DNA of 64,000 nucleotides from Zeaxanthinibacter sp. PT1 (GTDB lineage Bacteria; Bacteroidota; Bacteroidia; Flavobacteriales; Flavobacteriaceae). Numbering within the stretch: the first letter of the stretch is position 1; each line of letters opens with the position of its first letter. This document shows positions 1 through 64,000 of the stretch, one piece after another. Where the stretch lies: the NCBI RefSeq assembly GCF_028464225.1, contig NZ_JAQPCN010000005.1:62001-126000 (forward strand), written 5' to 3'. A model generated the notes under the pieces. The model saw only the letters and a list, made by a program, of their open reading frames with translations. It did no database searches and was not told where the DNA came from. The position numbers were made by a program, and so were the translations under genes.

Positions 1-1971
1 GAGTGGTTAAGGATGCCTGAAATCAGGAGACTTTTACCGGCCGAGGTGCAGTTCACCAAATTCCTTTGGGAAAGACCAACACAAGGTGCCGAAGTGGCCA
101 CGCTTTACGCGCTTAAATCTAACAGGGACAATGAACCTCGTATCAGTGGTGATGTAGTAAGTGATGCCCGTGCTCAATTTGACCAGTTTAACCGCCCTGC
201 CGTAGGGATGGACATGAATGTCCGGGGTGCCAAGGAATGGGAGAAACTGACCAGCGAGGCCAACCTTAACAATACAGGTATCGCCATTGTATTGGACAAT
301 AAAGTATACACAGCTCCCGGGGTATCCCAGGTAGGTGGAATCTCAGGAGGAAGCTCAGAGATCACCGGTACATTTACAGTGAACGAGACCAAGGATATAG
401 CCAACGTTCTTAGGGCTGGTAAGTTACCGGCATCGGCAGATATCATCGACTCTTTCGTCGTTGGTCCGTCGTTAGGGCAGGAAGCTATAGACAGTGGTTT
501 TATGTCGTTCCTGATCGCAATGGTCTTGGTATTGATTTGGATGATCCTTTACTATGGTAAGGCAGGTGGCTTTGCAGATGTTGCATTGGTATTTAACATC
601 GTCCTAATTTTTGGAGTATTGGCCAGCCTGGGTGCGGTTCTTACGCTGCCTGGTATCGCCGGTATTGTATTAACTATCGGTATGTCTGTGGATGCTAACG
701 TACTGATCTTTGAACGTATTAAAGAAGAATTAGCTAAAGGAAAAGGTAAAGGACAGGCTATTGCGGATGGATTTGGTAATGCGCTTTCATCTATCCTGGA
801 TGCGAACATCACAACTGGTCTAACCGCACTGATTCTTTTAGTATTCGGTTCCGGACCTATTAAAGGGTTTGCGACTACCCTGATCATAGGTATCCTTACT
901 TCCCTGTTCACGGCCATATTCATTACTCGATTATTAGTAGACTGGTATATTTCCGGGAAAGGGAGATCTCTTGATTTCAGTACCGGGATGACTAAGAACC
1001 TCTTTAAGAATATCAATGTCAATTTCCTTGGAAAACGAAAGATAGCTTACATCATCTCTTCCATCCTGGTAGTGATTGGTATTGCTTCCCTAGTAACGCA
1101 AGGGTTAGATCAGGGTGTTGACTTTGTCGGAGGACGTAATTACCAGATCCGTTTTGTAGATCCGGTGAGTCCGACAGAGATTACAGGTGAATTAACCGAA
1201 GTTCTTGGAAGCGCAAGTGCCAAAACTTATGGTGACGCTAACCAGATCATGGTGACCACCAAGTACAAGGTAGATGTACAGGGTACAGAAGTAGATAACG
1301 AGATCCTTGGTCTCCTTTTCACTTCCCTGCAGAAATACCTTCCGGATGGTGCTACCTACGAGGATTTTGTTCCCGGTGGTACTAATGAAGATATTGGGGT
1401 GATGAAGTACCGAAAGGTGGGCCCGACTATCGCGGATGACATTAAGAAGAACGCCTTACTCGCGGTAATTGGATCCCTTGCAGTGGTATTCTTATATATC
1501 CTATTGCGATTCCGTAAGTGGCAGTTCTCACTGGGAGCTGTAATGGCAGTATTCCACGATGTGATGATCGTATTGGGTATCTTCTCGCTGACCAGCAAAT
1601 TTATGCCGTTTAGCATGGAGATCGACCAGGCATTTATTGCGGCGATACTTACGGTGATCGGGTACTCCCTGAATGATACAGTGGTAGTGTTTGACAGGAT
1701 TCGGGAGATCATCGCGGAGCGTGGCTGGAAAGCCGGTGAAAACACCAATCTGGCACTGAACAGTACATTGAGCCGTACCCTGAACACCTCGCTTACTACC
1801 CTCGTGGTATTACTCTCTATTTTTATCTTTGGTGGTGAGTCACTCAGAGGGTTTATGTTCGCAATGATCGTCGGTGTAATTGTGGGTACCTACTCTTCCT
1901 TGTTCATCGCAACTCCTGTGATGTTTGACACGCTGAAATCATCAGTAAGAGAAGGGATTGAAAAAGAATAA
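1..1971 (+). CDS. secDF: Protein translocase subunit SecDF (fusion), 5'-truncated by window edge
   Basis: C-terminal part of a SecD-SecF fusion, the inner-membrane accessory of the Sec translocon that uses the proton motive force to help pull exported proteins across. The frame is open from base 1, so the true start lies upstream. Visible are the end of the SecD periplasmic region, SecD helices with the motif GMSVDANVLIFERIKEE, a join near base 1015, the SecF start with GVDFVGGRNYQIRF, and SecF helices with GYSLNDTVVVFDRIRE. Fused SecDF is usual in Bacteroidota. The gene ends at TAA 1969-1971 and a hairpin terminator follows. Identification is firm; the missing N-terminus is caused by the window, not by damage. 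Confidence 0.97.
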   Translation, partial: EWLRMPEIRRLLPAEVQFTKFLWERPTQGAEVATLYALKSNRDNEPRISGDVVSDARAQFDQFNRPAVGMDMNVRGAKEWEKLTSEANLNNTGIAIVLDNKVYTAPGVSQVGGISGGSSEITGTFTVNETKDIANVLRAGKLPASADIIDSFVVGPSLGQEAIDSGFMSFLIAMVLVLIWMILYYGKAGGFADVALVFNIVLIFGVLASLGAVLTLPGIAGIVLTIGMSVDANVLIFERIKEELAKGKGKGQAIADGFGNALSSILDANITTGLTALILLVFGSGPIKGFATTLIIGILTSLFTAIFITRLLVDWYISGKGRSLDFSTGMTKNLFKNINVNFLGKRKIAYIISSILVVIGIASLVTQGLDQGVDFVGGRNYQIRFVDPVSPTEITGELTEVLGSASAKTYGDANQIMVTTKYKVDVQGTEVDNEILGLLFTSLQKYLPDGATYEDFVPGGTNEDIGVMKYRKVGPTIADDIKKNALLAVIGSLAVVFLYILLRFRKWQFSLGAVMAVFHDVMIVLGIFSLTSKFMPFSMEIDQAFIAAILTVIGYSLNDTVVVFDRIREIIAERGWKAGENTNLALNSTLSRTLNTSLTTLVVLLSIFIFGGESLRGFMFAMIVGVIVGTYSSLFIATPVMFDTLKSSVREGIEKE

Positions 1972-1994
1972 GTAGGACATTCTATAAAATTAAG

Positions 1995-2028
1995 AACCGC
2001 CGGGCCTTTTAGGAACGGCGGTTTTTTT
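1995..2028 (+). terminator. Rho-independent terminator after secDF
   Basis: Seven-base arms (1995-2001 and 2017-2023) around a 15-base loop, followed by a run of T. It lies 24 bases after the secDF stop and ahead of the convergent ABC gene. Confidence 0.8.
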
Positions 2029-2039
2029 ATGCTTTAAAT

Positions 2040-3299
2040 TCAGGGAACGATCACTTCCCCGACAGAACCTTGGGGCCTGGTATTGAGCTGGAATATCTTT
2101 TCTGGTTCCAGGCCGTGTTCTTCCCTGTGCGAAACGTAGATGATGGCGGTCCTGCTTTGCCGGGCCATGGCATTAACTAAACTGACCACCAGGGCAGCAC
2201 TGTCATCATCCAGGCCTGCAGTAGGTTCATCCAGGATCAGTAAGGGGGGATGCTTTACCATTGCGCGGGCACACATGACCAGTCGCTGTACTCCTTCTGA
2301 TATTTCGTGGAAGTAGTGCTGACTATAGGGATCGAGCCGCAGGAAACGCAACCAGTCCCGTGCGAGTTCCTGCTGTGTGGCGGTAGGCTGAGTATATAAC
2401 CCGATAGAATCGGTCAATCCCGAAATGATCATATTTTCAAGGCTGTGGTAGCCGCGAAAACGATCAATCATGGCCGGGCTGAAATAACCGATATGATGTT
2501 TAAGGTCCCATACGGTTTCTCCACTTCCTTTCTGGTGACCGAAGAGGTGCAGGTCTTGTCCATATGCCTTTGGGTTGTCTCCACTGATCATGGAGAGCAA
2601 AGTGGATTTTCCGCTGCCGTTTTCCCCACGGAGTTGCCAGTATTCACCTTTCCTGATCTCCCAATTTATGTCTTTTAGGATAGTTCTATCTCCATAGGCC
2701 ACGGATACACGGGTAAACCGAACCAGCAGGCCTTGGTCAAAACCTGCTTCCCCGGGTGGGGGAGGAATGTTATCAGCAAGCTGGGCTTTACCCGGATCTT
2801 GACTGGGCTCTGACTCGTTCTTATCAATCTCTACCAGTTCCCCCCCATTGAGGTATGCCAGCCGGGAAGCAAAAGGCAGCATATCGGACCTTCGGCTCAA
2901 TATTTGTATGATAGGTATTCTATCGGATAATTCGGTCAGTAATTTTTCCAGGGAATTGACCGAGGGCGCATCCAGGTTGTCAAAAGGATTGACAAGGATA
3001 AGGTAGTCCGGCTCTTTTTTTAATAGATAGGTAAGCAGGGCTTTTTTGCGTTCCCCGCTGGACATAGTTTTTAATTCCTGCTGTTCGGGGTCTGTCAGTA
3101 TATGTTGATCATGCCTGGCTTCTTCCTCCAGGAAGCGGTCCAGGGCACTCTTGGAATACAACGCCCCTGCTTTTCTGCCAAATGGTTCAAAGTCTTTAGG
3201 GGCATTACCTTCTAAGAGGGATGTGATAAATTCTCCCCTGCGGGAATCATTATCTGTAAATACAGCCCAATGTGCGAGTCTGCTCATATCCTGGATCAT
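2040..3299 (-). CDS. ModF/PhrA-like tandem ATP-binding cassette protein
   Basis: Soluble protein of 419 residues with two ABC-type halves and no membrane helices, like ModF/PhrA (molybdate-type ATPase homologues). The C-terminal half (about residues 185-419) is complete: Walker A GENGSGKST, a signature-like ISEGVQRLV, and Walker B LLILDEPTAGLD. The N-terminal half keeps a signature (MSSGERKKALL) and a Walker-B-like YLILVNPFDNLD but shows no P-loop, and the acidic pair of Walker B is altered, so it probably does not hydrolyse ATP. Start ATG at 3299; an in-frame ATG at 3287 is also possible. No permease is adjacent, so a transport role is doubtful; the physiological role of this family is unclear. 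Confidence 0.85.
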   Translation of the reverse strand: MIQDMSRLAHWAVFTDNDSRRGEFITSLLEGNAPKDFEPFGRKAGALYSKSALDRFLEEEARHDQHILTDPEQQELKTMSSGERKKALLTYLLKKEPDYLILVNPFDNLDAPSVNSLEKLLTELSDRIPIIQILSRRSDMLPFASRLAYLNGGELVEIDKNESEPSQDPGKAQLADNIPPPPGEAGFDQGLLVRFTRVSVAYGDRTILKDINWEIRKGEYWQLRGENGSGKSTLLSMISGDNPKAYGQDLHLFGHQKGSGETVWDLKHHIGYFSPAMIDRFRGYHSLENMIISGLTDSIGLYTQPTATQQELARDWLRFLRLDPYSQHYFHEISEGVQRLVMCARAMVKHPPLLILDEPTAGLDDDSAALVVSLVNAMARQSRTAIIYVSHREEHGLEPEKIFQLNTRPQGSVGEVIVP

Positions 3300-3353
3300 T
3301 TATACTGACGTAATAAAGATAAGGTTTCAGGCAGGAGTCTGGAAGGCTGTAAT

Positions 3354-3848
3354 TTATGGGTTAGTCTTCTGATACGCGATACTGTCGCCCACTTGTATGC
3401 CCAGTTCCCGGCTGAGGCCTGCATTGATCTCCAGGACATATTGTATCGGAACGCCGGAACTTATACTTGTTTCGTTATATGGTTCGGCATTTTCTTTGAT
3501 CGATGCTACTTTCATATCACTGATCAGGTAGAGGATATCCAGTGGGATCTGTGTGTTCTTCATATAAAAACTATGGATGCGCTCATCGGGGAAGATAAAG
3601 AGCATACCCCTGTCTTTCTCCATCGACTGCCGATACATTAAGCCGGTCTGAGTTTCGTATTCATTGTCGGCAATCTCTATATCAAAGCTGCTGACCAAGC
3701 TGTCCGTTGCCTTGCGGTAGACCTGCAATTCGCCTTCTTTTGTAAAATTAATGACCTTGGTGGCCACTTTAGTTTTAGGCTCTTCCTTACAGGCAAGGCT
3801 GAGAAATCCCAGGCAGAGTATCAGTATTTTTATAAATCCCTTAGTCAT
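3354..3848 (-). CDS. DUF192 family lipoprotein
   Basis: Protein of 164 residues with a lipoprotein signal peptide (lipobox LSLAC, Cys20) and a single DUF192 domain (about residues 50-160) recognised by the GLMYR ... MLFIF ... SFYMKNTQIPLDILYL pattern. It should be anchored in the envelope, facing the periplasm. The biochemical role of DUF192 is not established. It is transcribed in the same direction as lgt, with its start 15 bases after the lgt stop. Lgt would be the enzyme that lipidates it, but co-location alone does not show a special link. Confidence 0.9.
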   Translation of the reverse strand: MTKGFIKILILCLGFLSLACKEEPKTKVATKVINFTKEGELQVYRKATDSLVSSFDIEIADNEYETQTGLMYRQSMEKDRGMLFIFPDERIHSFYMKNTQIPLDILYLISDMKVASIKENAEPYNETSISSGVPIQYVLEINAGLSRELGIQVGDSIAYQKTNP

Positions 3849-3863
3849 GTGAATACTATTTTT

Positions 3864-4793
3864 TTAAGCGGTTCTGCGAAACATAAAATAGAGCCCGATA
3901 ATAATAAAAGGTATGCTCAACCACTGGCCGGTAGATAATAGTCCCAAGGATTCTTCAAAACCACCCTGGCTCTTTTTAACGAACTCCACAAAGAAACGCA
4001 CTGTCCAGAGCATAACCAGGAAGGTCCCGAACAGGAAGCCGGCCTTGTTTTTCTTATCGGTGTGCCAGTAAAAGTAGTACAGGACCAGGAAGACAAAGAT
4101 ATAGCAGATACCTTCGTATAGCTGTGCGGGATGCCTGTAGGGAATGGCCTGCAGGTATTCTGAAAATTGTGGTTTATTCTCCAGTGCGGCATAGGCAGCA
4201 TTTACCGTTCTTTCCCCGGTTATTTCCATCACCCTGTAGGCGGGCATATCGTCAGAATCCCTGACAAACCTGGTCGCCAGGGCAAAAGAAGAATCGGTTT
4301 CTTTTCCATTGATCTCCGAGTTAAAGAAATTTCCGAGGCGGACACAGAACGCGCCGATGGATACAGGGATCACGATTCGGTCCAGGATCCAGAGTAACTT
4401 CATATCCGGGTATTTCCTGGTGTATAACCACATCCCGATAATTACTCCTATGGCTGCGCCATGACTGGCTAAGCCGGCAAAACCGGAAAAGGTATACCCG
4501 TCAGCTGTTTCTCGTATAGGGAGTAGTATCTCCAGGAGGTGGTCCTGGTAGTATGCCCAGTCATAAAAGAATACGTGTCCCAGGCGGGCACCAAGCATAG
4601 TAGCCACAACGGTATAGATGAAGAGGGAGTCCAATTGCTCCATGGTCTTCTTCTCGTTCTGGAAAATCCGTTTCATCAGGTACCAGCCTAATCCGAAAGC
4701 GATGATCCATAACAAGTTGTAATATTTGATCTGGAGAAAACCTAAGTTAAACAGGGTGTCGTCCGGGTTCCAGGTAAAACCTAATGCGTACAT
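3864..4793 (-). CDS. lgt: Prolipoprotein diacylglyceryl transferase
   Basis: Inner-membrane enzyme of 309 residues that moves diacylglycerol from phosphatidylglycerol to the lipobox cysteine, the first step of lipoprotein maturation. Seven or so hydrophobic segments are visible, and the Lgt signature region RLGNFFNSEINGK is intact, as is the GLASHGAAIG segment. Length is normal, slightly long because of an insert around residues 165-215. Start ATG at 4793. It sits directly upstream of the DUF192 lipoprotein gene. The window encodes several lipoproteins (SusD, SGBP, two GH16, 12425-13648) that would be clients. Confidence 0.96.
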   Translation of the reverse strand: MYALGFTWNPDDTLFNLGFLQIKYYNLLWIIAFGLGWYLMKRIFQNEKKTMEQLDSLFIYTVVATMLGARLGHVFFYDWAYYQDHLLEILLPIRETADGYTFSGFAGLASHGAAIGVIIGMWLYTRKYPDMKLLWILDRIVIPVSIGAFCVRLGNFFNSEINGKETDSSFALATRFVRDSDDMPAYRVMEITGERTVNAAYAALENKPQFSEYLQAIPYRHPAQLYEGICYIFVFLVLYYFYWHTDKKNKAGFLFGTFLVMLWTVRFFVEFVKKSQGGFEESLGLLSTGQWLSIPFIIIGLYFMFRRTA

Positions 4794-4917
4794 GTGGGTT
4801 GTTTTAAGGCCCTAAGATAATAAAATTGGCCAGAGGGAAAGGCGTTGCGAAAAGGGATATATTGCTGCTATCCGAAGTGATTAAAATTACACTAAAATTA
4901 GTGATAGGTACCGGCTT

Positions 4918-5139
4918 TTAGGGGACAGGGTCATATCCGTGTCCGCCCCAGGGATTACAACTGAATATGCGTTTCAGGGAAAGCCATCCGCCTTTGAAAA
5001 GGCCGTGTTTCTGCAGAGCCTCCAGGGTGTACTGTGAACAGGTGGGGGCATAGCGGCAGCTGGCAGGTGTCAGCGGGGAAATAAAGCGCTGGTAGAACCT
5101 CACCAGTAAGACAAAAGGAGCGATCAGGATCTTCTTCAT
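4918..5139 (-). CDS. yidD: Membrane protein insertion efficiency factor YidD
   Basis: Small protein of 73 residues with the full YidD pattern: an N-terminal hydrophobic/amphipathic stretch, then [27 protein letters not shown] with its conserved cysteines, and the C-terminal GGHGYDPVP. YidD assists YidC-dependent insertion of inner-membrane proteins at the cytoplasmic face. Start ATG at 5139, 37 bases after the cysS stop on the same strand, so it may be co-transcribed with cysS. The family is usually 70-90 residues, so this is complete. Confidence 0.95.
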
Positions 5140-5176
5140 GGGGTTAGCTCTGTGGGCGTTAAAAGTTGTAAAGGGT

Positions 5177-6658
5177 TTAACTCATGCTGAAGGTAGTCCC
5201 TTCTTTCCCGTCCTTCAACTGTATTCCCAAGGCAGCGAGTTCATCCCGGATTTTGTCCGAAGTTTTAAAATCTTTATTCGCCCTTGCTTCGTTTCTGAGA
5301 GATATGAGTAGTTCTACTACATCCGGTAATTTATCCGACTCACCCTGGTTGGCTGTTTTCGCTTCCAGCCCGAGGACTTCAAACACAAACCCCTTCATGG
5401 TTTGCTGCAACTCATTTTTATCTTCCTGGCTGATCGTTTCCTTTCGTTCTTTGATCTGGTTGATATGCTTAACCGCCTCAAAGAGCTGTGCGATAAGAAC
5501 AGGAGTATTAAAGTCGTCGTTCATGGCATCGTAACACTGCTGTTTCCACGATGCGATGTCAAAATCTGATTTATCCGAAGCCGGTAGCCATTCTATGGCC
5601 TCCATAGCCTCCATCAGCCTGTTATAGCCCTTCTCAGAGGCTAACAGGGCAGAATCGCTAAGGTCCAAAATACTGGAATAGTGGGCTTGCATCATAAAGA
5701 ACCGGACCACCGATGGACTGAACGGTTTACTGAAGATCTTATTCTGACCGGTAAAAATTTCTGTAGGTAATACGTTGTTCCCGGTAGATTTTGCCATTTT
5801 TTTCCCGTTCAGGGTCAGCATATTGGCATGCATCCAGTATCGAACAGGGCTCACCCCGTTACTGGCTTCTGCCTGGGCGATCTCGCATTCGTGGTGTGGG
5901 AATTTGAGATCCATACCTCCACCGTGAATATCAAATTCTTCGCCGAGGTATTTGGTGCTCATTGCAGTGCATTCCAGGTGCCAGCCGGGAAATCCATCAC
6001 CCCAGGGTGAAGGCCATCGCATAATATGCTGTGGTTCTGCCTTCTTCCATAGGGCAAAATCCTGTGGGCTGTTTTTTTCATCCTGTGCGGCCAGTTCCCT
6101 GGTATTGGCAATCATATCCTCCAGTTTCCTGCCGCTGAGTTTACCGTATTCGTGCTTCTGGTTAAATTTCTGTACATCAAAATATACAGACCCGTTACGC
6201 TCGTAAGCATATCCCTTTTCCAGGATATCCTTGATAATTTCTATCTGTTCAATAATATGCCCGGTAGCCGTCGGTTCTATGCTTGGGGGCAGCATATTAA
6301 ATTGTTGTAATATATTGTGGAAGTCAACGGTATAGCGTTGTACGACCTCCATAGGTTCTATCTGTTCCAGCCGTGCTTTCTTGGCGATCTTATCTTCTCC
6401 TTGCTCGGCATCATCCTCCAAATGGCCGGCATCCGTGATATTACGTACGTAACGAACCTTAAAACCCAGGTGTTTCAGGTAGCGGAAGATCATGTCAAAA
6501 GACATGAATGTCCTGCAATTCCCTAAATGCACATTGCTGTAAACCGTAGGGCCACAGACATACATGCCCACATGACCTTCATTCAGCGGGCTGAATTCTT
6601 CTTTTGTACTGCTAAGGGAGTTGTAGAGCTTTAAGGTCTGAGTCTTGTATAATTGCAT
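5177..6658 (-). CDS. cysS: Cysteine--tRNA ligase
   Basis: Class I aminoacyl-tRNA synthetase of 493 residues that charges tRNA-Cys. The HIGH-type motif appears as NVHLGN in the N-terminal part and the KMSKS loop as KMAKSTGN near residue 287. Zinc-site residues can be followed through [10 protein letters not shown], the [10 protein letters not shown] segment and HHECE. The C-terminal anticodon-binding and DALR-type region ends in a short Lys/Asp-rich tail. Start ATG at 6658. It follows folE by 15 bases on the same strand, giving a likely folE-cysS-yidD transcription unit. Confidence 0.97.
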
Positions 6659-6673
6659 CCGGAGTGTGGGCGG

Positions 6674-7354
6674 TTAAAAGTTGGTATCCAGGTTAATGTA
6701 GTCCAGGAATTCTCTTCTGGTGGCATCTTCTTTGAATTTTCCACCGTATTCTGCGGTAACAGTGCTGCACTCCACATCCCTGATCCCCCTTGAGTTTACA
6801 CAAAGGTGTTTGGCATCGATCACGCAAGCTACATCTTCTGTTCCAAGGACTTCCTGCAGCGCTTTTACAACCTGCTTATTCATGCGTTCCTGCACCTGGG
6901 GGCGCTTGGCATAATAATCCACGATACGGTTCATCTTAGAAAGACCAACTACGGTACCGTTAGAGATATATGCTATATGCGCTTTACCTACGATGGGGAG
7001 TAAGTGGTGTTCACAGGTAGAATACACAGTGATATTCTTCTCCACAAGCATCTCGCCATACTTGTATTTATTCTCAAAGGTAGATGCTTTAGGCTTGCGT
7101 TTTGGATGAAGACCTCCAAAGACCTCCTGTACATACATTTTAGCAACCCTCAAAGGTGTTCCCCTGAGGCTGTCGTCCGTCAGGTCTAACCCAAGGGTAT
7201 CCATGATCTGTCTTACGTTCTCTTGAATTTTAGAGATTTTCTCTTCATCACTGAGTTCAAAGGCGTCTTTCCTTAGTGGGGTCTCCCCGGTAGAAGATTC
7301 ATGATCGTCTCCCATGCTTTCCAGCTGCTCTTCCAAATGGCTTTCAATTTTCAT
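6674..7354 (-). CDS. folE: GTP cyclohydrolase I
   Basis: Cytoplasmic enzyme of 226 residues converting GTP to 7,8-dihydroneopterin triphosphate, the entry step of tetrahydrofolate synthesis. The zinc ligands are present in TCEHHLLP and in KHLCVNSRGI. The catalytic domain covers about residues 45-223; the first 40 residues are a charged, probably flexible extension. Start ATG at 7354. A TATCTTTG -7 box reads on the minus strand at 7380-7387, but I see no good -33 box. folP, a later enzyme of the same pathway, is at 22968-23816. Confidence 0.97.
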   Translation of the reverse strand: MKIESHLEEQLESMGDDHESSTGETPLRKDAFELSDEEKISKIQENVRQIMDTLGLDLTDDSLRGTPLRVAKMYVQEVFGGLHPKRKPKASTFENKYKYGEMLVEKNITVYSTCEHHLLPIVGKAHIAYISNGTVVGLSKMNRIVDYYAKRPQVQERMNKQVVKALQEVLGTEDVACVIDAKHLCVNSRGIRDVECSTVTAEYGGKFKEDATRREFLDYINLDTNF

Positions 7355-7379
7355 TGGTCAAAATGACTTTTTCAAAAGT

Positions 7380-7387
7380 CAAAGATA
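7380..7387 (-). promoter_or_regulatory. Candidate -7 box for folE
   Basis: Reads TATCTTTG on the minus strand, matching the Bacteroidota TAnnTTTG consensus, 25 bases before the folE start. No TTG at the expected -33 distance, so this is tentative. Confidence 0.4.
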
Positions 7388-7494
7388 TACATAATATGGC
7401 ACTTTATAGCCCTAAACACGGCCTTCACAACATAAATTAGTGTTAAGCCTGCTCCCTGCCTACTTTTATTCCCGATCATGATTACTGCCAATTT

Positions 7495-9300
7495 ATGAAG
7501 GGGAAATGTGCGCTTGTTTTACTGGGCCTCATACTCGCAATCCATAGCCTGTCTGCACAGGTATCTGCCGATTGTGCGAGTGCTATCCCTATTTGTAGTG
7601 ATACCCCGGTGAACGGGGGGACCCAGGGTTTTGGAGTTGACGATTTTAATGGAGCTTCAGAGACCGGGTGCCTGGAGGAAACCAGCAGTGGGGCTGTTGA
7701 GTCCAATTCTGCCTGGTACAGGTTCCGGACAGGTGCATCGGGTGAACTCGGGTTTAATATTGGATTTGACACCGATGAAGATTGGGATTTTGCCTTGTAT
7801 AAAGCAACAGACTGTAATGATCTCGGGGAGCCTGTACGCTGTAATTTTTTTGATAATAGTGACGAGGAGGCTTATATGGGAGTAGGGGAAGATCCTACCG
7901 GGAGTACGGATACCGTCCTGTACGAAAAGTGGTTGTCAGTAGAGCCCGGTGAAGATTATTACCTGCTCATCAATAATTTCAGCAATACCAACTCTGGTTT
8001 TTCCATACAGTTTACGGGAAGGATATTTGAAACTAACCCGGATGATGCCCTGGATTGTTCAATAATTGATAACCTGCTAGGCCCGCCGGTAGTTGCCTGC
8101 GATAACGAAACTTTTGTCCTGGATGCCGATACGGATGATGCCAATGACTATTCCTGGTATAGAGACACCGGTGCCGGCTACCAATTATTGTCCGGTGAAA
8201 CAGCTTCCACCTACGAGGTTTCCCAATCGGCTATGTACCGCGTTGTGGTCGGCCTGGATGATGGCAGCTCAATAGTCAGTGATGTACAGGTTGCCTTTAC
8301 CGAGGCTCCAACTTCCTACCTTGCTTCTGACGAAACATATTGCTCAGATGAAGGCTATATAGATCTTTCCCAGAAAGATGAGGAGGTCCTTGGTCCCCAG
8401 GATCCCGAAAAGGTGAGGGTAAGCTACCACAGGAGTCTTTCCGAGGCCATGGAAGGGATCAATGCCTTGCCGAGGGAATACCCGCTGATGATCGGAACAG
8501 AGACCATATTTGCGCGGACCACCTCTATGGAAAACTCGGGTTGCTTTGATGCCACCTCTCAATTTGAACTGACGGTGGGAAGCAGTCCTCTTGTGAACTT
8601 TGAAACTGACGTTTATATCTGTGAAAGCAGGGATGCCATAGTTATAGGAGATTTAACGCCAAACCCTGATTACTCCTACGCCTGGAACACCGGGGCAGAC
8701 AGCCCATCAATCGGGATTACGGAAGAAGGGACTTATAGTGTGATCATAACTAATACCGCGGACGGGCTTAATTGCTCTAAGACTGTGAATGTCGAGGTGG
8801 TGGTTTCCCTGGCTCCGAAGATTACCGAGGTGATCATTGATGACCTGAGGCCGGAGAATTCTGTAGAAATCATCACGGATATCACGGGGGAATTCGAATT
8901 CCGGATTGATGACGGACCTTTCCAGCCCGATGGACGGTTCACGAATGTTGCTCCCGGCATACATACGGTGACCATCAATGATCGTAAAGGATGCGGACAG
9001 GTCACTGAAACCATTACCGTGGTGGGCTATGTGAAATTTTTTACTCCTAATGGGGATGGAGTAAACGACGAGTGGGAAATTGTCGGGCTCGATGCCTTAG
9101 AGGATCCTTTGCTGCATATCTTTGATCGCTATGGTAAGGTGCTAAGGGTAATGGATAAGAGCAGCCTGGGGTGGAATGGCACCTACGAGGGGCAAGACCT
9201 CCCGGAGGCGGACTATTGGTTCAGGCTTTCCTATATCGATCCCAGGGGACAAAGAGTAGAAGCCAAATATCTGAATGCACATTTTTCCCTTACCCGCTGA
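7495..9300 (+). CDS. Secreted T9SS type B protein with gliding motility-associated C-terminal domain
   Basis: Exported protein of 601 residues. Residues 1-21 form a signal peptide ending in LSAQ. Residues 22-180 are an Asp/Gly/Cys-rich domain with WYRF, DWDFALY and YYLLINNF segments, probably a beta-sandwich. Residues 185-510 hold Ig-like or PKD-like modules. The last 90 residues start with FFTPNGDGVNDEWEI and contain FDRYGK and GWNGTYEG, the type B (TIGR04131-like) T9SS sorting domain, which directs outer-membrane secretion. The gene is followed by a paralogue at 9423 with the same N- and C-terminal domains. The function of the N-terminal domain is unknown; adhesion or surface roles are plausible. 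Confidence 0.9.
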   Translation: MKGKCALVLLGLILAIHSLSAQVSADCASAIPICSDTPVNGGTQGFGVDDFNGASETGCLEETSSGAVESNSAWYRFRTGASGELGFNIGFDTDEDWDFALYKATDCNDLGEPVRCNFFDNSDEEAYMGVGEDPTGSTDTVLYEKWLSVEPGEDYYLLINNFSNTNSGFSIQFTGRIFETNPDDALDCSIIDNLLGPPVVACDNETFVLDADTDDANDYSWYRDTGAGYQLLSGETASTYEVSQSAMYRVVVGLDDGSSIVSDVQVAFTEAPTSYLASDETYCSDEGYIDLSQKDEEVLGPQDPEKVRVSYHRSLSEAMEGINALPREYPLMIGTETIFARTTSMENSGCFDATSQFELTVGSSPLVNFETDVYICESRDAIVIGDLTPNPDYSYAWNTGADSPSIGITEEGTYSVIITNTADGLNCSKTVNVEVVVSLAPKITEVIIDDLRPENSVEIITDITGEFEFRIDDGPFQPDGRFTNVAPGIHTVTINDRKGCGQVTETITVVGYVKFFTPNGDGVNDEWEIVGLDALEDPLLHIFDRYGKVLRVMDKSSLGWNGTYEGQDLPEADYWFRLSYIDPRGQRVEAKYLNAHFSLTR

Positions 9301-9422
9301 TTAGATTATGTTTCCGGAATTAAAGTCCGGTACTTCTTCGAAAAAAGCGTCTTACGCATAATAAATCCTCCCGGGGGCTAGTTATACTATAAAATTGTTT
9401 GAACACTTTAGCTCCCATCTCC

Positions 9423-10832
9423 ATGCGCACCTACCTTGGAAGCCTACTCTTTCTATTATGTAGTATATGCGGCCTTAGTGCCCAGAATTCGGCCGATTGC
9501 CGGTCCGCAATTCCTGTTTGCGCAGATGCCCCAACCTTTGCTGCTGCGGATGGTAGCGGGGATATAGATGATTTTGACCCTAACCAGATTACCCAGTCCG
9601 GATGTTTGGAAAAGGGAAGTGTAAGCTCCGATAACATTGAAAACAACACTTCCTGGTATGTGTTCCGGGCCGGAACTGACGGACAGATCGGTTTTGATAT
9701 TGAAGCCCTGCCTGCCAGTGGGAATACGATAACGGCCGAATGGGATTTTGCACTTTATGGTCCCGATGTAAGTTGCGCGGAAATAAGCTCGGGCACTGCC
9801 CAGCCGATCCGTTGTAATTATGAAACCAATAATACGCGATTCACCGGGGTTGGTGTAAATCCTGAAAACGGGCAGCGCGGGGAGCCGCCCCTGACACAGA
9901 ACCAGAATACCTATGACGACTGGTTACAGGTAGCTGCCGGGGAAGTTTACTACCTCCTAATCAACAATTTCAACACAAATTTTAACGGGGATCCTGAGCC
10001 CTATTCCCTGACTTTTACAGGAAGTAGTGTGGATGCGGACCAGAATAATGCTTTAGACTGCAGCCTTCGTGATGAATACCTTGGGCAGGATATAACGGCA
10101 TGTGAAGGCGATCCCGATATAGTTTTAACCGCTGCAAATTCACCGGCAGGTCCTAATATCTCTAACATCACCTGGTCTTACGACGATAATGATGACGGGA
10201 ATCCCATCGTAGTAGCCAGTGGTCCTGCAGAAACAGAATATACCGTTAGTAGCCCGGATTCCGGTCGATATTTTGCTGTAGTGGAAAATTCCGCTGGCCA
10301 AAGTTATGCGGATGACATCCTGATCCAATTTAATGGACCACCGGTTTTTGACAGGGTAGAAGTTCTCAGTGAACTTTCCGATAATAATACGGTACAGGTA
10401 TTTGTGCAGGGTAACGGGAGATACGAGTATGCTGTAAACGGCGGAGATTTCCAGGATTCCCCGATTTTCCAAGACGTTCCCCCGGGTCTGAACACCGTGC
10501 TTATAGACGATAAGGATGGTTGCGGCTCAGTGGGGCCGGAACAATTTTTAGTCGTTGGATACCCAAAATATTTTACCCCGAACGGTGATGGAATCCACGA
10601 TTTCTGGAACATCCTCGGGATTGAGACCCTGGAGAACCCGGTCGTTTTTATCTTTGACCGCTATGGTAAACTGCTGAAGCAGTTAGATGATATTACCCTG
10701 GGCTGGGACGGTACTTTTAATGGAAGAAGGTTACCATCTACAGATTATTGGTTCCGACTGGAGTATACTGCAGATCTCAATGGTACTCCTACCCCTCAAG
10801 TGCTACAGTCTCATTTTAGCCTAAGGCGATAA
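9423..10832 (+). CDS. Secreted T9SS type B protein, shorter paralogue of the preceding gene
   Basis: Exported protein of 469 residues from the ATG at 9423. The frame can be extended to a TTG at 9399, but starting at the ATG gives a clean signal peptide (MRTYLGSLLFLLCSICGLSAQ without the last residue counted as mature) and is preferred. The N-terminal domain repeats the pattern of the upstream gene (SADCRSAIPVC, WYVF, WDFALYG, YYLLINNF), followed by one Ig-like region and the type B sorting domain starting at YFTPNGDGIHDFWNI. It lacks about 130 residues of middle modules found in the upstream copy. A bidirectional terminator follows. Tandem duplication followed by module loss or gain is likely. 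Confidence 0.9.
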   Translation: MRTYLGSLLFLLCSICGLSAQNSADCRSAIPVCADAPTFAAADGSGDIDDFDPNQITQSGCLEKGSVSSDNIENNTSWYVFRAGTDGQIGFDIEALPASGNTITAEWDFALYGPDVSCAEISSGTAQPIRCNYETNNTRFTGVGVNPENGQRGEPPLTQNQNTYDDWLQVAAGEVYYLLINNFNTNFNGDPEPYSLTFTGSSVDADQNNALDCSLRDEYLGQDITACEGDPDIVLTAANSPAGPNISNITWSYDDNDDGNPIVVASGPAETEYTVSSPDSGRYFAVVENSAGQSYADDILIQFNGPPVFDRVEVLSELSDNNTVQVFVQGNGRYEYAVNGGDFQDSPIFQDVPPGLNTVLIDDKDGCGSVGPEQFLVVGYPKYFTPNGDGIHDFWNILGIETLENPVVFIFDRYGKLLKQLDDITLGWDGTFNGRRLPSTDYWFRLEYTADLNGTPTPQVLQSHFSLRR

Positions 10833-10857
10833 AAAAAAGCCGGGATGGTTCCGGCTT
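10831..10857. terminator. Bidirectional terminator between convergent genes
   Basis: Seven-base perfect arms (10837-10843 and 10851-10857) with eight A on the left side, so the minus-strand reading gives a strong U-run for the barrel gene at 10884-12392. On the plus strand the T-run is weak. Confidence 0.75.
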
Positions 10858-10883
10858 CCTTCTGATTAAGATATGGGATGCTA

Positions 10884-12392
10884 TTAAAAACTTAAGGTAT
10901 ATCCTAGGGATACATTAGTGTTGACTGCCTGTATATTGGCGGGGGTAGTTAAACCAATGTCAAAGAATTGCTGACTGCTGTCTCTTTCAGAGCGGCTGAA
11001 GGCCAGGTCCAGGCGGTTAGGGCCAAAGGTGTATCCAAGGCCGGCAGAATAACCGCTAAGGTCCCCAATGGTACTGCCATCTTCAAATGGACTCTCTTCA
11101 AATCGATAACCGGCTCTCAAACTTAGCTGGTCTATCCTGTATTCTCCACCCAATCGGTAAGTATTTACCGCTCCTAGGCGATTTTGAATATCCTGATTCT
11201 GAGCGTTAAAGAATGGATCGGCGGCAGGTCTTAATTCTGCTTCGGACATGTCCTGGTAGCCATAATCAAAACTCAGCAATCCGTCCTTGCCAAAGATCAT
11301 AGCTACACTACCGGTCAGCTTAGAAGGCGTTTTAATAGTGTATTGTTCAAATAGGTTAACAATATTGAAATCGATAAAGCTTATATCCACATCGGCAAGA
11401 TCAGAATTAATACGCTGCGAAGTGTCATCGGTCAGCCTGTACCAGGTTGGGGACTGGTAACTACCACCAACCCTGATCTGGTCGGTCAGTTTTGCAATCG
11501 CTCCTAAAGAGAATGAAAAACCGGAGCCTTCTGTATGCAACAGGTTGTCAAAAGTGGTGAATTGTATTTCCGAATCGACATCATAACCCCGCTCATCGAA
11601 AAAGGTGACCTTATCCATCAATATGGTATGAAAATTAAGCGAAGCACCCAGGTAAAGCTGCTCCTTGTACTGAGAAGCCATGTTTACCGTGAATTTCCCA
11701 TTATACCCTGAAGTACTCTGGTAGAATTCCTGGTTAACATTACTGTATGATGCATTTGAAATATAGCTGGTGTTGTTATCGTCATCCGGGTCTGCAGGAT
11801 CTATGATACCCCCGTAATATCCCAGGAATGCTTGCTGCTCTGTAAATCCAAGGCTAGAACCAATATCCAGGTATGCATCCTCGATAAATTCACCGTCCCG
11901 GAGCAATAGTTGCCCAAACGGAACTCCTGCTGCAGCCTCAAGGAAATAGTTATCGATTCCCTGAGTGCTGTTCCCGGCAGCGAAGACCTCGTTGTCAAAA
12001 TTCTGCACCAGGTCGTAATTGATCGCCAGGGCAAGTTTTTTCCAGTCCGATGAACCGGAACGGTTATTAAAAACAAAAACACCTCCCACCTGGTTGATCT
12101 CCAGGTAATTTGATTCGTTAGAGTTGATGCTGTTAAAATAAGAAGCCTGGTTGTCACGGTTATAATTACTGCCGGTAACACCAAAGGTGCTGAAGTTAAA
12201 CACTGCAGATCCTGCAGGGTTAACATTCAGGGCAGAAAGGTCTCCGCCCAATGCTCCGAACGCGCCACTCATGGCCTGGAACCTCGCAGTTCCCTGAAGA
12301 TCTTCGCCGCTGTAACGCAGCACGTCATTTATATTCTGGCCGTTTGCAGCAAAGCAAAGCAAAGCCAGGAATAAGATACTTACTCTTTTCAT
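10884..12392 (-). CDS. Outer-membrane beta-barrel protein, OmpP1/FadL-like
   Basis: Protein of 502 residues from ATG 12392 (the frame extends to a GTG at 12419, but the signal peptide MKRVSILFLALLCFAANGQ starts at the ATG). The mature N-terminus contains the OmpP1/FadL-like ARFQAMSGAFGALGGDLSALNVNPAGSAVF segment, split here as AMSGAFGALGGDLSAL and NVNPAGSAVF, and the rest has alternating aromatic/polar strands ending in an aromatic C-terminal residue (LGYTLSF), as expected of an outer-membrane barrel. FadL proteins import hydrophobic compounds; the substrate here is unknown. It follows the 12425-13648 lipoprotein gene by 32 bases and is probably co-transcribed. Confidence 0.85.
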   Translation of the reverse strand: MKRVSILFLALLCFAANGQNINDVLRYSGEDLQGTARFQAMSGAFGALGGDLSALNVNPAGSAVFNFSTFGVTGSNYNRDNQASYFNSINSNESNYLEINQVGGVFVFNNRSGSSDWKKLALAINYDLVQNFDNEVFAAGNSTQGIDNYFLEAAAGVPFGQLLLRDGEFIEDAYLDIGSSLGFTEQQAFLGYYGGIIDPADPDDDNNTSYISNASYSNVNQEFYQSTSGYNGKFTVNMASQYKEQLYLGASLNFHTILMDKVTFFDERGYDVDSEIQFTTFDNLLHTEGSGFSFSLGAIAKLTDQIRVGGSYQSPTWYRLTDDTSQRINSDLADVDISFIDFNIVNLFEQYTIKTPSKLTGSVAMIFGKDGLLSFDYGYQDMSEAELRPAADPFFNAQNQDIQNRLGAVNTYRLGGEYRIDQLSLRAGYRFEESPFEDGSTIGDLSGYSAGLGYTFGPNRLDLAFSRSERDSSQQFFDIGLTTPANIQAVNTNVSLGYTLSF

Positions 12393-12424
12393 TTTTTTCT
12401 GATTAAGGTGATGAAACACTCCGC

Positions 12425-13648
12425 TTATGAATTACGCCTGCCACCGCTTCGCGAACTACCGGAAGATCTTGTACCAGAGGAAGACCTGCTGGGTGAAGAA
12501 CTTCTCATAGTTCCGGAGCTCCTGCTTCCGCTGCTGCGGCCAGAGCTGCGGTACCCTGAACTGCGAGAACTGCTACGGGTAGAGCTCTTGTAGCCCGAGC
12601 TTCTGCCTGAAGAACTCCTTTGCGGAGAACTCCTGTAGCTTCGCTGGTTGGTACCCTGCCTGTATGATCCACTACGCTGGGGTGTACTGCGATAGTTCTG
12701 GCTCCTGGTATTCCCGTTGTATTTGGGAGCAGTACGTGTACTGCGACTAGACCTGTAGGCGCGGTTACGCTCTACTGCAGACCTGCTCTGACTTCTTGCC
12801 GTAGCACCATTGCGGTAATTCCTGGAACTCCTGTTTATGGCAGCAGATCGGTCCTGGTTAGATCTTCCGCTGTTGGTCCTGTACCTGCTGTTGGTGCGGG
12901 TGTTAAGGTTAGAGCGACCCTGTAGCGCAGTAGCTGAACGGCTGTCGCGGTATATGCCACGTCTTGTACGATTGTAGGCATAATTATTCCGATAATTGTT
13001 ATAATAATAAGGGTAATAATAGGGCGAGTAAAATCTTCGGTTCCATCCCCATCCATATGGAGAATAGAAGCCGCCGCCCCAGCCCCAGCCATAGCCGTAA
13101 TAACCACCACCCCAGAAGGGATCGTAGAAGCCGCCGTAATTCCATGGATTATTCCATCCCCAGCCCCAACGGAACCGGTTGTAGCCCCATGGGTAGCCAA
13201 GACCAAATCCGAATCCATATCCGAAGCCGCCCCAGCCCCAGTTATCATCGTAGATATTGATATTTACATTGGTTGCATTATCTCCCCAGCCACCATAACC
13301 ATTATAGGTATTGTCTGTAGCATAATAGCTGGTATCTACACCAAGACTGTCTTGTTCGGTATCGCTATAATAGGAATCGATATCGGTAAAGACTTCGCTT
13401 TCCAGGATATCGTCGTATTCCTCGGCTTTCTGCCCGAAATAATCACCATAAATATTATCGTCGTTCCTGACCACTTCTTGCTGACGCTGTCCTTTTTCTA
13501 CCCGGACAGTTTCTCCCCCGTCGGCATAAATGCCGTCAGAGTCGTAATAGGAAGCCTGTTGGTAAGAGCCACAGGATTGCAGCAACAGTCCGATCAGGAC
13601 CGCCGGAAGCAGTAACTGTGAGGTGGAGCGTGGTATAGATTGTATCAT
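12425..13648 (-). CDS. Low-complexity lipoprotein, Gly/Tyr/Trp-rich core and Ser/Arg-rich tail
   Basis: Putative lipoprotein of 407 residues from ATG 13648; a TTG at 13675 extends the frame but adds nothing to the signal peptide. The lipobox LLQSC gives Cys26. Residues 27-120 are acidic, with many Asp and Tyr. Residues about 125-230 are dominated by Gly, Trp, Tyr and Phe (WGWGGGFYSPYGWGW type). The remaining 175 residues are almost all Ser, Arg, Gly, Tyr and Asn. I recognise no enzyme domain. Similar low-complexity envelope proteins occur in Flavobacteria and are often given misleading names. A structural or nucleic-acid/polyanion-binding surface role is possible but unproven. Confidence 0.75.
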   Translation of the reverse strand: MIQSIPRSTSQLLLPAVLIGLLLQSCGSYQQASYYDSDGIYADGGETVRVEKGQRQQEVVRNDDNIYGDYFGQKAEEYDDILESEVFTDIDSYYSDTEQDSLGVDTSYYATDNTYNGYGGWGDNATNVNINIYDDNWGWGGFGYGFGFGLGYPWGYNRFRWGWGWNNPWNYGGFYDPFWGGGYYGYGWGWGGGFYSPYGWGWNRRFYSPYYYPYYYNNYRNNYAYNRTRRGIYRDSRSATALQGRSNLNTRTNSRYRTNSGRSNQDRSAAINRSSRNYRNGATARSQSRSAVERNRAYRSSRSTRTAPKYNGNTRSQNYRSTPQRSGSYRQGTNQRSYRSSPQRSSSGRSSGYKSSTRSSSRSSGYRSSGRSSGSRSSGTMRSSSPSRSSSGTRSSGSSRSGGRRNS

Positions 13649-13663
13649 GGTGATAAATTTAAT

Positions 13664-13705
13664 ATTGTTGAACAATTAAAAATAGTTAGTTTTACCGAAC
13701 TATTT
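13664..13705. promoter_or_regulatory. Two inverted repeats between divergent genes
   Basis: A 13-bp palindrome ATTGTT-G-AACAAT (13664-13676) is followed at once by 8-bp inverted arms aaatagtt / aactattt (13680-13687 and 13698-13705, 10-base spacer). Both lie between the divergently transcribed lipoprotein gene and proS, in a 97-bp gap that must hold both promoters. Regulatory use is inferred. Confidence 0.4.
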
Positions 13706-13745
13706 CCGTTAAGGAAGTCACAAGTTTTATGCCAAAGTATAGCTA

Positions 13746-15221
13746 ATGGGTAAAAATCTAACAAAACGCAGCGAAGATTATTCCAAGTGGTATAATGAAC
13801 TCGTTGTAAAAGCCGATATGGCTGAGAATTCAGGGGTTAGGGGTTGTATGGTGATCAAACCCTATGGATTCGCGATCTGGGAGAAGATGCAGGCACAGTT
13901 GGATAAGATGTTCAAAGAAACAGGACATGAAAACGCTTATTTCCCCTTATTTATTCCAAAATCATACCTGAGTCGCGAAGCCAGTCATGTGGAAGGCTTT
14001 GCAAAAGAGTGCGCCGTGGTCACCCACTATCGCCTTAAAAATGCCGAGGATGGTAGCGGGATCATCGTAGATGAGGATGCCAAACTGGAGGAGGAGCTTA
14101 TTGTAAGGCCTACCTCGGAGACCATTATATGGGATACCTATAGAAAGTGGATTCAGTCTTACAGGGATCTTCCTTTGCTGATCAACCAGTGGGCAAATGT
14201 TGTTCGATGGGAGATGCGGACACGCCTTTTCCTGCGTACGTCAGAATTTCTTTGGCAAGAAGGGCATACGGCCCATGCGACCAAGCAAGAAGCTATAGAA
14301 GAGGCAGAGACCATATTAAAGATCTATGCCACCTTTGCAGAGGAATATATGGCCGTTCCTGTCATTCAGGGAACTAAGACCGAGAGCGAGCGATTCGCCG
14401 GGGCTGTGGAAACCTATTGTATTGAAGCATTGATGCAAGACGGTAAAGCGTTACAAGCGGGTACTTCTCACTTCCTGGGGCAGAATTTCGCCAAGGCCTT
14501 TGATGTTAAATTTGCCAATAAAGAAGGGGTACAGGAACATGTGTGGGCAACCTCATGGGGGGTTTCTACTCGCCTAATGGGTGCCCTGGTCATGACGCAC
14601 AGTGATGATAACGGCCTGGTGCTTCCGCCTTCCTTAGCACCCATACAGGTGGTAATAGTACCTATCTATAAGGGGATAGATCAGTTGGATGAGATTTCTG
14701 AAACGGTTGATCCGCTGGTAAAAGAATTACGAGCTAAAGGGATTTCTGTAAAATTCGATAAGCGCGACACGCATAAACCAGGTTTTAAATTCAATGAGTA
14801 CGAATTAAAGGGGATTCCAATTAGGTTAGCCATAGGGCAAAGAGACTTGCAAAATGGTACTTACGAGGTGGCCAGGCGCGATACCCTTAGTAAGGAGACT
14901 ATCGCCGCTGCAGAAGTAGTGGATAAGATAGAGTATTTGCTTAAGGATATTCAGCGTAATATCTTTGAAAAAGCGAAAGACTACCGGGATGATCATATCA
15001 CCAGGGTAGACAGCTACCAGGAGTTTAAGGAGGTTTTGAAGAATAAAGGCGGATTTATTTCTGCTCATTGGGACGGAACAATCGAAACAGAAGACCGGAT
15101 TAAGGAAGAGACCAAGGCTACCATCCGTTGTATTCCTATCGATGCAGAAGAGGAAGCAGGGGAGTGTATCATCAGTGGAAAACCTTCTTCGGGGAGGGTA
15201 CTTTTCGCTAAGGCATATTAA
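13746..15221 (+). CDS. proS: Proline--tRNA ligase, short (ProS type 3) form
   Basis: Class II aminoacyl-tRNA synthetase of 491 residues charging tRNA-Pro. It is the eukaryote/archaeon-like form: no editing insert between motifs 2 and 3, and a C-terminal zinc-type extension after the anticodon-binding domain. Motif 2 is seen in [18 protein letters not shown], and the proline-site/motif 3 region in [15 protein letters not shown]. The anticodon-binding domain begins near residue 300. Start ATG at 13746. This ProS type is common in Bacteroidota. The tRNA-Glu genes follow 100 bases downstream under their own promoter. Confidence 0.97.
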
Positions 15222-15247
15222 TGATGCTAAAAAAAATTCTATAGGTC

Positions 15248-15277
15248 TTGCGGTAGTAAAAAATAATTGTATTTTTG
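15248..15277 (+). promoter_or_regulatory. Promoter for the tRNA-Glu genes
   Basis: TTG at 15248-15250 and TATTTTTG at 15270-15277 with 19 bases between them, a good match to the Bacteroidota -33/-7 promoter. The -7 box ends 48 bases before the first tRNA-Glu. Confidence 0.7.
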
Positions 15278-15325
15278 CACCCACCTAATCGAAAAAAATT
15301 AGGCGCCGCTAAGCGGTATTTTATT

Positions 15326-15397
15326 GGCCCGTTCGTCTAGGGGTTAGGACGCCAGGTTTTCATCCTGGTAACAGGGGTTCGATTCCCCTACGGGCTA
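15326..15397 (+). tRNA. tRNA-Glu (TTC), copy 1
   Basis: Folds as a cloverleaf of 72 bases: acceptor GGCCCGT with ACGGGCT (G1 pairs with U72 as a wobble), anticodon stem CCAGG/CCTGG with loop TTTTCAT giving anticodon TTC, and T-arm ending GGTTCGATTCCCC. The CCA end is not encoded. An identical copy follows 120 bases downstream. Confidence 0.97.
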
Positions 15398-15445
15398 CTA
15401 GCAGTTTTCAAGGACTGCGGCTCTCAGTTCTTGGAGTTATTTATT

Positions 15446-15517
15446 GGCCCGTTCGTCTAGGGGTTAGGACGCCAGGTTTTCATCCTGGTAACAGGGGTTC
15501 GATTCCCCTACGGGCTA
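15446..15517 (+). tRNA. tRNA-Glu (TTC), copy 2
   Basis: Base-for-base identical to the tRNA-Glu at 15326-15397, and the identity extends a few bases outside the gene on both sides. The two genes probably share the promoter at 15248-15277. The 48-base spacer between them has no terminator-like hairpin. Confidence 0.97.
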
Positions 15518-15568
15518 CAAGTTTACAGTTCGCTTACAGCGACAGAAAAAATTATAAGAGGAAGAAAG

Positions 15569-15820
15569 ATGGCAAATCACAAATCTGCATTAAAGAGGAT
15601 AAGAAGAAACGAGTCTGTGCGCCTTCGTAACAGGTACCAGCACAAGACCACCCGTAACGCGATCAAAAAATTGCGTAGCGAAACTGACAAGAAGGCTGCT
15701 GAGACCTTGTTGCCAACAGTGGTCAGTATGATCGATAAATTATCCAAACGCAATATCATCCACGCTAATAAGGCTGCAAACCTTAAGAGCAAGCTGATGA
15801 AGCAGGTTGCTACCCTTTAA
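15569..15820 (+). CDS. rpsT: 30S ribosomal protein S20
   Basis: Primary 16S rRNA-binding protein of the small subunit, 83 residues, highly basic and helical, with the usual start [15 protein letters not shown] and the [11 protein letters not shown] end. Start ATG at 15569, preceded by a purine-rich aagaggaagaaag that could act as a ribosome binding site, which is unusual in this window where most starts lack one. A strong terminator follows 24 bases after the stop. Confidence 0.98.
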
Positions 15821-15844
15821 TTAAGGAAATTACATCAAAGCATT

Positions 15845-15871
15845 ATCCTGGCCCAAGGCCAGGATTTTTTT
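15845..15871 (+). terminator. Strong terminator after rpsT
   Basis: Nine-base perfect stem ATCCTGGCC/GGCCAGGAT (15845-15853 and 15857-15865) with a 3-base loop and seven T. Confidence 0.95.
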
Positions 15872-15879
15872 GTTTATAG

Positions 15880-16482
15880 CTATTCGTAGATACGGATGAT
15901 TTCTCCGCGTCCCCTGCCTTCCACACTCCTTATGTAAGCCCTCACCACCTTGTCCATAGGTATGGGGTGATGGCCCGGGAAATAAGATGAATATTTTTCT
16001 ACGGCATCTTCAACAAGGCCGGAGGATACCACGTTAACCCTGATTCCTTTCTTTATTTCCAGGTCTACTGCCTTTACAAAACTGTGAATGCCGCCATTCA
16101 CCATCGCAGCGCTGGTGGTCATGGGCACAGGGTCATCTGCCAGTATACCTGTAGTCAGGGTTATTGATGCGCCTTTTGGCAGGTATTCAGCTCCTAACCT
16201 CACCAAATTTACCTGTCCCATTAATTTACTTTGAAGCCCAACCTGGTAATCAGCCTCACTCATATCGTAGAAAGGCGCCCACTTGGCTTCTCCCGCAATA
16301 CAGATCACCGCGTCTAATTCACCTGCATCTCGGTACATCTTTTCTATGCTTTCACTATCACTGATATCTACTTGTATATCCCCATTATTTCGACCTGCCA
16401 GAATTACCTGGTGTTCCATTGAAAAATGTTCAGTGACTCGTTTCCCTATAGTTCCGTAGCCGCCAATAATTAATATTCTCAT
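15880..16482 (-). CDS. Short-chain dehydrogenase/reductase-like protein without the standard catalytic tyrosine
   Basis: Rossmann-fold protein of 200 residues. The N-terminus has the dinucleotide-binding GGYGTIGKRV and the AGR turn expected for NADP. The NAG-like motif is ICIAGEA. Where classical SDRs have S...YxxxK, this protein reads TTGILADDPVPMTTSAAMVNGGIHSFVKAV, quoted here in two parts as TTGILADDP and AAMVNGGIHSFVKAV: the lysine survives but the tyrosine does not. It is also short. It resembles the Lin1944-like SDR group, whose active site is known to be incomplete. Substrate unknown; an NAD(P)-binding regulatory role is as likely as catalysis. Confidence 0.8.
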   Translation of the reverse strand: MRILIIGGYGTIGKRVTEHFSMEHQVILAGRNNGDIQVDISDSESIEKMYRDAGELDAVICIAGEAKWAPFYDMSEADYQVGLQSKLMGQVNLVRLGAEYLPKGASITLTTGILADDPVPMTTSAAMVNGGIHSFVKAVDLEIKKGIRVNVVSSGLVEDAVEKYSSYFPGHHPIPMDKVVRAYIRSVEGRGRGEIIRIYE

Positions 16483-16503
16483 AAGTTTTTATTTGATATT
16501 CAA

Positions 16504-16540
16504 GGATAAAAAAAATCCCGGTACTGCAAAGTACCGGGAT
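16504..16540 (-). terminator. Terminator of rho
   Basis: Ten-base perfect stem GTACCGGGAT-type (16515-16524 with 16531-16540), six-base loop, then eight U on the minus strand. It lies 24 bases after the rho stop codon. Confidence 0.95.
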
Positions 16541-16563
16541 CAATATTTCGAATTAGTTCCGTT

Positions 16564-18216
16564 TTACTGACTCATGGTCATCAGGAATTCTTCGTTGTTT
16601 TTGGTTTGCTTAATACGCTGTTCCATGAATTCCATGGCTTCTACCGGGTTCATGTCTGCAAGGTACTTGCGCATGATCCACATACGTTGAATGGTATTCT
16701 CGTCCAGCAAGAGGTCGTCTCTTCGTGTAGAAGATGAGATCAGGTCTATAGCAGGGAATATCCTACGGTTACTGATACGCCTGTCTAGCTGTAATTCCAT
16801 GTTACCTGTTCCCTTGAATTCTTCAAAGATCACTTCGTCCATCTTAGATCCGGTTTCTGTCAGTGCGGTTGCAATGATAGATAGTGATCCGCCATTTTCT
16901 ATATTACGGGCTGCACCGAAGAAACGTTTGGGCTTGTGCAGAGCATTCGCGTCCACACCTCCGGATAATACTTTTCCGGATGCCGGCTGAACCGTATTAT
17001 ATGCTCTGGCCAACCGGGTGATCGAATCGAGCAGGATAACCACATCATGACCGCACTCTACAAGTCGCTTGGCCTTTTCAAGGACAATGTTCGCGACCCT
17101 TACGTGTTCGGTAGCTTCCTTATCAAAAGTAGAGGCTACTACTTCTCCTCGTACGTTACGTTGCATGTCCGTAACTTCTTCAGGTCTTTCATCGATAAGT
17201 AGGATGATCTGGTATACTTCCGGGTGATTAGCCGCAATAGCGTTAGCGATATCTTTCAGCAACATGGTTTTACCCGTCTTAGGTTGCGATACGATCATAC
17301 CACGCTGTCCTTTACCAATGGGGCAGAACAGGTCCATGATACGGGTAGAAATGTTGCTCTGGCGCTCGGCTAGTTTAAATTTTTCCCTGGGGAATAAGGG
17401 AGTCAAATGCTCAAAGGATACCCGGTCCCTGACCACTTGCGGGTCTAGGCCATTGATCTTATTTACCTTGATCAGCGGGAAATACTTTTCCCCTTCTTTT
17501 GGCGGTCTTACGTTTCCTAGAACAGTGTCGCCGGTCTTTAAACCAAACAGGCGTATCTGGGATTGAGAAACATAAATATCGTCAGGAGATGAGAGGTAGT
17601 TGTAATCTGATGATCTTAAAAAGCCGTAACCGTCCTGCATGATATCCAGAACTCCTTCGCTTTCTATGATGCTGTCAAACTCGTACTCGGGTTGCTTGTA
17701 CTTGTTTTTCAGATCCTTGTCAAAATTGTTGTTATCTTTTTTATCCCTGTTGCTCTTAGGGTGAGGGCTCCTTTTATCCCTGGACTTTTGCTGGGGGTTG
17801 TTTTTGTCCCGGTTACCCTGCTGCCTGTTGTCCTGCTGTTTTTCTTCAGGTTTTTCCTGTCTTTCAGGCTTTGAGGCGGGAGCTTCAGATTTTTGCTGCG
17901 GGGCATTGTTGCTGCCACGGTTGTCCTTGGGGCTGTCTTTGCTGACACGGGCTCTTTTAGGTTTGCTCCTGGAATCCTTGTTTTGCGGTTCCTTAGACTG
18001 GGCGTCCTTGTTTTGTGAGTCCTTGTTCTCTGTTGGGGCTGCGGTTGTCGTAGCTACAGTTTCCTTTACAGCCTTAGGGTTGCTGGCCTGAACATCGAGA
18101 ATCTGGTAGACCAGGTCTAATTTTTTCAGGGTTTTATATTTAGAAACATTTAAATCTTTAGCAATGCTTTGAAGCTCGGGAAGCTTCTTTGCTTTTAAAT
18201 CGGAAATCTCAAACAT
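16564..18216 (-). CDS. rho: Transcription termination factor Rho with long disordered insertion
   Basis: Hexameric RNA helicase of 550 residues that ends transcription. Residues 1-43 are the Rho N-terminal helical domain ([16 protein letters not shown]). Residues about 50-180 are an insertion almost entirely of Lys, Asp, Asn, Gln, Ser, Arg and Pro. The RNA-binding cold-shock-like domain follows ([21 protein letters not shown] region, about 185-260), then the ATPase with P-loop [11 protein letters not shown] near residue 313 and Walker [19 protein letters not shown]. The E. coli protein has 419 residues, so the extra length is the insertion. Such insertions are known in Bacteroidota Rho. Start ATG at 18216. 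Confidence 0.97.
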
Positions 18217-18378
18217 CGAGTATTGAATAAGTTATACTTTGGTAAAAAAGTCTATGAAGTAGTGTTATTGTGGGTGTTACGAGGGAATGAAATCCCAGTC
18301 GGTAAGTGTTACATCTAATAACAAAGCAATATTACAAATAATTTTCAATATTTGCCCTGTAAAATTCAAAAAGACCTG

Positions 18379-18386
18379 TATTTTTG
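18379..18386 (+). promoter_or_regulatory. Candidate -7 box for the DUF4293 gene
   Basis: TATTTTTG, 23 bases before the start codon at 18410. The nearest TTTG upstream (18351-18354) is 24 bases away, longer than the usual 19-21. Confidence 0.4.
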
Positions 18387-18409
18387 CACTTCGAATGACC
18401 ATTTAGACC

Positions 18410-18820
18410 ATGATCCAAAGAATTCAGAGCTTATATTTACTGATTGTTGCCATTTTAGGAGGAGTGCTTCCTTTCTGGCTTAATCTGTGGTCTGATGCAG
18501 ATGGCAACGCGATGTTCGCCAAAGATGACGTGCTCATCTCTGCCTCCTTTTTTGGATCGGCCCTTTTGGCAATTGTGGCCATTTCCCTGTTCAAGTATCG
18601 AAAAAAACAGTTCATTTGTAACCGTTTTAATATAATATTGAATCTTTTTTTACTGGGATTTTTCGTTTACCGATCACTAAACTTATCCGGAGAAACCTCG
18701 GTTTCAGAGAAGGGTATTGGGATGTTGATTCCTGTATTTTCTATCGTTTTCTTGGTCTTGGCCAACAAGTCCATAAAGAAGGATGAAGATCTTGTAAAAT
18801 CTGTAGATCGCTTACGTTAA
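18410..18820 (+). CDS. DUF4293 family membrane protein
   Basis: Small integral membrane protein of 136 residues with four hydrophobic segments (about 5-25, 45-63, 72-88 and 105-123) and the DUF4293 start MIQRIQSLYLLIVAIL. No enzymatic motif is visible; function unknown. It is transcribed divergently from rho across a 193-bp gap, an arrangement I believe is common in this class, and ends in its own strong terminator, so it is monocistronic. Confidence 0.85.
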   Translation: MIQRIQSLYLLIVAILGGVLPFWLNLWSDADGNAMFAKDDVLISASFFGSALLAIVAISLFKYRKKQFICNRFNIILNLFLLGFFVYRSLNLSGETSVSEKGIGMLIPVFSIVFLVLANKSIKKDEDLVKSVDRLR

Positions 18821-18851
18821 ACCTAACATCTTAGTAGTATTAGTGCGTAAG

Positions 18852-18884
18852 ACCCTGATGAGCATTGCTCGTCAGGGTTTTTTG
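18852..18884 (+). terminator. Terminator after the DUF4293 gene
   Basis: Twelve-base arms (18852-18863 and 18867-18878, one G-T pair) with a 3-base loop, then a T-run. Confidence 0.9.
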
Positions 18885-18887
18885 CTT

Positions 18888-19385
18888 TTACCCCCTTTTG
18901 CCCAGCTCTATCACTTCCAGTTTAGAAATATCTTTTCCGGATATGCTGAAGCGCAACATGGTGCGCACCTGGTGAAATCCCTGTTTTCCACAGGCACCCG
19001 GATTCATATGCAACAGTCCCAGCTTCTTATCATTCATAACCTTGAGAATATGGGAGTGACCACAAATGAATAATTTGGGAGGATTTTTATGCAACATCTC
19101 CCTGATCCGGTAATTATAGGCGCCGGGGTACCCGCCAATATGAGTGAGCCAGACATCGACTCCCTCGCACATAAATCGATTATGTAAAGGGAATTCTTGT
19201 TGGATCTGGTGGTTGTCGATATTGCCGTACACCGCTCTCAGCGGTTTAAGCTTTTTCAAAGCATCTGTTACTTCCAGGCTGCCGATGTCCCCGGCATGCC
19301 AGATCTCATCAGCTTGTTTGGCGTATTTTAATATGGTCTCATCTATATGTCCGTGAGTATCGGAAAGAAGAAGTATGTTAGTCAT
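18888..19385 (-). CDS. YfcE/MJ0936-type metallophosphoesterase
   Basis: Protein of 165 residues from ATG 19385; the open frame continues to 19427 but the family begins at MTNILLLSDTHGH. Calcineurin-like metal-binding motifs are all present: SDTHGH (metal 1), HAGDIGS, YGNIDNH, THIGG and the late CGHSHI followed by HMNPGA. This is a cytoplasmic, metal-dependent phosphodiesterase; family members act on cyclic or small phosphodiesters, but the natural substrate is unclear. It converges on the DUF4293 gene and is divergent from truA. Confidence 0.9.
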   Translation of the reverse strand: MTNILLLSDTHGHIDETILKYAKQADEIWHAGDIGSLEVTDALKKLKPLRAVYGNIDNHQIQQEFPLHNRFMCEGVDVWLTHIGGYPGAYNYRIREMLHKNPPKLFICGHSHILKVMNDKKLGLLHMNPGACGKQGFHQVRTMLRFSISGKDISKLEVIELGKRG

Positions 19386-19455
19386 GTATTGTGGGCTTTC
19401 TTTGTGCCTGCTCGGCCCGCATTTCAATTTTGGTAACGGGCGGTCCTGGCTGGTA

Positions 19456-19483
19456 TTGTAAATAAAAGATTCAGGTATCTTTG
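19456..19483 (+). promoter_or_regulatory. Candidate promoter for truA
   Basis: TATCTTTG at 19476-19483 matches TAnnTTTG; a TTG at 19456-19458 is 17 bases upstream, slightly short spacing. It lies 25 bases before the truA start. Confidence 0.45.
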
Positions 19484-19508
19484 TGGCTCACAAAAATAGC
19501 GATAAGCC

Positions 19509-20285
19509 TTGAGATATTTTATCCACTTTTCCTATGATGGTACTGCCTACCATGGATGGCAAATGCAGCCTAATGCTCAGACGGTACAGGAAGTGCTACA
19601 AGGGGCGATGATCACCTTGATGCGTAAAGAAATATCCCTGACCGCTGCCGGTCGTACCGATGCCGGGGTGCATGCCCGACAAATGTTTGCGCACTTTGAT
19701 ACCGACAAGTTAGACGATATTGATCACTTGGTATACCGGTTAAATGCATTGCTTCCGGCGGATATAGGGGTTAAGGACTTATTCCCGGTACCCGAGGAGG
19801 CGCATGCCCGGTTTTCTGCCGTTGAAAGATCTTACGAATATTGGATCAGTTATCATAAAGATCCCTTCCTGAGAGATTATGCCTTATGGGTAAAGCAGGA
19901 GCTCGATATCACGTCTATGAACAAGGCCGCCGAACTACTGTTGCAACACTCGGATTTTGAGTCGTTTTCACGATCAAATTCGGATGTGAAAACTTTTATA
20001 TGCGAGGTGCGTAAGGCAAACTGGGTGCAGGATAGGGATAAGCTTATATTTCAAATTACGGCGGACAGGTTCCTTCGGAATATGGTGCGGGCAGTGGTCG
20101 GCACCCTGCTGCAAGTAGGCCTCGGGAAGATCAGTATTCAAGATGTTAATGCTATTATAAAAAGTAAGGATAGGGGAGAGGCAGGAGCCTCCGTAGCTGC
20201 AAAAGGATTATATTTGACTCGGGTTGAATACCCGGAAGCATTGATGGTATATCGCGGTCAACAGCGTGGTGGATCCCAGGATTAA
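19509..20285 (+). CDS. truA: tRNA pseudouridine(38-40) synthase TruA, TTG start
   Basis: Enzyme of 258 residues that makes pseudouridine at positions 38-40 of the tRNA anticodon stem. The catalytic Asp is Asp51 in AGRTDAGVHA, and the C-terminal FLRNMVRAVVGTLL motif is present. The start must be the TTG at 19509: two codons upstream is an in-frame TAA, and the product then begins MRYFIHFSYDGTAYHGWQ, which fits the family exactly. The ABC exporter gene starts 24 bases after the stop, so the two are probably one transcript. Confidence 0.96.
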   Translation: MRYFIHFSYDGTAYHGWQMQPNAQTVQEVLQGAMITLMRKEISLTAAGRTDAGVHARQMFAHFDTDKLDDIDHLVYRLNALLPADIGVKDLFPVPEEAHARFSAVERSYEYWISYHKDPFLRDYALWVKQELDITSMNKAAELLLQHSDFESFSRSNSDVKTFICEVRKANWVQDRDKLIFQITADRFLRNMVRAVVGTLLQVGLGKISIQDVNAIIKSKDRGEAGASVAAKGLYLTRVEYPEALMVYRGQQRGGSQD

Positions 20286-20309
20286 AGTACATATTGACGA
20301 TATTCTTTT

Positions 20310-22076
20310 ATGGACCAGGAAGGCGGGAAAGCATTTGATTTAAGGTTATTCAACAGGTTGATGGAGCATACTAAGCCCTATCGACTTACCTTTTACGGTG
20401 TAGCCCTGGCTGCGATCCTGATATCGGGATTTGCTGTACTTACTCCTCTCCTTGTAGGTGATATTGTTGATGAGGCTATCAAACAGGAAGATGCCAAGGC
20501 ACTTCTTAACCTGGTCCTAGCCCTTGGCGGGGTGCTTATCGGGCAAGTCATCAGTCAATTACTCTTTAATTACTACGCCAACTGGCTCGGTGAATCCGTA
20601 ATACGCGACGTTCGTATCCGGCTGTTCCGTCACATGATGGGCTTCCGTATGAAATACTTTGACAATTCTTCGATCGGGGTTTTGGTCACCAGGGCCGTTG
20701 CCGACCTTCAGCGTATCGGGGAAATCTTCAGCCAGGGATTTTTTGTGATCGTTGCTGACCTGCTCAAAATGGTAGTGGTGGCTATTACTATGTTAGTGAT
20801 CAACTGGAAGTTATCCCTCATCGTATTCAGCCTGCTGCCGCTGATCATCTATGCGACCAGGTTATTTCAGAAAGCGATGAAGAAGGCCTTTATCGATGTA
20901 AGAGCCCAGGTTTCTAATCTTAATTCTTTTGTACAGGAGCGAATTACCGGGATGAAGATCGTTCAGCTCTTTACGCGAGAAAAAATAGAGAGCAGGAATT
21001 TCAGGGAGATCAATGAGAAACACCAGGATGCATGGCTTAAAACCGTATGGTACAACTCCTTCTTCTTCCCTATTGCTGATATTGTTTCCTCGATAACCGT
21101 GGGACTTATTGTATGGTACGGGGGGTTACTCAATGTCACCAACGTAAATGTGGAAGAATACGGGATGATTTTTTCTTTCATCATGCTCTCCAGTGAATTG
21201 TTCCGTCCGCTACGGCAGATCGCTGATAAATTCAACACCCTGCAAATGGGTATGGTTGCGGCTAACAGGGTTTTCAAGATCCTGGATACCAAGAGTCATA
21301 TCGAAGATGCCGGGACTTTAGAAAAAGACACAGTTAAAGGTGATATCAGTTTCAAGGATGTTCATTTTGGATACCTGCCGGAGGAAGCGGTGCTCAAGGG
21401 GATCAGCTTTGAAGTGGAAGCAGGACAGACCATGGCTATTGTCGGGGCCACCGGTGCCGGGAAATCCACCATTATAAACCTGCTTAACCGGTTTTACGAG
21501 ATACAGTCCGGAAGTATTTGTGTAGACAATATCGATGCTCGTGAATATAAACTGGCTTCCCTGAGAAGTCATATAGCGATTGTATTACAGGATGTATTCC
21601 TTTTTGCGGATACCATTGCTAACAATATTTCCCTTAAAAACCCGGATATCACCCCGGAGGATATTGAAGCAGCGGCCAGGCAGATCGGTGTACACGAGTT
21701 CATCAGTAGTCTCCCGGGGGGCTACCAGTACAATGTGAAAGAGAGGGGGACTATGCTTTCCAGTGGGCAACGCCAATTGATCGCATTCCTGAGGGCTTAC
21801 GTAAGTAATCCCAGTATCCTGGTTCTTGACGAGGCCACATCCTCCGTAGACACTTATACGGAACGCCTGATACAGAAAGCTACAGATAAAGTGACCGAGG
21901 GTCGAACTTCTATCATTATCGCTCACCGCCTGGCAACGGTTAAGAAAGCAGATAAGATACTGGTGATGGATGCCGGCCGAATCGTAGAGACCGGGACACA
22001 TAAGGAGCTTCTTAAAAAAGGCGGGTATTACAGTAACCTGTACGAAGCACAGTTCCTGGCAGAAGAAGTCGCCTAA
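20310..22076 (+). CDS. ABC exporter, permease fused to ATPase (MsbA/MdlB-like)
   Basis: Half-transporter of 588 residues: six-helix exporter domain (about 25-320) and a nucleotide-binding domain with Walker A GATGAGKST, signature LSSGQ, Walker B ILVLDEATSSVD and the switch histidine in IIAHRL. It should work as a dimer in the inner membrane, exporting lipid or amphipathic drug-like compounds; substrate not predictable. Its stop codon overlaps that of the convergent cdaA gene by four bases (22073-22076). A second exporter of the same class is at 49651-51402. Confidence 0.93.
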   Translation: MDQEGGKAFDLRLFNRLMEHTKPYRLTFYGVALAAILISGFAVLTPLLVGDIVDEAIKQEDAKALLNLVLALGGVLIGQVISQLLFNYYANWLGESVIRDVRIRLFRHMMGFRMKYFDNSSIGVLVTRAVADLQRIGEIFSQGFFVIVADLLKMVVVAITMLVINWKLSLIVFSLLPLIIYATRLFQKAMKKAFIDVRAQVSNLNSFVQERITGMKIVQLFTREKIESRNFREINEKHQDAWLKTVWYNSFFFPIADIVSSITVGLIVWYGGLLNVTNVNVEEYGMIFSFIMLSSELFRPLRQIADKFNTLQMGMVAANRVFKILDTKSHIEDAGTLEKDTVKGDISFKDVHFGYLPEEAVLKGISFEVEAGQTMAIVGATGAGKSTIINLLNRFYEIQSGSICVDNIDAREYKLASLRSHIAIVLQDVFLFADTIANNISLKNPDITPEDIEAAARQIGVHEFISSLPGGYQYNVKERGTMLSSGQRQLIAFLRAYVSNPSILVLDEATSSVDTYTERLIQKATDKVTEGRTSIIIAHRLATVKKADKILVMDAGRIVETGTHKELLKKGGYYSNLYEAQFLAEEVA

Positions 22077-22858
22077 CGCAAATCCTTATTCAGCATTTCT
22101 TTTAGTTCCGGAAGATCTTTATACAATACAAATTCACCGTTCTTGATATAGGAGATCTGCCCGGATTCTTCGCTGACCACCAATACCAGGGCATCAGTTT
22201 TCTCTGTAATTCCAACAGCTGCACGATGGCGTAGCCCGAACCTGAGCGGAATATTCTTTTCTTTGGAAATGGGTAAAATTACCCGGGTTGCCACTATGTA
22301 ATTATCCTGTATAATCGCTGCCCCATCATGTAGCGGACTGTTCTTATAAAATATGCTCTCTAATATAGGCTGGTTGATTTCGGTGTACATTTTATCCCCG
22401 GAAGATTTAACGAAATCAAGGGAATTACTCCTTTCAAAAACCAGGATGGCACCTGTTCTGCTTTTACCCATCTTTTCACAGGCAGTTATGATAGCGTCCA
22501 AGTCTACCTTGGTGTTCACGGAATCTTCCCTGAGAAATTTAAAATGGCGCAGATATTGCCGCTTATTGGCAAAGTTGGTCGATCCTATCATCAGCAGGAA
22601 TTTCCTGATCTCTTGCTGGAAAACGATAATGAGCGCAATAAGACCTACTTGCATAAAACCACCGACCATACTGCTGATCATTTTCATATTCAGTAATTCC
22701 GTGGTCTTCCAAAAGGCCCAGACAAGGACGATCCCGATAAAAATATTGATGGCAACAGTACCGCGTACCAGCTTGTACACGTAGTAAAGTAGGATAGCGA
22801 CTAGGACGATATCTATCAGGTCCGTGATCTTAAAATCAAGAAAGTTCAGAAAATCCAA
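22073..22858 (-). CDS. cdaA: Diadenylate cyclase CdaA, TTG start
   Basis: Membrane-bound enzyme of 261 residues that makes cyclic di-AMP from two ATP. Three N-terminal helices (about 12-90) are followed by the DisA_N cyclase domain with NSPLHDGAAII (DGA motif) and RFGLRHRAAVGI (RHR motif). No ATG lies near: the open frame begins at TTG 22858 and an in-frame stop is 24 bases further upstream, so TTG is the probable start. c-di-AMP controls potassium and osmotic balance in other bacteria. folP lies 109 bases upstream on the same strand. Confidence 0.93.
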   Translation of the reverse strand: MDFLNFLDFKITDLIDIVLVAILLYYVYKLVRGTVAINIFIGIVLVWAFWKTTELLNMKMISSMVGGFMQVGLIALIIVFQQEIRKFLLMIGSTNFANKRQYLRHFKFLREDSVNTKVDLDAIITACEKMGKSRTGAILVFERSNSLDFVKSSGDKMYTEINQPILESIFYKNSPLHDGAAIIQDNYIVATRVILPISKEKNIPLRFGLRHRAAVGITEKTDALVLVVSEESGQISYIKNGEFVLYKDLPELKEMLNKDLR

Positions 22859-22967
22859 TCCGTGCCGTTTTTGGTAAATTTAGCAATTACACGCATAAAA
22901 GTAGGGTTTTGAGAATTTACCGCTAAAAATTTTTTCGCCCTAGCTACCCGGTGGATCCGTCAAGCCA

Positions 22968-23816
22968 TTAATACTCAGTAGTTAGGCTGTTCTTGAGCTT
23001 TTCATGCATAATAATACATTCCATAGCTTCTTTAACATCGTGAACCCGGAGCAAGTGTGCTCCTTTCTGCAGCGAATACATATTCAGGGCAGTAGTTCCG
23101 TTAAGGGATTGCTCTGCATTATTACCGAGTAATTTATAGATCATGGATTTCCTGCTGATCCCTGCAAGGATGGGGTAGCCATAGGCAACAAGTACCTCTA
23201 ACTGTGCCAGTAATTGGTAATTCTGCTCCAGGGTTTTTGCAAATCCAAAGCCGGGGTCCAGGATACAGTCTTTTATTCCATGCTCGCGGGCCTTAGCAAT
23301 CTTTTCCGAGAAGTAATATCCTATATCTGTCAATATGTGATCATAGGAGGTAAGTTGCTGCATATTCTGCGGGTTACCCCTCATGTGCATCATAATGTAG
23401 GGAACCTTATACCGCCCCACTGTTGGCATCATTTCCGGATCCCCGTTGCCGGCCGAAATATCATTGATCATGGCAGCACCCTGTTCCAGGGCGCGCTGGG
23501 CGACTACAGACCTGAAAGTATCTATAGAGATCATGGTGCTGGGGAAATGTTCCAGGATCAGGGTTAATACTGGGATCACGCGCTGCAGTTCTTCCTCCAG
23601 GGACACTTCCCGGGCGCCGGGCCTGGAACTGTAACCGCCCAGGTCTATAATGCTCGCCCCTTCATTCAGCATTCGCTCTGTCTGCTGTAAAATTGCATCG
23701 GGATCGTTGTATTTTCCCCCGTCGTAAAAGGAATCTGGAGTCAGATTCAGTATACCCATTACCTTGGGTTGGGTGAGGTCTAAGAGTTCGCCTCTGCAAT
23801 TCAGGGTCATATTCAT
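22968..23816 (-). CDS. folP: Dihydropteroate synthase
   Basis: TIM-barrel enzyme of 282 residues joining 4-aminobenzoate to dihydropterin pyrophosphate, the step blocked by sulfonamides. Motifs: GILNLTPDSFYDGG, INDISAGNGDPEM and DPGFGFAKT, with the C-terminal HLLRVHDVKEA. ATG 23816 is chosen; ATG 23810 is equally possible and a TTG at 23873 is not needed. It is divergent from the DUF1599 gene across 99 bp. With folE in the same window, two folate genes are present but not clustered. Confidence 0.96.
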   Translation of the reverse strand: MNMTLNCRGELLDLTQPKVMGILNLTPDSFYDGGKYNDPDAILQQTERMLNEGASIIDLGGYSSRPGAREVSLEEELQRVIPVLTLILEHFPSTMISIDTFRSVVAQRALEQGAAMINDISAGNGDPEMMPTVGRYKVPYIMMHMRGNPQNMQQLTSYDHILTDIGYYFSEKIAKAREHGIKDCILDPGFGFAKTLEQNYQLLAQLEVLVAYGYPILAGISRKSMIYKLLGNNAEQSLNGTTALNMYSLQKGAHLLRVHDVKEAMECIIMHEKLKNSLTTEY

Positions 23817-23915
23817 GGAAGTTTGTGCAGGTCTCTTGCTCTTCGGACCTCTAAAAGTCCTACTTTTGAACAATTCATTATTTTAGCGAAATTTACGCAA
23901 ATTACCAGTAATTAC

Positions 23916-24458
23916 ATGCAGCGGACTTCGGAACAATACGACGCGGTGATCCATACTTGCCGGGAGTTATTTAAAAAGAAAATGAAGGATTACGGCAGTG
24001 CATGGCGAATCCTCAGGTTACCATCCCTTACGGACCAGGTGTTTATTAAGGCTCAGCGTATCCGGGGTTTACAGCAAAATGCCGTGCGTAAGATCGATGA
24101 GGACGAACGTTCAGAATTCATCGGGATCATCAACTACTCGGTTATGGCCCTCATCCAGCTGGAACTGGGGATCGCAGAACAACCCGATCTCAGTGAAGAG
24201 GAAGCGCTTTCCCATTATAACAAGCAGTTAGAGGAGACCAAGAAACTGATGGAAAACAAGAACCACGACTACGGTGAGGCCTGGCGGGAGATGCGGGTAA
24301 GTTCCCTTACGGATTTGATCCTCCAGAAGCTGCTCAGGGTAAAGCAGATAGAAGATAACCAGGGGAAGACCCTAGTGAGCGAAGGAATTGAAGCAAACTA
24401 CCAGGATATGGTGAATTATGCAGTATTCGCCATGATCCATTTAAACTCAAAAGCATAA
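23916..24458 (+). CDS. DUF1599 (nucleotide modification-associated) domain protein
   Basis: Soluble protein of 180 residues from ATG 23916; the upstream extension to TTG 23823 overlaps the folP promoter region and has no family support. It contains two similar halves (FKKKMKDYGSAWRILRLPSLTDQVFIKAQRI and MENKNHDYGEAWREMRVSSLTDLILQKLLRV, here read as KKMKDYGSAWRILRLPSLTD and NKNHDYGEAWREMRVSSLTD), so it is a tandem repeat of one domain. The biochemical role is unknown. Its position ahead of the BT_3928-like gene and tpiA is typical of Bacteroidota. Confidence 0.85.
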   Translation: MQRTSEQYDAVIHTCRELFKKKMKDYGSAWRILRLPSLTDQVFIKAQRIRGLQQNAVRKIDEDERSEFIGIINYSVMALIQLELGIAEQPDLSEEEALSHYNKQLEETKKLMENKNHDYGEAWREMRVSSLTDLILQKLLRVKQIEDNQGKTLVSEGIEANYQDMVNYAVFAMIHLNSKA

Positions 24459-24465
24459 GTCTGAT

Positions 24466-25563
24466 ATGAAGTATCTTGTTGGCGCAGCCCGATGGATCGT
24501 TGGAATCCTGTTTATTTTCAGTGGACTCATCAAATTGAACGACCCGGTGGGTTTTTCATTTAAGCTTGAAGAATATTTTAGTCCTGCCGTATTAGACCTC
24601 GATTTTTTAACACCTTATGCCCTGGCGATCTCATTATTTGTGGTCATCCTGGAAGTATTACTCGGAGTTATGCTATTAGTGGGCTTCCGGGTGAAATTTA
24701 CGGTCTGGAGCCTGCTTCTGATGATCATCTTTTTTACGTTCCTTACTTTCTATTCAGCTTATTTTAATAAGGTTACCGATTGCGGTTGTTTTGGTGACGC
24801 CATTAAATTAACCCCATGGGAATCGTTTACTAAGGATGTAATCCTTTTGGTACTGATTCTGGTACTATTTATAAAGCGAGACCTGATCAGCCCTGTTGCT
24901 AGCTATAAGCTCAGGAGCCTGGTGTGCCTGGTCGCCCTAGTGGCCTCAATTATTTATGCCAATTACGTTTTAAATCATCTCCCTGTGGTGGACTTCAGGC
25001 CATACAAACTTGGAGCTAACCTGGAAGACGGGATGAACGTACCCGAAGATGCCCCCAAGCCTATTTATGAATACGCCTGGAATTTTAAAATAGACGGGCA
25101 GGAAAAGACCATAGTAACCCAAGGTGAATACCCGTCCGTGGACGGAGAATTCATCGGGGTGGAAACTACCGAGATACAGGAAGGTTATGAACCACCTATC
25201 CATGACTTTACCATAGAGCAGGGCGGGCAGGATTTTGCCTCGGCAATGCTGCAGGAAGATCGCCTGGTAATGGTGATCGCTTATGACCTGGGTAAAAGCG
25301 ACCTGCATGCATTCGCTGAAGTGCGGGATATGACCCAAAAGGCTATTGACGCCGGTTATAAAGTAATTGGTATGTCTGCCTCAGACGAGGAAGCGGCAGC
25401 GGCTGTTAAAAAGAAATACGGGTTGAATTTCAATTTTTATTTTACAGACCAAACCACGCTTAAAACAATTATCCGCTCTAACCCGGGTATATTGGTATTG
25501 CATAAAGGAACAGTGGTTCAGAAGAAACATCATAACGACATTGATGAACTGATTTTTGAATAA
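24466..25563 (+). CDS. BT_3928-like membrane protein (DoxX/MauE-type)
   Basis: Protein of 365 residues. The N-terminal 145 residues form a four-helix DoxX/MauE-like membrane domain with the motif TDCGCFGD after the third helix; a fifth helix is at about 150-165. The C-terminal 180 residues are soluble and look thioredoxin-like in layout (FASAMLQEDRLVMVIAYDLG ... FYFTDQTTLKTIIRSNPG) but no CxxC is seen there. The two cysteines of CGCFGD may take part in redox chemistry. It starts 7 bases after the DUF1599 gene and lies ahead of tpiA, a conserved order in the phylum. Function unproven. Confidence 0.85.
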   Translation: MKYLVGAARWIVGILFIFSGLIKLNDPVGFSFKLEEYFSPAVLDLDFLTPYALAISLFVVILEVLLGVMLLVGFRVKFTVWSLLLMIIFFTFLTFYSAYFNKVTDCGCFGDAIKLTPWESFTKDVILLVLILVLFIKRDLISPVASYKLRSLVCLVALVASIIYANYVLNHLPVVDFRPYKLGANLEDGMNVPEDAPKPIYEYAWNFKIDGQEKTIVTQGEYPSVDGEFIGVETTEIQEGYEPPIHDFTIEQGGQDFASAMLQEDRLVMVIAYDLGKSDLHAFAEVRDMTQKAIDAGYKVIGMSASDEEAAAAVKKKYGLNFNFYFTDQTTLKTIIRSNPGILVLHKGTVVQKKHHNDIDELIFE

Positions 25564-25640
25564 CAGTACTGGGAAGACTCCCGAGGAATTCAACGGGATA
25601 ACCTAAGTCTACCAGGTACAATAATTTTAAGACGAGACCT

Positions 25641-26390
25641 ATGAGAAACAAGATAGTAGCAGGAAACTGGAAAATGAATAAGAACCTGAAGGAAACCGAA
25701 ACTCTGATGGCAGAGTTGGCGGCAAAACTTCCGGATACGGAGGCCGAAGTTATGGTGGCCCCAACTTTTGTTAACCTGCATGAAGCGGTACGCATGCTGG
25801 AAAATTCGACCATACAGGTTATTGCCCAGAACATGCATTTTGCAGAGAACGGTGCTTATACCGGGGAGATCTCGGCGCCTATACTGATGGATATCGGGAT
25901 TGATACAGTGATCCTCGGACATTCAGAGCGCAGGGCATATTTTGGAGAAACCGACGAATTATTAGCTAAAAAGGTGGCTACAGCCCTGGAAAAAAATATG
26001 AGGGTGATCTTCTGTTTTGGCGAGGAGCTGGAAGATCGTAAGTCCGGCAAGCACTTTGAAGTGGTTGAAAGCCAGCTCAGGAACGCGCTTTTTAACTTAG
26101 ATGCTGATGACTGGAACAGGATAGTCCTGGCTTATGAACCGGTTTGGGCCATCGGTACCGGGGAAACGGCAAGCCCTGAACAAGCACAGGAAATGCATGC
26201 TTTTATACGTAAGGTGATCACCGATAAATACAATGGTGAGCTGGCCGAAAGGATATCTATCCTTTATGGCGGTAGTGTAAAGCCCGGAAATGCCAAGGAA
26301 ATATTCTCCAAGCCTGATGTTGACGGGGGATTGATCGGCGGAGCTTCATTGGTGGCCGATGATTTTATGGAGATCGTTAAAGCTATATAA
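25641..26390 (+). CDS. tpiA: Triose-phosphate isomerase
   Basis: Glycolytic enzyme of 249 residues interconverting dihydroxyacetone phosphate and glyceraldehyde 3-phosphate. Seen: substrate-loop lysine in GNWKMNK, electrophilic His in ILGHSERR, catalytic Glu in AYEPVWAIGTG and the phosphate-binding GGSVKPGN and GLIGGASL loops. Normal length. Start ATG at 25641. It sits in the run DUF1599, BT_3928-like, tpiA, prmA, clpS, all on the plus strand with short gaps. Confidence 0.98.
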   Translation: MRNKIVAGNWKMNKNLKETETLMAELAAKLPDTEAEVMVAPTFVNLHEAVRMLENSTIQVIAQNMHFAENGAYTGEISAPILMDIGIDTVILGHSERRAYFGETDELLAKKVATALEKNMRVIFCFGEELEDRKSGKHFEVVESQLRNALFNLDADDWNRIVLAYEPVWAIGTGETASPEQAQEMHAFIRKVITDKYNGELAERISILYGGSVKPGNAKEIFSKPDVDGGLIGGASLVADDFMEIVKAI

Positions 26391-26446
26391 GTTTTTCCCT
26401 TTGGGTGACGAAGGAATGATTGTAAACCTATAACTGGGAATAGTAA

Positions 26447-27283
26447 ATGGAAGATGAATATTTTATCGAGTACAGCTTTAGCCTTAACCCGCTTCAGCCA
26501 TACTCGGATATTTTAGTGGCTGAACTATCCGAGTTAGGGTTTGATAGTTTTGTAGAAAACGAGGACGGCCTTTTGGCGTATATCGATGCTGATTCCTGGA
26601 GTAAGGATATACTGTCGGGGGTTCATATCCTGAAATCACCTGAAGCACGTATTAATTACAGTTATAACAGGGTGGCCCAGCAAAACTGGAATGCTAAGTG
26701 GGAGGCAGATTTTCATCCTATAGAGCTGGGAGACCTTTGCCGGGTTAGAGCCCCATTCCATGAAAAAAAGGACGTCCGTTACGATATAGAAATTGCCCCT
26801 AAGATGAGTTTTGGGACAGGACATCATGAAACAACACATATGATGTTGCAATGGGCCCTGGATCTGGATTTTGAAGGCTTATCTGTTTTGGACATGGGTT
26901 GTGGTACCGGTGTCTTGGCTATAATAGCTGCTATGAAAGGAGCTTCAGATGTTGATGCCATAGATATAGATTCATGGAGTTATGAAAATGCCATGGAGAA
27001 TGCAGAACGAAACGGGCAGGATCGTATCCGGGTTCTTCACGGTGATGCCGATCTTCTGGGAGAGAAAAAATATGACCTGATTTTTGCCAATATCAACAAG
27101 AATATCCTACTGCAGGATATCCCGGTTTATGCCTCCTGTCTTAAGGAAAAAGGCATATTGTTATTAAGTGGATTTTACAAAGAAGATCTGGATGATATCA
27201 GCTCGCGCTGTGCTGCCTTTGGTTTAAATCATCAAAAAAATATTTTAAAAAACAACTGGGTTTCAGCTAAATATGTAATTTAG
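26447..27283 (+). CDS. prmA: Ribosomal protein L11 methyltransferase
   Basis: SAM-dependent methyltransferase of 278 residues that trimethylates L11. The SAM-binding motif I is VLDMGCGTGVLAI, motif II VDAIDIDSWSYENA, and the substrate region has FANINKNIL. A preceding MSFGTGHHETTHMM segment matches PrmA. The N-terminal L11-recognition domain (residues 1-60) is acidic. clpS begins 21 bases after the stop. Confidence 0.95.
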   Translation: MEDEYFIEYSFSLNPLQPYSDILVAELSELGFDSFVENEDGLLAYIDADSWSKDILSGVHILKSPEARINYSYNRVAQQNWNAKWEADFHPIELGDLCRVRAPFHEKKDVRYDIEIAPKMSFGTGHHETTHMMLQWALDLDFEGLSVLDMGCGTGVLAIIAAMKGASDVDAIDIDSWSYENAMENAERNGQDRIRVLHGDADLLGEKKYDLIFANINKNILLQDIPVYASCLKEKGILLLSGFYKEDLDDISSRCAAFGLNHQKNILKNNWVSAKYVI

Positions 27284-27304
27284 AAAGTGAATAAAGTCTG
27301 TGCT

Positions 27305-27580
27305 ATGAGTACAAAAGAAAAATTATTAGAAGAATTATTACTCGAGGAAGAAACCCTGAAACAAAACGAGATCATCCTCTTCAATGACGACGTAAATACT
27401 TTTGATTACGTGATTGATACCCTGATCAGTATATGCGAACATACGCCTGAACAAGCTGAGCAATGCTCGCTAATTGTTCATTATAACGGGAAATGTACCG
27501 TCAAAACCGGTGAATATACTGACCTGAAACCTCGCTGCAGTAAATTACTGCAGGCAGGTCTTAATGCCGAAATCGTATAA
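27305..27580 (+). CDS. clpS: ATP-dependent Clp protease adaptor ClpS
   Basis: Adaptor of 91 residues that delivers N-degron substrates to ClpA/ClpC. The binding motif ILFNDDVNTFDYVIDTL is intact, and the C-terminal half contains the HYNGKCTVKTGEY beta strands. ATG 27305 is preferred to a GTG at 27287, which would add six residues. Last gene of the tpiA-prmA-clpS run. Confidence 0.95.
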   Translation: MSTKEKLLEELLLEEETLKQNEIILFNDDVNTFDYVIDTLISICEHTPEQAEQCSLIVHYNGKCTVKTGEYTDLKPRCSKLLQAGLNAEIV

Positions 27581-27653
27581 AAAGCCGGTTGCTTCCCCAA
27601 TAATCCTCCATCCTGTAAGTTTTATTACCTTTAAGGGGTAATACTTTCATTGT

Positions 27654-30464
27654 ATGCTTATAGCCAGGATCTCTGTCCTTTTACTCCTATCTTTTTCCTG
27701 CAGCGCCCTCCCGGCACAATTATTACCTCCTATACAAAATTTCACCCCTGGAATATATGGGGCTGAAAATCAGAATTGGGGCATCACCCAGGCGGAAAAC
27801 GGATTTATATACATCGCCAATAATAGTGGTCTGCTGGAGTTTAATGGCTCCGCCTGGCAATTATATCCTACCCCGAATGGCTCAATAATGCGGTCAGTAC
27901 AAACTGTAGGGAAAAGGATATATACAGGATTTTATATGGAGTTCGGTTATTGGGAAGCTGATGAAACCGGCAACCTGCAATATCAATCCTTGTCTAAGAG
28001 CCTATCCGAACCCTTGGTAGAAGATGAACAATTCTGGAATATCGCTGCCATTGAGAATTACCTGCTGTTTCAATCCCTGGAACGAATCTATATCCTGGAC
28101 ACCCGTGATGAAACGGTTACCATTGTAGATTCCAAATCTAAGCGGGCTCAATTATTTCTATTTGATGACAGCGTTTACTTCAACCGATCCGGGGAAGGGC
28201 TATACAGGCTTGTGAAAGGTAAAGCAGAACTGCTTAGCAATGCACCGGAAATCCTGGAAACTGAGATAGCCGGCTTGGTTACTTTGGAAGAAAAGCTAAT
28301 CCTAGTTACCAGCCGGGGCGACTTCTATGCTTTGAGAGAGGATGGCCTGGATAGCTGGAAGAATGCGAATTTGAGCGAGTTAAGGGATATCGAAATCTAT
28401 AGTACGACGCAACTTGAGGATGGAAGTGTAATACTCGGAACCATATCATCCGGGATATATCATATCGCGTCAGATGGTAGCATTATACAGAATATAGACA
28501 AAGAAAAAGGCCTTGCTAATAATACGGTATTGTCTATTTATGAAGACCGGGACCACAACCTTTGGCTGGGTATGGATAACGGGATCAGCATTCTGAATCT
28601 GGACTCACCTTTTAAAGAATTCAGTGATAAAATAGGGCGCCTCGGAGTTGTTTATGCTGCCCAGGTATTTAAAGGGCAGTTGTACCTGGGAACCAACCAG
28701 GGATTGTTCAGAAGACCGATTCAGGGAGACCTCCCATTTGAATTGGTCGATGGAACCACAGGTCAGGTATGGTGCCTTCGTGTCTTTGATGATCAGTTGT
28801 TCTGCGGCCATAATTCAGGTAGCTTTCTTATAGAAGATGGCAGGGCCCGACTGATTTCTGATTTGCCGGGAACCTGGGATATAAAGGAGATTCCCGGGCA
28901 TCCCGGCAGCTTATTACAAGGTAATTATAATGGCCTTAGTGTGTTGGAAAAACGTGGAGGCAATTGGGTTTTACGCAACAAGTTGAAGGGGTTTGAAATT
29001 TCCAGTCGCTTTTTCGAATTTCTGGACCCGTCAACTATCCTGGTCAACCATGAATATAAGGGGCTTTATACTTTAAATATCAATAGTGAGCTGTCTGCAT
29101 TGGATCAAAAAGACCAGCAGCCACCAAAAGGCATAGGGGCGAGTCTTGTGCGGTTCAATGACCAGGTATTGTACGCTTCCAATAACGGGGTGTTTCGATA
29201 TGATGCCGAGTCCGGAATGCTGCAGGCAGACACTTTGCTTACCCGGATGATGTATAGCGACGATGAACCCCCTATAGGTATACTGATCACAGAACAGGAG
29301 AATAATCGGCTATGGAGTTTTTCCCAGAATACCATCAGTTACATAAGCCCTGGAAATTTTGATAATCGGCCGCAGCTGACCCGTATCCCTGTTCCTGCTG
29401 ATTTCAGGAGAGGATTAGGGGTTCTTGGTTTTGAATGCATTTCACCTATCGGGCCGGATCGTTACCTGATCGGTTCTTCTAACGGTTATGTTACACTGGA
29501 CCTGGATAAGATCAGACCGGCAGAATATGAAGTGTACCTGACAAGCCTGGGAAATGAGTATTACGATAATTCTTACAAGAGGCAGCCACTGGAGTCCGGC
29601 TTGGAATTCCCGTACACGGATAACAATCTCCATCTGGAATTTGCGGTTCCCGAATATGATAAATACACAGAAGTCCAGTACCAATACCGTCTTTCAGGAC
29701 TCTATGATGAATGGAGCAACTGGTCTCGTGATTCCAAGGTGACATTTAATAACCTCCCTTATGGAAAGTATAGCTTTGAGGTTAAAGCCAGGGTAGGAGC
29801 CGACGTAACTCGTGAGACAGCGAGCCTGGATTTCGCGGTAAAGCGACCCTACTACCTATCTAATTTAGCGATTGCTATTTACGCCTTGCTGTTGCTTTTA
29901 GTCGGATTTGCCATTCATAAGATTTACCGAGGATATTACAAGAAACAACAAGCTAGGATCCTGCAAGAGAATGCAAAGAGGGAAAAGAGCAAGAAGATCA
30001 AAGCCAAAAGAAAGATCGTCCAATTAAAGAACGAGCAACTTAAGCAGGAAATAGAAAGTAAGAACAGGGAGCTTGCAGCCTCTACCATGAGCCTGATCAA
30101 AAAGAACGAGTTACTCAACAAGCTGAAGTCCGAATTAACAGCTGTAGGAGACGACCCCAAGATCAAATCTGTAATCCGAACCATCAACCGCAATATTAAT
30201 AATGAAGATGACTGGAAAATATTTGAAGAGGCATTTAACAATGCGGACAAGGACTTTCTAAAAAGGATAAAAGAAATTCACCCGGAATTAACCTCGAATG
30301 ACCTGCGCCTGTGTGCCTACCTCAGGTTGAATTTAAGCTCTAAGGAAATAGCGCCTTTACTCAATATATCGGTTAGAAGTGTGGAGGTAAAACGCTACCG
30401 TTTGCGTAAAAAAATGAGCCTGCCTCGAGAAAATAGCCTTTCTGACTACATTCTCTCTGTCTGA
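27654..30464 (+). CDS. Membrane-anchored beta-propeller/Y_Y_Y sensor with LuxR-type HTH (PUL regulator)
   Basis: Protein of 936 residues. A signal peptide (1-21) precedes two-component-regulator propeller repeats (about 40-640; see IYEDRDHNLWLGMDNGISIL, given as EDRDHNLWLGMDNGISIL), a Y_Y_Y domain (about 650-725), one membrane helix (about 737-757), a charged coiled coil (765-830) and a C-terminal LuxR-type helix-turn-helix (about 878-936, LSSKEIAPLLNISVRSVEVKRYRLRKK region). There is no histidine kinase or receiver, so a periplasmic glycan signal would act directly on a DNA-binding tail. It lies just upstream of susC on the same strand, which marks it as the likely regulator of this PUL. Confidence 0.9.
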   Translation: MLIARISVLLLLSFSCSALPAQLLPPIQNFTPGIYGAENQNWGITQAENGFIYIANNSGLLEFNGSAWQLYPTPNGSIMRSVQTVGKRIYTGFYMEFGYWEADETGNLQYQSLSKSLSEPLVEDEQFWNIAAIENYLLFQSLERIYILDTRDETVTIVDSKSKRAQLFLFDDSVYFNRSGEGLYRLVKGKAELLSNAPEILETEIAGLVTLEEKLILVTSRGDFYALREDGLDSWKNANLSELRDIEIYSTTQLEDGSVILGTISSGIYHIASDGSIIQNIDKEKGLANNTVLSIYEDRDHNLWLGMDNGISILNLDSPFKEFSDKIGRLGVVYAAQVFKGQLYLGTNQGLFRRPIQGDLPFELVDGTTGQVWCLRVFDDQLFCGHNSGSFLIEDGRARLISDLPGTWDIKEIPGHPGSLLQGNYNGLSVLEKRGGNWVLRNKLKGFEISSRFFEFLDPSTILVNHEYKGLYTLNINSELSALDQKDQQPPKGIGASLVRFNDQVLYASNNGVFRYDAESGMLQADTLLTRMMYSDDEPPIGILITEQENNRLWSFSQNTISYISPGNFDNRPQLTRIPVPADFRRGLGVLGFECISPIGPDRYLIGSSNGYVTLDLDKIRPAEYEVYLTSLGNEYYDNSYKRQPLESGLEFPYTDNNLHLEFAVPEYDKYTEVQYQYRLSGLYDEWSNWSRDSKVTFNNLPYGKYSFEVKARVGADVTRETASLDFAVKRPYYLSNLAIAIYALLLLLVGFAIHKIYRGYYKKQQARILQENAKREKSKKIKAKRKIVQLKNEQLKQEIESKNRELAASTMSLIKKNELLNKLKSELTAVGDDPKIKSVIRTINRNINNEDDWKIFEEAFNNADKDFLKRIKEIHPELTSNDLRLCAYLRLNLSSKEIAPLLNISVRSVEVKRYRLRKKMSLPRENSLSDYILSV

Positions 30465-30470
30465 TCAAAC

Positions 30471-30510
30471 ACAACAATCTGTTGTAGCACCACAACATTA
30501 CCACAACATT
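30471..30510. promoter_or_regulatory. Phased ACAACA repeats, candidate operator upstream of susC
   Basis: ACAACA occurs at 30471-30476, inverted (TGTTGT) at 30480-30485, then at 30492-30497 and 30503-30508. The last two belong to a perfect 10-bp direct repeat, CCACAACATT, at 30490-30499 and 30501-30510, an 11-bp period. It starts 7 bases after the regulator stop and about 190 bases before susC. Operator function is inferred. Confidence 0.5.
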
Positions 30511-30570
30511 TTAGGAAATAATCATAGTTATGCCAAATATATGTATTACAGCACAATGCTTAGATGTCAA

Positions 30571-30578
30571 TATTTTTG
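30571..30578 (+). promoter_or_regulatory. Candidate -7 box for susC
   Basis: TATTTTTG, matching TAnnTTTG, 61 bases after the phased repeats and about 125 bases before the susC ATG. No clear -33 TTG, as might be expected of an activator-dependent promoter. Confidence 0.45.
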
Positions 30579-30702
30579 GGCTTTTATTGATTAGTTCGCA
30601 TTATTCTGGTCATTTTATTGATAATGTATGTTTTTTGTAGGGGTGAGATTAATTTGTTGAGTATTTCTTTTCAGTACATTGAGATTTCAAATACTACAAC
30701 AC

Positions 30703-33700
30703 ATGAAGCACATTTACGTATTGCTGTTGGTTTTTGCCACTTCGATGACCTGGGGTCAGGAATTCACACTAAGTGGTGTAGTGCGGGATGCTACATTAAA
30801 TGAACCTTTACCGGGTGTCAATGTTATTATAAAGAACACCACTCGCGGAACAACGACCGACTTTGATGGGAATTTCACAATTGATAATATTAAGACCGGG
30901 GACGTATTGGTTTTATCTTCCATTGGTTTCCTGGGTAAGGAAGTAACCGTGCAGGGTCCGGGTGCCATGACCATAATTCTGCAGGAGGATGTCAGTGCAC
31001 TGGACGAGGTCGTTGTAGTGGGATACGGAACGCAGACCAAAAAAGAGATTACCGGGGCAGTTGCCGTTGTAGGATCAGAAACTATAGAGGAACTCAATCC
31101 GACCCGGGTAGAACAAGCTTTACAGGGACAAGTTGCAGGGGTTCAGATCACTTCAGAATCCGGTTCGCCGGGTGCAGGCTCTAACATACGTATCCGTGGA
31201 ATCTCGACCAATGGTGATAACAGGCCACTTATCCTTGTTGATGGAAACGTAATTGAAGACCTGAGTGTAATCAACCCGGGCGACATTGAAAGCATTAATA
31301 TTTTAAAGGATGCCACTGCCGGAATATACGGTGTACGAGCGGCAAACGGGGTAGTATTGATTACGACCAAAACCGGTAAACGAAATTCAGATCTGCAATT
31401 CAACTATGATGCTTATGCGGGTTTCCAGGAAACTACGCGTAAAATCCCTGTGTTGAATGCTACGGAATATGCCCTGATCTTAAATGAGGCATTTACCGCT
31501 GGGGGCTCAGCAGCCCCTTTTCCGGATGTATCCCGTTTAGGCGAGGGTACAGACTGGCAGGATGAGGTTTTCCAGAAGGCTCCAATTATTAATCACAATC
31601 TTACCGTGAACGGGGGTAGCGAAAAATCGACCTATTCCTTCGGAAGTTCATTCCTTACACAAAACGGAATTGTAGGTGGACCCAAAGCTAATTTCAGGCG
31701 ATGGACAACCCGGATCAATTTTAACACCGAGCTATTTGAGAATTTTAAGCTGACGACCAATCTTCTATATACGGGGACTAACCGGAAGACCTTGCCGGAA
31801 AATGCATTGGGATCAGTGCTGTTCAACGCCCTTAATAATGCACCAACATTTAATGTTCGAGACCGGAACGGTAGTTTTACGTTGGCAGAAGGTTTGGGGA
31901 ATGAGGTGATCAACCCAATAGCGCAGGTGAGCAATACTTACAATGAGAACGACGTAGATAGGATCAGTGGTAAAATTGGTGGCAGCTATACTTTCTTCAA
32001 TGATTTTACGGTAGAAAGCAATTTCCAGTTTAATTACGCGGAGGTGTATAACAGGTTCTTTGCCCCGGAGGTATTCTATGGTTCAGGAAAAGTTTTCAAT
32101 ATAGACCGGAACTTTGTAGTTGAAGGAAAAAACCTTTTCAGGGATTTTACCTGGGATAACTTTATTAATTACGAAAAAACTATAGCCGAAGATCATAATA
32201 TACAAGCAACCCTTGGTATGTCTGTTTTCAAGACTACTGGGCTGTTCTCCGGGAGGACAGGCTTTGATATTCCGGATAATGATTTCCAGAATGCATTCCT
32301 CGCCAACTCTTCTGATGTAGTGGATAATTTCATTAATACGGCGGGGAAATTTGATTCGCGTCTACTCTCGTACTTCACCCGGCTACAGTATAACTATAAA
32401 GGTAAATACCTGTTATCAGGTATCATCCGGCGTGATGGGTCTACCAATTTTGGTCCCAGGAATAAGTTCGGTTATTTCCCTTCAGGATCTGTGGGCTATA
32501 TCATGTCTGAAGAAAATTTTATGCAGGATAGTGATATCATAAACTTCCTGAAGTGGAGAGCTAGTTATGGTATCGTTGGGAACGATAGGATTGGAGGGAA
32601 TGCCTTCCGTTCTGTCTTATCCGGTGAAGGAGCCTATGTCCTTGGCGGTGAATTATTATTCGGGCAGGCCGTGGGAGCTATCTCTAACCCCGAGATACAA
32701 TGGGAAGAACAAAAGACCCTGGATATAGGGGTAGATATGAAGCTCTTTAATAATCGCGTGGATATCACCGCAGACTACTTTAAGAAGCGTACCGAAGATC
32801 TGCTTGTGTCTCCTCCTGTTTCAGGGATACTCGGAGCAGCTGCACCGGGTTCGGGCTCACCCACGGTAAATGCCGGTACGGTAGAGAACAAAGGATTCGA
32901 ATTTGCCATAGGTTATAACAGTGATGCCTCTAAGGATTTCTATTACAATATTAACTACAACATGACCTTCCTGGAGAACGAGGTGATTTCTGTCAATAAT
33001 GGTGTCGGCTTTATTCCCGGAGGTTCCTTTGGAATTGGTCAGGATCCACCGGCCAGGATGGAAGATGGAAAACCCTTGGGTTATTTTTATGGATTACAGA
33101 CGGATGGAATCTTCCAGAACCAGGCAGAGGTAGACGCTCACGCCACCCAGGCTAACGCCGCCCCTGGTGACCTGAGGTTCGTGGATATAAACGGGGATGG
33201 AGTAATCGATTCCGGCGACCGTACAGACATAGGAAATCCAATCCCGGATGCAACAATGGGGCTCAACTTGTCTTTAAATTATAAGGCCATCGATTTTACC
33301 GCCTATGCCTTTGCGTCGGTGGGGAATGATATCGTTCGGAATTACGAAAGAAATCAACCTCGAGTAAACAGGTCAGTCTATACCCTGAACCGATGGACGG
33401 GAGAGGGGAGTACCAACACATACCCAAGGGTAACAACAGGAGCTACCTCCAATACCTTGTTCTCTGATTTTTATGTGGAAGATGGCTCCTTTGTTCGTCT
33501 TCAGAATGTGCAGGTGGGATATACCATGCCCCAAAAGATCGTTGAAGACATGGGCATTAGAAAATTGCGCTTTTACCTGTCTGCAAGCAATGTATTTACC
33601 TTGACAGAATATAAAGGATATGATCCCAGTGCTTCTTCCGGAGCTCCTATCGGAGCCGGGATAGACCAGGGTTTTTATCCCGTACCCAGAACCTATCTTT

Positions 33701-33723
33701 TAGGTGTAAATCTTAAATTTTAA
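30703..33723 (+). CDS. SusC/RagA-type TonB-linked outer-membrane transporter
   Basis: Outer-membrane glycan importer of 1006 residues from ATG 30703 (a TTG at 30679 extends the frame but the signal peptide MKHIYVLLLVFATSMTWGQ starts at the ATG). Order: CarboxypepD-regulatory-like domain (about 20-95, GVNVIIKNTTRGTTTDFDGNF split as GVNVIIKNTTRG and TTTDFDGNFT), plug domain with the SusC signature (ALDEVVVVGYGTQTKKEITG and SINILKDATAGIYGVRAANGV), then the 22-strand barrel ending in LLGVNLKF. It is followed after 4 bases by susD. It should transport beta-glucan oligosaccharides given the GH16 and GH3 neighbours. Confidence 0.96.
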   Translation: MKHIYVLLLVFATSMTWGQEFTLSGVVRDATLNEPLPGVNVIIKNTTRGTTTDFDGNFTIDNIKTGDVLVLSSIGFLGKEVTVQGPGAMTIILQEDVSALDEVVVVGYGTQTKKEITGAVAVVGSETIEELNPTRVEQALQGQVAGVQITSESGSPGAGSNIRIRGISTNGDNRPLILVDGNVIEDLSVINPGDIESINILKDATAGIYGVRAANGVVLITTKTGKRNSDLQFNYDAYAGFQETTRKIPVLNATEYALILNEAFTAGGSAAPFPDVSRLGEGTDWQDEVFQKAPIINHNLTVNGGSEKSTYSFGSSFLTQNGIVGGPKANFRRWTTRINFNTELFENFKLTTNLLYTGTNRKTLPENALGSVLFNALNNAPTFNVRDRNGSFTLAEGLGNEVINPIAQVSNTYNENDVDRISGKIGGSYTFFNDFTVESNFQFNYAEVYNRFFAPEVFYGSGKVFNIDRNFVVEGKNLFRDFTWDNFINYEKTIAEDHNIQATLGMSVFKTTGLFSGRTGFDIPDNDFQNAFLANSSDVVDNFINTAGKFDSRLLSYFTRLQYNYKGKYLLSGIIRRDGSTNFGPRNKFGYFPSGSVGYIMSEENFMQDSDIINFLKWRASYGIVGNDRIGGNAFRSVLSGEGAYVLGGELLFGQAVGAISNPEIQWEEQKTLDIGVDMKLFNNRVDITADYFKKRTEDLLVSPPVSGILGAAAPGSGSPTVNAGTVENKGFEFAIGYNSDASKDFYYNINYNMTFLENEVISVNNGVGFIPGGSFGIGQDPPARMEDGKPLGYFYGLQTDGIFQNQAEVDAHATQANAAPGDLRFVDINGDGVIDSGDRTDIGNPIPDATMGLNLSLNYKAIDFTAYAFASVGNDIVRNYERNQPRVNRSVYTLNRWTGEGSTNTYPRVTTGATSNTLFSDFYVEDGSFVRLQNVQVGYTMPQKIVEDMGIRKLRFYLSASNVFTLTEYKGYDPSASSGAPIGAGIDQGFYPVPRTYLLGVNLKF

Positions 33724-33727
33724 AACT

Positions 33728-35200
33728 ATGAAGATCCGCAATACCATTTTGAGAAATACGATGCTCTTCTGTCTGTTGACGATGTTGCCGTTCTCCTGTA
33801 GTGATGATTTTGTAGACGTGGCCTCTTTTGATGAGGATTCTGAAAGTTTTTTTAATACGGAGGAGGATTACCAGAGTGCACTGATAGCCGCATATGATCT
33901 TCTGCAATCTACTTACATCAACGTCATGCTGGGTGAGATCGCTTCGGATAACACTTTGGCCGGGGGAGAATCCGCTACAGATGTACCCGGCATACAGGAA
34001 ATAGATAACATGACCCATACCCCCGTAAATGCCCAGCTCAGGGACATTTGGAGCTGGATGTTCGCAGGAGTGAACCGGGCCAATTATATACTCGAATTTA
34101 AGGACAAGACCGATTTCCCCGGGAAAGATGAAGTACTTGCACAGGCTACCTTCCTGAGAGCCTATTACTACTTTGAACTGGTGAAATGGTTCGGCGATGT
34201 CCCCTTGGCCGTGGACCAGCGAATTCTATTCGGGGACCAGGATGTCATAGAGCGTACACCAAAATCTGAGGTCTATGCCCAGATCGAGGCCGACCTGCAA
34301 TTTGCGGCAGCCAACCTGCCTTATGTACAGGAGGAAACAGGCCGTGTTACCAAGGGTGCGGCCCAGGCACTGCTAGGAAAAGTATACCTCTACCAGGATA
34401 AGTTCAATGAGTCCGCTTCAGTATTGGAAGACCTGATTAATAATGGTCCCTATGATCTGATAGAGGACTACTCGACCATGTTTGAGAACGATAATGAAAA
34501 CAATATAGAGTCGGTATTCGAAGTACAATACACGGACATAGAAGGAGCCGGTTTTGGTTGCTTACAATGTAGCGAAGGTAATGTTGCCGTCGGTTTTAAC
34601 GGTATCCGGAACTATTCCGGACCAGTATTTGAGTCGGGCTTCAGTTTCAACGTTCCTGTACAAGAGGTGTACGATGCCTTTGAAGATGGCGATGAGCGCA
34701 GGGATGTTGCTATCTTGGATATAGAGGCCTGGGCCGCAGCAAACCCGGAAGTCTCCTATGTAGAAGGCTTTGAACATACCGGGTACTACAACCGCAAGTA
34801 TATCGCCAGGCAGGGTGACCTGAATACAGGGGATGCCAACCTTACCAACCCTAATAACTACAGGGCCATTCGTTTCGCCGATGTGTTATTAATGGCGGCC
34901 GAAGCAAATAATCGAGGAGGAATCAATGAGGCCAAGGCCCAGCAATACCTTAACCGGGTACGGAACAGGGCAGGGCTGGCGAGTATTACCCCCTCTGGCA
35001 GTGAACTTACGACCGCGATCTATAATGAGCGAAGGGTAGAACTGGTAGGCGAAGGTCATCGTTTCTTTGACCTGGTCCGAACAGGCAGGGCAGCACAGGC
35101 AATAGATGGTTTTACCGCCGGTAAACACGAGATCTTCCCGATCCCGTCCATAGAAATAGAATTAGCAGGAAATCGCTGGGAACAGAACCCCGGGTATTAA
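33728..35200 (+). CDS. RagB/SusD family glycan-binding lipoprotein
   Basis: Surface lipoprotein of 490 residues that caps SusC. The lipobox MLPFSC gives Cys24 and is followed by acidic SDDF, consistent with surface export. SusD-like helices and TPR-type stretches are seen (ATFLRAYYYFELVKWFGDVP, AAQALLGKVYLYQDKFNES, and the C-terminal YNERRVELVGEGHRFFDLVR), all standard for the family. Starts 4 bases after susC stop. Ligand specificity cannot be read from sequence but the context points to laminarin-type beta-glucan. Confidence 0.96.
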   Translation: MKIRNTILRNTMLFCLLTMLPFSCSDDFVDVASFDEDSESFFNTEEDYQSALIAAYDLLQSTYINVMLGEIASDNTLAGGESATDVPGIQEIDNMTHTPVNAQLRDIWSWMFAGVNRANYILEFKDKTDFPGKDEVLAQATFLRAYYYFELVKWFGDVPLAVDQRILFGDQDVIERTPKSEVYAQIEADLQFAAANLPYVQEETGRVTKGAAQALLGKVYLYQDKFNESASVLEDLINNGPYDLIEDYSTMFENDNENNIESVFEVQYTDIEGAGFGCLQCSEGNVAVGFNGIRNYSGPVFESGFSFNVPVQEVYDAFEDGDERRDVAILDIEAWAAANPEVSYVEGFEHTGYYNRKYIARQGDLNTGDANLTNPNNYRAIRFADVLLMAAEANNRGGINEAKAQQYLNRVRNRAGLASITPSGSELTTAIYNERRVELVGEGHRFFDLVRTGRAAQAIDGFTAGKHEIFPIPSIEIELAGNRWEQNPGY

Positions 35201-35221
35201 CAGATAATAAATTTTGAACAG

Positions 35222-37378
35222 ATGAAAAGTATAAAGCAATTAATCGCATTATTCCTGGTTGTGAACCTGTTTACTGCGTGTACACAAGAAGAGGTATCCT
35301 ATGCTTTACAGGATATATCTGCCCCGTCCAACGTTGAAGCCAGTTTTGATGTGGCCCAGGACGATTCAGGTGCAGTGACCGTAACTCCAACTGCGGCCGG
35401 TGCTTCAGTATTCAGAATTTATTGGGGCGATGTTGAAAACGAGACACCGGAAGAGGCGGCCCCGGGTGAAACGGTTACCCATGTCTATGGCGAAGGTGAA
35501 TTTACGCTGAGAATAGTCGCGGTAGGTCCAAGCGGGTTGACCAGTGAGTTGAGCAGGATTGTCAACATTACCTTTACCCCTCCGTCTAACCTGGCAGCCA
35601 ACATCTCGGTATCAGATACTAATCCATTCGAGATCAGTGTAGCGCCGACGGCAGACAATGCAACAGTATTTGATATTTATTACGGGGACGTGGAAAATGA
35701 AGAGCCAACCACTATTATGGCCGGGGAGACCGCCATATATGTATACGCCGAAGCAGGTACTTATCCAGTCAGGGTGGTCGCCCGTGGAGCAAGTGCCACA
35801 ACCGTGGAGGTGACCGAAGACGTGGAGATCACAGGGGCTGCTAATCCTATTTCCTTACCAATAACTTTTGACGATCCGGCAGTGAACTACGCCTTTGGAA
35901 CCTTTAATGGTGCTTCCTTTGAAGTCGTAGAGAACCCTGACCTAAGCGGAGCCAATACAGAACCTTCTAAAGTTGGTGCTATCACTAATTCCGGGGTTAA
36001 CTGGGAAGGTGGCGCATTTAACTTGGGTACCCCGGTAGACTTCAGCGGGGATAATAAGACGATCAGCATGAAGTTCTGGTCAACAGTAGCTGTCCCGGTG
36101 CTGTTAAAATTTGAAGGCGGGGTGAATGATGAACGGCAGAACGAAGTAACTGCCACTCACGGTGGTACCGGTTGGGAAGTACTGACCTTCGACTTCGCCA
36201 ATGATGCCGTAAAAAGCTTTATAGACGGAACGCAAGGTGTGGGAGAACCATTTGTACCCACCGGGCAGTATGCAACCATGGTTATCTTTATTGATGGCCC
36301 GGGAACAACGGCCGGCACTTTCTATATTGATGATATTGAACAGGAAGCCCCGGCAATGACAGCACTCGAAATACCTATTAATTTTGATGATCCCATGGTG
36401 GATTATGCCTTCGGAACTTTTAACGGGGCTTCATACGAAGTAGTAGATAACCCGGACCTGTCCGGAACGAATATGATAGCCTCTAAAGTTGGTGCGATCA
36501 CTAATTCCGGGGTCAACTGGGAAGGTGGCGCATTTAACCTGGGTAACCCGATAGATTTTAGTGGTGAAGACAAAATGATCACTATCAACTTCTGGTCTAA
36601 TGTACCTGTACCCGTACTTCTCAAATTTGAGGGGGGCGTTAATGGTGAGCGTGAGAATGAAGTTGTGGCTACCCACGGGGGTACCGGTTGGGAAGTGCTG
36701 AGGTTCAATTTCGCTACAGATGCGACCAAAAGTTTTATCGATGGATCGCAGGGAGTTGGTGAACCCTTTGTACCTACAGGGCAGTATTCTACTGTGGTCA
36801 TCTTTGTCGATGGACCCGGAACTACTGCGGGAACCTTCTATATGGACGATATCACACAGATAATTCCATCAGAGCCATTGGGATTACCGATCAGTTTTGA
36901 CAGTGAACTGGTCAACTACGACTTTGGAACCTTCAATGGCGCCAGTTACGAGGTGGTGGATAACCCTGACCTGTCAGGTGCAAATGCAGTGGCCTCTAAA
37001 GTGGGTGCAATCACCAATGCCGGTGTGAACTGGGAAGGTGGAGCATTTAATTTAGATACCCCGGTAGATTTCAGCGGTAGTAATAAAACCATCAGCATTC
37101 TGTTCTGGGCCAATACTCCCGTGCCGGTACTGCTGAAGTTTGAAGGAGGTATTAACGGGGAGCGTGAGAACGAGGTAACCGCTAATCACAGCGGAACCGG
37201 GTGGGAAGTACTCACCTTCGACTTCGCTAATGATGCTGTAAAAAGCTTTATCGACGGAAATCAAGGTGTAGGGGAACCATTTGTACCCACTGGGCAGTAT
37301 GGCACTATGGTTATTTTTGTAGACGGTCCGGGTACAACAGCAGGAACATTCTACATGGATGATATCACTCAACAATAA
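35222..37378 (+). CDS. Surface glycan-binding lipoprotein with two PKD-like modules and three tandem 170-residue repeats
   Basis: Lipoprotein of 718 residues (lipobox LFTAC, Cys20), placed where SusE/SGBP proteins sit in PULs. Residues 33-115 and 118-205 are PKD-like modules with FRIYWGDVENE and FDIYYGDVENE. From residue 212 three near-identical units follow (212-383, 384-554, 555-718), each starting (L/I)PI.FD and containing NYAFGTFNGAS, GVNWEGGAFNL, PVLLKFEGG, GTGWEVL and FYxDDI. They look like carbohydrate-binding (jelly-roll) modules. No catalytic motif. The first PKD-like module resembles the N-terminus of the following GH16. The probable role is multivalent capture of beta-glucan at the cell surface. 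Confidence 0.85.
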   Translation: MKSIKQLIALFLVVNLFTACTQEEVSYALQDISAPSNVEASFDVAQDDSGAVTVTPTAAGASVFRIYWGDVENETPEEAAPGETVTHVYGEGEFTLRIVAVGPSGLTSELSRIVNITFTPPSNLAANISVSDTNPFEISVAPTADNATVFDIYYGDVENEEPTTIMAGETAIYVYAEAGTYPVRVVARGASATTVEVTEDVEITGAANPISLPITFDDPAVNYAFGTFNGASFEVVENPDLSGANTEPSKVGAITNSGVNWEGGAFNLGTPVDFSGDNKTISMKFWSTVAVPVLLKFEGGVNDERQNEVTATHGGTGWEVLTFDFANDAVKSFIDGTQGVGEPFVPTGQYATMVIFIDGPGTTAGTFYIDDIEQEAPAMTALEIPINFDDPMVDYAFGTFNGASYEVVDNPDLSGTNMIASKVGAITNSGVNWEGGAFNLGNPIDFSGEDKMITINFWSNVPVPVLLKFEGGVNGERENEVVATHGGTGWEVLRFNFATDATKSFIDGSQGVGEPFVPTGQYSTVVIFVDGPGTTAGTFYMDDITQIIPSEPLGLPISFDSELVNYDFGTFNGASYEVVDNPDLSGANAVASKVGAITNAGVNWEGGAFNLDTPVDFSGSNKTISILFWANTPVPVLLKFEGGINGERENEVTANHSGTGWEVLTFDFANDAVKSFIDGNQGVGEPFVPTGQYGTMVIFVDGPGTTAGTFYMDDITQQ
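35855..37375 (+). repeat. Three tandem coding repeats of about 0.5 kb in the SGBP gene
   Basis: Units 35855-36370, 36371-36883 and 36884-37375. Similarity is clear at DNA level as well as protein level, for example around the GGTGTGGGAGAACC-type stretches near 36238, 36754 and 37268, so the expansion is fairly recent. Confidence 0.85.
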
Positions 37379-37389
37379 AAAGTAAGGCT

Positions 37390-39021
37390 ATGATAGCGAA
37401 ATTCAAGAAATATAGTTGGTTGATGGGAATATGTTTTATACTGTTCTCCTGCCAGGAAGACATCCCGGAACTTCAGGCGATTAAAGCTCCTGCTAACCTC
37501 TCTGTGGATGCGGCAGTAGCGCAAGACCAGTCTGGGAATGTCACCGTAACCCCCAGCGCTGAAAACGTGCTCACCTTCCAGGTATTCTTTAATCCAGGGG
37601 CAGACCCGGTGATCCTGAATCCCGGGGATAGTGCATCTTTCAGGTATACCAGATCCGGCCAGTATGTTCAGCCTATTACGGTAGTAGCCTATGGAACCGG
37701 AGGTATATCTTCAAGTACTACAATTCGCGTGGATTTAGATGTCCGACTCTTTATCGATGACGAAACCCTGCAGATGATCGCTGGTGACGGAACCAAGCGA
37801 TGGGTGTGGAATAAAAGCGAGGCAGGACATTTTGGAGTAGGGCCTTTGACCAATAATTTCCCCGAGTTCTTCAGTGCCAGCCCGGACCAGTTAAACCCAT
37901 GCTTATATGATGATGTATTGGTTTTCAGTTACGATGAGAATGACAACTATTCGTATAGTTTGGAGGCGGGCACAGACAACCTGACTTTCATTAATTGGAC
38001 AGAGGTTAATCGTTTCTTCCCGGATGCCACCCCGCAACAATTTGTTGATGAATGCAGGGATATCACGGACCAGGCTAATTTTACCAATAGCTTTGTGATA
38101 ATTGATAATGGTGATGGTACGAGGACTTTAGATATAGGAGACAGTTTCCTGAGTTACTTCGCCGTGATCCCCGGGCAGTACGAGATCATTGAACTATCGG
38201 AAAACAAACTGAGTGTAAGGGGGACGAGTCAGCCGTTCAACGGGGACGATCCTTTGTACTGGTACCACACCTTTGTGCCGGAAGATTTTGATCCCAATGC
38301 CGGGAACGGTGGTGCAGACCCCCCCTTTGATACACTCGTCTTCGCTGATGAATTTGACGTAGATGGTGCTCCGAACCCGGATAACTGGGGCTATGATATC
38401 GGAACAGGAGATAATGGATGGGGCAACGGGGAATCCCAGTATTACACTGATCGCCCGGAAAACGTAATCGTGGAAAACGGGGTACTTAAGATCACTGCGC
38501 AAGCTGAAAGCTTTATGGGAAGTGACTATACCTCGGCACGCCTGCTTTCTTACCAGAAACAGGAATTTCAGTATGGGCGAATAGAGATCAGTGCCAAACT
38601 GCCATCCGGCGGTGGCACCTGGCCTGCGCTTTGGATGCTGGGCGCAGATTTCGAGACCAATACCTGGCCTGCCGCCGGGGAAATTGATATTATGGAACAT
38701 GTGGGTAATCAGCAGAATACCATCCATGGTTCTACCCACGACCCTGCTAATTTTGCAGGTAATGCCCGCACGGTCACAACCACTATCCCTACCGCCTCCG
38801 ATGAATTCCATGTATATGGGGTAGAGTGGGACGCTACTGCAATTAAATTCAGTGTAGACGGAACTGTATATGGTACACTAGAGAATAACGGCTCCCTGCC
38901 TTTCAATAAAGATTTCTTCTTTATTATGAACGTGGCTATGGGGGGTAACTTTGGAGGAGCCATCGATCCTGCATTCACTTCATCGACCATGGAAGTGGAT
39001 TATATCAGGGTATACCAATAA
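37390..39021 (+). CDS. Lipoprotein GH16 family endo-beta-1,3-glucanase (laminarinase-like)
   Basis: Lipoprotein of 543 residues (lipobox LFSC, Cys21, followed by QEDIPE, compatible with surface export). Residues 30-118 are a PKD-like module resembling that of the upstream SGBP; residues 120-305 form a region with WVWNKSEAGHFGVGP of unclear fold; residues 310-543 are a GH16 catalytic domain. The signature ExDxxE is GEIDIMEHVG with Glu431 as nucleophile, Asp433 and Glu436 as acid/base. W-rich sugar-binding segments (GTWPALWMLG) and the C-terminal YIRVYQ are typical. Laminarin is the probable substrate. Confidence 0.93.
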   Translation: MIAKFKKYSWLMGICFILFSCQEDIPELQAIKAPANLSVDAAVAQDQSGNVTVTPSAENVLTFQVFFNPGADPVILNPGDSASFRYTRSGQYVQPITVVAYGTGGISSSTTIRVDLDVRLFIDDETLQMIAGDGTKRWVWNKSEAGHFGVGPLTNNFPEFFSASPDQLNPCLYDDVLVFSYDENDNYSYSLEAGTDNLTFINWTEVNRFFPDATPQQFVDECRDITDQANFTNSFVIIDNGDGTRTLDIGDSFLSYFAVIPGQYEIIELSENKLSVRGTSQPFNGDDPLYWYHTFVPEDFDPNAGNGGADPPFDTLVFADEFDVDGAPNPDNWGYDIGTGDNGWGNGESQYYTDRPENVIVENGVLKITAQAESFMGSDYTSARLLSYQKQEFQYGRIEISAKLPSGGGTWPALWMLGADFETNTWPAAGEIDIMEHVGNQQNTIHGSTHDPANFAGNARTVTTTIPTASDEFHVYGVEWDATAIKFSVDGTVYGTLENNGSLPFNKDFFFIMNVAMGGNFGGAIDPAFTSSTMEVDYIRVYQ

Positions 39022-39050
39022 TATATTTGATTTGGTTATTTGTTCATAAA

Positions 39051-39078
39051 AAGGTCGGCCCTCGAACCGGCCTTTTTT
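39051..39078 (+). terminator. Terminator between the first GH16 gene and the GH3 gene
   Basis: Eight-pair stem (39051-39058 and 39067-39074, one U-G pair) with an 8-base loop and six T. It splits the PUL into susC-susD-SGBP-GH16 and GH3-GH16 transcripts, or acts as partial attenuator. Confidence 0.8.
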
Positions 39079-39159
39079 AATATCCGGGAATACCAAGCCG
39101 CAAGGATTATTTTACGACGGAATGATTAATTTAGAAAATTAAAGTCTAAACATCTCAAA

Positions 39160-41439
39160 ATGAAAAATTTAGTTTACTTGTGGCTCCTAGTGGTTTTAAT
39201 GGGAGCCGACTTCACCTACGCGCAGGATGTATCCGCCAAATCGGATGAAATTGGACAAAAGGTTGATTCCCTACTTGGGCTGATGACCCTTGCAGAGAAG
39301 GTAGGGCAGATGAATCAATATAACGGGTTCTGGGATGTTACTGGTCCGACCCCGGATGAAGGAGATGCGGCTAAGAAATACGAACACTTGCGTTCAGGGA
39401 TGGTAGGCTCTATGCTCAACGTGCAGGGTACGGAAGAAGTACGGAAAGTTCAGAAGATCGCGGTGGAAGAAACCCGCCTGGGGATTCCACTCATAATCGC
39501 CTTCGATGTTATTCATGGGTATAAAACCATCAGCCCGATCCCATTGGCGGAAGCGGCGAGCTGGGACCTGGATGCGATCCGGAAATCGGCTGGGGTTGCG
39601 GCAGAAGAAGCAGCTGCTAGCGGTATCAACTGGACCTTTGCACCCATGGTAGATATCTCCAGGGATGCACGCTGGGGCAGGGTGATGGAAGGTGCCGGGG
39701 AAGATCCTTTCCTGGGCGCTAAAATAGGGTATGCCCGGGTTAAAGGTTTCCAGGGAGACGATCTCTCTGCAGTAAATACGGTGGCGGCCTGTGCCAAGCA
39801 TTTTGCAGGTTATGGTTTTTCAGAAGCAGGTCGGGATTACAATACCGTGGATGTCGGAACCTCTACCCTGCACAATGTTATTTTTCCCCCATTTAAGGCC
39901 ACTATAGAAGCGGATGTAAAGACTTTTATGAATGCCTTTAATGAATTAAATGGTATTCCCGCAACAGGGAATAGGTTCCTGCAGCGCGAGGTTTTGAAAG
40001 AGGATTGGGGTTATGAAGGGTTTGTAGTTTCAGACTGGGGCTCCATGAGTGAAATGATCAGTCACGGTTATGCCAAAGATGGCAAACACGCTGCCCTGCT
40101 TGCAGCCAATGCCGGTTCTGATATGGATATGGAATCTTATCTCTATGTAAAACACCTGCAAGACCTGGTTGAGGAAGGTAAAGTGGATAAAGCTCTGATC
40201 GATGACTCAGTAAGGCGTATTCTCCGGGTAAAGTATGAGCTGGGACTCATGGACGATCCCTATCGCTATTGTGATCCGGAAAGGGAGCAAGAAGTGATCG
40301 GCAGCCAGAAAAACCAAGACCTGGTCCTTGATATGGCCAAAAAATCCATCGTTCTTCTAAAAAACGAAACAGAGCTACTGCCCCTGAAGAAATCGGGCAT
40401 GAAAATCGCTCTGATCGGGCCATTGGCGGCGGATAAGGATAGCCCATTGGGCAGCTGGCGTTTAGCTGCGGATGCTAATACAGCGGTATCAGTTTTCGAA
40501 GGACTAGAGGCTTACAAAGGGAACGAGATTACCTATGCCAAAGGGGTGGACCTGATTACCGAAGAGGCCAGCTTTATCAAGGAGACCAAGATCAATACTT
40601 CGGACCGGACAGGAATAGAAGAGGCCGTAGAAGCCGCTAAAGGAAAAGATGTGGTGCTTATGGTGCTGGGAGGACATGGATTTCAATCCGGCGAAGGTCG
40701 TAGCAGGGCCAGCCTTGATCTGCCCGGGCTGCAGCAAGAACTGTTAGAAGAGGTGTATAAAGTAAATACGAATATCGTATTGCTCTTAATGAACGGCAGG
40801 CCACTGACCATTAACTGGGCTGCAGAGAATGTGCCGTCTATCCTGGAGGTGTGGCATTTGGGTACGCAAAGTGGGAATGCCATAGCAGAAGTATTGTACG
40901 GGGACCATAACCCGAGCGGTAAACTGCCGATGACCTTTCCTCGAAGCGTAGGGCAGGTTCCTATTTATTACAATTATAAGAATACAGGAAGGCCTACCAT
41001 CCCGGCTCCGGACCTGGTATTCTGGTCACATTATATCGATGAAAGCAATGATCCTCTCTACGAATTCGGATATGGTCTAAGTTATACGGATTTTGAATAC
41101 AGTGATCTTAGACTGAGTGATGACTCTTTCTCAGGGAATGGATCGATTACCGTGACATTTAACTTGAAAAATACCGGCTCCTATGCCGGTACCGAGGTAG
41201 CCCAGATGTATATCAGGGATCTTTTTGGCAGCGTAACCAGGCCGGTCCGCGAGCTAAAGGGATTTGAATTGGTGACGCTGGAACCCGGGGAATCCAAGAC
41301 CGTAAATTTTACCGTGGATAAAGAACTGATCAGCTATTACACCGCTAACGAGAAGTGGGAGGCAGAACCCGGAGATTTTAAAGTTTTTGTCGGGGGTAGT
41401 TCTAATGCTACTATGGAAGCAGGGTTTACTTACAACTAA
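39160..41439 (+). CDS. GH3 family beta-glucosidase, exported
   Basis: Glycoside hydrolase of 759 residues with a signal peptide (1-21, ending TYAQ). GH3 N-terminal TIM barrel (about 30-370) with the nucleophile Asp292 in GFVVSDWGSM, KHFAGYG and SRDARWGRVMEGAGEDP motifs; GH3 C-terminal domain (about 395-620) with GGHGFQSGEGRSRASLDLPG; fibronectin-III-like domain at the end (FELVTLEPGESKTVNF). No lipobox, so periplasmic. It should release glucose from the oligosaccharides imported by SusC. The second GH16 gene starts 5 bases after its stop. Confidence 0.95.
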   Translation: MKNLVYLWLLVVLMGADFTYAQDVSAKSDEIGQKVDSLLGLMTLAEKVGQMNQYNGFWDVTGPTPDEGDAAKKYEHLRSGMVGSMLNVQGTEEVRKVQKIAVEETRLGIPLIIAFDVIHGYKTISPIPLAEAASWDLDAIRKSAGVAAEEAAASGINWTFAPMVDISRDARWGRVMEGAGEDPFLGAKIGYARVKGFQGDDLSAVNTVAACAKHFAGYGFSEAGRDYNTVDVGTSTLHNVIFPPFKATIEADVKTFMNAFNELNGIPATGNRFLQREVLKEDWGYEGFVVSDWGSMSEMISHGYAKDGKHAALLAANAGSDMDMESYLYVKHLQDLVEEGKVDKALIDDSVRRILRVKYELGLMDDPYRYCDPEREQEVIGSQKNQDLVLDMAKKSIVLLKNETELLPLKKSGMKIALIGPLAADKDSPLGSWRLAADANTAVSVFEGLEAYKGNEITYAKGVDLITEEASFIKETKINTSDRTGIEEAVEAAKGKDVVLMVLGGHGFQSGEGRSRASLDLPGLQQELLEEVYKVNTNIVLLLMNGRPLTINWAAENVPSILEVWHLGTQSGNAIAEVLYGDHNPSGKLPMTFPRSVGQVPIYYNYKNTGRPTIPAPDLVFWSHYIDESNDPLYEFGYGLSYTDFEYSDLRLSDDSFSGNGSITVTFNLKNTGSYAGTEVAQMYIRDLFGSVTRPVRELKGFELVTLEPGESKTVNFTVDKELISYYTANEKWEAEPGDFKVFVGGSSNATMEAGFTYN

Positions 41440-41444
41440 AAATT

Positions 41445-42200
41445 ATGCGGTACTTGATATTATTACTCCTTCTCGTCGCCTGCAAGGGTGGAGAGAATGA
41501 TACCCTGGTCTGGGAGGAAAACTTTGAAGGTGAAGTGCTGGATGAGTCCAAGTGGACGTTCGCTCTCGGTGATGGCTGCCCGGAACTCTGTGGGTGGGGG
41601 AATAATGAACCGCAGATCTATACCCGGAACAACCATGAGTTGAGAAATGGGAAATTATACATTACGGTTCGCAAGGAAGACAGTATATATACTTCTGCCC
41701 GGATCACCACCAAGGATAAATTTGATTTCCAATACGGCAGGGTAGAAGCGCGTGCAAAAATTCCAAGGGGAAAAGGTGTATGGCCTGCCTTCTGGATGCT
41801 CGGTTCAAATATTGATGAGGTAGGATGGCCCTTAAGCGGGGAAATAGACATCCTGGAGTATATCGGTAAAGAACCCGGGGTCGTCTTTACTTCATTGCAT
41901 ACCCAGGACAGTCATGGAAACACCATTAATACCCGTAAAACGAAAATTGAAGGCATAGAGGAAGGGTTTCATATTTATGCAGCAGATTGGTGTGCGGAAA
42001 AAATCGAGTTCTTCGTGGATGGTAAATCCGTCTACTCCTTTAACCCCAAAGAGCGCACACAAGAAGTGTGGCCCTTTGATCAGCCATTTTACCTTCTGCT
42101 CAATGTAGCGGTCGGCGGGAATTTTGGTGGACCGGAAATAGACGACAGCATTTTTCCCCAGGAATTTGTAATCGATTATATCCGTGTTTACCAGCCTTAA
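41445..42200 (+). CDS. Second GH16 family lipoprotein glucanase
   Basis: Lipoprotein of 251 residues (short signal, lipobox LLVAC, Cys13) made of a single GH16 domain. Catalytic motif GEIDILEYIG with Glu133, Asp135 and Glu138; KGVWPAFWMLG and the C-terminal VIDYIRVYQP are typical of laminarinase-like GH16. Unlike the GH16 at 37390 it has no PKD-like or middle region. Its stop codon overlaps that of the convergent YeeE/YedE gene by four bases. Confidence 0.94.
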   Translation: MRYLILLLLLVACKGGENDTLVWEENFEGEVLDESKWTFALGDGCPELCGWGNNEPQIYTRNNHELRNGKLYITVRKEDSIYTSARITTKDKFDFQYGRVEARAKIPRGKGVWPAFWMLGSNIDEVGWPLSGEIDILEYIGKEPGVVFTSLHTQDSHGNTINTRKTKIEGIEEGFHIYAADWCAEKIEFFVDGKSVYSFNPKERTQEVWPFDQPFYLLLNVAVGGNFGGPEIDDSIFPQEFVIDYIRVYQP

Positions 42201-42610
42201 TGTGGAAGCCTGCTCCTGAAAACACCGTAAACGAAAGTACCTAGTACAGCTCCCGCTATAACGACCAGCATGGTAGAGACACCTGTACCCAGGAGGATAT
42301 ACATAGGTCCGGGACATGCACCGGCTAATGCCCAGCCCAGTCCGAAGATAGAACCTCCGATCAGGTAACGGGAAACAGACCGATCTTTTGGTGGAAGTTG
42401 GATATCTTTTCCTTCAATACTGCGCATTTTATACTTTTTGATCAGGGCAACGCCAATAGCACCAAGGATGACAGCAGAAAATATGATGCCATACATATGG
42501 AAGGACTGGAATTTGAACATTTCATAAATCCGGTACCAGGATACTGCCTCAGATTTAACCAGGACAATGCCGAAAAAGATACCTACGAAAAAGAATTTCA
42601 GGTATTTCAT
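42197..42610 (-). CDS. YeeE/YedE-like half-transporter, C-terminal type (DUF6691-like)
   Basis: Membrane protein of 137 residues with four helices and the motif GSIFGLGWALAGACPGP, the conserved cysteine-bearing loop of YeeE/YedE sulfur transporters. It overlaps the preceding gene by four bases (ATG inside its stop region at 42607-42610), so the pair is translated together and corresponds to the two halves of one longer YeeE. The family includes thiosulfate importers (TsuA); a thiosulfate or other sulfur-compound role is likely but not shown. Confidence 0.88.
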   Translation of the reverse strand: MKYLKFFFVGIFFGIVLVKSEAVSWYRIYEMFKFQSFHMYGIIFSAVILGAIGVALIKKYKMRSIEGKDIQLPPKDRSVSRYLIGGSIFGLGWALAGACPGPMYILLGTGVSTMLVVIAGAVLGTFVYGVFRSRLPH

Positions 42611-43170
42611 GAGCCAAAGATTATAGGGAGTAATAAATGTGTCATTAACAGACCGCCCAGGAAGAACCCGATTACCGCGATCAATGATGGAAGCTGAAGG
42701 TTACTTAAACCTGTGATAGCATGACCGGAAGTGCATCCACCGGCATAACGGGCTCCAAAACCAACGAGGAAGCCCCCACCCAAGAGAATCAGCAGCCCTT
42801 TAATACTGATAGCTGCGTTCCAGTCGTAGATCTCGGGAGGTAACAGAGTGTCACCAATTCCATTAAAACCCAATTGCTGCAAATCAGCAACAGTTTCCGT
42901 GTCCAGGTCTATTGGTGATCCATCAGACAAAAAGGTCACCGCGATAAAGCCCCCGATTATTGCACCAAGTACCACCATGAGGTTCCAGCGCTGCGCTTTC
43001 CAGTCAAAACGGAAAAAATCAGAATATTTACCGGCACCTCCAATAGAACAAAAGGTTCTGAGGTTAGAAGACATACCAAAGGTTTTGCCAAAATAAATAA
43101 GGAGAAACATTACCAGGGCAATGAGGGGTCCGGAGACATACCAGGGCCAGGGTTCAAGAATGAGATCCAT
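42607..43170 (-). CDS. YeeE/YedE-like half-transporter, N-terminal type
   Basis: Membrane protein of 187 residues with about five helices. It has the paired motif FLVGFGARYAGGCTSGHAITGLSNL, read here in two parts as GFGARYAGGCTSGHA and ITGLSNL, with the cysteine that handles sulfur in YeeE. It is the upstream partner of the 137-residue gene with a four-base overlap. Start ATG at 43170. No rhodanese or TusA gene is adjacent. The role in thiosulfate or sulfide-related uptake is inferred from the family. Confidence 0.88.
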   Translation of the reverse strand: MDLILEPWPWYVSGPLIALVMFLLIYFGKTFGMSSNLRTFCSIGGAGKYSDFFRFDWKAQRWNLMVVLGAIIGGFIAVTFLSDGSPIDLDTETVADLQQLGFNGIGDTLLPPEIYDWNAAISIKGLLILLGGGFLVGFGARYAGGCTSGHAITGLSNLQLPSLIAVIGFFLGGLLMTHLLLPIIFGS

Positions 43171-43247
43171 AGGTGAAATTTTAGATGCAAATATACTCGT
43201 ATTTCCCTAGTCTTATGTAACCCATGTAACATCCGGATTTACTGCGT

Positions 43248-44681
43248 TCAGTCTTCTAAAGGTTCTATGGGCGATCTTCCAATGGCGTTGAGTAACCCTG
43301 CCTGGGCTTCGAGGGCTTTTACATTGAGCATATTAGCTTTTAAGCGCGCATCGATCAGTTTTTGTTCGCGGCTGTTCACCAGGAACAAGGAGCTCTCTCC
43401 AAGTTGAAACTTTCGCTCCTCAGCACGCAACAGCTCCCGGTAATTGTTGACCATGGCACCTACAAGTTCATTTTGAGTTGCTAGGGAGATGATCTCCCGG
43501 TTGGCAGCCTCAATCTTGTTCTGAATGCTGACCGTAGCAGAGGTACGTTCAAAGCTGGTCTCCCTGAGTTTTAAATTTGCCAGTTTTAAGGCTCCCCGTT
43601 CTTTTCGGAGGAATAATGGGAGACTGAACGTAAGCCCGGCCTTATAATTGTCTGTGTCCAGGCTGTTAACAGTCGATGCGTCTTCTGTGATAAAATTGTA
43701 CTGTACATCAAGCTGGGGGAGCAACTGGTTCCGTTTTAAGGCCCTGTCTACGCGCAGGCTCTGCAGTTTAAGATCTAGCGACCGCAGTTTTGGATGTTCT
43801 TCTATTGGTGTACCGGCAATCCAGAGGGAATCCGTGCCTAAAAAAGTAGCCATTATCCCCGGTTCCGGGCTAATAGGGATCACAGTTTGTTTTAATTCCA
43901 GGGGGACATCGTCTATCCAGAGAAAATTACTCAGTTTCAAGGATGCTTTTATAGTCTTCAAGGTCGCCGCTTCAAGGTTTAATAGCCTGTCCTGTAAAAT
44001 GATCTTGGCCTCTACCGAATCAATAGCCGCCATTTCACCGGTCTCAACACTGCGTTTCACCCCTCGAAAACGGAGTTCAGCATTCTCGAGGAAATTTTGG
44101 TAGATCTGTTGCTCGTTATAGGCTTCCAGCCAGCGAAGGTAGGCCTGGCTGGCCTCGTATAATATCTGGTTGACCAGTAACTCGCGGTCTGCCTTGCTTT
44201 GTTCGCGAAATAGCTTGGCTTGTTTCAAGGTTGCCATCCTCTCGTTCATCAGCAGGCCCCTTGCGAGGGAAAGACTTACCCCTGCACTGTAAAGCCCTCC
44301 ATCGGGAACCGTAAGTGAAGGGTCCAGGAATTGCCCGGTATTTTCTTCAAAATTGGCTTTAAACTCCAGTCCGTACCAGGTAGGAATTTTGAAGGTGGCA
44401 TTCAGTACATCGTAGTATTCTGTTCCCTTAAAATCCTTGCGGTCGTAATCTACCTCGATTTTGGGATCAAAGCTCCCCCGGGATTTTAATAGTTCTGCCT
44501 CCCCGAAGCCTAATTGCAGGTCCGCCTGTTTTATGAGGGGATGATGTCTTTTTACCTGCCCAATGAATTCTTCAAAAGATAAGACGTTCGATGAGGTGCT
44601 TTCTAAGGATTGGCCCTGAGCCCCGACGACTATCGAACAGAATAAAATCAGGCCTATGTAATATGGTAAGAACTGTTTCAT
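43248..44681 (-). CDS. TolC family outer-membrane efflux protein
   Basis: Outer-membrane channel of 477 residues from ATG 44681, which gives the signal peptide MKQFLPYYIGLILFCSIVVGAQGQ (read as far as the AQGQ cleavage region); the open frame extends to 44843 inside the HlyD gene and is not used. It shows two long-helix OEP repeats (EASQAYLRWLEAYNEQQIYQ and AANREIISLATQNELVGAMV). Its ATG overlaps the HlyD stop (ATGA at 44678-44681), so translation is coupled. It completes a three-part exporter with the HlyD and ABC proteins. Confidence 0.92.
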   Translation of the reverse strand: MKQFLPYYIGLILFCSIVVGAQGQSLESTSSNVLSFEEFIGQVKRHHPLIKQADLQLGFGEAELLKSRGSFDPKIEVDYDRKDFKGTEYYDVLNATFKIPTWYGLEFKANFEENTGQFLDPSLTVPDGGLYSAGVSLSLARGLLMNERMATLKQAKLFREQSKADRELLVNQILYEASQAYLRWLEAYNEQQIYQNFLENAELRFRGVKRSVETGEMAAIDSVEAKIILQDRLLNLEAATLKTIKASLKLSNFLWIDDVPLELKQTVIPISPEPGIMATFLGTDSLWIAGTPIEEHPKLRSLDLKLQSLRVDRALKRNQLLPQLDVQYNFITEDASTVNSLDTDNYKAGLTFSLPLFLRKERGALKLANLKLRETSFERTSATVSIQNKIEAANREIISLATQNELVGAMVNNYRELLRAEERKFQLGESSLFLVNSREQKLIDARLKANMLNVKALEAQAGLLNAIGRSPIEPLED

Positions 44682-46042
44682 GATTTTCCCTTTGCCGGAG
44701 TTTCGGTTCCAGTACTGCCTTCGGTAGTATAATAATTTGGAGGAAAGCCATTTAACTGCCTCCAGATCTCGTACCAAATCGGGACATCCTCTAGTAAGGC
44801 AATGGTATAAGCTCCTGAGCCAACCCTGACCATTTCGGGCCATGGCCTGTCATCCGGATCGGGGGCTATCAGCACTCGGAATTTACCATTATCACTGATA
44901 AAGGTTTCAATCGCGACCACCTGTCCGCCGAAAGTGCCATACGATGCATTGGGCCAGCCGCTGAAAAAGATAGAAGGCCATCCATCAAACTGTACACGAA
45001 CCGGTTCACCAATCTGGATCAGCGGGATGTCTATGGGTTCTATATAGGTTTCAACCGCCAGGTCATAACCGGTTGGCATAATCTGAACGAGTTTCTCCCC
45101 GGGTTTGATCGTCTCACCAAGCCCGGATTTTATGGCTTTGTTGATATAACCATTATTGGGTGCGGTGATATAATACTGTGAACTGCGGATCCGGTAATTG
45201 CTCTCCTGGTTCTCCAGCTTACTCACCTCTGCCTCGGTCTCAAATTGCCCCGATGCTGCTGAATATTTTTCACTCCTGGCTTTTGAGATCTTATCGGTGT
45301 ATTCGGCATCAATCCTTGCGATCTCCATTTCAGCATTCAGCACTTCATTCTGACTGGCCAGGTATTTATTCTCCTGTGAGATCAGTTTAGCCTGGGTCTC
45401 TTGTAGTTTAAGTCGCTTTTCCTCTACATCGGTTACCGCCTTAAAACCTTCCTGTTGCAGGGTCTGTGTCCGGTCAAATTGCCGTTCTGCAATGGCTATA
45501 TTTGTTTTGGCAGCTTCCAGGTCAATACTATCGCTTTTTACCTTAAGCCTGGCTTGCTTGAGGTAGTTCCTTGCTTGTGAAAGTTTCAGCTCACGCTCTT
45601 TCTGCAGGGCGCTTATTTGTTGGTCCAGGGCACGGATTTTATCCTGGTAAGATCCAACCGAACGTTGTTTAGCCTCACGCTGCTGGGTTGTCCGTTCTAC
45701 AAGTTTGGGGTCCTGGTATTCTGTATAGATCTCTGAAATGAACAGTATGGTATCCCCTTTGCTGACAAAGTCTCCTTCCCTGACATACCATTTCTCAATT
45801 CGCCCGGGGATAGGGGATTGAATGGTCTGCGGCCTGAGATCCGGAGTCAGGGTGGTGAGAAACCCCCTCCCGGCAACATTCTGGGTCCATGGGAGGAAGA
45901 GAACTATGATAGCGATCAGTGAAAAGGCAGCGATGAATTTATTGAGAACCGCATAGTGCCTTTCGTGGAAAACCCTGGAATGCGACTTAAAATGATCCAG
46001 TTTCACTTTCTGGTTGAGCTTGTTATGTGAAATATTAAGCAT
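44678..46042 (-). CDS. HlyD family periplasmic adaptor
   Basis: Membrane fusion protein of 454 residues: one N-terminal helix (about 33-53), a biotinyl-lipoyl-like domain split by a long coiled coil (about 110-285, RTTQQREAKQRSVG onward), and a beta-barrel domain with YITAPNNGYINKAIKSGLGE and PGEKLVQIMPTG. It links the inner-membrane ABC protein (8-base gene overlap at 46035-46042) to the TolC channel. The size and layout are those of type I secretion adaptors rather than RND adaptors. Confidence 0.92.
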   Translation of the reverse strand: MLNISHNKLNQKVKLDHFKSHSRVFHERHYAVLNKFIAAFSLIAIIVLFLPWTQNVAGRGFLTTLTPDLRPQTIQSPIPGRIEKWYVREGDFVSKGDTILFISEIYTEYQDPKLVERTTQQREAKQRSVGSYQDKIRALDQQISALQKERELKLSQARNYLKQARLKVKSDSIDLEAAKTNIAIAERQFDRTQTLQQEGFKAVTDVEEKRLKLQETQAKLISQENKYLASQNEVLNAEMEIARIDAEYTDKISKARSEKYSAASGQFETEAEVSKLENQESNYRIRSSQYYITAPNNGYINKAIKSGLGETIKPGEKLVQIMPTGYDLAVETYIEPIDIPLIQIGEPVRVQFDGWPSIFFSGWPNASYGTFGGQVVAIETFISDNGKFRVLIAPDPDDRPWPEMVRVGSGAYTIALLEDVPIWYEIWRQLNGFPPNYYTTEGSTGTETPAKGKS

Positions 46043-47711
46043 GATTTCCGGATTTTGTCAATATTTTACCATCATCCAGCTGGATGATTCTATTACAGGC
46101 CTTTTCCCATAAAGGGTTGCGACTGACCACGATCAGTGCCCAGGGTCTTTCCGGTGCCGCGAGGAATTCAATGATCCTTTCGGCGATAGCACTATCAACC
46201 AATTCTAAGGGATCCTTTAAAACCAGGAACTTTGGTTTGTGAACGATGGCCCTGGCCAGGACGATCCTGATAGCCACCGAGTAGGGGATATATTGACCTT
46301 CGGGATATAGTTTTGTCTTCAGACCCTTGGGTTGCTCTCGTACAAAATCGAGCAATTCCAATTGCCTTAGGACATGGTGTACTTCCTCGTTAGAAATATC
46401 TTCTCTTCCAAAAGTGATATTCTCAAGGATGGTGCCTTCAAAGGGGCTCTGGTCCGGGAGAACCTGTCCCAGTTTAGATCGGTATATGTTTGGCCAGACG
46501 CCTTTGTAGGAGCGATCGTTGATGTAAAATGCTCCCCCAGTGTATTCCAGTACCCCGGAAATAATCTTGAGTAATGTTGTTTTACCGGAACCGGATGCAC
46601 CCTGCAATAGTATTCGGTCAGCTGCGTCGATCTCGAATGAAATTCCTTTCAGTATATCCTGTCCTTCCGGGCTGCTGTAGCGTAACTCGTCTAACTCCAG
46701 GTGAAATGGGACTTCTCTTTCAAAAGGATCTTCCCCTTCCTGGGGTTCCAATTCTTTGTCAACTACTTCTCCTATCTTTTCAAGGGAGGTAAGAACGTCG
46801 TAAAAGGTGTCCAGGCCGGTGATCACTTTTTCCACCGAGTTAATTACGAGAAGAATAATGATCTCAGCTGCGACAAACTGCCCAATATTCATTTGCTGGT
46901 TCAGTACCAGGAGTCCGCCAATAAGAAGCAGTCCTGCGGTAACCAGTACCTTGAACCCTATAAATTGTGCGAATTGCAAGAGCAGGATTCTAAAATGACC
47001 TTCCCTGGAATCCAGGTAATCAACGGTCAGTTTATCATTCCTGTTCATGGCCAGGGAAGTAACCCCGGACAGTTTAAAGCTCATCAGGGACCTGGCAACT
47101 TCCTGTATCCAGTGTGCTACTTTGTATTTGCTCTTAGACTCCTCAAGGCTGGTCGCAAGTCCTTTCGCGGCCGTGAATTGAAAAAGCAGGTAAACCAGGC
47201 CGATCAGCAGCAGGCCATAGAGAATGAAGAAAGGGTGGTAGAAAGAGAGCAGCAAGAGTCCGAATAGGATCTGCAGCAGGGCGGCCGGGAAATCAATCAG
47301 GATCTTGGATAGGCCTTTCTGAACAGTAAGCGTATCAAAGAACCTGTTGGCTAATTCCGGCGGATAATATTTACGCAGTTCAATGGTCCTGATCTTCGGG
47401 AACCGATAGGCGAATTCAAAGGAGGATCGGATAAAGATCTTCTGCTGTATATTCTCAAGGATCCTTAGCTGCATCAGCTGCAGTATTCCCTGGAAGGCTA
47501 CCGCCATGGTAACAAGCACAACAAGAACGATCCATGAAGTTGAGATCTGTGCTCCTTGTATCAGGTTTATAATGGCTTGAATTCCCAGTGGGAGGGACAA
47601 GGCGACCACACCGGCGAGAATGGCATATAGGAATAATTGGCGAAGATCCTTTCTGTCTAGCTTTAACAAGCTTACAAACCGGATCCAGGGAGTCATGATT
47701 TTACTTTTCAT
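46035..47711 (-). CDS. ABC exporter with degenerate ATPase motifs
   Basis: Permease-ATPase fusion of 558 residues. The six-helix domain (about 20-315) is normal and has no C39 peptidase in front. In the ATPase domain Walker A is intact (LQGASGSGKTTLL), but the signature region reads YPEGQYIPYSVAIRI in place of LSGGQ and Walker B reads FLVLKDPLELVD in place of LDEP, so both the acidic metal ligand and the catalytic glutamate are shifted or lost. ATP hydrolysis may be weak. It is the inner-membrane part of the HlyD-TolC exporter. The cargo is unknown. Confidence 0.88.
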   Translation of the reverse strand: MKSKIMTPWIRFVSLLKLDRKDLRQLFLYAILAGVVALSLPLGIQAIINLIQGAQISTSWIVLVVLVTMAVAFQGILQLMQLRILENIQQKIFIRSSFEFAYRFPKIRTIELRKYYPPELANRFFDTLTVQKGLSKILIDFPAALLQILFGLLLLSFYHPFFILYGLLLIGLVYLLFQFTAAKGLATSLEESKSKYKVAHWIQEVARSLMSFKLSGVTSLAMNRNDKLTVDYLDSREGHFRILLLQFAQFIGFKVLVTAGLLLIGGLLVLNQQMNIGQFVAAEIIILLVINSVEKVITGLDTFYDVLTSLEKIGEVVDKELEPQEGEDPFEREVPFHLELDELRYSSPEGQDILKGISFEIDAADRILLQGASGSGKTTLLKIISGVLEYTGGAFYINDRSYKGVWPNIYRSKLGQVLPDQSPFEGTILENITFGREDISNEEVHHVLRQLELLDFVREQPKGLKTKLYPEGQYIPYSVAIRIVLARAIVHKPKFLVLKDPLELVDSAIAERIIEFLAAPERPWALIVVSRNPLWEKACNRIIQLDDGKILTKSGNHA

Positions 47712-47748
47712 CAGCCTTTCAGTTAATCGGTTATAGAATAAAATAATC

Positions 47749-48420
47749 TCAACGGTTAATGGCTTTAATGGTCATTTCAGTGTAAAACCGAACAATATTC
47801 TGTTTCCCGGTTTCAGTATCTGTGAGGCTAGGTAAATGATCAGAAAAAAAGCGTTGGGCATGGGAACCTTCTATTATGGTTGAAACAAGCATATGTGGAA
47901 ATTGGTAATCCGGATTGTTCTCCAGTACAAAAGACCCCACTCTCCCTACAACCCGTTTATAAACTCTGAAGTAACCTTTTTCGTTCTCAGTATCTACTTC
48001 TTTAGTCAGGTAGACCTTAGAAGCTTCGGCTATAATGATACGATCTAAGGTCACCTCGTTGATATAGGATACCGCACTGTCTTCTGTTACTTCATCAGTT
48101 AAGATACGGATCGCTTCTTTAAGTTTTGCAAGGGGGTCATCCATGTTGTTGGTCGCGAAGACCAACTGGTATTCTTTCCAGCTCCAGTACCAACTAAAGA
48201 GGTAAGCGAGTAATGCGTGCTTATTTATAAAGTAACGATAGATAGAACTTTCAGTGGAACCGATAGTTTTAGCGAGTTTACGAAAGGTGAAAGCTTCAAA
48301 ACCCAAGGTGTCGATCATTTCGATGCTCTGTGTAATGATCTTGCGACCAAGTTCAGTGGTGTCTGGGTTCTTACAGTAGAATGCCGGGTCTATATCGATA
48401 TGTAAAGAGAGGCTTTTCAT
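47749..48420 (-). CDS. TetR/AcrR family regulator
   Basis: Regulator of 223 residues from ATG 48420 (the frame opens further to 48510, but that part crosses the promoter). The N-terminal helix-turn-helix is FEAFTFRKLAKTIGSTESSIYRYFINKHALLAYLF (core TFRKLAKTIGSTESSIYRYF, residues about 39-58). The C-terminal ligand domain is not assignable. It is the first gene of the operon TetR-ABC-HlyD-TolC, 37 bases ahead of the ABC gene, and likely represses the operon until an inducer binds. Confidence 0.9.
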   Translation of the reverse strand: MKSLSLHIDIDPAFYCKNPDTTELGRKIITQSIEMIDTLGFEAFTFRKLAKTIGSTESSIYRYFINKHALLAYLFSWYWSWKEYQLVFATNNMDDPLAKLKEAIRILTDEVTEDSAVSYINEVTLDRIIIAEASKVYLTKEVDTENEKGYFRVYKRVVGRVGSFVLENNPDYQFPHMLVSTIIEGSHAQRFFSDHLPSLTDTETGKQNIVRFYTEMTIKAINR

Positions 48421-48431
48421 AGTAAACCCTG

Positions 48432-48477
48432 CAAATATAATAGTAATACTATCATAAAAATAAGCATTGCTACTATT
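48432..48477 (-). promoter_or_regulatory. tetR promoter -7 box with adjoining palindrome
   Basis: TATATTTG reads on the minus strand at 48432-48439 (-7 box). The palindrome ATAGT-AAT-ACTAT at 48440-48452 adjoins it, where the -33/-7 spacer would be; a further inverted half, TACTATT, is at 48471-48477. A repressor bound here would block the promoter. Autorepression is inferred. Confidence 0.6.
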
Positions 48478-48663
48478 TAACAATAATTTAAACCAATGAT
48501 AGATTAGCAAATGCTTTCTATGCCTGGCGGTTAACTTGGGAAAACACGACCTGCTAATTCAATTTTCAAGCTGGCAAAAAGCTAAATGTATAGCGCACGT
48601 TTGTCTTTCAGGGGCTTTTTAAATTGGGACCGAGAAGAATAACGCTATAATTCATGGTATGCT

Positions 48664-49452
48664 ATGTCGTATAAGTTTAGCAGAAAGGTAGTGATGCTGG
48701 TTGGAGAGGGAGATTACCCGGTCATGGTATATAATTATTTAATGCATCATGGAATAAATATTGACAAGGTCATCATTGAGAAACCTATCAGTACATCGAC
48801 CTTTTTAAAACGGAGGATCAAAAACATAGGTTGGATAAAAGTCATAGGGCAGGTGTTAAACAGGATTTTTATAGTTCCATATTTGCGATGGTCCTCCAGA
48901 AAGCGTTTTGAAGAGATAGTAGTAGAAGGTAATCTTGACAGTACACCTATTCCTGAAAGCAAAATACTGAGAGTTCCCTCTGTTAATTCGGACCTGTGTA
49001 TTTCAGCCTTAAAAGAACTTGATCCGGAGGTGGTCGGGGTGGTCAATACGCGTATTCTGTCCGGCAAAACCTTACAGACGACCCAGGCTGATTTTATAAA
49101 TATTCATGCCGGGATTACTCCGGGCTACCGTGGCTGGCATGGAGCGTATTGGGCTTTGGTACGAAAAGACCTTGCGCATTGTGGAGTAACAGTGCACAAG
49201 ATAGACGAAGGTATTGATACCGGGAGAATTTTGTACCAGGATACCATAGCCATTACTGACAAGGATAATTACTATACCTATCCCTATCTGCAATTAGTTA
49301 AAGGATTACCCTTGTATAAAAGAGCCATAGAAGACATGCTCAATGGCAATGAAACGCACGATACCGATCTCGCTACTACTGAAGATTCCATGTATTCGCA
49401 CCCAACCATCTGGGAATATATTACCAATAGAGTTCTACTTGATGTGAAGTAA
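48664..49452 (+). CDS. Formyltransferase-fold protein (Fmt/ArnA-like), substrate unknown
   Basis: Protein of 262 residues. The formyltransferase core spans about residues 105-225 with the catalytic triad region FINIHAGITPGYRGWHGAYW (Asn and His) and HKIDEGIDTGRIL (Asp). Residues 1-100 form an N-terminal region with the VMLVGEGDYP start that differs from methionyl-tRNA formyltransferase, and there is no C-terminal tRNA-binding domain. So it is not fmt; sugar-nucleotide or other amine formylation is possible. No sugar biosynthesis genes are near. It stands alone between the tetR operon and an ABC exporter. Confidence 0.8.
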   Translation: MSYKFSRKVVMLVGEGDYPVMVYNYLMHHGINIDKVIIEKPISTSTFLKRRIKNIGWIKVIGQVLNRIFIVPYLRWSSRKRFEEIVVEGNLDSTPIPESKILRVPSVNSDLCISALKELDPEVVGVVNTRILSGKTLQTTQADFINIHAGITPGYRGWHGAYWALVRKDLAHCGVTVHKIDEGIDTGRILYQDTIAITDKDNYYTYPYLQLVKGLPLYKRAIEDMLNGNETHDTDLATTEDSMYSHPTIWEYITNRVLLDVK

Positions 49453-49650
49453 TAGCATTAATGTATCCGGTTGGAGTTTACACCAAGCTGTTAATTTGTA
49501 CTGTTGATGCTTTATTCTGACTTGTCTGAAAAGTTTCTCACTCTGCATTTTCACATTTTTCTATATTTCTAAATTGACTTCCAATAACGAAAGCCTCTTC
49601 CCCTAATTACCAGGAGTATATATTAACTCTTAAAGCTATCTTTGTCAGCT

Positions 49651-51402
49651 ATGATTGACAAAGATAAAAGTAAAGGAAAAGTTACTCTGGCTTCGGCTTT
49701 CAGAAGTATTGTCTGGCCCAGGCGAAACCTTTTGTTTGTAGGCCTTATACTTATTGTTATCGGTAGGTTGGCAGGCTTCGTACTGCCGCTGAAATCCAAA
49801 GAGTTGTTGGATGTCATTGTGCCCAACAAGGATATGCAAGGGCTTTATACGCTTTTATGGATGGTGGGGCTTGCCTTGCTGGTGCAGGCAGTGACCTCAT
49901 TTCTACTTACCAGGTTATTGAGTGTGCAGGCGCAATACCTGATCAGTGAGCTCAGGGCAGAGGTTCAGAAAAAGGTGTTATCCCTGCCGATCAGTTTTTT
50001 TGACAACAATAAATCAGGAGCCCTGGTATCCCGTATCATGTCTGATGTGGAGGGAGTAAGGAATCTCATCGGGACCGGGCTCGTGCAGTTGGTGGGTGGT
50101 ACAATTACGGCTGTAATCTCCCTGTTGTTATTGATTAATATTAATCCCTGGATGACCTTATTTGTTTTTCTGCCCGTGGCGATATTCGGGTACGTGGCTT
50201 TAAAAGCGTTTAAATATATTCGGCCGATATTCCGTGTGCGTGGGAAGATCAATGCGGAAGTGACCGGCAGACTGACGGAAACCCTTGCCGGGGTAAGGGT
50301 GATAAAGGGGTTTAATGCCGAGGCACAGGAACACCTGATCTTTGAAGAAGGAGTAGAAAGACTTTTTCAGAATGTAAAAAAGAGCCTTACCGCAACTGCC
50401 CTGATGACCAGTTCGTCAACATTCTTACTGGGGCTGGCCTCTGTGGGAATTATGGGCATCGGGGGTTATTATATGATCCAGTCCTCCATGACAACAGGCG
50501 ACTTTCTCTTGTTTACGTTGCTCCTTGGGTTCATGATTGCTCCTATTGTGCAAATGAGTAATATAGGAAGTCAATTGACCGAAGCGCTTGCAGGCCTGGA
50601 TCGTACTGAGGAATTGATGAATATGACCACCGAGGACGAAATGATGGACCGTCCTGTGGTGCTCGATGGAATACAGGGCAAGATCAGGTTGGATGAGGTG
50701 AGCTTTTCTTATGAAAAAGGCAAGCAGGTGCTTCATGATATCAGTTTTGAAGTCATGCCGGGAGAAGTGATTGCCTTGGTAGGCGGTTCGGGTTCCGGGA
50801 AATCGACCATAGCCGGACTCTGTTCCAGTTTTTTAACTCCGACCAAAGGAACCGTATTCATCGATGGGCATGATATGACTACCGTACAACTCAGCAGTTA
50901 TCGCAAGAATTTGGGGGTAGTGCTGCAAGACGAATTTTTATTTGAAGGTACCATCAGGCAGAATATATTATTTCCAAGGCCCGATGCCAGTGAATCAGAG
51001 CTGATGGCTGCCGTAGAGGCGGCTTATGTAAACGAGTTTACCGATAGGTTTGACGATGGGCTGGATACCCTGATCGGGGAACGCGGGGTAAAATTATCAG
51101 GGGGGCAGCGGCAGCGGATCTCGATCGCCCGGGCGATACTGGCAGACCCCCGGATCATCATCCTGGATGAAGCTACCTCTAACCTGGACACGGAGAGCGA
51201 AGGTCTCATACAGCGGTCTTTACAGGAATTGATCAAGGACCGGACTACGATCATCATTGCCCACAGGCTGAGTACTATTAAGAAGGCAGACCAGATCCTG
51301 GTCATAGAGAACGGGCGGATCGCCGAGACCGGCAATCATGATACTCTGATTGCAGCCGGCGGTCGCTACCACGACCTGTTTACCTACCAGGCGAAGATCT
51401 GA
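49651..51402 (+). CDS. ABC exporter, permease fused to ATPase (MsbA-like)
   Basis: Half-transporter of 583 residues from ATG 49651 (a TTG at 49642 would add three residues). Six-helix domain about 25-330, then an ATPase with Walker A GGSGSGKST, signature KLSGGQRQR, Walker B IIILDEATSNLD and switch IIAHRL, all canonical, in contrast to the exporter at 46035-47711. A TATCTTTG at 49637-49644 is only 6 bases before the ATG, which would make the transcript almost leaderless if it is the real -7 box. Substrate unknown; lipid or drug export is likely. Confidence 0.93.
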   Translation: MIDKDKSKGKVTLASAFRSIVWPRRNLLFVGLILIVIGRLAGFVLPLKSKELLDVIVPNKDMQGLYTLLWMVGLALLVQAVTSFLLTRLLSVQAQYLISELRAEVQKKVLSLPISFFDNNKSGALVSRIMSDVEGVRNLIGTGLVQLVGGTITAVISLLLLININPWMTLFVFLPVAIFGYVALKAFKYIRPIFRVRGKINAEVTGRLTETLAGVRVIKGFNAEAQEHLIFEEGVERLFQNVKKSLTATALMTSSSTFLLGLASVGIMGIGGYYMIQSSMTTGDFLLFTLLLGFMIAPIVQMSNIGSQLTEALAGLDRTEELMNMTTEDEMMDRPVVLDGIQGKIRLDEVSFSYEKGKQVLHDISFEVMPGEVIALVGGSGSGKSTIAGLCSSFLTPTKGTVFIDGHDMTTVQLSSYRKNLGVVLQDEFLFEGTIRQNILFPRPDASESELMAAVEAAYVNEFTDRFDDGLDTLIGERGVKLSGGQRQRISIARAILADPRIIILDEATSNLDTESEGLIQRSLQELIKDRTTIIIAHRLSTIKKADQILVIENGRIAETGNHDTLIAAGGRYHDLFTYQAKI

Positions 51403-51572
51403 GGAATATTTGAGAGTGACACGATTTCAAGGTTACAAGGTTACAGGGGGACAAAGTTACACAGGTACATAGGTACAACCCGCCCGTACCAAACGGCACG
51501 TTCGGGCGGGAGGGACATAGGGACAAGAGGGGATAGGGGATTGCAATTTTTTTATATGGAAAGATTTGTTTT

Positions 51573-51628
51573 GCTAACCGCTAACCGCTAACCGCTAACC
51601 GCTAACCGCTAACCGCTAACCGCTAACC
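51573..51628. repeat. Heptanucleotide array (GCTAACC)x8
   Basis: Eight perfect, uninterrupted copies of GCTAACC. No spacers, so not CRISPR. Perfect copies suggest copy number changes between strains. Confidence 0.97.
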
Positions 51629-51921
51629 AGAAGCCTCTGGCTCCACCCCGGTTCAAGGTTATAGCAGTTCCCTGCAGGAAGCATGCAGTAAGATGCGCTT
51701 CTATTCAGGCCGGGGTTCTTAACCCCGCCCCGGAGTCAAGATAAAAGATTTCAATGCAAAAAGCTTGCAGTCTGTTTAGTTACAACCTGACCGAAAGACG
51801 TTCAGTCGGGCGGGTGTTGTATGGTTACAGGGGGACAAAGGGACAAAGTTACACAGCTACCAAGGGACTGGTAGGTGTAGGTGATAGAAGTTCTGGGTAT
51901 ATGGAAAAGCAGTTTTTTTGT

Positions 51922-51970
51922 AAACTGCGAACCGCGAACTGCGAACTGCGAACTGCAAACTGCAAACTGC
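51922..51970. repeat. Heptanucleotide array, seven units of RAACYGC
   Basis: Units AAACTGC, GAACCGC, three GAACTGC and two AAACTGC, in register. Same period as the array 350 bp upstream and a related core (AACCGC/AACTGC), so both may come from one family. Confidence 0.93.
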
Positions 51971-52085
51971 AAACCCGCCCATGCCTTGCGGCTTATTCGG
52001 GCAGGCCATACTGCATCCAATGAAAAGTTCTATATATAGTTTATATTCGTTACTCTCTTTCAAAAAGTAATTCAAACCTTATCCT

Positions 52086-53675
52086 ATGAACATCTTCAAA
52101 TTATCCCTAACACTTCTATTGCTTATCGGCACTAGTGCTACAGCGCAGCAATCATTTTCCAAGGAACAGATCAATGAATTAAAAGCAGAAGTCGCTGCCT
52201 TGGTCGATGCGGACAAAAAACAAGCCCAGGTAATGGTAGACAAAATATTCAGCTTTGCAGAGCTTGGTTTTCAAGAGGTAGAAAGTTCAAAGTATCTTAC
52301 TGGTATTTTAGAGAACAATGGCTTTACGATAGAAAACTCTATTTCCGGAATTCCAACTGCCTGGTTTGCAGAGTGGAGTAACGGAGAGGGACCTACGATT
52401 GCTATTGGGAGTGACGTCGATTGCATTCCCAAAGCTTCACAATATCCGGGAGTGGCCTATCACAAACCCATGGTAGATGGTGCTCCTGGGCATGGTGAGG
52501 GCCATAATGCCGGAATTCCATTAAACATTACTGCGGTTTTAGCTGTGAAAAAGATTATGGAGCGGGAAAATATTGGCGGCACTTTAGTCGTGTGGCCGGG
52601 TATTGCTGAGGAGCTGGTAGCTGCCAAAGCATGGTATGTTCGTGATGGTCTTTTTGACAATATCGATATGTGCATTTTTACCCATGTGAGCAATAATCTA
52701 AGTGTTTCCTACGGTCCCGCTCGTGGCACAGGTCTTATTTCAGTTGAATATTCTTTTAAAGGTGAAGCGGCACATTCCGCTGGTTCACCATGGAGAGGCC
52801 GAAGTGCCCTGGACGCTGCTGAACTGATGAATATTGGATGGAATTATAAGCGAGAACACTTACATCCGTTAAGACGGTCGCATTCCATATTTACGGACGC
52901 GGGAGATCAGCCGAACGTAGTGCCTTCTAAGGCCTCTATTTGGTTTTATTTCAGAGATATTACCTATAAGGGAATTATGGATATGTATGCTACGGCTAAT
53001 GATATGGCCAAAGGGGCTGCGTTGATGACCGGTACCAAAATGACTTCAAAGGTATTGGGTGCTGCCTGGCCTCGGCACTTTAATAAAGTGATTGCAGAAA
53101 CAATGTACGAAAACATTAAGCAGGTGGGGCTGCCCGAGTGGTCGGAGGCTGATCAGACTTTGGCCAAAGCCGTTCAATCAGAAGTAAACTCTGAAGAAGT
53201 TGAGGGTTTGGCCATAAAACTAGACACCATTGGATTGCCGGTTATAGATCCGGTAAGTGGTGGTTCTGACGATATTGGTGATATTTCCTGGAAAGTACCC
53301 ACGGTGACTATGCGTTTTCCGTCCAATATTCCCGGTCTCCAGGGACATCATTGGAGCAATGCCATTGCTATGGCTACCCCCATTGCACATAAAGGTGTGG
53401 TAGCAGGAGCCAAAGCAGAAGCCATGACCATAATTGATTTTCTCACCCAGCCCGAATTACTGAGGCAGGCATGGGATTATTTCAATAATGAACAAACTAA
53501 GGAATCGAAATTTGAGCCTATGATTTCTGAATCTGATATGCCGCCAATTTATTTAAATCAGGATAAACAAGATCAATACAGAGCTCAGTTAAAAAAATTC
53601 TATTACGATGAAACTAAATATGATACTTATTTAGAGCAGATAGGGGTGGAATATCCTACGTTAAAGAAAGAATAG
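52086..53675 (+). CDS. Exported M20 family amidohydrolase (AbgB-like)
   Basis: Zinc-type amidohydrolase/peptidase of 529 residues with a signal peptide (1-21, ending ATAQ), so periplasmic. The M20D/AbgB layout is present: IGSDVDCIP (metal-bridging Asp region), GHGEGHNAG in place of the common GHACGHN, GIAEELVAAK with the catalytic/ligand Glu pair, and SGGSDDIGDISW near the C-terminal end. A dimerisation domain lies in the middle. AbgB cleaves p-aminobenzoyl-glutamate; this relative probably removes an acyl or aminoacyl group from a small amide. Product name beyond the family is not safe. Confidence 0.88.
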   Translation: MNIFKLSLTLLLLIGTSATAQQSFSKEQINELKAEVAALVDADKKQAQVMVDKIFSFAELGFQEVESSKYLTGILENNGFTIENSISGIPTAWFAEWSNGEGPTIAIGSDVDCIPKASQYPGVAYHKPMVDGAPGHGEGHNAGIPLNITAVLAVKKIMERENIGGTLVVWPGIAEELVAAKAWYVRDGLFDNIDMCIFTHVSNNLSVSYGPARGTGLISVEYSFKGEAAHSAGSPWRGRSALDAAELMNIGWNYKREHLHPLRRSHSIFTDAGDQPNVVPSKASIWFYFRDITYKGIMDMYATANDMAKGAALMTGTKMTSKVLGAAWPRHFNKVIAETMYENIKQVGLPEWSEADQTLAKAVQSEVNSEEVEGLAIKLDTIGLPVIDPVSGGSDDIGDISWKVPTVTMRFPSNIPGLQGHHWSNAIAMATPIAHKGVVAGAKAEAMTIIDFLTQPELLRQAWDYFNNEQTKESKFEPMISESDMPPIYLNQDKQDQYRAQLKKFYYDETKYDTYLEQIGVEYPTLKKE

Positions 53676-53865
53676 CAAATCTATCTAGAGAAAATCAGAA
53701 GACACTTTCTATTTAAAATGACCTCACGAGGAGTACTCGCTTCACTCGTGATCCTTTGTGCCCAATGTTGCAAATACAAAACCCTTTAAAGCCATTCGGC
53801 TTTGTGCTTCTTTCTTCGTCCCCGTCTTACGAAAGCGTGGCTTTCGACGCCGGTGCCTAATAAAG

Positions 53866-53914
53866 AACCCCGCACTTGCGTGCAGGGTTTTGTGAGTGTC
53901 GTGACCTCGCCAGG
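53866..53914 (-). repeat. tRNA-Arg 3'-end remnant plus terminator, module 1
   Basis: On the minus strand, the last 14 bases of the tRNA-Arg repeat unit (53901-53914) are followed by a hairpin with 10-pair arms (53866-53875 and 53880-53889). One pair is a G-U that only forms on the minus strand, which supports this reading direction. Confidence 0.7.
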
Positions 53915-54061
53915 CTTGCCAGACGTAGCTTTAGCGAAGGCAGGATTATTTCATGATCCTGATTTACTCCCCTTTGCAAATAGAAAGTCCATGGGCTGCC
54001 GCCCATGTCTTTTCGTTTTACTACACATTCTGAAAGCAAAGCTTTCAATGTTCCGTAAAAC

Positions 54062-54117
54062 AAAAAATCCATCACTTAGGTGATGGACTTTCTGCTTGTA
54101 GTGACCTCGCCAGGATT
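54062..54117 (-). repeat. tRNA-Arg 3'-end remnant plus terminator, module 2
   Basis: Seventeen bases identical to the tRNA-Arg 3' end (54101-54117) followed on the minus strand by a perfect 8-pair hairpin (54068-54075 and 54080-54087) and six U (54062-54067). Same layout as the intact gene and its terminator. Confidence 0.75.
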
Positions 54118-54234
54118 CACCTTCGGCGCATTCTGGCTTTCCCGTAGTCTACATCAAAAGCTGCAGCCCTGCGGTCTGCATGGCCTTCTTCATTCCCCTT
54201 CAGCCTGGGAGCGAACTCCCGGCCTCGGAAAATG

Positions 54235-54260
54235 AAAAAAGCCCGCACTTGCGTGCGAGC
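54235..54260 (-). terminator. Terminator of the truncated tRNA-Arg copy (module 3)
   Basis: Eight-pair arms (54241-54248 and 54253-54260) with a TTGC-type loop and six U on the minus strand. One pair is G-U on the minus strand only. It lies 13 bases beyond the truncated tRNA end at 54274. Confidence 0.8.
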
Positions 54261-54273
54261 TTTTGATGCTTAA

Positions 54274-54317
54274 GTGACCTCGCCAGGATTCAAACCTGGA
54301 ACCTTCTGAGCCGTAAT
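54274..54317 (-). pseudogene. Truncated tRNA-Arg (3' part only), putative att site
   Basis: Identical over 44 bases to 55983-56026 of the intact tRNA-Arg. The D-arm and 5' acceptor strand are missing, so it cannot make a tRNA. Unlike the intact gene it does not encode the CCA end. Confidence 0.9.
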
Positions 54318-54369
54318 TAGGGCTACACCGTCAATGATTACAATGCCTGAAGAGGATAATTATCATTTA

Positions 54370-54390
54370 TCGTACAATTTAAGTACAAAA
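54370..54390. repeat. GTACAA direct-repeat site, left end of the mini-island
   Basis: Two GTACAA units 11 bp apart (54372 and 54383) within a 21-bp block nearly identical to the blocks at 55847-55867 and 55889-55909. It lies 53 bases inside the left 44-bp repeat. Confidence 0.75.
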
Positions 54391-54495
54391 AATAACGCAT
54401 TATTTCGGGTGTTTTATAGCGCAATAATTTACTTTATTATAAATGGATTTTGTAGGAAAATTATATTTCAAGGCAACCGCAAATGATATTTCTAA

Positions 54496-55287
54496 TTAAA
54501 AAGGCAATTCAGTTTTATCAATAACTTCCTTATAGAGGTAAACACATAAAATTATTGTAGCTGCGGATACATAAATTAGAATAATTACTCTAGGAGACCA
54601 TAAAATATTACTCTTCATAGGCTTTTTATAATTTTCATCCAGTCTAGCTATTATTTTATCTTTAATTTCTAAACCTCTTTGAAAACTTAAAACAAGTAGA
54701 AAGGTAATATTCAAAAACAAGGTAGCGAGAATTACTGTTAACATTTCTTTCTTACTTGATGGGGTTTTAGGAAAGACTTGTTTTAGTTCTGCATTTAAAA
54801 CATAGGCATCAGCTATAGCATGACTTTTTTCGTTGCCGGTGTAAGTAATTTGCAATTCAACTCCAAAATTAGGATCGAAATAATCCCAGTCCAATATTAA
54901 AAACTCTTTAATCTTTTTAATTCGGAAATTACTCAAATTTGGATGTGTCTCATGCGTAATTTTATAATCTAGAATTTTAGCGTCATCTGTAATATAGATC
55001 TTGAAGTCTTTTCGTAAGTCTGACTTTTTAATCTCTAATTCTCCGTTGTTCCAAATAACTATACTAGTGACATATACATTATCTACAATTAAGGTCGAAT
55101 CGTTAGCATAGAGTTTAATATTCGGAGCGGAATTATTTTTGTCAAATATTAATGACGGTTCCTTTTTAATGGCATAAACTGGTTCTCGCTTTTTATCTCC
55201 TAGGTAATAACCAATAAAGAATAAAAGGATGGCCACTATTAATCCTGTTATTCCCCAGAAAGTATTCGACCCAAAAAGATTTTTCAT
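54496..55287 (-). CDS. Membrane protein of unknown function (mini-island cargo)
   Basis: Protein of 263 residues that I do not recognise. One N-terminal helix (about 10-30) is followed by a predicted extracytoplasmic or cytosolic beta-rich region (35-175; DNSTLIV-like strands, IVIWNNGELEIKKSDL, FLILDWDYFDPNFGVELQITYTG, shown in parts), then two helices (about 183-203 and 233-252) separated by a short charged loop. The start ATG 55287 is clear. Codon use is AT-rich, unlike neighbouring core genes. It lies 184 bases downstream of the XRE regulator on the same strand. It could be an effector, a superinfection or defence protein, or an unrelated passenger. Confidence 0.75.
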   Translation of the reverse strand: MKNLFGSNTFWGITGLIVAILLFFIGYYLGDKKREPVYAIKKEPSLIFDKNNSAPNIKLYANDSTLIVDNVYVTSIVIWNNGELEIKKSDLRKDFKIYITDDAKILDYKITHETHPNLSNFRIKKIKEFLILDWDYFDPNFGVELQITYTGNEKSHAIADAYVLNAELKQVFPKTPSSKKEMLTVILATLFLNITFLLVLSFQRGLEIKDKIIARLDENYKKPMKSNILWSPRVIILIYVSAATIILCVYLYKEVIDKTELPF

Positions 55288-55471
55288 GTAATTTGATGTA
55301 TTGCAAGCACCTCTTACTACTTATTTAAAAATATAACCTTAGAAAAAATATATCATGGAGATCAATTTAAACCAGGTGGATATAATGCATCTGATGCGTA
55401 CTCAGAAGTACCAAATGCATCCTTTATAAGCTTCACAAAAGTTTAGTAATGTCAATTTAAGTTTAAAAGAA

Positions 55472-55798
55472 TTATATTTTATTTAATGCTGAGTTTAATT
55501 TTTCTTTAATTTCTCTCTTAATAAAGGCGTTCCATTTTGGATTTAACTCTAATTGCTCCCTGTGTAAGGTTAACCATTGAATTAATTCATCAAGATCTAT
55601 TTCTTGAAGCTTTTTAGTAGTTCTTTTATTTTCGTGTAACAGACTTTTTAACTGTGACTTTCGTGATTGTGGGATTTTCCCTCCTGCTTCATAATTTTGG
55701 ATAGTCCTTACCGCCACTCCAAGTATAGATGCCAAATCATCTTGCTTGAGTTTATTCACTTTGCGATAGTCAATAATTTCTTTTCCAGTTATTTCCAT
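55472..55798 (-). CDS. XRE family helix-turn-helix regulator (mini-island)
   Basis: Protein of 108 residues. Residues 6-56 form a Cro/CI-type helix-turn-helix (LKQDDLASILGVAVRTIQNYEAGGKIP); residues 60-108 are a Lys/Glu-rich helical tail without a peptidase or cupin domain. It is the first gene of the mini-island reading from the tRNA. Three GTACAA-type sites lie within 110 bases upstream of its start (55819-55909), so it may bind them and repress itself. Small XRE proteins are typical of phage, satellites and genomic islands. Confidence 0.88.
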   Translation of the reverse strand: MEITGKEIIDYRKVNKLKQDDLASILGVAVRTIQNYEAGGKIPQSRKSQLKSLLHENKRTTKKLQEIDLDELIQWLTLHREQLELNPKWNAFIKREIKEKLNSALNKI

Positions 55799-55818
55799 AA
55801 TTCTAGGTTGGTAACTAA

Positions 55819-55909
55819 TTGTACGGTGGGGAAAAATTAAGGAGTATCGTACAATTTGCGTACAAAATTGTAGAAAATTTACGGTAAATCGTACAATTTG
55901 CGTGCAAAA
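55819..55909. promoter_or_regulatory. Cluster of GTACAA sites upstream of the XRE gene
   Basis: An inverted TTGTAC at 55819-55824, then two 21-bp blocks at 55847-55867 and 55889-55909 that are identical except one base, exactly 42 bp apart (four helical turns). Each block has two GTACAA/GTGCAA units 11 bp apart. A third block is at the far end of the island (54370-54390). They are candidate operators of the XRE protein or arm sites for a recombinase. Confidence 0.65.
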
Positions 55910-55949
55910 AAATGTAAATTATACAGGGAAAAGGAATAGTGCAGATACT

Positions 55950-55974
55950 AAAAAACCCCTGTGTTTACAGGGGT
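55950..55974 (-). terminator. Terminator of tRNA-Arg
   Basis: Perfect 8-pair stem ACCCCTGT/ACAGGGGT (55955-55962 and 55967-55974) with a 4-base loop and a U-run on the minus strand, 9 bases after the tRNA 3' end including CCA. Confidence 0.9.
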
Positions 55975-55983
55975 TTCGGGTGG

Positions 55984-56057
55984 TGACCTCGCCAGGATTC
56001 AAACCTGGAACCTTCTGAGCCGTAATCAGATGCGCTATTCAGTTGCGCCACGAGGCC
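55984..56057 (-). tRNA. tRNA-Arg (ACG)
   Basis: Complete 74-base cloverleaf on the minus strand: acceptor GGCCTCG with CGAGGTC (one G-U pair), D-arm GCGC...GCGC, anticodon stem TCTGA/TCAGA with loop TTACGGC giving anticodon ACG, and T-arm CCAGG TTTGAAT CCTGG. The CCA end is encoded (55981-55983), unlike the tRNA-Glu genes. Its 3' half is the target of the direct repeats described for the mini-island. Confidence 0.96.
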
Positions 56058-56100
56058 GTTTTGGTGTTTCCCGAAGCGACCTTTCAATCATTTCGGGCTG

Positions 56101-56131
56101 CAAATATATTTCTTTTTACTTTTAGGGCAAA
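56101..56131 (-). promoter_or_regulatory. Promoter of tRNA-Arg
   Basis: On the minus strand TTTG (56128-56131), 19 bases, then TATATTTG (56101-56108): an excellent Bacteroidota -33/-7 promoter, 43 bases before the tRNA. Confidence 0.8.
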
Positions 56132-56150
56132 ATAACAGCAGCCCAAAAAA

Positions 56151-56663
56151 ATGGATTTTAAGAAATTTGTACGCGATGTCAAGGATTTTCCCACCCAAGG
56201 TATTCTCTTTAAGGATATTACCCCTTTACTTAAGAACCCCGAGGCATTGCTAAAAGCCAACGAAGCCATGCTGCAACTTCTGGAAAGCCAGAAAATTGAT
56301 TATGTGGTTGGAATGGAAAGCCGGGGATTCTTCTTTGCGCCCATGCTGGCGGCGAGGCTGCAGGCCGGCTTCATCCCGGTCCGGAAGAACGGGAAACTTC
56401 CCCATGATACCATTACCGCCAGCTATTCCCTGGAATACGGAGACGATACCCTGGAAATGCACACAGACAGTATTAGTAAAGGAGACCGCGTGCTGATCCA
56501 CGACGATGTACTGGCTACCGGCGGTACGGCAAAGGCAGTATGTGATATGGTGGAGCAATTGGGGGGAGAAGTGGTGCAATGTGTTTTCCTGTTGGAAATA
56601 AAATCATTGAAAGGGATAGAAAAGCTCAATGGGTTTAAAGTCGCCTCCTTGATGGAGTTCTAA
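56151..56663 (+). CDS. apt: Adenine phosphoribosyltransferase
   Basis: Purine salvage enzyme of 170 residues making AMP from adenine and PRPP. The PRPP-binding motif is VLIHDDVLATGGTAKA, and the N-terminal FPTQGILFKDITPLL and GMESRGFFF segments are those of Apt. Start ATG at 56151, divergent from tRNA-Arg across 93 bp. Its stop overlaps the stop of the small convergent gene 56660-56812 by four bases. Confidence 0.97.
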   Translation: MDFKKFVRDVKDFPTQGILFKDITPLLKNPEALLKANEAMLQLLESQKIDYVVGMESRGFFFAPMLAARLQAGFIPVRKNGKLPHDTITASYSLEYGDDTLEMHTDSISKGDRVLIHDDVLATGGTAKAVCDMVEQLGGEVVQCVFLLEIKSLKGIEKLNGFKVASLMEF

Positions 56664-56812
56664 TCCAGTGCCTGGCGTACCACGTAATACCGCCATCCGA
56701 TTACAGCCATTTGGAATTTACTGGCCTTCGAGAGATCCAGGTTACGCTTACTGTATGACGGCAACAACCACTTGTTGAGCTTTGCCAGCATTTTAAAGAA
56801 ACTCTTTTTCAT
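56660..56812 (-). CDS. Conserved 50-residue basic protein of Flavobacteria
   Basis: A complete small gene on the minus strand: ATG at 56812, TAG at 56660. The product begins MKKSFFKMLAKLNKWLLPSY and ends in IGWRYYVVRQALD; it is basic and amphipathic with no signal peptide or membrane helix. I recognise this pattern from Flavobacteria genomes, where it is often labelled SsrA-binding protein, although it is far too short for SmpB and lacks its fold. Function unknown. A perfect 8-bp stem-loop (56840-56847 with 56856-56863) lies in its upstream region. Confidence 0.8.
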   Translation of the reverse strand: MKKSFFKMLAKLNKWLLPSYSKRNLDLSKASKFQMAVIGWRYYVVRQALD

Positions 56813-57263
56813 ATTCACTAATTCGTACATGCAGAAAAACCTTTATCACAGTTCGGATAAAGGTGCTTTCCCTATCGCTAGACTAAAATAACGATTAAAA
56901 AGATTAAAAGAGTCAATACTAACTTTGCCAGGGTGATCATACTACTTCTGTTTTTAGGTTATTTATTGGTTTCGGTTTAGAAAATATATAGAAAAGTAAA
57001 TCCTGGCTCCAAAGATTTTAGGCTTAATCTATGAAACTGCATACATAATTGTAAGTATAAAAATCATAACTATTTTAATATTTACATTATAGTCTTGGTT
57101 TAAGTTCTCATATGTTATGCTTAAGTGTGTTTATAGTTTCAAAATGTAATAATCATAGGGGTAATTTTATGTAATTTCACAACATCAAGGGCGAATTCAT
57201 CATCAAAATCCTGATTTTGATGATTATCATTATGGCAATCTAATTTTTTAGGTATTCTTGTGT
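56813..57263. other. Intergenic 451 bp, mostly AT-rich
   Basis: I see no gene here. It holds a CCTTTATC/GATAAAGG stem-loop (56840-56863) and, close to the antiporter, a long palindrome (57199-57224, separate entry). The rest shows nothing distinctive. Confidence 0.6.
57199..57224. promoter_or_regulatory. Twenty-six-base palindrome upstream of the antiporter gene
   Basis: Perfect 12-bp arms (57199-57210 and 57213-57224) with only a 2-base centre, rich in ATCAAAAT. It ends 39 bases before the ATG at 57264. No T-run follows, so it is more like an operator than a terminator. Confidence 0.55.
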
Positions 57264-58202
57264 ATGATGAATTCCCTCTTTATCCTGGCAGGTCTACTGA
57301 TCCTTATCCTCGGGGGGAACTGGTTATTGAAGGCTGCAGTGGCCCTTTCTCTAAAATTAGACATACCACGGATCGTTATCGGGATGACGGTGGTGTCTTT
57401 TGCTACTTCAGCCCCTGAACTTATCGTCAGTGTTAACGCGGCCCTCAACGGCTTCCCCGACCTGGCTCTCGGGAACGTGGTGGGGTCCAATATCGCGAAC
57501 CTGGGCCTGGTACTCGCTATTACTATTTCACTGGGAAATATAGAGGTGCGCAAAAGCTTTTATACGGTCGACTGGCCCATGGTCATGCTGGCTTCCCTGA
57601 TGTTCTTCGGTTTTATCTTTTTTGACCGGGAACTGACCCGTGGTGAAGGGACCATCATGCTTGTCAGCTTATTTATATTCCTGGTCTACCTGCTGAAATT
57701 CCAGAAAGTGGCCGTTGCCGATAACCTGCTGGAAGATGATATTCCGCTACCTCTTTATAAAATCGTATGGTTCCTCGGGATCGGGGGAACAGCCCTTTGG
57801 GCCGGGTCCGAATTGTTGATCAACGGTGCCGTGGGGGTCGCTTCCGCTTTTGGGGTCAGTGAACGTTTAATCGGGATATCTATCGTTTCTGTAGGAACAA
57901 GTATCCCGGAATTGGCGGCTTCCGTAGTCGCAGTCATCAAAAAAGAGAAGTCCATATCTCTGGGTAACTTATTGGGGTCCAATATATTTAACCTGTTGGC
58001 AGTCATGGGGGTTACCTCGGTGATCACCCCTGTCTACGTCCTGGATGACGAATTGTTGAGGTCTGATATCTTCTGGATGCTAGGATTCTCTTTCCTGGTA
58101 CTACCCCTGGTATTCCTGCCCAGGGGCCTTCGGCTGGGATGGCGCGATGGTATTGTGCTGATTCTAGGCTATGCTGTATTCCTTTATGTATCATTCCAAT
58201 AA
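57264..58202 (+). CDS. Calcium/sodium antiporter family protein (YrbG-like)
   Basis: Inner-membrane cation exchanger of 312 residues from ATG 57264 (a TTG at 57258 is upstream; ATG 57267 also possible). Ten hydrophobic segments fall into two halves, each with the CaCA alpha repeat: GMTVVSFATSAPELIVS with NVVGSNIANLG, and GISIVSVGTSIPELAAS with NLLGSNIFNLL. The paired Glu in APEL and IPEL bind the cation. Calcium or sodium exchange is the usual role; ion preference is unproven. It is followed by a bidirectional terminator. Confidence 0.93.
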   Translation: MMNSLFILAGLLILILGGNWLLKAAVALSLKLDIPRIVIGMTVVSFATSAPELIVSVNAALNGFPDLALGNVVGSNIANLGLVLAITISLGNIEVRKSFYTVDWPMVMLASLMFFGFIFFDRELTRGEGTIMLVSLFIFLVYLLKFQKVAVADNLLEDDIPLPLYKIVWFLGIGGTALWAGSELLINGAVGVASAFGVSERLIGISIVSVGTSIPELAASVVAVIKKEKSISLGNLLGSNIFNLLAVMGVTSVITPVYVLDDELLRSDIFWMLGFSFLVLPLVFLPRGLRLGWRDGIVLILGYAVFLYVSFQ

Positions 58203-58203
58203 A

Positions 58204-58229
58204 AAAACCCCGAGATTTCCGGGGTTTCT
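58204..58229. terminator. Bidirectional terminator between the antiporter and glnA genes
   Basis: Eight-base arms AAACCCCG/CGGGGTTT (58204-58211 and 58219-58226) around a 7-base loop, with A-run on the left and T on the right, serving both convergent genes. Confidence 0.85.
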
Positions 58230-58253
58230 TTAAGCTATGATAGTTTCTTCTAA

Positions 58254-59279
58254 TTAACTGACAACAGCCTCTACTTTCGCAGATTTTACAGTTTTGATTA
58301 TTCGTCCTGCAACTTCGTATGGGTTGGCATTAGAAGCGGGCCTCCTGTCTTCCAACCATCCTTTCCAGCCACTCTCTACGGTGGCAATCGGGATACGGAT
58401 TGATGCTCCACGGTCAGAGACCCCGTAAGAGAACTCGTTGATTGACTGCGTCTCGTGCGCACCGGTCAGGCGCTGATCGTTGTGTGCACCATAAACCTTG
58501 ATATGGTCTTTTGCAGTAGGTCGGAATGCCTCGCAGATAGCTTCGTAAACATCTTTACTCCCGGCGGTACGCAGGGTTGTGTTAGAGAAGTTGGCGTGCA
58601 TGCCACTTCCGTTCCAGTCACCTTTAACAGGTTTCGGGTGCAGTTCTATATAATAACCGTATTTTTCTGTAAGCCTGTTCAGCAGGTAACGGGCCACCCA
58701 CAGTTCATCCCCGGCTTTCTTTCCTCCTTTGGCAAAATTCTGGAATTCCCATTGTCCAGGGGCTACTTCCTGGTTGATCCCTTCAATGTTCAATCCCGCT
58801 TCCAGGCAAATGTCCAGGTGCTCTTCTACGAAGTCGCGCCCCCAGGTATAGCGTCCGCCAACAGAGCAGTAGTACTGTCCCTGTGGACCGGGAAACCCGC
58901 CTCTTGGAAATCCAAGTGGAAGGTCGGTTTCGGTATCCATTAAAAAATATTCCTGTTCAAAGCCGAACCAGAAATCATTGTCGTCATCATCAATTTTCGC
59001 ACGGTGGTTAGAAGCATGCGGGGTTCCGTCTGCATTCAGTACCTCGGTCATAACCAGCCACCCGTTGTTCTTTTCAGGATCCGGGTAGATCGCTACCGGC
59101 TTCAACAGGCAGTCAGAGGAACCTCCTTCTGCTTGTAAGGTAGAACTACCGTCAAAGGACCACATCGGGCAACTTTCCAGTTTGCCGTCAAACCCGTCAA
59201 CTACTTTTGTCTTGCTTCGTAACTCCTGGGTGGGCGTGTAACCATCCAGCCAAATGTACTCTAGTTTTGCTTTACTCAT
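58254..59279 (-). CDS. Glutamine synthetase, type II (eukaryote-like, beta-grasp)
   Basis: ATP-dependent ligase of 341 residues joining ammonia to glutamate. It is the short GSII form: begins MSKAKLEYIWLDGYTPTQELR at ATG 59279 (quoted to residue 20 at most elsewhere), with DGSSTLQAEGGSSDCLLKP, EQEYFLMD, GNGSGMHANFS-like WNGSGMHANFS and the C-terminal RIPIATVESGWKGWLEDRRPASNANPYEV region (RRPASNANPYE). The open frame extends to 59342 but has no family support. Convergent with the antiporter and divergent from the GSIII gene. Not the bacterial GSI; the adenylylation control loop is absent. Confidence 0.95.
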   Translation of the reverse strand: MSKAKLEYIWLDGYTPTQELRSKTKVVDGFDGKLESCPMWSFDGSSTLQAEGGSSDCLLKPVAIYPDPEKNNGWLVMTEVLNADGTPHASNHRAKIDDDDNDFWFGFEQEYFLMDTETDLPLGFPRGGFPGPQGQYYCSVGGRYTWGRDFVEEHLDICLEAGLNIEGINQEVAPGQWEFQNFAKGGKKAGDELWVARYLLNRLTEKYGYYIELHPKPVKGDWNGSGMHANFSNTTLRTAGSKDVYEAICEAFRPTAKDHIKVYGAHNDQRLTGAHETQSINEFSYGVSDRGASIRIPIATVESGWKGWLEDRRPASNANPYEVAGRIIKTVKSAKVEAVVS

Positions 59280-59486
59280 AATACCATCAATTAAATTACA
59301 TGATGGGTCAAAAATATGTATTTTCATTACATACCTTCGCAAATTATAGGGGTAAATATCAAAAATATCGACATAATTATCAACACCCCCCTTTTTTTTG
59401 GGGTGTATTGCGAAAAATTAAATTTCACCCCATTAAAATTGGAAATGCTTAATTTAGCTGGAATCAAAACCATTAAACACATATAG
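59280..59486. promoter_or_regulatory. Shared divergent promoter region of GSII and GSIII genes
   Basis: A 207-bp, AT-rich gap. A TATTTTTG -7 box for the GSII gene reads on the minus strand at 59309-59316 (nearest CAAA, i.e. TTTG, is 23 bases upstream, longer than usual). A hairpin with ACACCCC/GGGGTGT arms (59383-59389 and 59400-59406) sits in the middle. Nitrogen control at this gap is plausible but not shown. Confidence 0.5.
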
Positions 59487-61673
59487 ATGTCTAAAATCAG
59501 ATACGAAGCCATACAGGAAAGTTATAACCGGGAAAAAATTGCGGATCGGCACGATGGACGCCGATCCGAGATTTTCGGATCCCATGTTTTCAATGAAAGT
59601 CGCATGCGTCAGTTCCTGACCAAGGAAGCTTTTGAAAGCGTTAAAGGGGCTATGCACTCCGGGAATAAGATCGATCGTAAAATGGCAGACCAGGTGGCCG
59701 AAGGGATGAAGTCCTGGGCTATCAGTATGGGGGCGACCCATTATACCCACTGGTTTCAACCCCTGACCGGGGCAACTGCAGAGAAGCACGACGCTTTTTT
59801 TGATATGGATTACGACGGGAGAGCACTTGAAAAATTCGGTGGAGGCCAGCTGGTACAACAGGAGCCGGATGCTTCCAGTTTTCCTTCCGGGGGGATCAGG
59901 AATACTTTCGAGGCCAGGGGATACACAGCCTGGGATCCTACCTCACCGGCGTTTTTGTATGGAGATACCTTATGTATCCCTACCATTTTTGTAGCCTATA
60001 CGGGTGAAGCCCTGGATAACAAGGCACCTTTATTGCGCGCGTTGAGTGCCGTAGATGAGGCTGCAACGGCAGTCGCTAAATATTTTGATAAGAACGTAAG
60101 CAAGGTCACTGCAACCCTGGGATGGGAACAGGAGTATTTCCTGGTGGATAAGGCCCTTGCGAATTCCCGCCCCGACCTGTTGCTAACCGGCCGTACCCTT
60201 GTAGGGCACCTGGCCGCTAAAGGGCAGCAATTGGATGATCATTATTTTGGGGTGATTCCCAAGCGTGCGCTGGAATTCATGAAGTCGCTGGAGCTGGAAT
60301 GTATGAAACTGGGTATCCCGGTAAAGACTCGTCACAACGAGGTGGCGCCAAACCAGTTCGAGCTGGCCCCGGTCTTTGAAGAAGCCAACCTGGCCGTGGA
60401 TCACAACCTTTTATTGATGGACGTGATGGACAAGGTAGCAGACCGCCATAATTTTAAGGTCCTCTTTCACGAAAAACCTTTTGCGGGAATCAATGGTTCC
60501 GGGAAGCACAACAACTGGTCCCTGGCAACAGATACCGGTACTAACTTATTAAGCCCGGGTTCTACGCCAATGAAGAACCTGCAATTCCTGACCTTTTTCG
60601 TAAATACGATCAAAGCAGTAGATACATACGAAGAACTATTACGTTCTTCCATTGCATCTGCCAGTAACGATCACCGCTTGGGAGCCAACGAAGCACCGCC
60701 GGCCATCCTTTCTATATTTATCGGTACGCAATTAAGTGCGGTACTGGATGAATTGGAGGGTGTCTCCCAAGGGAAGTTATCTCCTGAAGAAAAAACGGAG
60801 CTGAAACTGAACGTGGTGGGTAAGATCCCCGATGTACTACTGGATAATACAGACAGGAACCGTACTTCTCCCTTTGCTTTTACGGGAAACAAATTCGAAA
60901 TGCGGGGGGTAGGCTCCAAGAGCAGCTGTGCCAGGCCCATGACCATTCTGAACATGATCGTGGCTAAACAGTTGCGATTATTTAAGAAGGAGGTGGATTC
61001 GCTGATCAAAAAGAAGAAACTGAAAAAGGATGAGGCGATCTTTAATGTGCTCCGTGAGTATATCAAATCGTCCAAGCGCATTCGTTTTGACGGGGATGGG
61101 TATAGTGACGAATGGGAAAAGGAAGCCGAGCGCAGGAAGCTCAGTAACAACAAGACTACGCCTTCGGCGCTCAAAGTATTGACCAGTAAAGAGAGCATAG
61201 ACCTTTTTGACGAGATCGGGGTGATGAGCGAGACCGAGGTCCGCGCCCGCCACGAGGTGGAGCTGGAGACCTATATCTTCCAGATACAGATAGAGGGCAG
61301 GGTGTTTACTGAGCTGGTTTATAATAATATAATTCCTTCTGCGGTAGAATACCAGAACAAACTGATCCGCAACGTGACCGGTTTAAAGGAGATCTACGGG
61401 GCAGCCCACAAGAAGGTGTCTGAAGGGCAGCTGGAGATCATCGAGAAGATAGGGGAGCATATTTCAGAACTGAAAAAGCATACCGATGCGATGACTGATG
61501 CCAGGAGGCGTGCCAATACTATGGATGACATCCACAAAAAGGCCGATGCCTACTGTGAAACGGTAAGGGGGTATTTTGACGACATCCGTTACCATGCCGA
61601 CCGACTGGAACGAATCGTAGAGGATAAATCCTGGTCTCTGGCCAAGTACCGTGAGTTATTATTCACCCGCTAG
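59487..61673 (+). CDS. glnN: Glutamine synthetase, type III
   Basis: Large glutamine synthetase of 728 residues, the GSIII class found in Bacteroidota and cyanobacteria. Visible: the GSIII N-terminal domain (FGSHVFNESRMRQFL), HYTHWFQPLTGATAEKHDAF, GWEQEYFLVDKAL, the conserved NEVAPNQFELAPVFEEAN, GINGSGKHNNWSL and the NDHRLGANEAPPAILS loop. The C-terminal helical region with coiled-coil character (about 600-728) is typical. Start ATG at 59487. Ends 35 bases before a terminator. With the neighbouring GSII, this gives two ammonia-assimilating enzymes. Confidence 0.97.
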   Translation: MSKIRYEAIQESYNREKIADRHDGRRSEIFGSHVFNESRMRQFLTKEAFESVKGAMHSGNKIDRKMADQVAEGMKSWAISMGATHYTHWFQPLTGATAEKHDAFFDMDYDGRALEKFGGGQLVQQEPDASSFPSGGIRNTFEARGYTAWDPTSPAFLYGDTLCIPTIFVAYTGEALDNKAPLLRALSAVDEAATAVAKYFDKNVSKVTATLGWEQEYFLVDKALANSRPDLLLTGRTLVGHLAAKGQQLDDHYFGVIPKRALEFMKSLELECMKLGIPVKTRHNEVAPNQFELAPVFEEANLAVDHNLLLMDVMDKVADRHNFKVLFHEKPFAGINGSGKHNNWSLATDTGTNLLSPGSTPMKNLQFLTFFVNTIKAVDTYEELLRSSIASASNDHRLGANEAPPAILSIFIGTQLSAVLDELEGVSQGKLSPEEKTELKLNVVGKIPDVLLDNTDRNRTSPFAFTGNKFEMRGVGSKSSCARPMTILNMIVAKQLRLFKKEVDSLIKKKKLKKDEAIFNVLREYIKSSKRIRFDGDGYSDEWEKEAERRKLSNNKTTPSALKVLTSKESIDLFDEIGVMSETEVRARHEVELETYIFQIQIEGRVFTELVYNNIIPSAVEYQNKLIRNVTGLKEIYGAAHKKVSEGQLEIIEKIGEHISELKKHTDAMTDARRRANTMDDIHKKADAYCETVRGYFDDIRYHADRLERIVEDKSWSLAKYRELLFTR

Positions 61674-62235
61674 TGTAGAACTAAGCCTACATAGAAAATA
61701 GTATAAAAGCCCCTTTATTAGGGGCTTTTTCCTGAGGTTTAGCTTAAGGTTAGTTTAATATGAATTTTGTGTTATGTATAGGATTAACTGATTGTTTAGC
61801 GAATTCTCAAGATACCACCTCTTAAATTAGAGATATATCAATTTTTAGTATCGAGTATGCAGTTCATCGAGCAAACCCGACCTTTTAACAATTATTAAGA
61901 AAAATAGATTCTATTCTCTAAAAATTTTTTCAATTTCATGTCCGTTAGCGAAATGGAGATCCTTAAAGGACAGGCCAGAACTAACATTCCAATTGCACCC
62001 CACGCAATCTTAATTTAAAGGAACAACCTATCTATGCCCGGAGTTCACCCAAGCACTCCGGACCCTACTTCGTACAGCTATAGTAACCTATATGACCGAT
62101 CGGTCTGCTAGGTATATTATGTCGACAGCTGATGCCCGGGATCCGGGACCAACCCAACCAAAGCTCCCCCGCTTGTAACAATCAAAAGCTCCCCTGCTTT
62201 TAGAAGTGTATTTTAACCTTTAAACTCTATATATT
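61674..62235. other. Intergenic 562 bp before the curlin genes
   Basis: After the GSIII terminator no credible gene is seen. It includes a perfect 12-bp palindrome GACCGATCGGTC (62094-62105), a CCCGG/CCGGG hairpin near 62135-62147 and a twice-repeated AAAGCTCCCC motif near 62161 and 62187. A 26-codon open frame at 61938-62018 is not convincing. Promoter elements for the curlin gene probably lie here. Confidence 0.55.
61708..61730 (+). terminator. Terminator of the GSIII gene
   Basis: Seven-pair perfect stem AGCCCCT/AGGGGCT (61708-61714 and 61720-61726) followed by T. Confidence 0.92.
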
Positions 62236-63711
62236 ATGAAAAAAGTGATGTTAAGCGCAGCAGCGCTTATGATCGGGGGACTTGCCTTTGGGCAGGTTAC
62301 GAATTCGGCCGGAACGGCTCCGGATGCCACTCCTGTGCCGAACCTGTCACTGGATGGGGATGCCAATACTGGGCTGTCGATTCAGAACGGGGATGATAAC
62401 CGCGTACGGGTGCGGCAGGCTGGAACGAGCCAATCAGCCAGGACTACCCAGGATAACGGAGCAGGAACAGGTGGTAACCTGGCCTGGTTGATGCAAACCG
62501 GGGAAGTACAGGCGGCCAGTGGCGTAGGCAACGAAGCTGAGGTACAGCAATCCGGTACGGCTAATGAATCCTTTACAAAACAAGAGGGAGATTATAATGA
62601 CGCTTTTACGGCCCAGGGACAGAATAATGATGCGAGTTCCGGGAATAAAGCGCGGATCCGCCAGGGAACCGGTCAGCAGGCCCAGGATAACTTCGCCGCC
62701 ATAGAACAGGATGGTGATGATAACATAGCTTTCACTAGACAGACTTATGACAATAGTGAAGCCTGGACTCGTCAAGTTGGAAATGAGAACAAGTCTATGA
62801 TTCTTCAGGATGCCGGGCCTAATCAGACCGATGGGCATTCTGCTTTTAATCACCAGGAGGGTGATAGAAATGAGTCTTCAATTGATCAGAGTGGTCTTGG
62901 AGGAAGAAATACGGCTACAGCTTATCAAATAGGTTTTGATAATCAGTCTAAACAATTACAAGTCACTTCAGCGCCTTCTGGTTCCAGTGGAAATCGTGGG
63001 TCAGTAAGTCAAGGTACTTTCTTTGAAATTCCTTCCCTAAGTCAATTTGCTTCAGACATGCTTGCTTATGATCCTCAAGCTAACACAGTGTGGTTTAATC
63101 CTCCTACTGCGGGTAATAAGGCAAAACAGACCCAGTATGGAGAAAATAATGGGGCAGAAATAGCCCAGTGGGGTGGTGATGTCGACGCCAGTAATTATGC
63201 AGAACAATTACAGGATGTTGGGTCTTCCGGAAATGATGCTGTTATATTTCAGGGACATCACTATACCGGTGAGCCTTCCAATTATGCCAAACAATACCAA
63301 ACGGGTGCAGACAATAGGGCTGGGCTAACGCAAACTGGCTCAGCTAATAAAGCTCTGCAAGATCAAAGAGGAGATGAAAACGAAGCTTTATCCTCGCAGA
63401 TGGGATCAGAGCATCTTTTGAATATCCATCAAAGGGGTAATCTTAATTTTGGGACTTCTGTTCAACATGGCGCAGGAAATGCTGCTTTATTGGTGCAGCA
63501 TGACGGACAAAGTTATAGTATAGAGCAAAATGCGGGATTGTTTGCATTAGACAGATCTGCCGGAGGCAATCAAGCCGATATCCTGCAAATGGGTCCTAAC
63601 GGTGATTTTGGAGCCGGAGCAATTCCATGTGAATTTGACGAACCGATGAACTTAGATATGACTTATGACGTTCCACCAGTAGTCATTGAGGATATTTGTG
63701 ATGACTGTTAG
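62236..63711 (+). CDS. Curlin-repeat secreted protein (curli-like amyloid subunit)
   Basis: Exported protein of 491 residues: signal peptide 1-20 (MKKVMLSAAALMIGGLAFGQ), then a long run of imperfect curlin-type repeats with the N-x-A/x5-Q-x-G-x-x-N spacing (for example GNEAEVQQSG, DNRAGLTQTG, ANKALQDQRGDENEALSSQMG). Gln, Asn, Gly and Ala dominate, as in CsgA/CsgB that polymerise into extracellular amyloid fibres. The end is an acidic tail with CDDC-type cysteines (ICDDC). It starts a tandem pair with the partial gene at 63812. Bases 62236 to about 62730 are GC-rich and then composition becomes more AT-rich, which suggests a mosaic. CsgG/E/F export genes are not in the window. Confidence 0.88.
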   Translation: MKKVMLSAAALMIGGLAFGQVTNSAGTAPDATPVPNLSLDGDANTGLSIQNGDDNRVRVRQAGTSQSARTTQDNGAGTGGNLAWLMQTGEVQAASGVGNEAEVQQSGTANESFTKQEGDYNDAFTAQGQNNDASSGNKARIRQGTGQQAQDNFAAIEQDGDDNIAFTRQTYDNSEAWTRQVGNENKSMILQDAGPNQTDGHSAFNHQEGDRNESSIDQSGLGGRNTATAYQIGFDNQSKQLQVTSAPSGSSGNRGSVSQGTFFEIPSLSQFASDMLAYDPQANTVWFNPPTAGNKAKQTQYGENNGAEIAQWGGDVDASNYAEQLQDVGSSGNDAVIFQGHHYTGEPSNYAKQYQTGADNRAGLTQTGSANKALQDQRGDENEALSSQMGSEHLLNIHQRGNLNFGTSVQHGAGNAALLVQHDGQSYSIEQNAGLFALDRSAGGNQADILQMGPNGDFGAGAIPCEFDEPMNLDMTYDVPPVVIEDICDDC

Positions 63712-63725
63712 AATTATAGAGTGAT

Positions 63726-63754
63726 GCCATAAGCCCCATCCCTGGGGCTATGGC
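63726..63754 (+). terminator. Hairpin between the tandem curlin genes
   Basis: Eleven-pair stem with one bulged A (63726-63737 and 63744-63754) followed by a T-rich stretch. A partial terminator would lower expression of the second gene. Confidence 0.6.
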
Positions 63755-63811
63755 TTTCTATTCTTTAAGGAGCACAGCAAGTGCTCATCCCTCATTTAAA
63801 AAAATAATAAG

Positions 63812-64000
63812 ATGAAAAAATATATACTCAGTGCATGTGCACTTATGATCGGAAGCCTTGCCTTTGGGCAGGTTACGAATTCGGCCGGAACGGCTCCGGA
63901 TGCTACTCCTGTGCCGAACCTGTCACTGGATGGAGATGCCAATACTGGGCTGTCGATTCAGAACGGGGATGATAATCGCGTACGGGTGCGGCAGGCTGGA
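63812..64000 (+). CDS. Second curlin-repeat protein, 3'-truncated by window edge
   Basis: Starts at ATG 63812 with a signal peptide similar in plan to the first copy but different in sequence over its first 15 codons. From 63857 to the window end (144 bases) it matches 62281-62424 of the first gene with three differences, all synonymous (Ala, Gly and Asn codons). It is a tandem paralogue, either recently duplicated or kept alike by gene conversion. The rest lies outside the window. Confidence 0.93.
   Translation, partial: MKKYILSACALMIGSLAFGQVTNSAGTAPDATPVPNLSLDGDANTGLSIQNGDDNRVRVRQAG

What the first reader, a model, noticed from the sequence alone, without database searches (positions are those of the whole stretch)
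53866..54317. Three tRNA-Arg 3'-end remnants in a row, each with its own terminator
At 53901-53914, 54101-54117 and 54274-54317 the end of tRNA-Arg recurs in the same orientation, each followed on the minus strand by a different hairpin plus U-run, as in the intact gene at 55984. This looks like a history of repeated integrations at one tRNA, where every element brought its own tRNA end and terminator and then lost its cargo. A decayed fourth may be at 53719-53732. An alternative is decay of a former tandem tRNA-Arg array.
Basis: partly seen in the sequence, partly recalled or inferred. Interest (0 to 1): 0.7.

Follow-up and report, generated by a model that had tools for sequence, protein, structure and literature searches.

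The report
Tail-duplicating terminator cassettes behind tRNA-Arg
Behind this bacterium's arginine tRNA gene lie stacked scraps of the tRNA's last 17 letters, most with their own stop signal; similar stacks occur behind tRNA genes of many relatives and look like tiny gene-free DNA units that repeatedly slip in behind tRNAs without breaking them.

Summary
In detail: the tRNA-Arg 3' end (14 nt) occurs exactly 4 times in the 3.34-Mb genome, all at this locus, and the intact gene and three copies are each followed by a different hairpin. The fourth copy is weak. The explanation is partly right. The 47-nt copy (54274-54320) looks like an integrase repeat; Kriegella has a 7.6-kb integrase island with a 48-nt one. 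The short copies differ. In Flavobacteriaceae loci they mostly run from A58 to C74 and bound gene-free units, 36 of 50 in two size classes near 97 and 152 nt, often with outer inverted repeats. One cassette occurs in several genera and behind different tRNA-Arg genes with the local tail: 11 exact copies, 8 tail sequences. One genome has two homologous cassettes in opposite order at two tRNA genes. Muriicola and Z. enoshimensis differ by one unit at the tail edge. Best reading: short cassettes insert behind tRNAs with tail duplication; enzyme unknown. Vertical inheritance with loss and local duplication are not excluded. Closest known: E. coli tyrT/RtT repeats, same A58 edge. Array decay is disfavoured.

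The parts
55981..56057 (-). intact tRNA-Arg(ACG)
   Evidence: ARAGORN, Rfam RF00005 58 bits
55953..55978 (-). terminator hairpin T1, directly behind the intact tRNA
   Evidence: fold z -4.05
55472..55798 (-). helix-turn-helix regulator ORF, 108 aa, cargo of the 1.7-kb element
   Evidence: PF01381 1.6e-5, 25.3 bits against cut-off 23
54496..55287 (-). ORF of 263 aa, cargo of the 1.7-kb element, function unknown; hydrophobic segments read by eye
   Evidence: no Pfam family at its cut-off; match in 5 of 249 family genomes, itself included
55831..55914 (.). two copies of a TCGTACAATTTGCGTRCAAA repeat near the tRNA end of the element (operator or arm site, inferred)
   Evidence: family D3
54354..54395 (.). 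third, more diverged copy (69%) of the same repeat near the far end of the element
   Evidence: family D3
54274..54320 (-). long copy of the tRNA 3' half (46 of 47, anticodon loop to C74), integrase-type repeat (inferred)
   Evidence: Kriegella parallel
54118..54273 (-). cassette A (156 nt): terminator T2 at 54237-54264, outer inverted repeat 54258-54268 / 54152-54162
54101..54117 (-). short tail copy B (A58-C74, exact)
53918..54100 (-). cassette B (183 nt): terminator T3 at 54068-54087, outer inverted repeat 54083-54093 / 53982-53992; 149-bp stretch 53969-54117 shared at 96% with Z. enoshimensis
53901..53917 (-). short tail copy C (16 of 17)
53866..53889 (-). hairpin T4 behind tail copy C
   Evidence: z -4.54, poor U-run
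53719..53735 (-). possible decayed fourth tail copy, unproven
   Evidence: 13 of 17 by my count; no hairpin

Best explanation
The locus is a stack of tail-duplicating cassettes. A short, gene-free, hairpin-rich unit inserts in the T-arm/3'-end region of a tRNA gene so that the gene keeps, or regains, its last 17 nt (A58-C74) and now ends in the cassette's terminator. The old terminator is pushed away, led by a second copy of the same 17 nt. Repetition gives tRNA - T_new - tail - T_old - tail - T_older. In this window cassette B is the older insertion, shared with Z. enoshimensis. Cassette A came later in this lineage, while Z. enoshimensis received a different cassette at the same nucleotide. 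Afterwards a conventional integrase-type element, now 1.7 kb, entered through the anticodon loop and left the 47-nt copy. Shown: the edges, sizes and inverted repeats, covariation in one cassette family, near-identical cassettes in different genera, one-unit differences between loci, and tails that mostly match the local tRNA. Inferred: that cassettes insert as units with a 17-bp duplication, and the order of events in the window. Unknown: the enzyme. Many displaced copies also carry, by eye, an extra hairpin where T-loop bases 54-57 should be, as E. coli tyrT does; whether this comes with insertion or later is open.
For: 12-mer matching of whole tRNAs, with no preset edge, over 119 contexts: 36 tail matches downstream, 25 of 36 starting exactly at A58. 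Profile of 50 short copies at 39 tRNA genes (chosen by tail match): identity 0.08-0.18 at 53-57, 0.82-1.00 at 58-74, 0.28 at +1. Units: 36 of 50 within 94-106 or 144-163 nt. Outer inverted repeat of 9 bp or more in 18 of 49 units, 3.0% of 1960 shuffles. One cassette is 89-98% identical across genera where the neighbouring APRT gene is 63-68%, six genomes, 84 nt. Displaced trailers: 36 of 45 closer to one in another genome than to any in their own array; 18 of 45 at least 80% identical to a trailer directly behind an intact tRNA-Arg elsewhere, 0 of 225 shuffles. One-unit differences: Muriicola 1-162 = Z. enoshimensis 115-276 (84%), Flagellimonas 1-189 = Allomuricauda 124-305 (77%); Arenibacter certesii 1-100 = A. 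latericius 248-348 (92%), which has two units more; alignments begin at the first tail base. Genome G161: homologous cassettes (88% and 83%) in opposite order behind tRNA-Arg(TCG) and (TCT), each with the local tail. 11 exact copies behind the same cassette carry 8 tail sequences.
Against: No enzyme is identified and no moving unit was seen. The one cassette tested was absent from plasmids, phages and, as an exact 28-mer, viral contigs; the window's own cassettes were not tested there. 9 of 45 trailers are closest to a neighbour in their own array, so tandem duplication also occurs, and 21 of 45 have no relative at 80% anywhere. The covarying stems could mean selection for an RNA function with vertical inheritance and frequent loss: G002 of the same genus also has the cassette of Z. 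enoshimensis, so the window lineage may have lost it. One gene was the yardstick and no tree was built. The compared loci are of different genera. Some tails are not the host's: both copies in G303 share two differences from its tRNA, and G021 has a 26-nt copy 5.7 kb away with another T-stem base. 31 of 49 units lack a 9-bp outer repeat. The link of the preceding hairpin to the host T-stem is weak (22 of 49 against 28% for swapped partners). The profile is inflated inside 58-74 by selection of copies. Many loci were chosen for their likeness to the cassette.
Confidence: 0.55

Rival explanations
1. Tandem accretion of decayed tyrosine-recombinase elements (CIMEs): each element brought its own tRNA 3' end and terminator and lost everything else.
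For: Integrases often use tRNA 3' ends, and CIME accretion is described in PMC5704250 (passages). The 47-48-nt copies here and in Kriegella fit it; Kriegella has an integrase beside its copy. G021 has a 26-nt copy 5.7 kb from its tRNA with a foreign base.
Against: The largest of 50 short-copy units is 280 nt (search range 2.3 kb, and 8 kb where held for the 31 loci). 36 of 50 fall in two size classes and one family keeps covarying stems. The tail mostly follows the local tRNA, not the cassette. Copies start at A58, inside the 7-nt T-loop, so a shared T-loop crossover region is missing (inference from recalled integrase biology).
Confidence: 0.2
2. Local tandem duplication of tRNA tail plus terminator, followed by hairpin insertion in the T-loop and divergence; or vertical inheritance of functional trailer units with frequent loss.
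For: E. coli tyrV has three A58-bounded copies of one near-identical unit. 9 of 45 trailers are closest to a neighbour in their array. Behind tRNA-Leu(CAG) the terminator itself is duplicated. Stems of the common cassette covary.
Against: 36 of 45 trailers are closer to ones in other genomes; one-unit differences with unrelated units; opposite order of two cassettes in G161.
Confidence: 0.2
3. Decay of a former tandem tRNA-Arg array.
For: G037 has two full tRNA-Arg genes plus a tail copy; tRNA-Asn of this genome has longer pseudo-copies.
Against: 1 of 31 loci has a second full tRNA-Arg; copies mostly end sharply at A58 instead of fading.
Confidence: 0.03

Closest known systems
E. coli tyrT/tyrV downstream repeats (RtT RNA, Rfam RF00391; tpr)
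   Same: Copies of the tRNA 3' end downstream of the tRNA that begin exactly at A58, with a hairpin-rich insert at the T-loop (by eye).
   Different: E. coli copies run to A76, belong to near-identical 178-bp repeats, and RF00391 matches there 4 times; here units differ within an array, recur across genera, bring different terminators, and reach no Rfam gathering score.
CIMEs and tandem accretion of integrative elements at tRNA genes
   Same: Direct repeats of a tRNA 3' end stacked at one tRNA; the 47-nt copy fits.
   Different: Short units carry no genes, mostly have two sizes, and mostly do not carry the tail with them.
Casposons / Cas1-type integration at tRNA 3' ends
   Same: Target-site duplication at a tRNA 3' end, 14-15 bp (PMC6977970, passages).
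   Different: 17 nt here; no Cas1 match in the window genome or in G003; no casposon genes between the tails.
Tyrosine-recombinase islands such as the one in Kriegella sp. EG-1
   Same: Explains the 47-nt copy and the 1.7-kb element.
   Different: The two ORFs of the 1.7-kb element show no integrase.

Membership tests
CIME / decayed tyrosine-recombinase element | flanked by attL/attR direct repeats of a tRNA 3' end | tested here: met
CIME / decayed tyrosine-recombinase element | repeat includes the whole crossover (overlap) region of the tRNA arm used | tested here: inconclusive
   short copies start at A58, identity 0.08-0.18 at 53-57, but where a recombinase would cross over is not known; the 47-nt copy would include it
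CIME / decayed tyrosine-recombinase element | the incoming element carries its own tRNA tail | tested here: not met
   one cassette with 8 different, local tails; exceptions in G303 and G021
CIME / decayed tyrosine-recombinase element | can be excised by a recombinase in trans | not testable with these tools
   -
E. coli tyrT/RtT repeats | downstream tail copies beginning at A58 | tested here: met
E. coli tyrT/RtT repeats | match to Rfam RF00391 | tested here: not met
   none at gathering score in the window; none up to E 1 in the four flavobacterial loci given
E. coli tyrT/RtT repeats | processed RNA product | not testable with these tools
   -
Casposon / Cas1-type transposition | Cas1-family integrase available in the genome | tested here: not met
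   0 of 2 Zeaxanthinibacter genomes; 1 match in G161
Casposon / Cas1-type transposition | 14-15-bp target duplication | tested here: not met
   17 nt in 25 of 36
tRNA array remnant | full tRNA genes at the same place in relatives | tested here: not met
   1 of 31 loci has a second full gene

The most novel reading that the evidence does not exclude
A widespread class of minimal mobile units (about 97 or 152 nt, no genes) inserts at one nucleotide position of tRNA genes with a 17-bp duplication, keeps the tRNA whole and swaps its terminator. The shared A58 edge in E. coli tyrT would mean one mechanism acting in two phyla.
Probability: 0.3. Interest if true: 0.85.

Novelty: new variant of a known kind. 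Interest (0 to 1): 0.62.

Why it matters
tRNA 3' ends are the classic entry points of large mobile elements. This suggests a second kind of traffic there: tiny units that change how a tRNA gene terminates, with a sharp edge inside the T-loop. It also gives the long-known E. coli tyrT repeats (literature recalled, origin unexplained as far as I know) a comparative setting with loci that differ by one unit, so their origin becomes testable. For annotation, it warns that a 17-nt tRNA tail repeat need not mark a lost genomic island.

Tried and rejected
Dispersed repeat: the 14-mer occurs exactly 4 times in the genome, all here. CAAAGCGGAGCTTTG, part of the common cassette, occurs at 22 places in 8 of 60 genomes (own included, 0 there); 16 of the 22 lie close to a tRNA-Arg gene, and the other 6, on one G011 contig, showed no tRNA in the two of their loci that I scanned. 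Known RNA family: no gathering-score match for these cassettes in what was scanned (weak matches below it were listed). Plasmid, phage or viral origin of that cassette: no match. Resident Cas1 as the enzyme: none in the two Zeaxanthinibacter genomes. Coding content between the tails: no family match for the two ORFs tested. Reverse-transcription stop at m1A58: considered for the A58 edge and dropped, because E. coli shows the same edge and (recalled) lacks that modification. Literature: in the listings (20 of 204 papers shown) I saw no paper on such arrays; the tyrT papers are recalled, not read.

Failed or redone: one search used a bad key; one search crashed and became; a comparison with free end gaps was useless and was redone. 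Searches had two faults found on checking: the copy of Z. enoshimensis had been merged with the identical but truncated context of G002 and so dropped, and two loci of one genome (L104, L112) counted as different genomes; searches also included two long copies. One search repeats those counts with both mended and is the one cited; the results hardly moved and I left the odds as they were. One search's 22 of 49 was not redone.

Rows dropped: of the 26 loci, L069, L075 and L077 were not scanned for tRNAs, L063 and L071 had no tRNA-Arg, and the same locus as L053 (L043) was set aside. The 31 loci are what remained and the window; L044 and L073 are cut by contig ends, and one of the 17 without a copy (A. 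certesii) shows a decayed one with 4 mismatches. Tandem Glu genes, long copies and E. coli were left out's counts of short copies.

Full report
Observation. The chance expectation for the 17-mer in the window with up to 3 mismatches is 0.11 against 4 found, and the exact 14-mer occurs 4 times in the whole genome, all at this locus. Each copy, and the intact gene, is followed on the minus strand by a different stable hairpin. The fourth copy near 53719 is not convincing.

Relatives. The order tRNA-Arg(ACG) - adenine phosphoribosyltransferase (APRT) is conserved in many relatives, so the place can be compared. Of 31 loci (window included), 14 hold at least one copy with up to 2 mismatches within the up to 8 kb searched, and 17 hold none, two of these cut by contig ends. 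One, G037, has a second complete tRNA-Arg.

Two classes of copy. Long copies (anticodon loop to C74) bound kilobase cargo in two cases: 1.7 kb here, 7.6 kb in Kriegella sp. EG-1, where a tyrosine recombinase (PF00589, 2e-9; PF13102, 2e-15) lies beside the displaced 48-nt copy. That is ordinary integration and I take 54274-54320 to be the same. Short copies are different. A 12-mer search with whole tRNAs over 119 contexts found 43 matches within 800 bp downstream; 36 reach the 3' end, and 25 of the 36 start exactly at A58. The other 7 are decayed tails or inner pieces; 16 matches lie upstream, mostly tRNA 5' parts. In 50 short copies at 39 tRNA genes of 33 genomes, identity to the own tRNA is 0.12 at position 57, 0.88 at 58, 0.94 at 74 and 0.28 at the next base; since these copies were chosen by their tail, the edge itself rests.

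Anatomy of the units. Between one tail and the next lie 94-106 nt in 19 and 144-163 nt in 17 of 50 units; the longest is 280, with a search range of 2.3 kb. Outer inverted repeats of at least 9 bp occur in 18 of 49 units against 3.0% of shuffled ones; in 8 units they start 6-9 nt after C74 and end at nt 113-125, among them both window cassettes and one behind tRNA-Lys of this genome. The common short cassette (query from Z. enoshimensis, tRNA tails included) gives a match at E 1e-3 in 100 of 299 genomes of the family, some of them weak or only tails, but in 13 of 296 across the phylum, 12 of the same family. In 36 aligned copies behind tRNA-Arg genes, picked by their central hairpin, 12 of 29 base pairs show changes on both sides, 0 of 500 shuffles as high; related sequences can inflate such counts.

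Insertion. In Z. enoshimensis a unit shared with the window (149 bp, 96%, window 53969-54117) is separated from the tRNA by the common short cassette; in the window it is separated by cassette A and the 1.7-kb element. A Muriicola MAG has a homologous unit directly behind its tRNA: its nt 1-162 align to 115-276 in Z. enoshimensis and its nt 1-149 to 1881-2031 in the window. Flagellimonas and Allomuricauda (1-189 = 124-305, 77%) and Arenibacter certesii and A. latericius (1-100 = 248-348, 92%, with one more copy between) look alike. Over all, 18 of 45 displaced trailers are at least 80% identical to a trailer directly behind an intact tRNA-Arg in another genome, 0 of 225 shuffles; 36 of 45 are closer to another genome's unit than to any in their own array, 9 of 45 the reverse, and 21 of 45 have no relative at 80%.

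The tail is mostly local. The same cassette sits behind tRNA-Arg(ACG), (TCG) and (TCT); 11 exact tail copies behind it carry 8 different sequences. In genome G161 homologous cassettes occur behind tRNA-Arg(TCG) and tRNA-Arg(TCT) in opposite order, each time with the tail of the local tRNA. An element that carries its own tRNA end does not predict this; a target duplication does. Exceptions: both copies in G303 share two differences from its tRNA, and G021 has a 26-nt copy 5.7 kb away with one foreign base. Identity of the cassette across genera is 89-98% where APRT is 63-68% (six genomes); this can mean transfer or strong selection, and I built no trees.

Generality. In this genome, tail copies with up to 2 mismatches also lie behind tRNA-Trp, Lys, Asn, Leu(CAA), Leu(CAG) and Leu(TAG): 6 of 39 tRNAs in the 28 stretches fetched, the neighbouring Glu pair not counted; none upstream except that pair. 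E. coli K-12 tyrV is followed by three copies AATCCTTCCCCCACCACCA that begin at A58 by canonical numbering; RF00391 (RtT) matches that region 4 times. The tyrT literature is recalled, not read.

Mechanism and limits. I favour insertion of short cassettes with tail duplication (0.55). The enzyme is unknown: no Cas1 in the two Zeaxanthinibacter genomes, no genes in the cassettes. Many displaced copies have a hairpin in place of T-loop bases 54-57, seen by eye; its link to the host T-stem is weak (22 of 49 against 28% for swapped partners). Rivals are CIME-type decay (0.2), local duplication or vertical inheritance (0.2) and array decay (0.03). Papers: PMC6977970 and PMC5704250 were seen as passages; all others only as search listings.

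Noticed in passing
L104, L088, L092, L062 (upstream of tRNA-Arg): GIY-YIG ORFs (PF01541, 1e-17 to 7e-15) lie directly upstream of intact tRNA-Arg genes, each preceded by a copy of the tRNA 5' part (positions 1 to about 15-22, in places further) that is interrupted in the D-loop by palindromes (by eye); in tandem in L104, L088 and L092. It looks like a tRNA-restoring insertion on the 5' side.
   Followed up: partly
L141 (G000:C1, downstream of tRNA-Asn): A 549-bp tandem repeat with two nearly identical GIY-YIG ORFs and tRNA-Asn pseudo-copies; by eye, hairpins inserted in the anticodon region, the T-arm and a terminator loop.
   Followed up: partly
G000:C3:380418-380587: Two partial matches (83%) to the Z. 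enoshimensis cassette lie just behind tRNA-Arg(TCT) of the window genome.
   Followed up: no
window 49642-53675: An ABC transporter gene (PF00664, PF00005) and a gene with an M20 dimerisation domain lie between the array and the formyltransferase-like gene here but not at that place in Z. enoshimensis; whether they are elsewhere there was not searched.
   Followed up: no
L105, upstream of tRNA-Arg(TCG): 58-bp tandem repeat of the tRNA 5' end plus a palindrome, without an ORF seen.
   Followed up: no
G014:C14:118148-118366; G011:C44 and C71: Arrays of CAAAGCGGAGCTTTG spaced 102 bp (G014, beside tRNA-Arg(TCG)) or 39-80 bp (G011, at contig ends, C71 beside tRNA-Arg(TCG)).
   Followed up: partly
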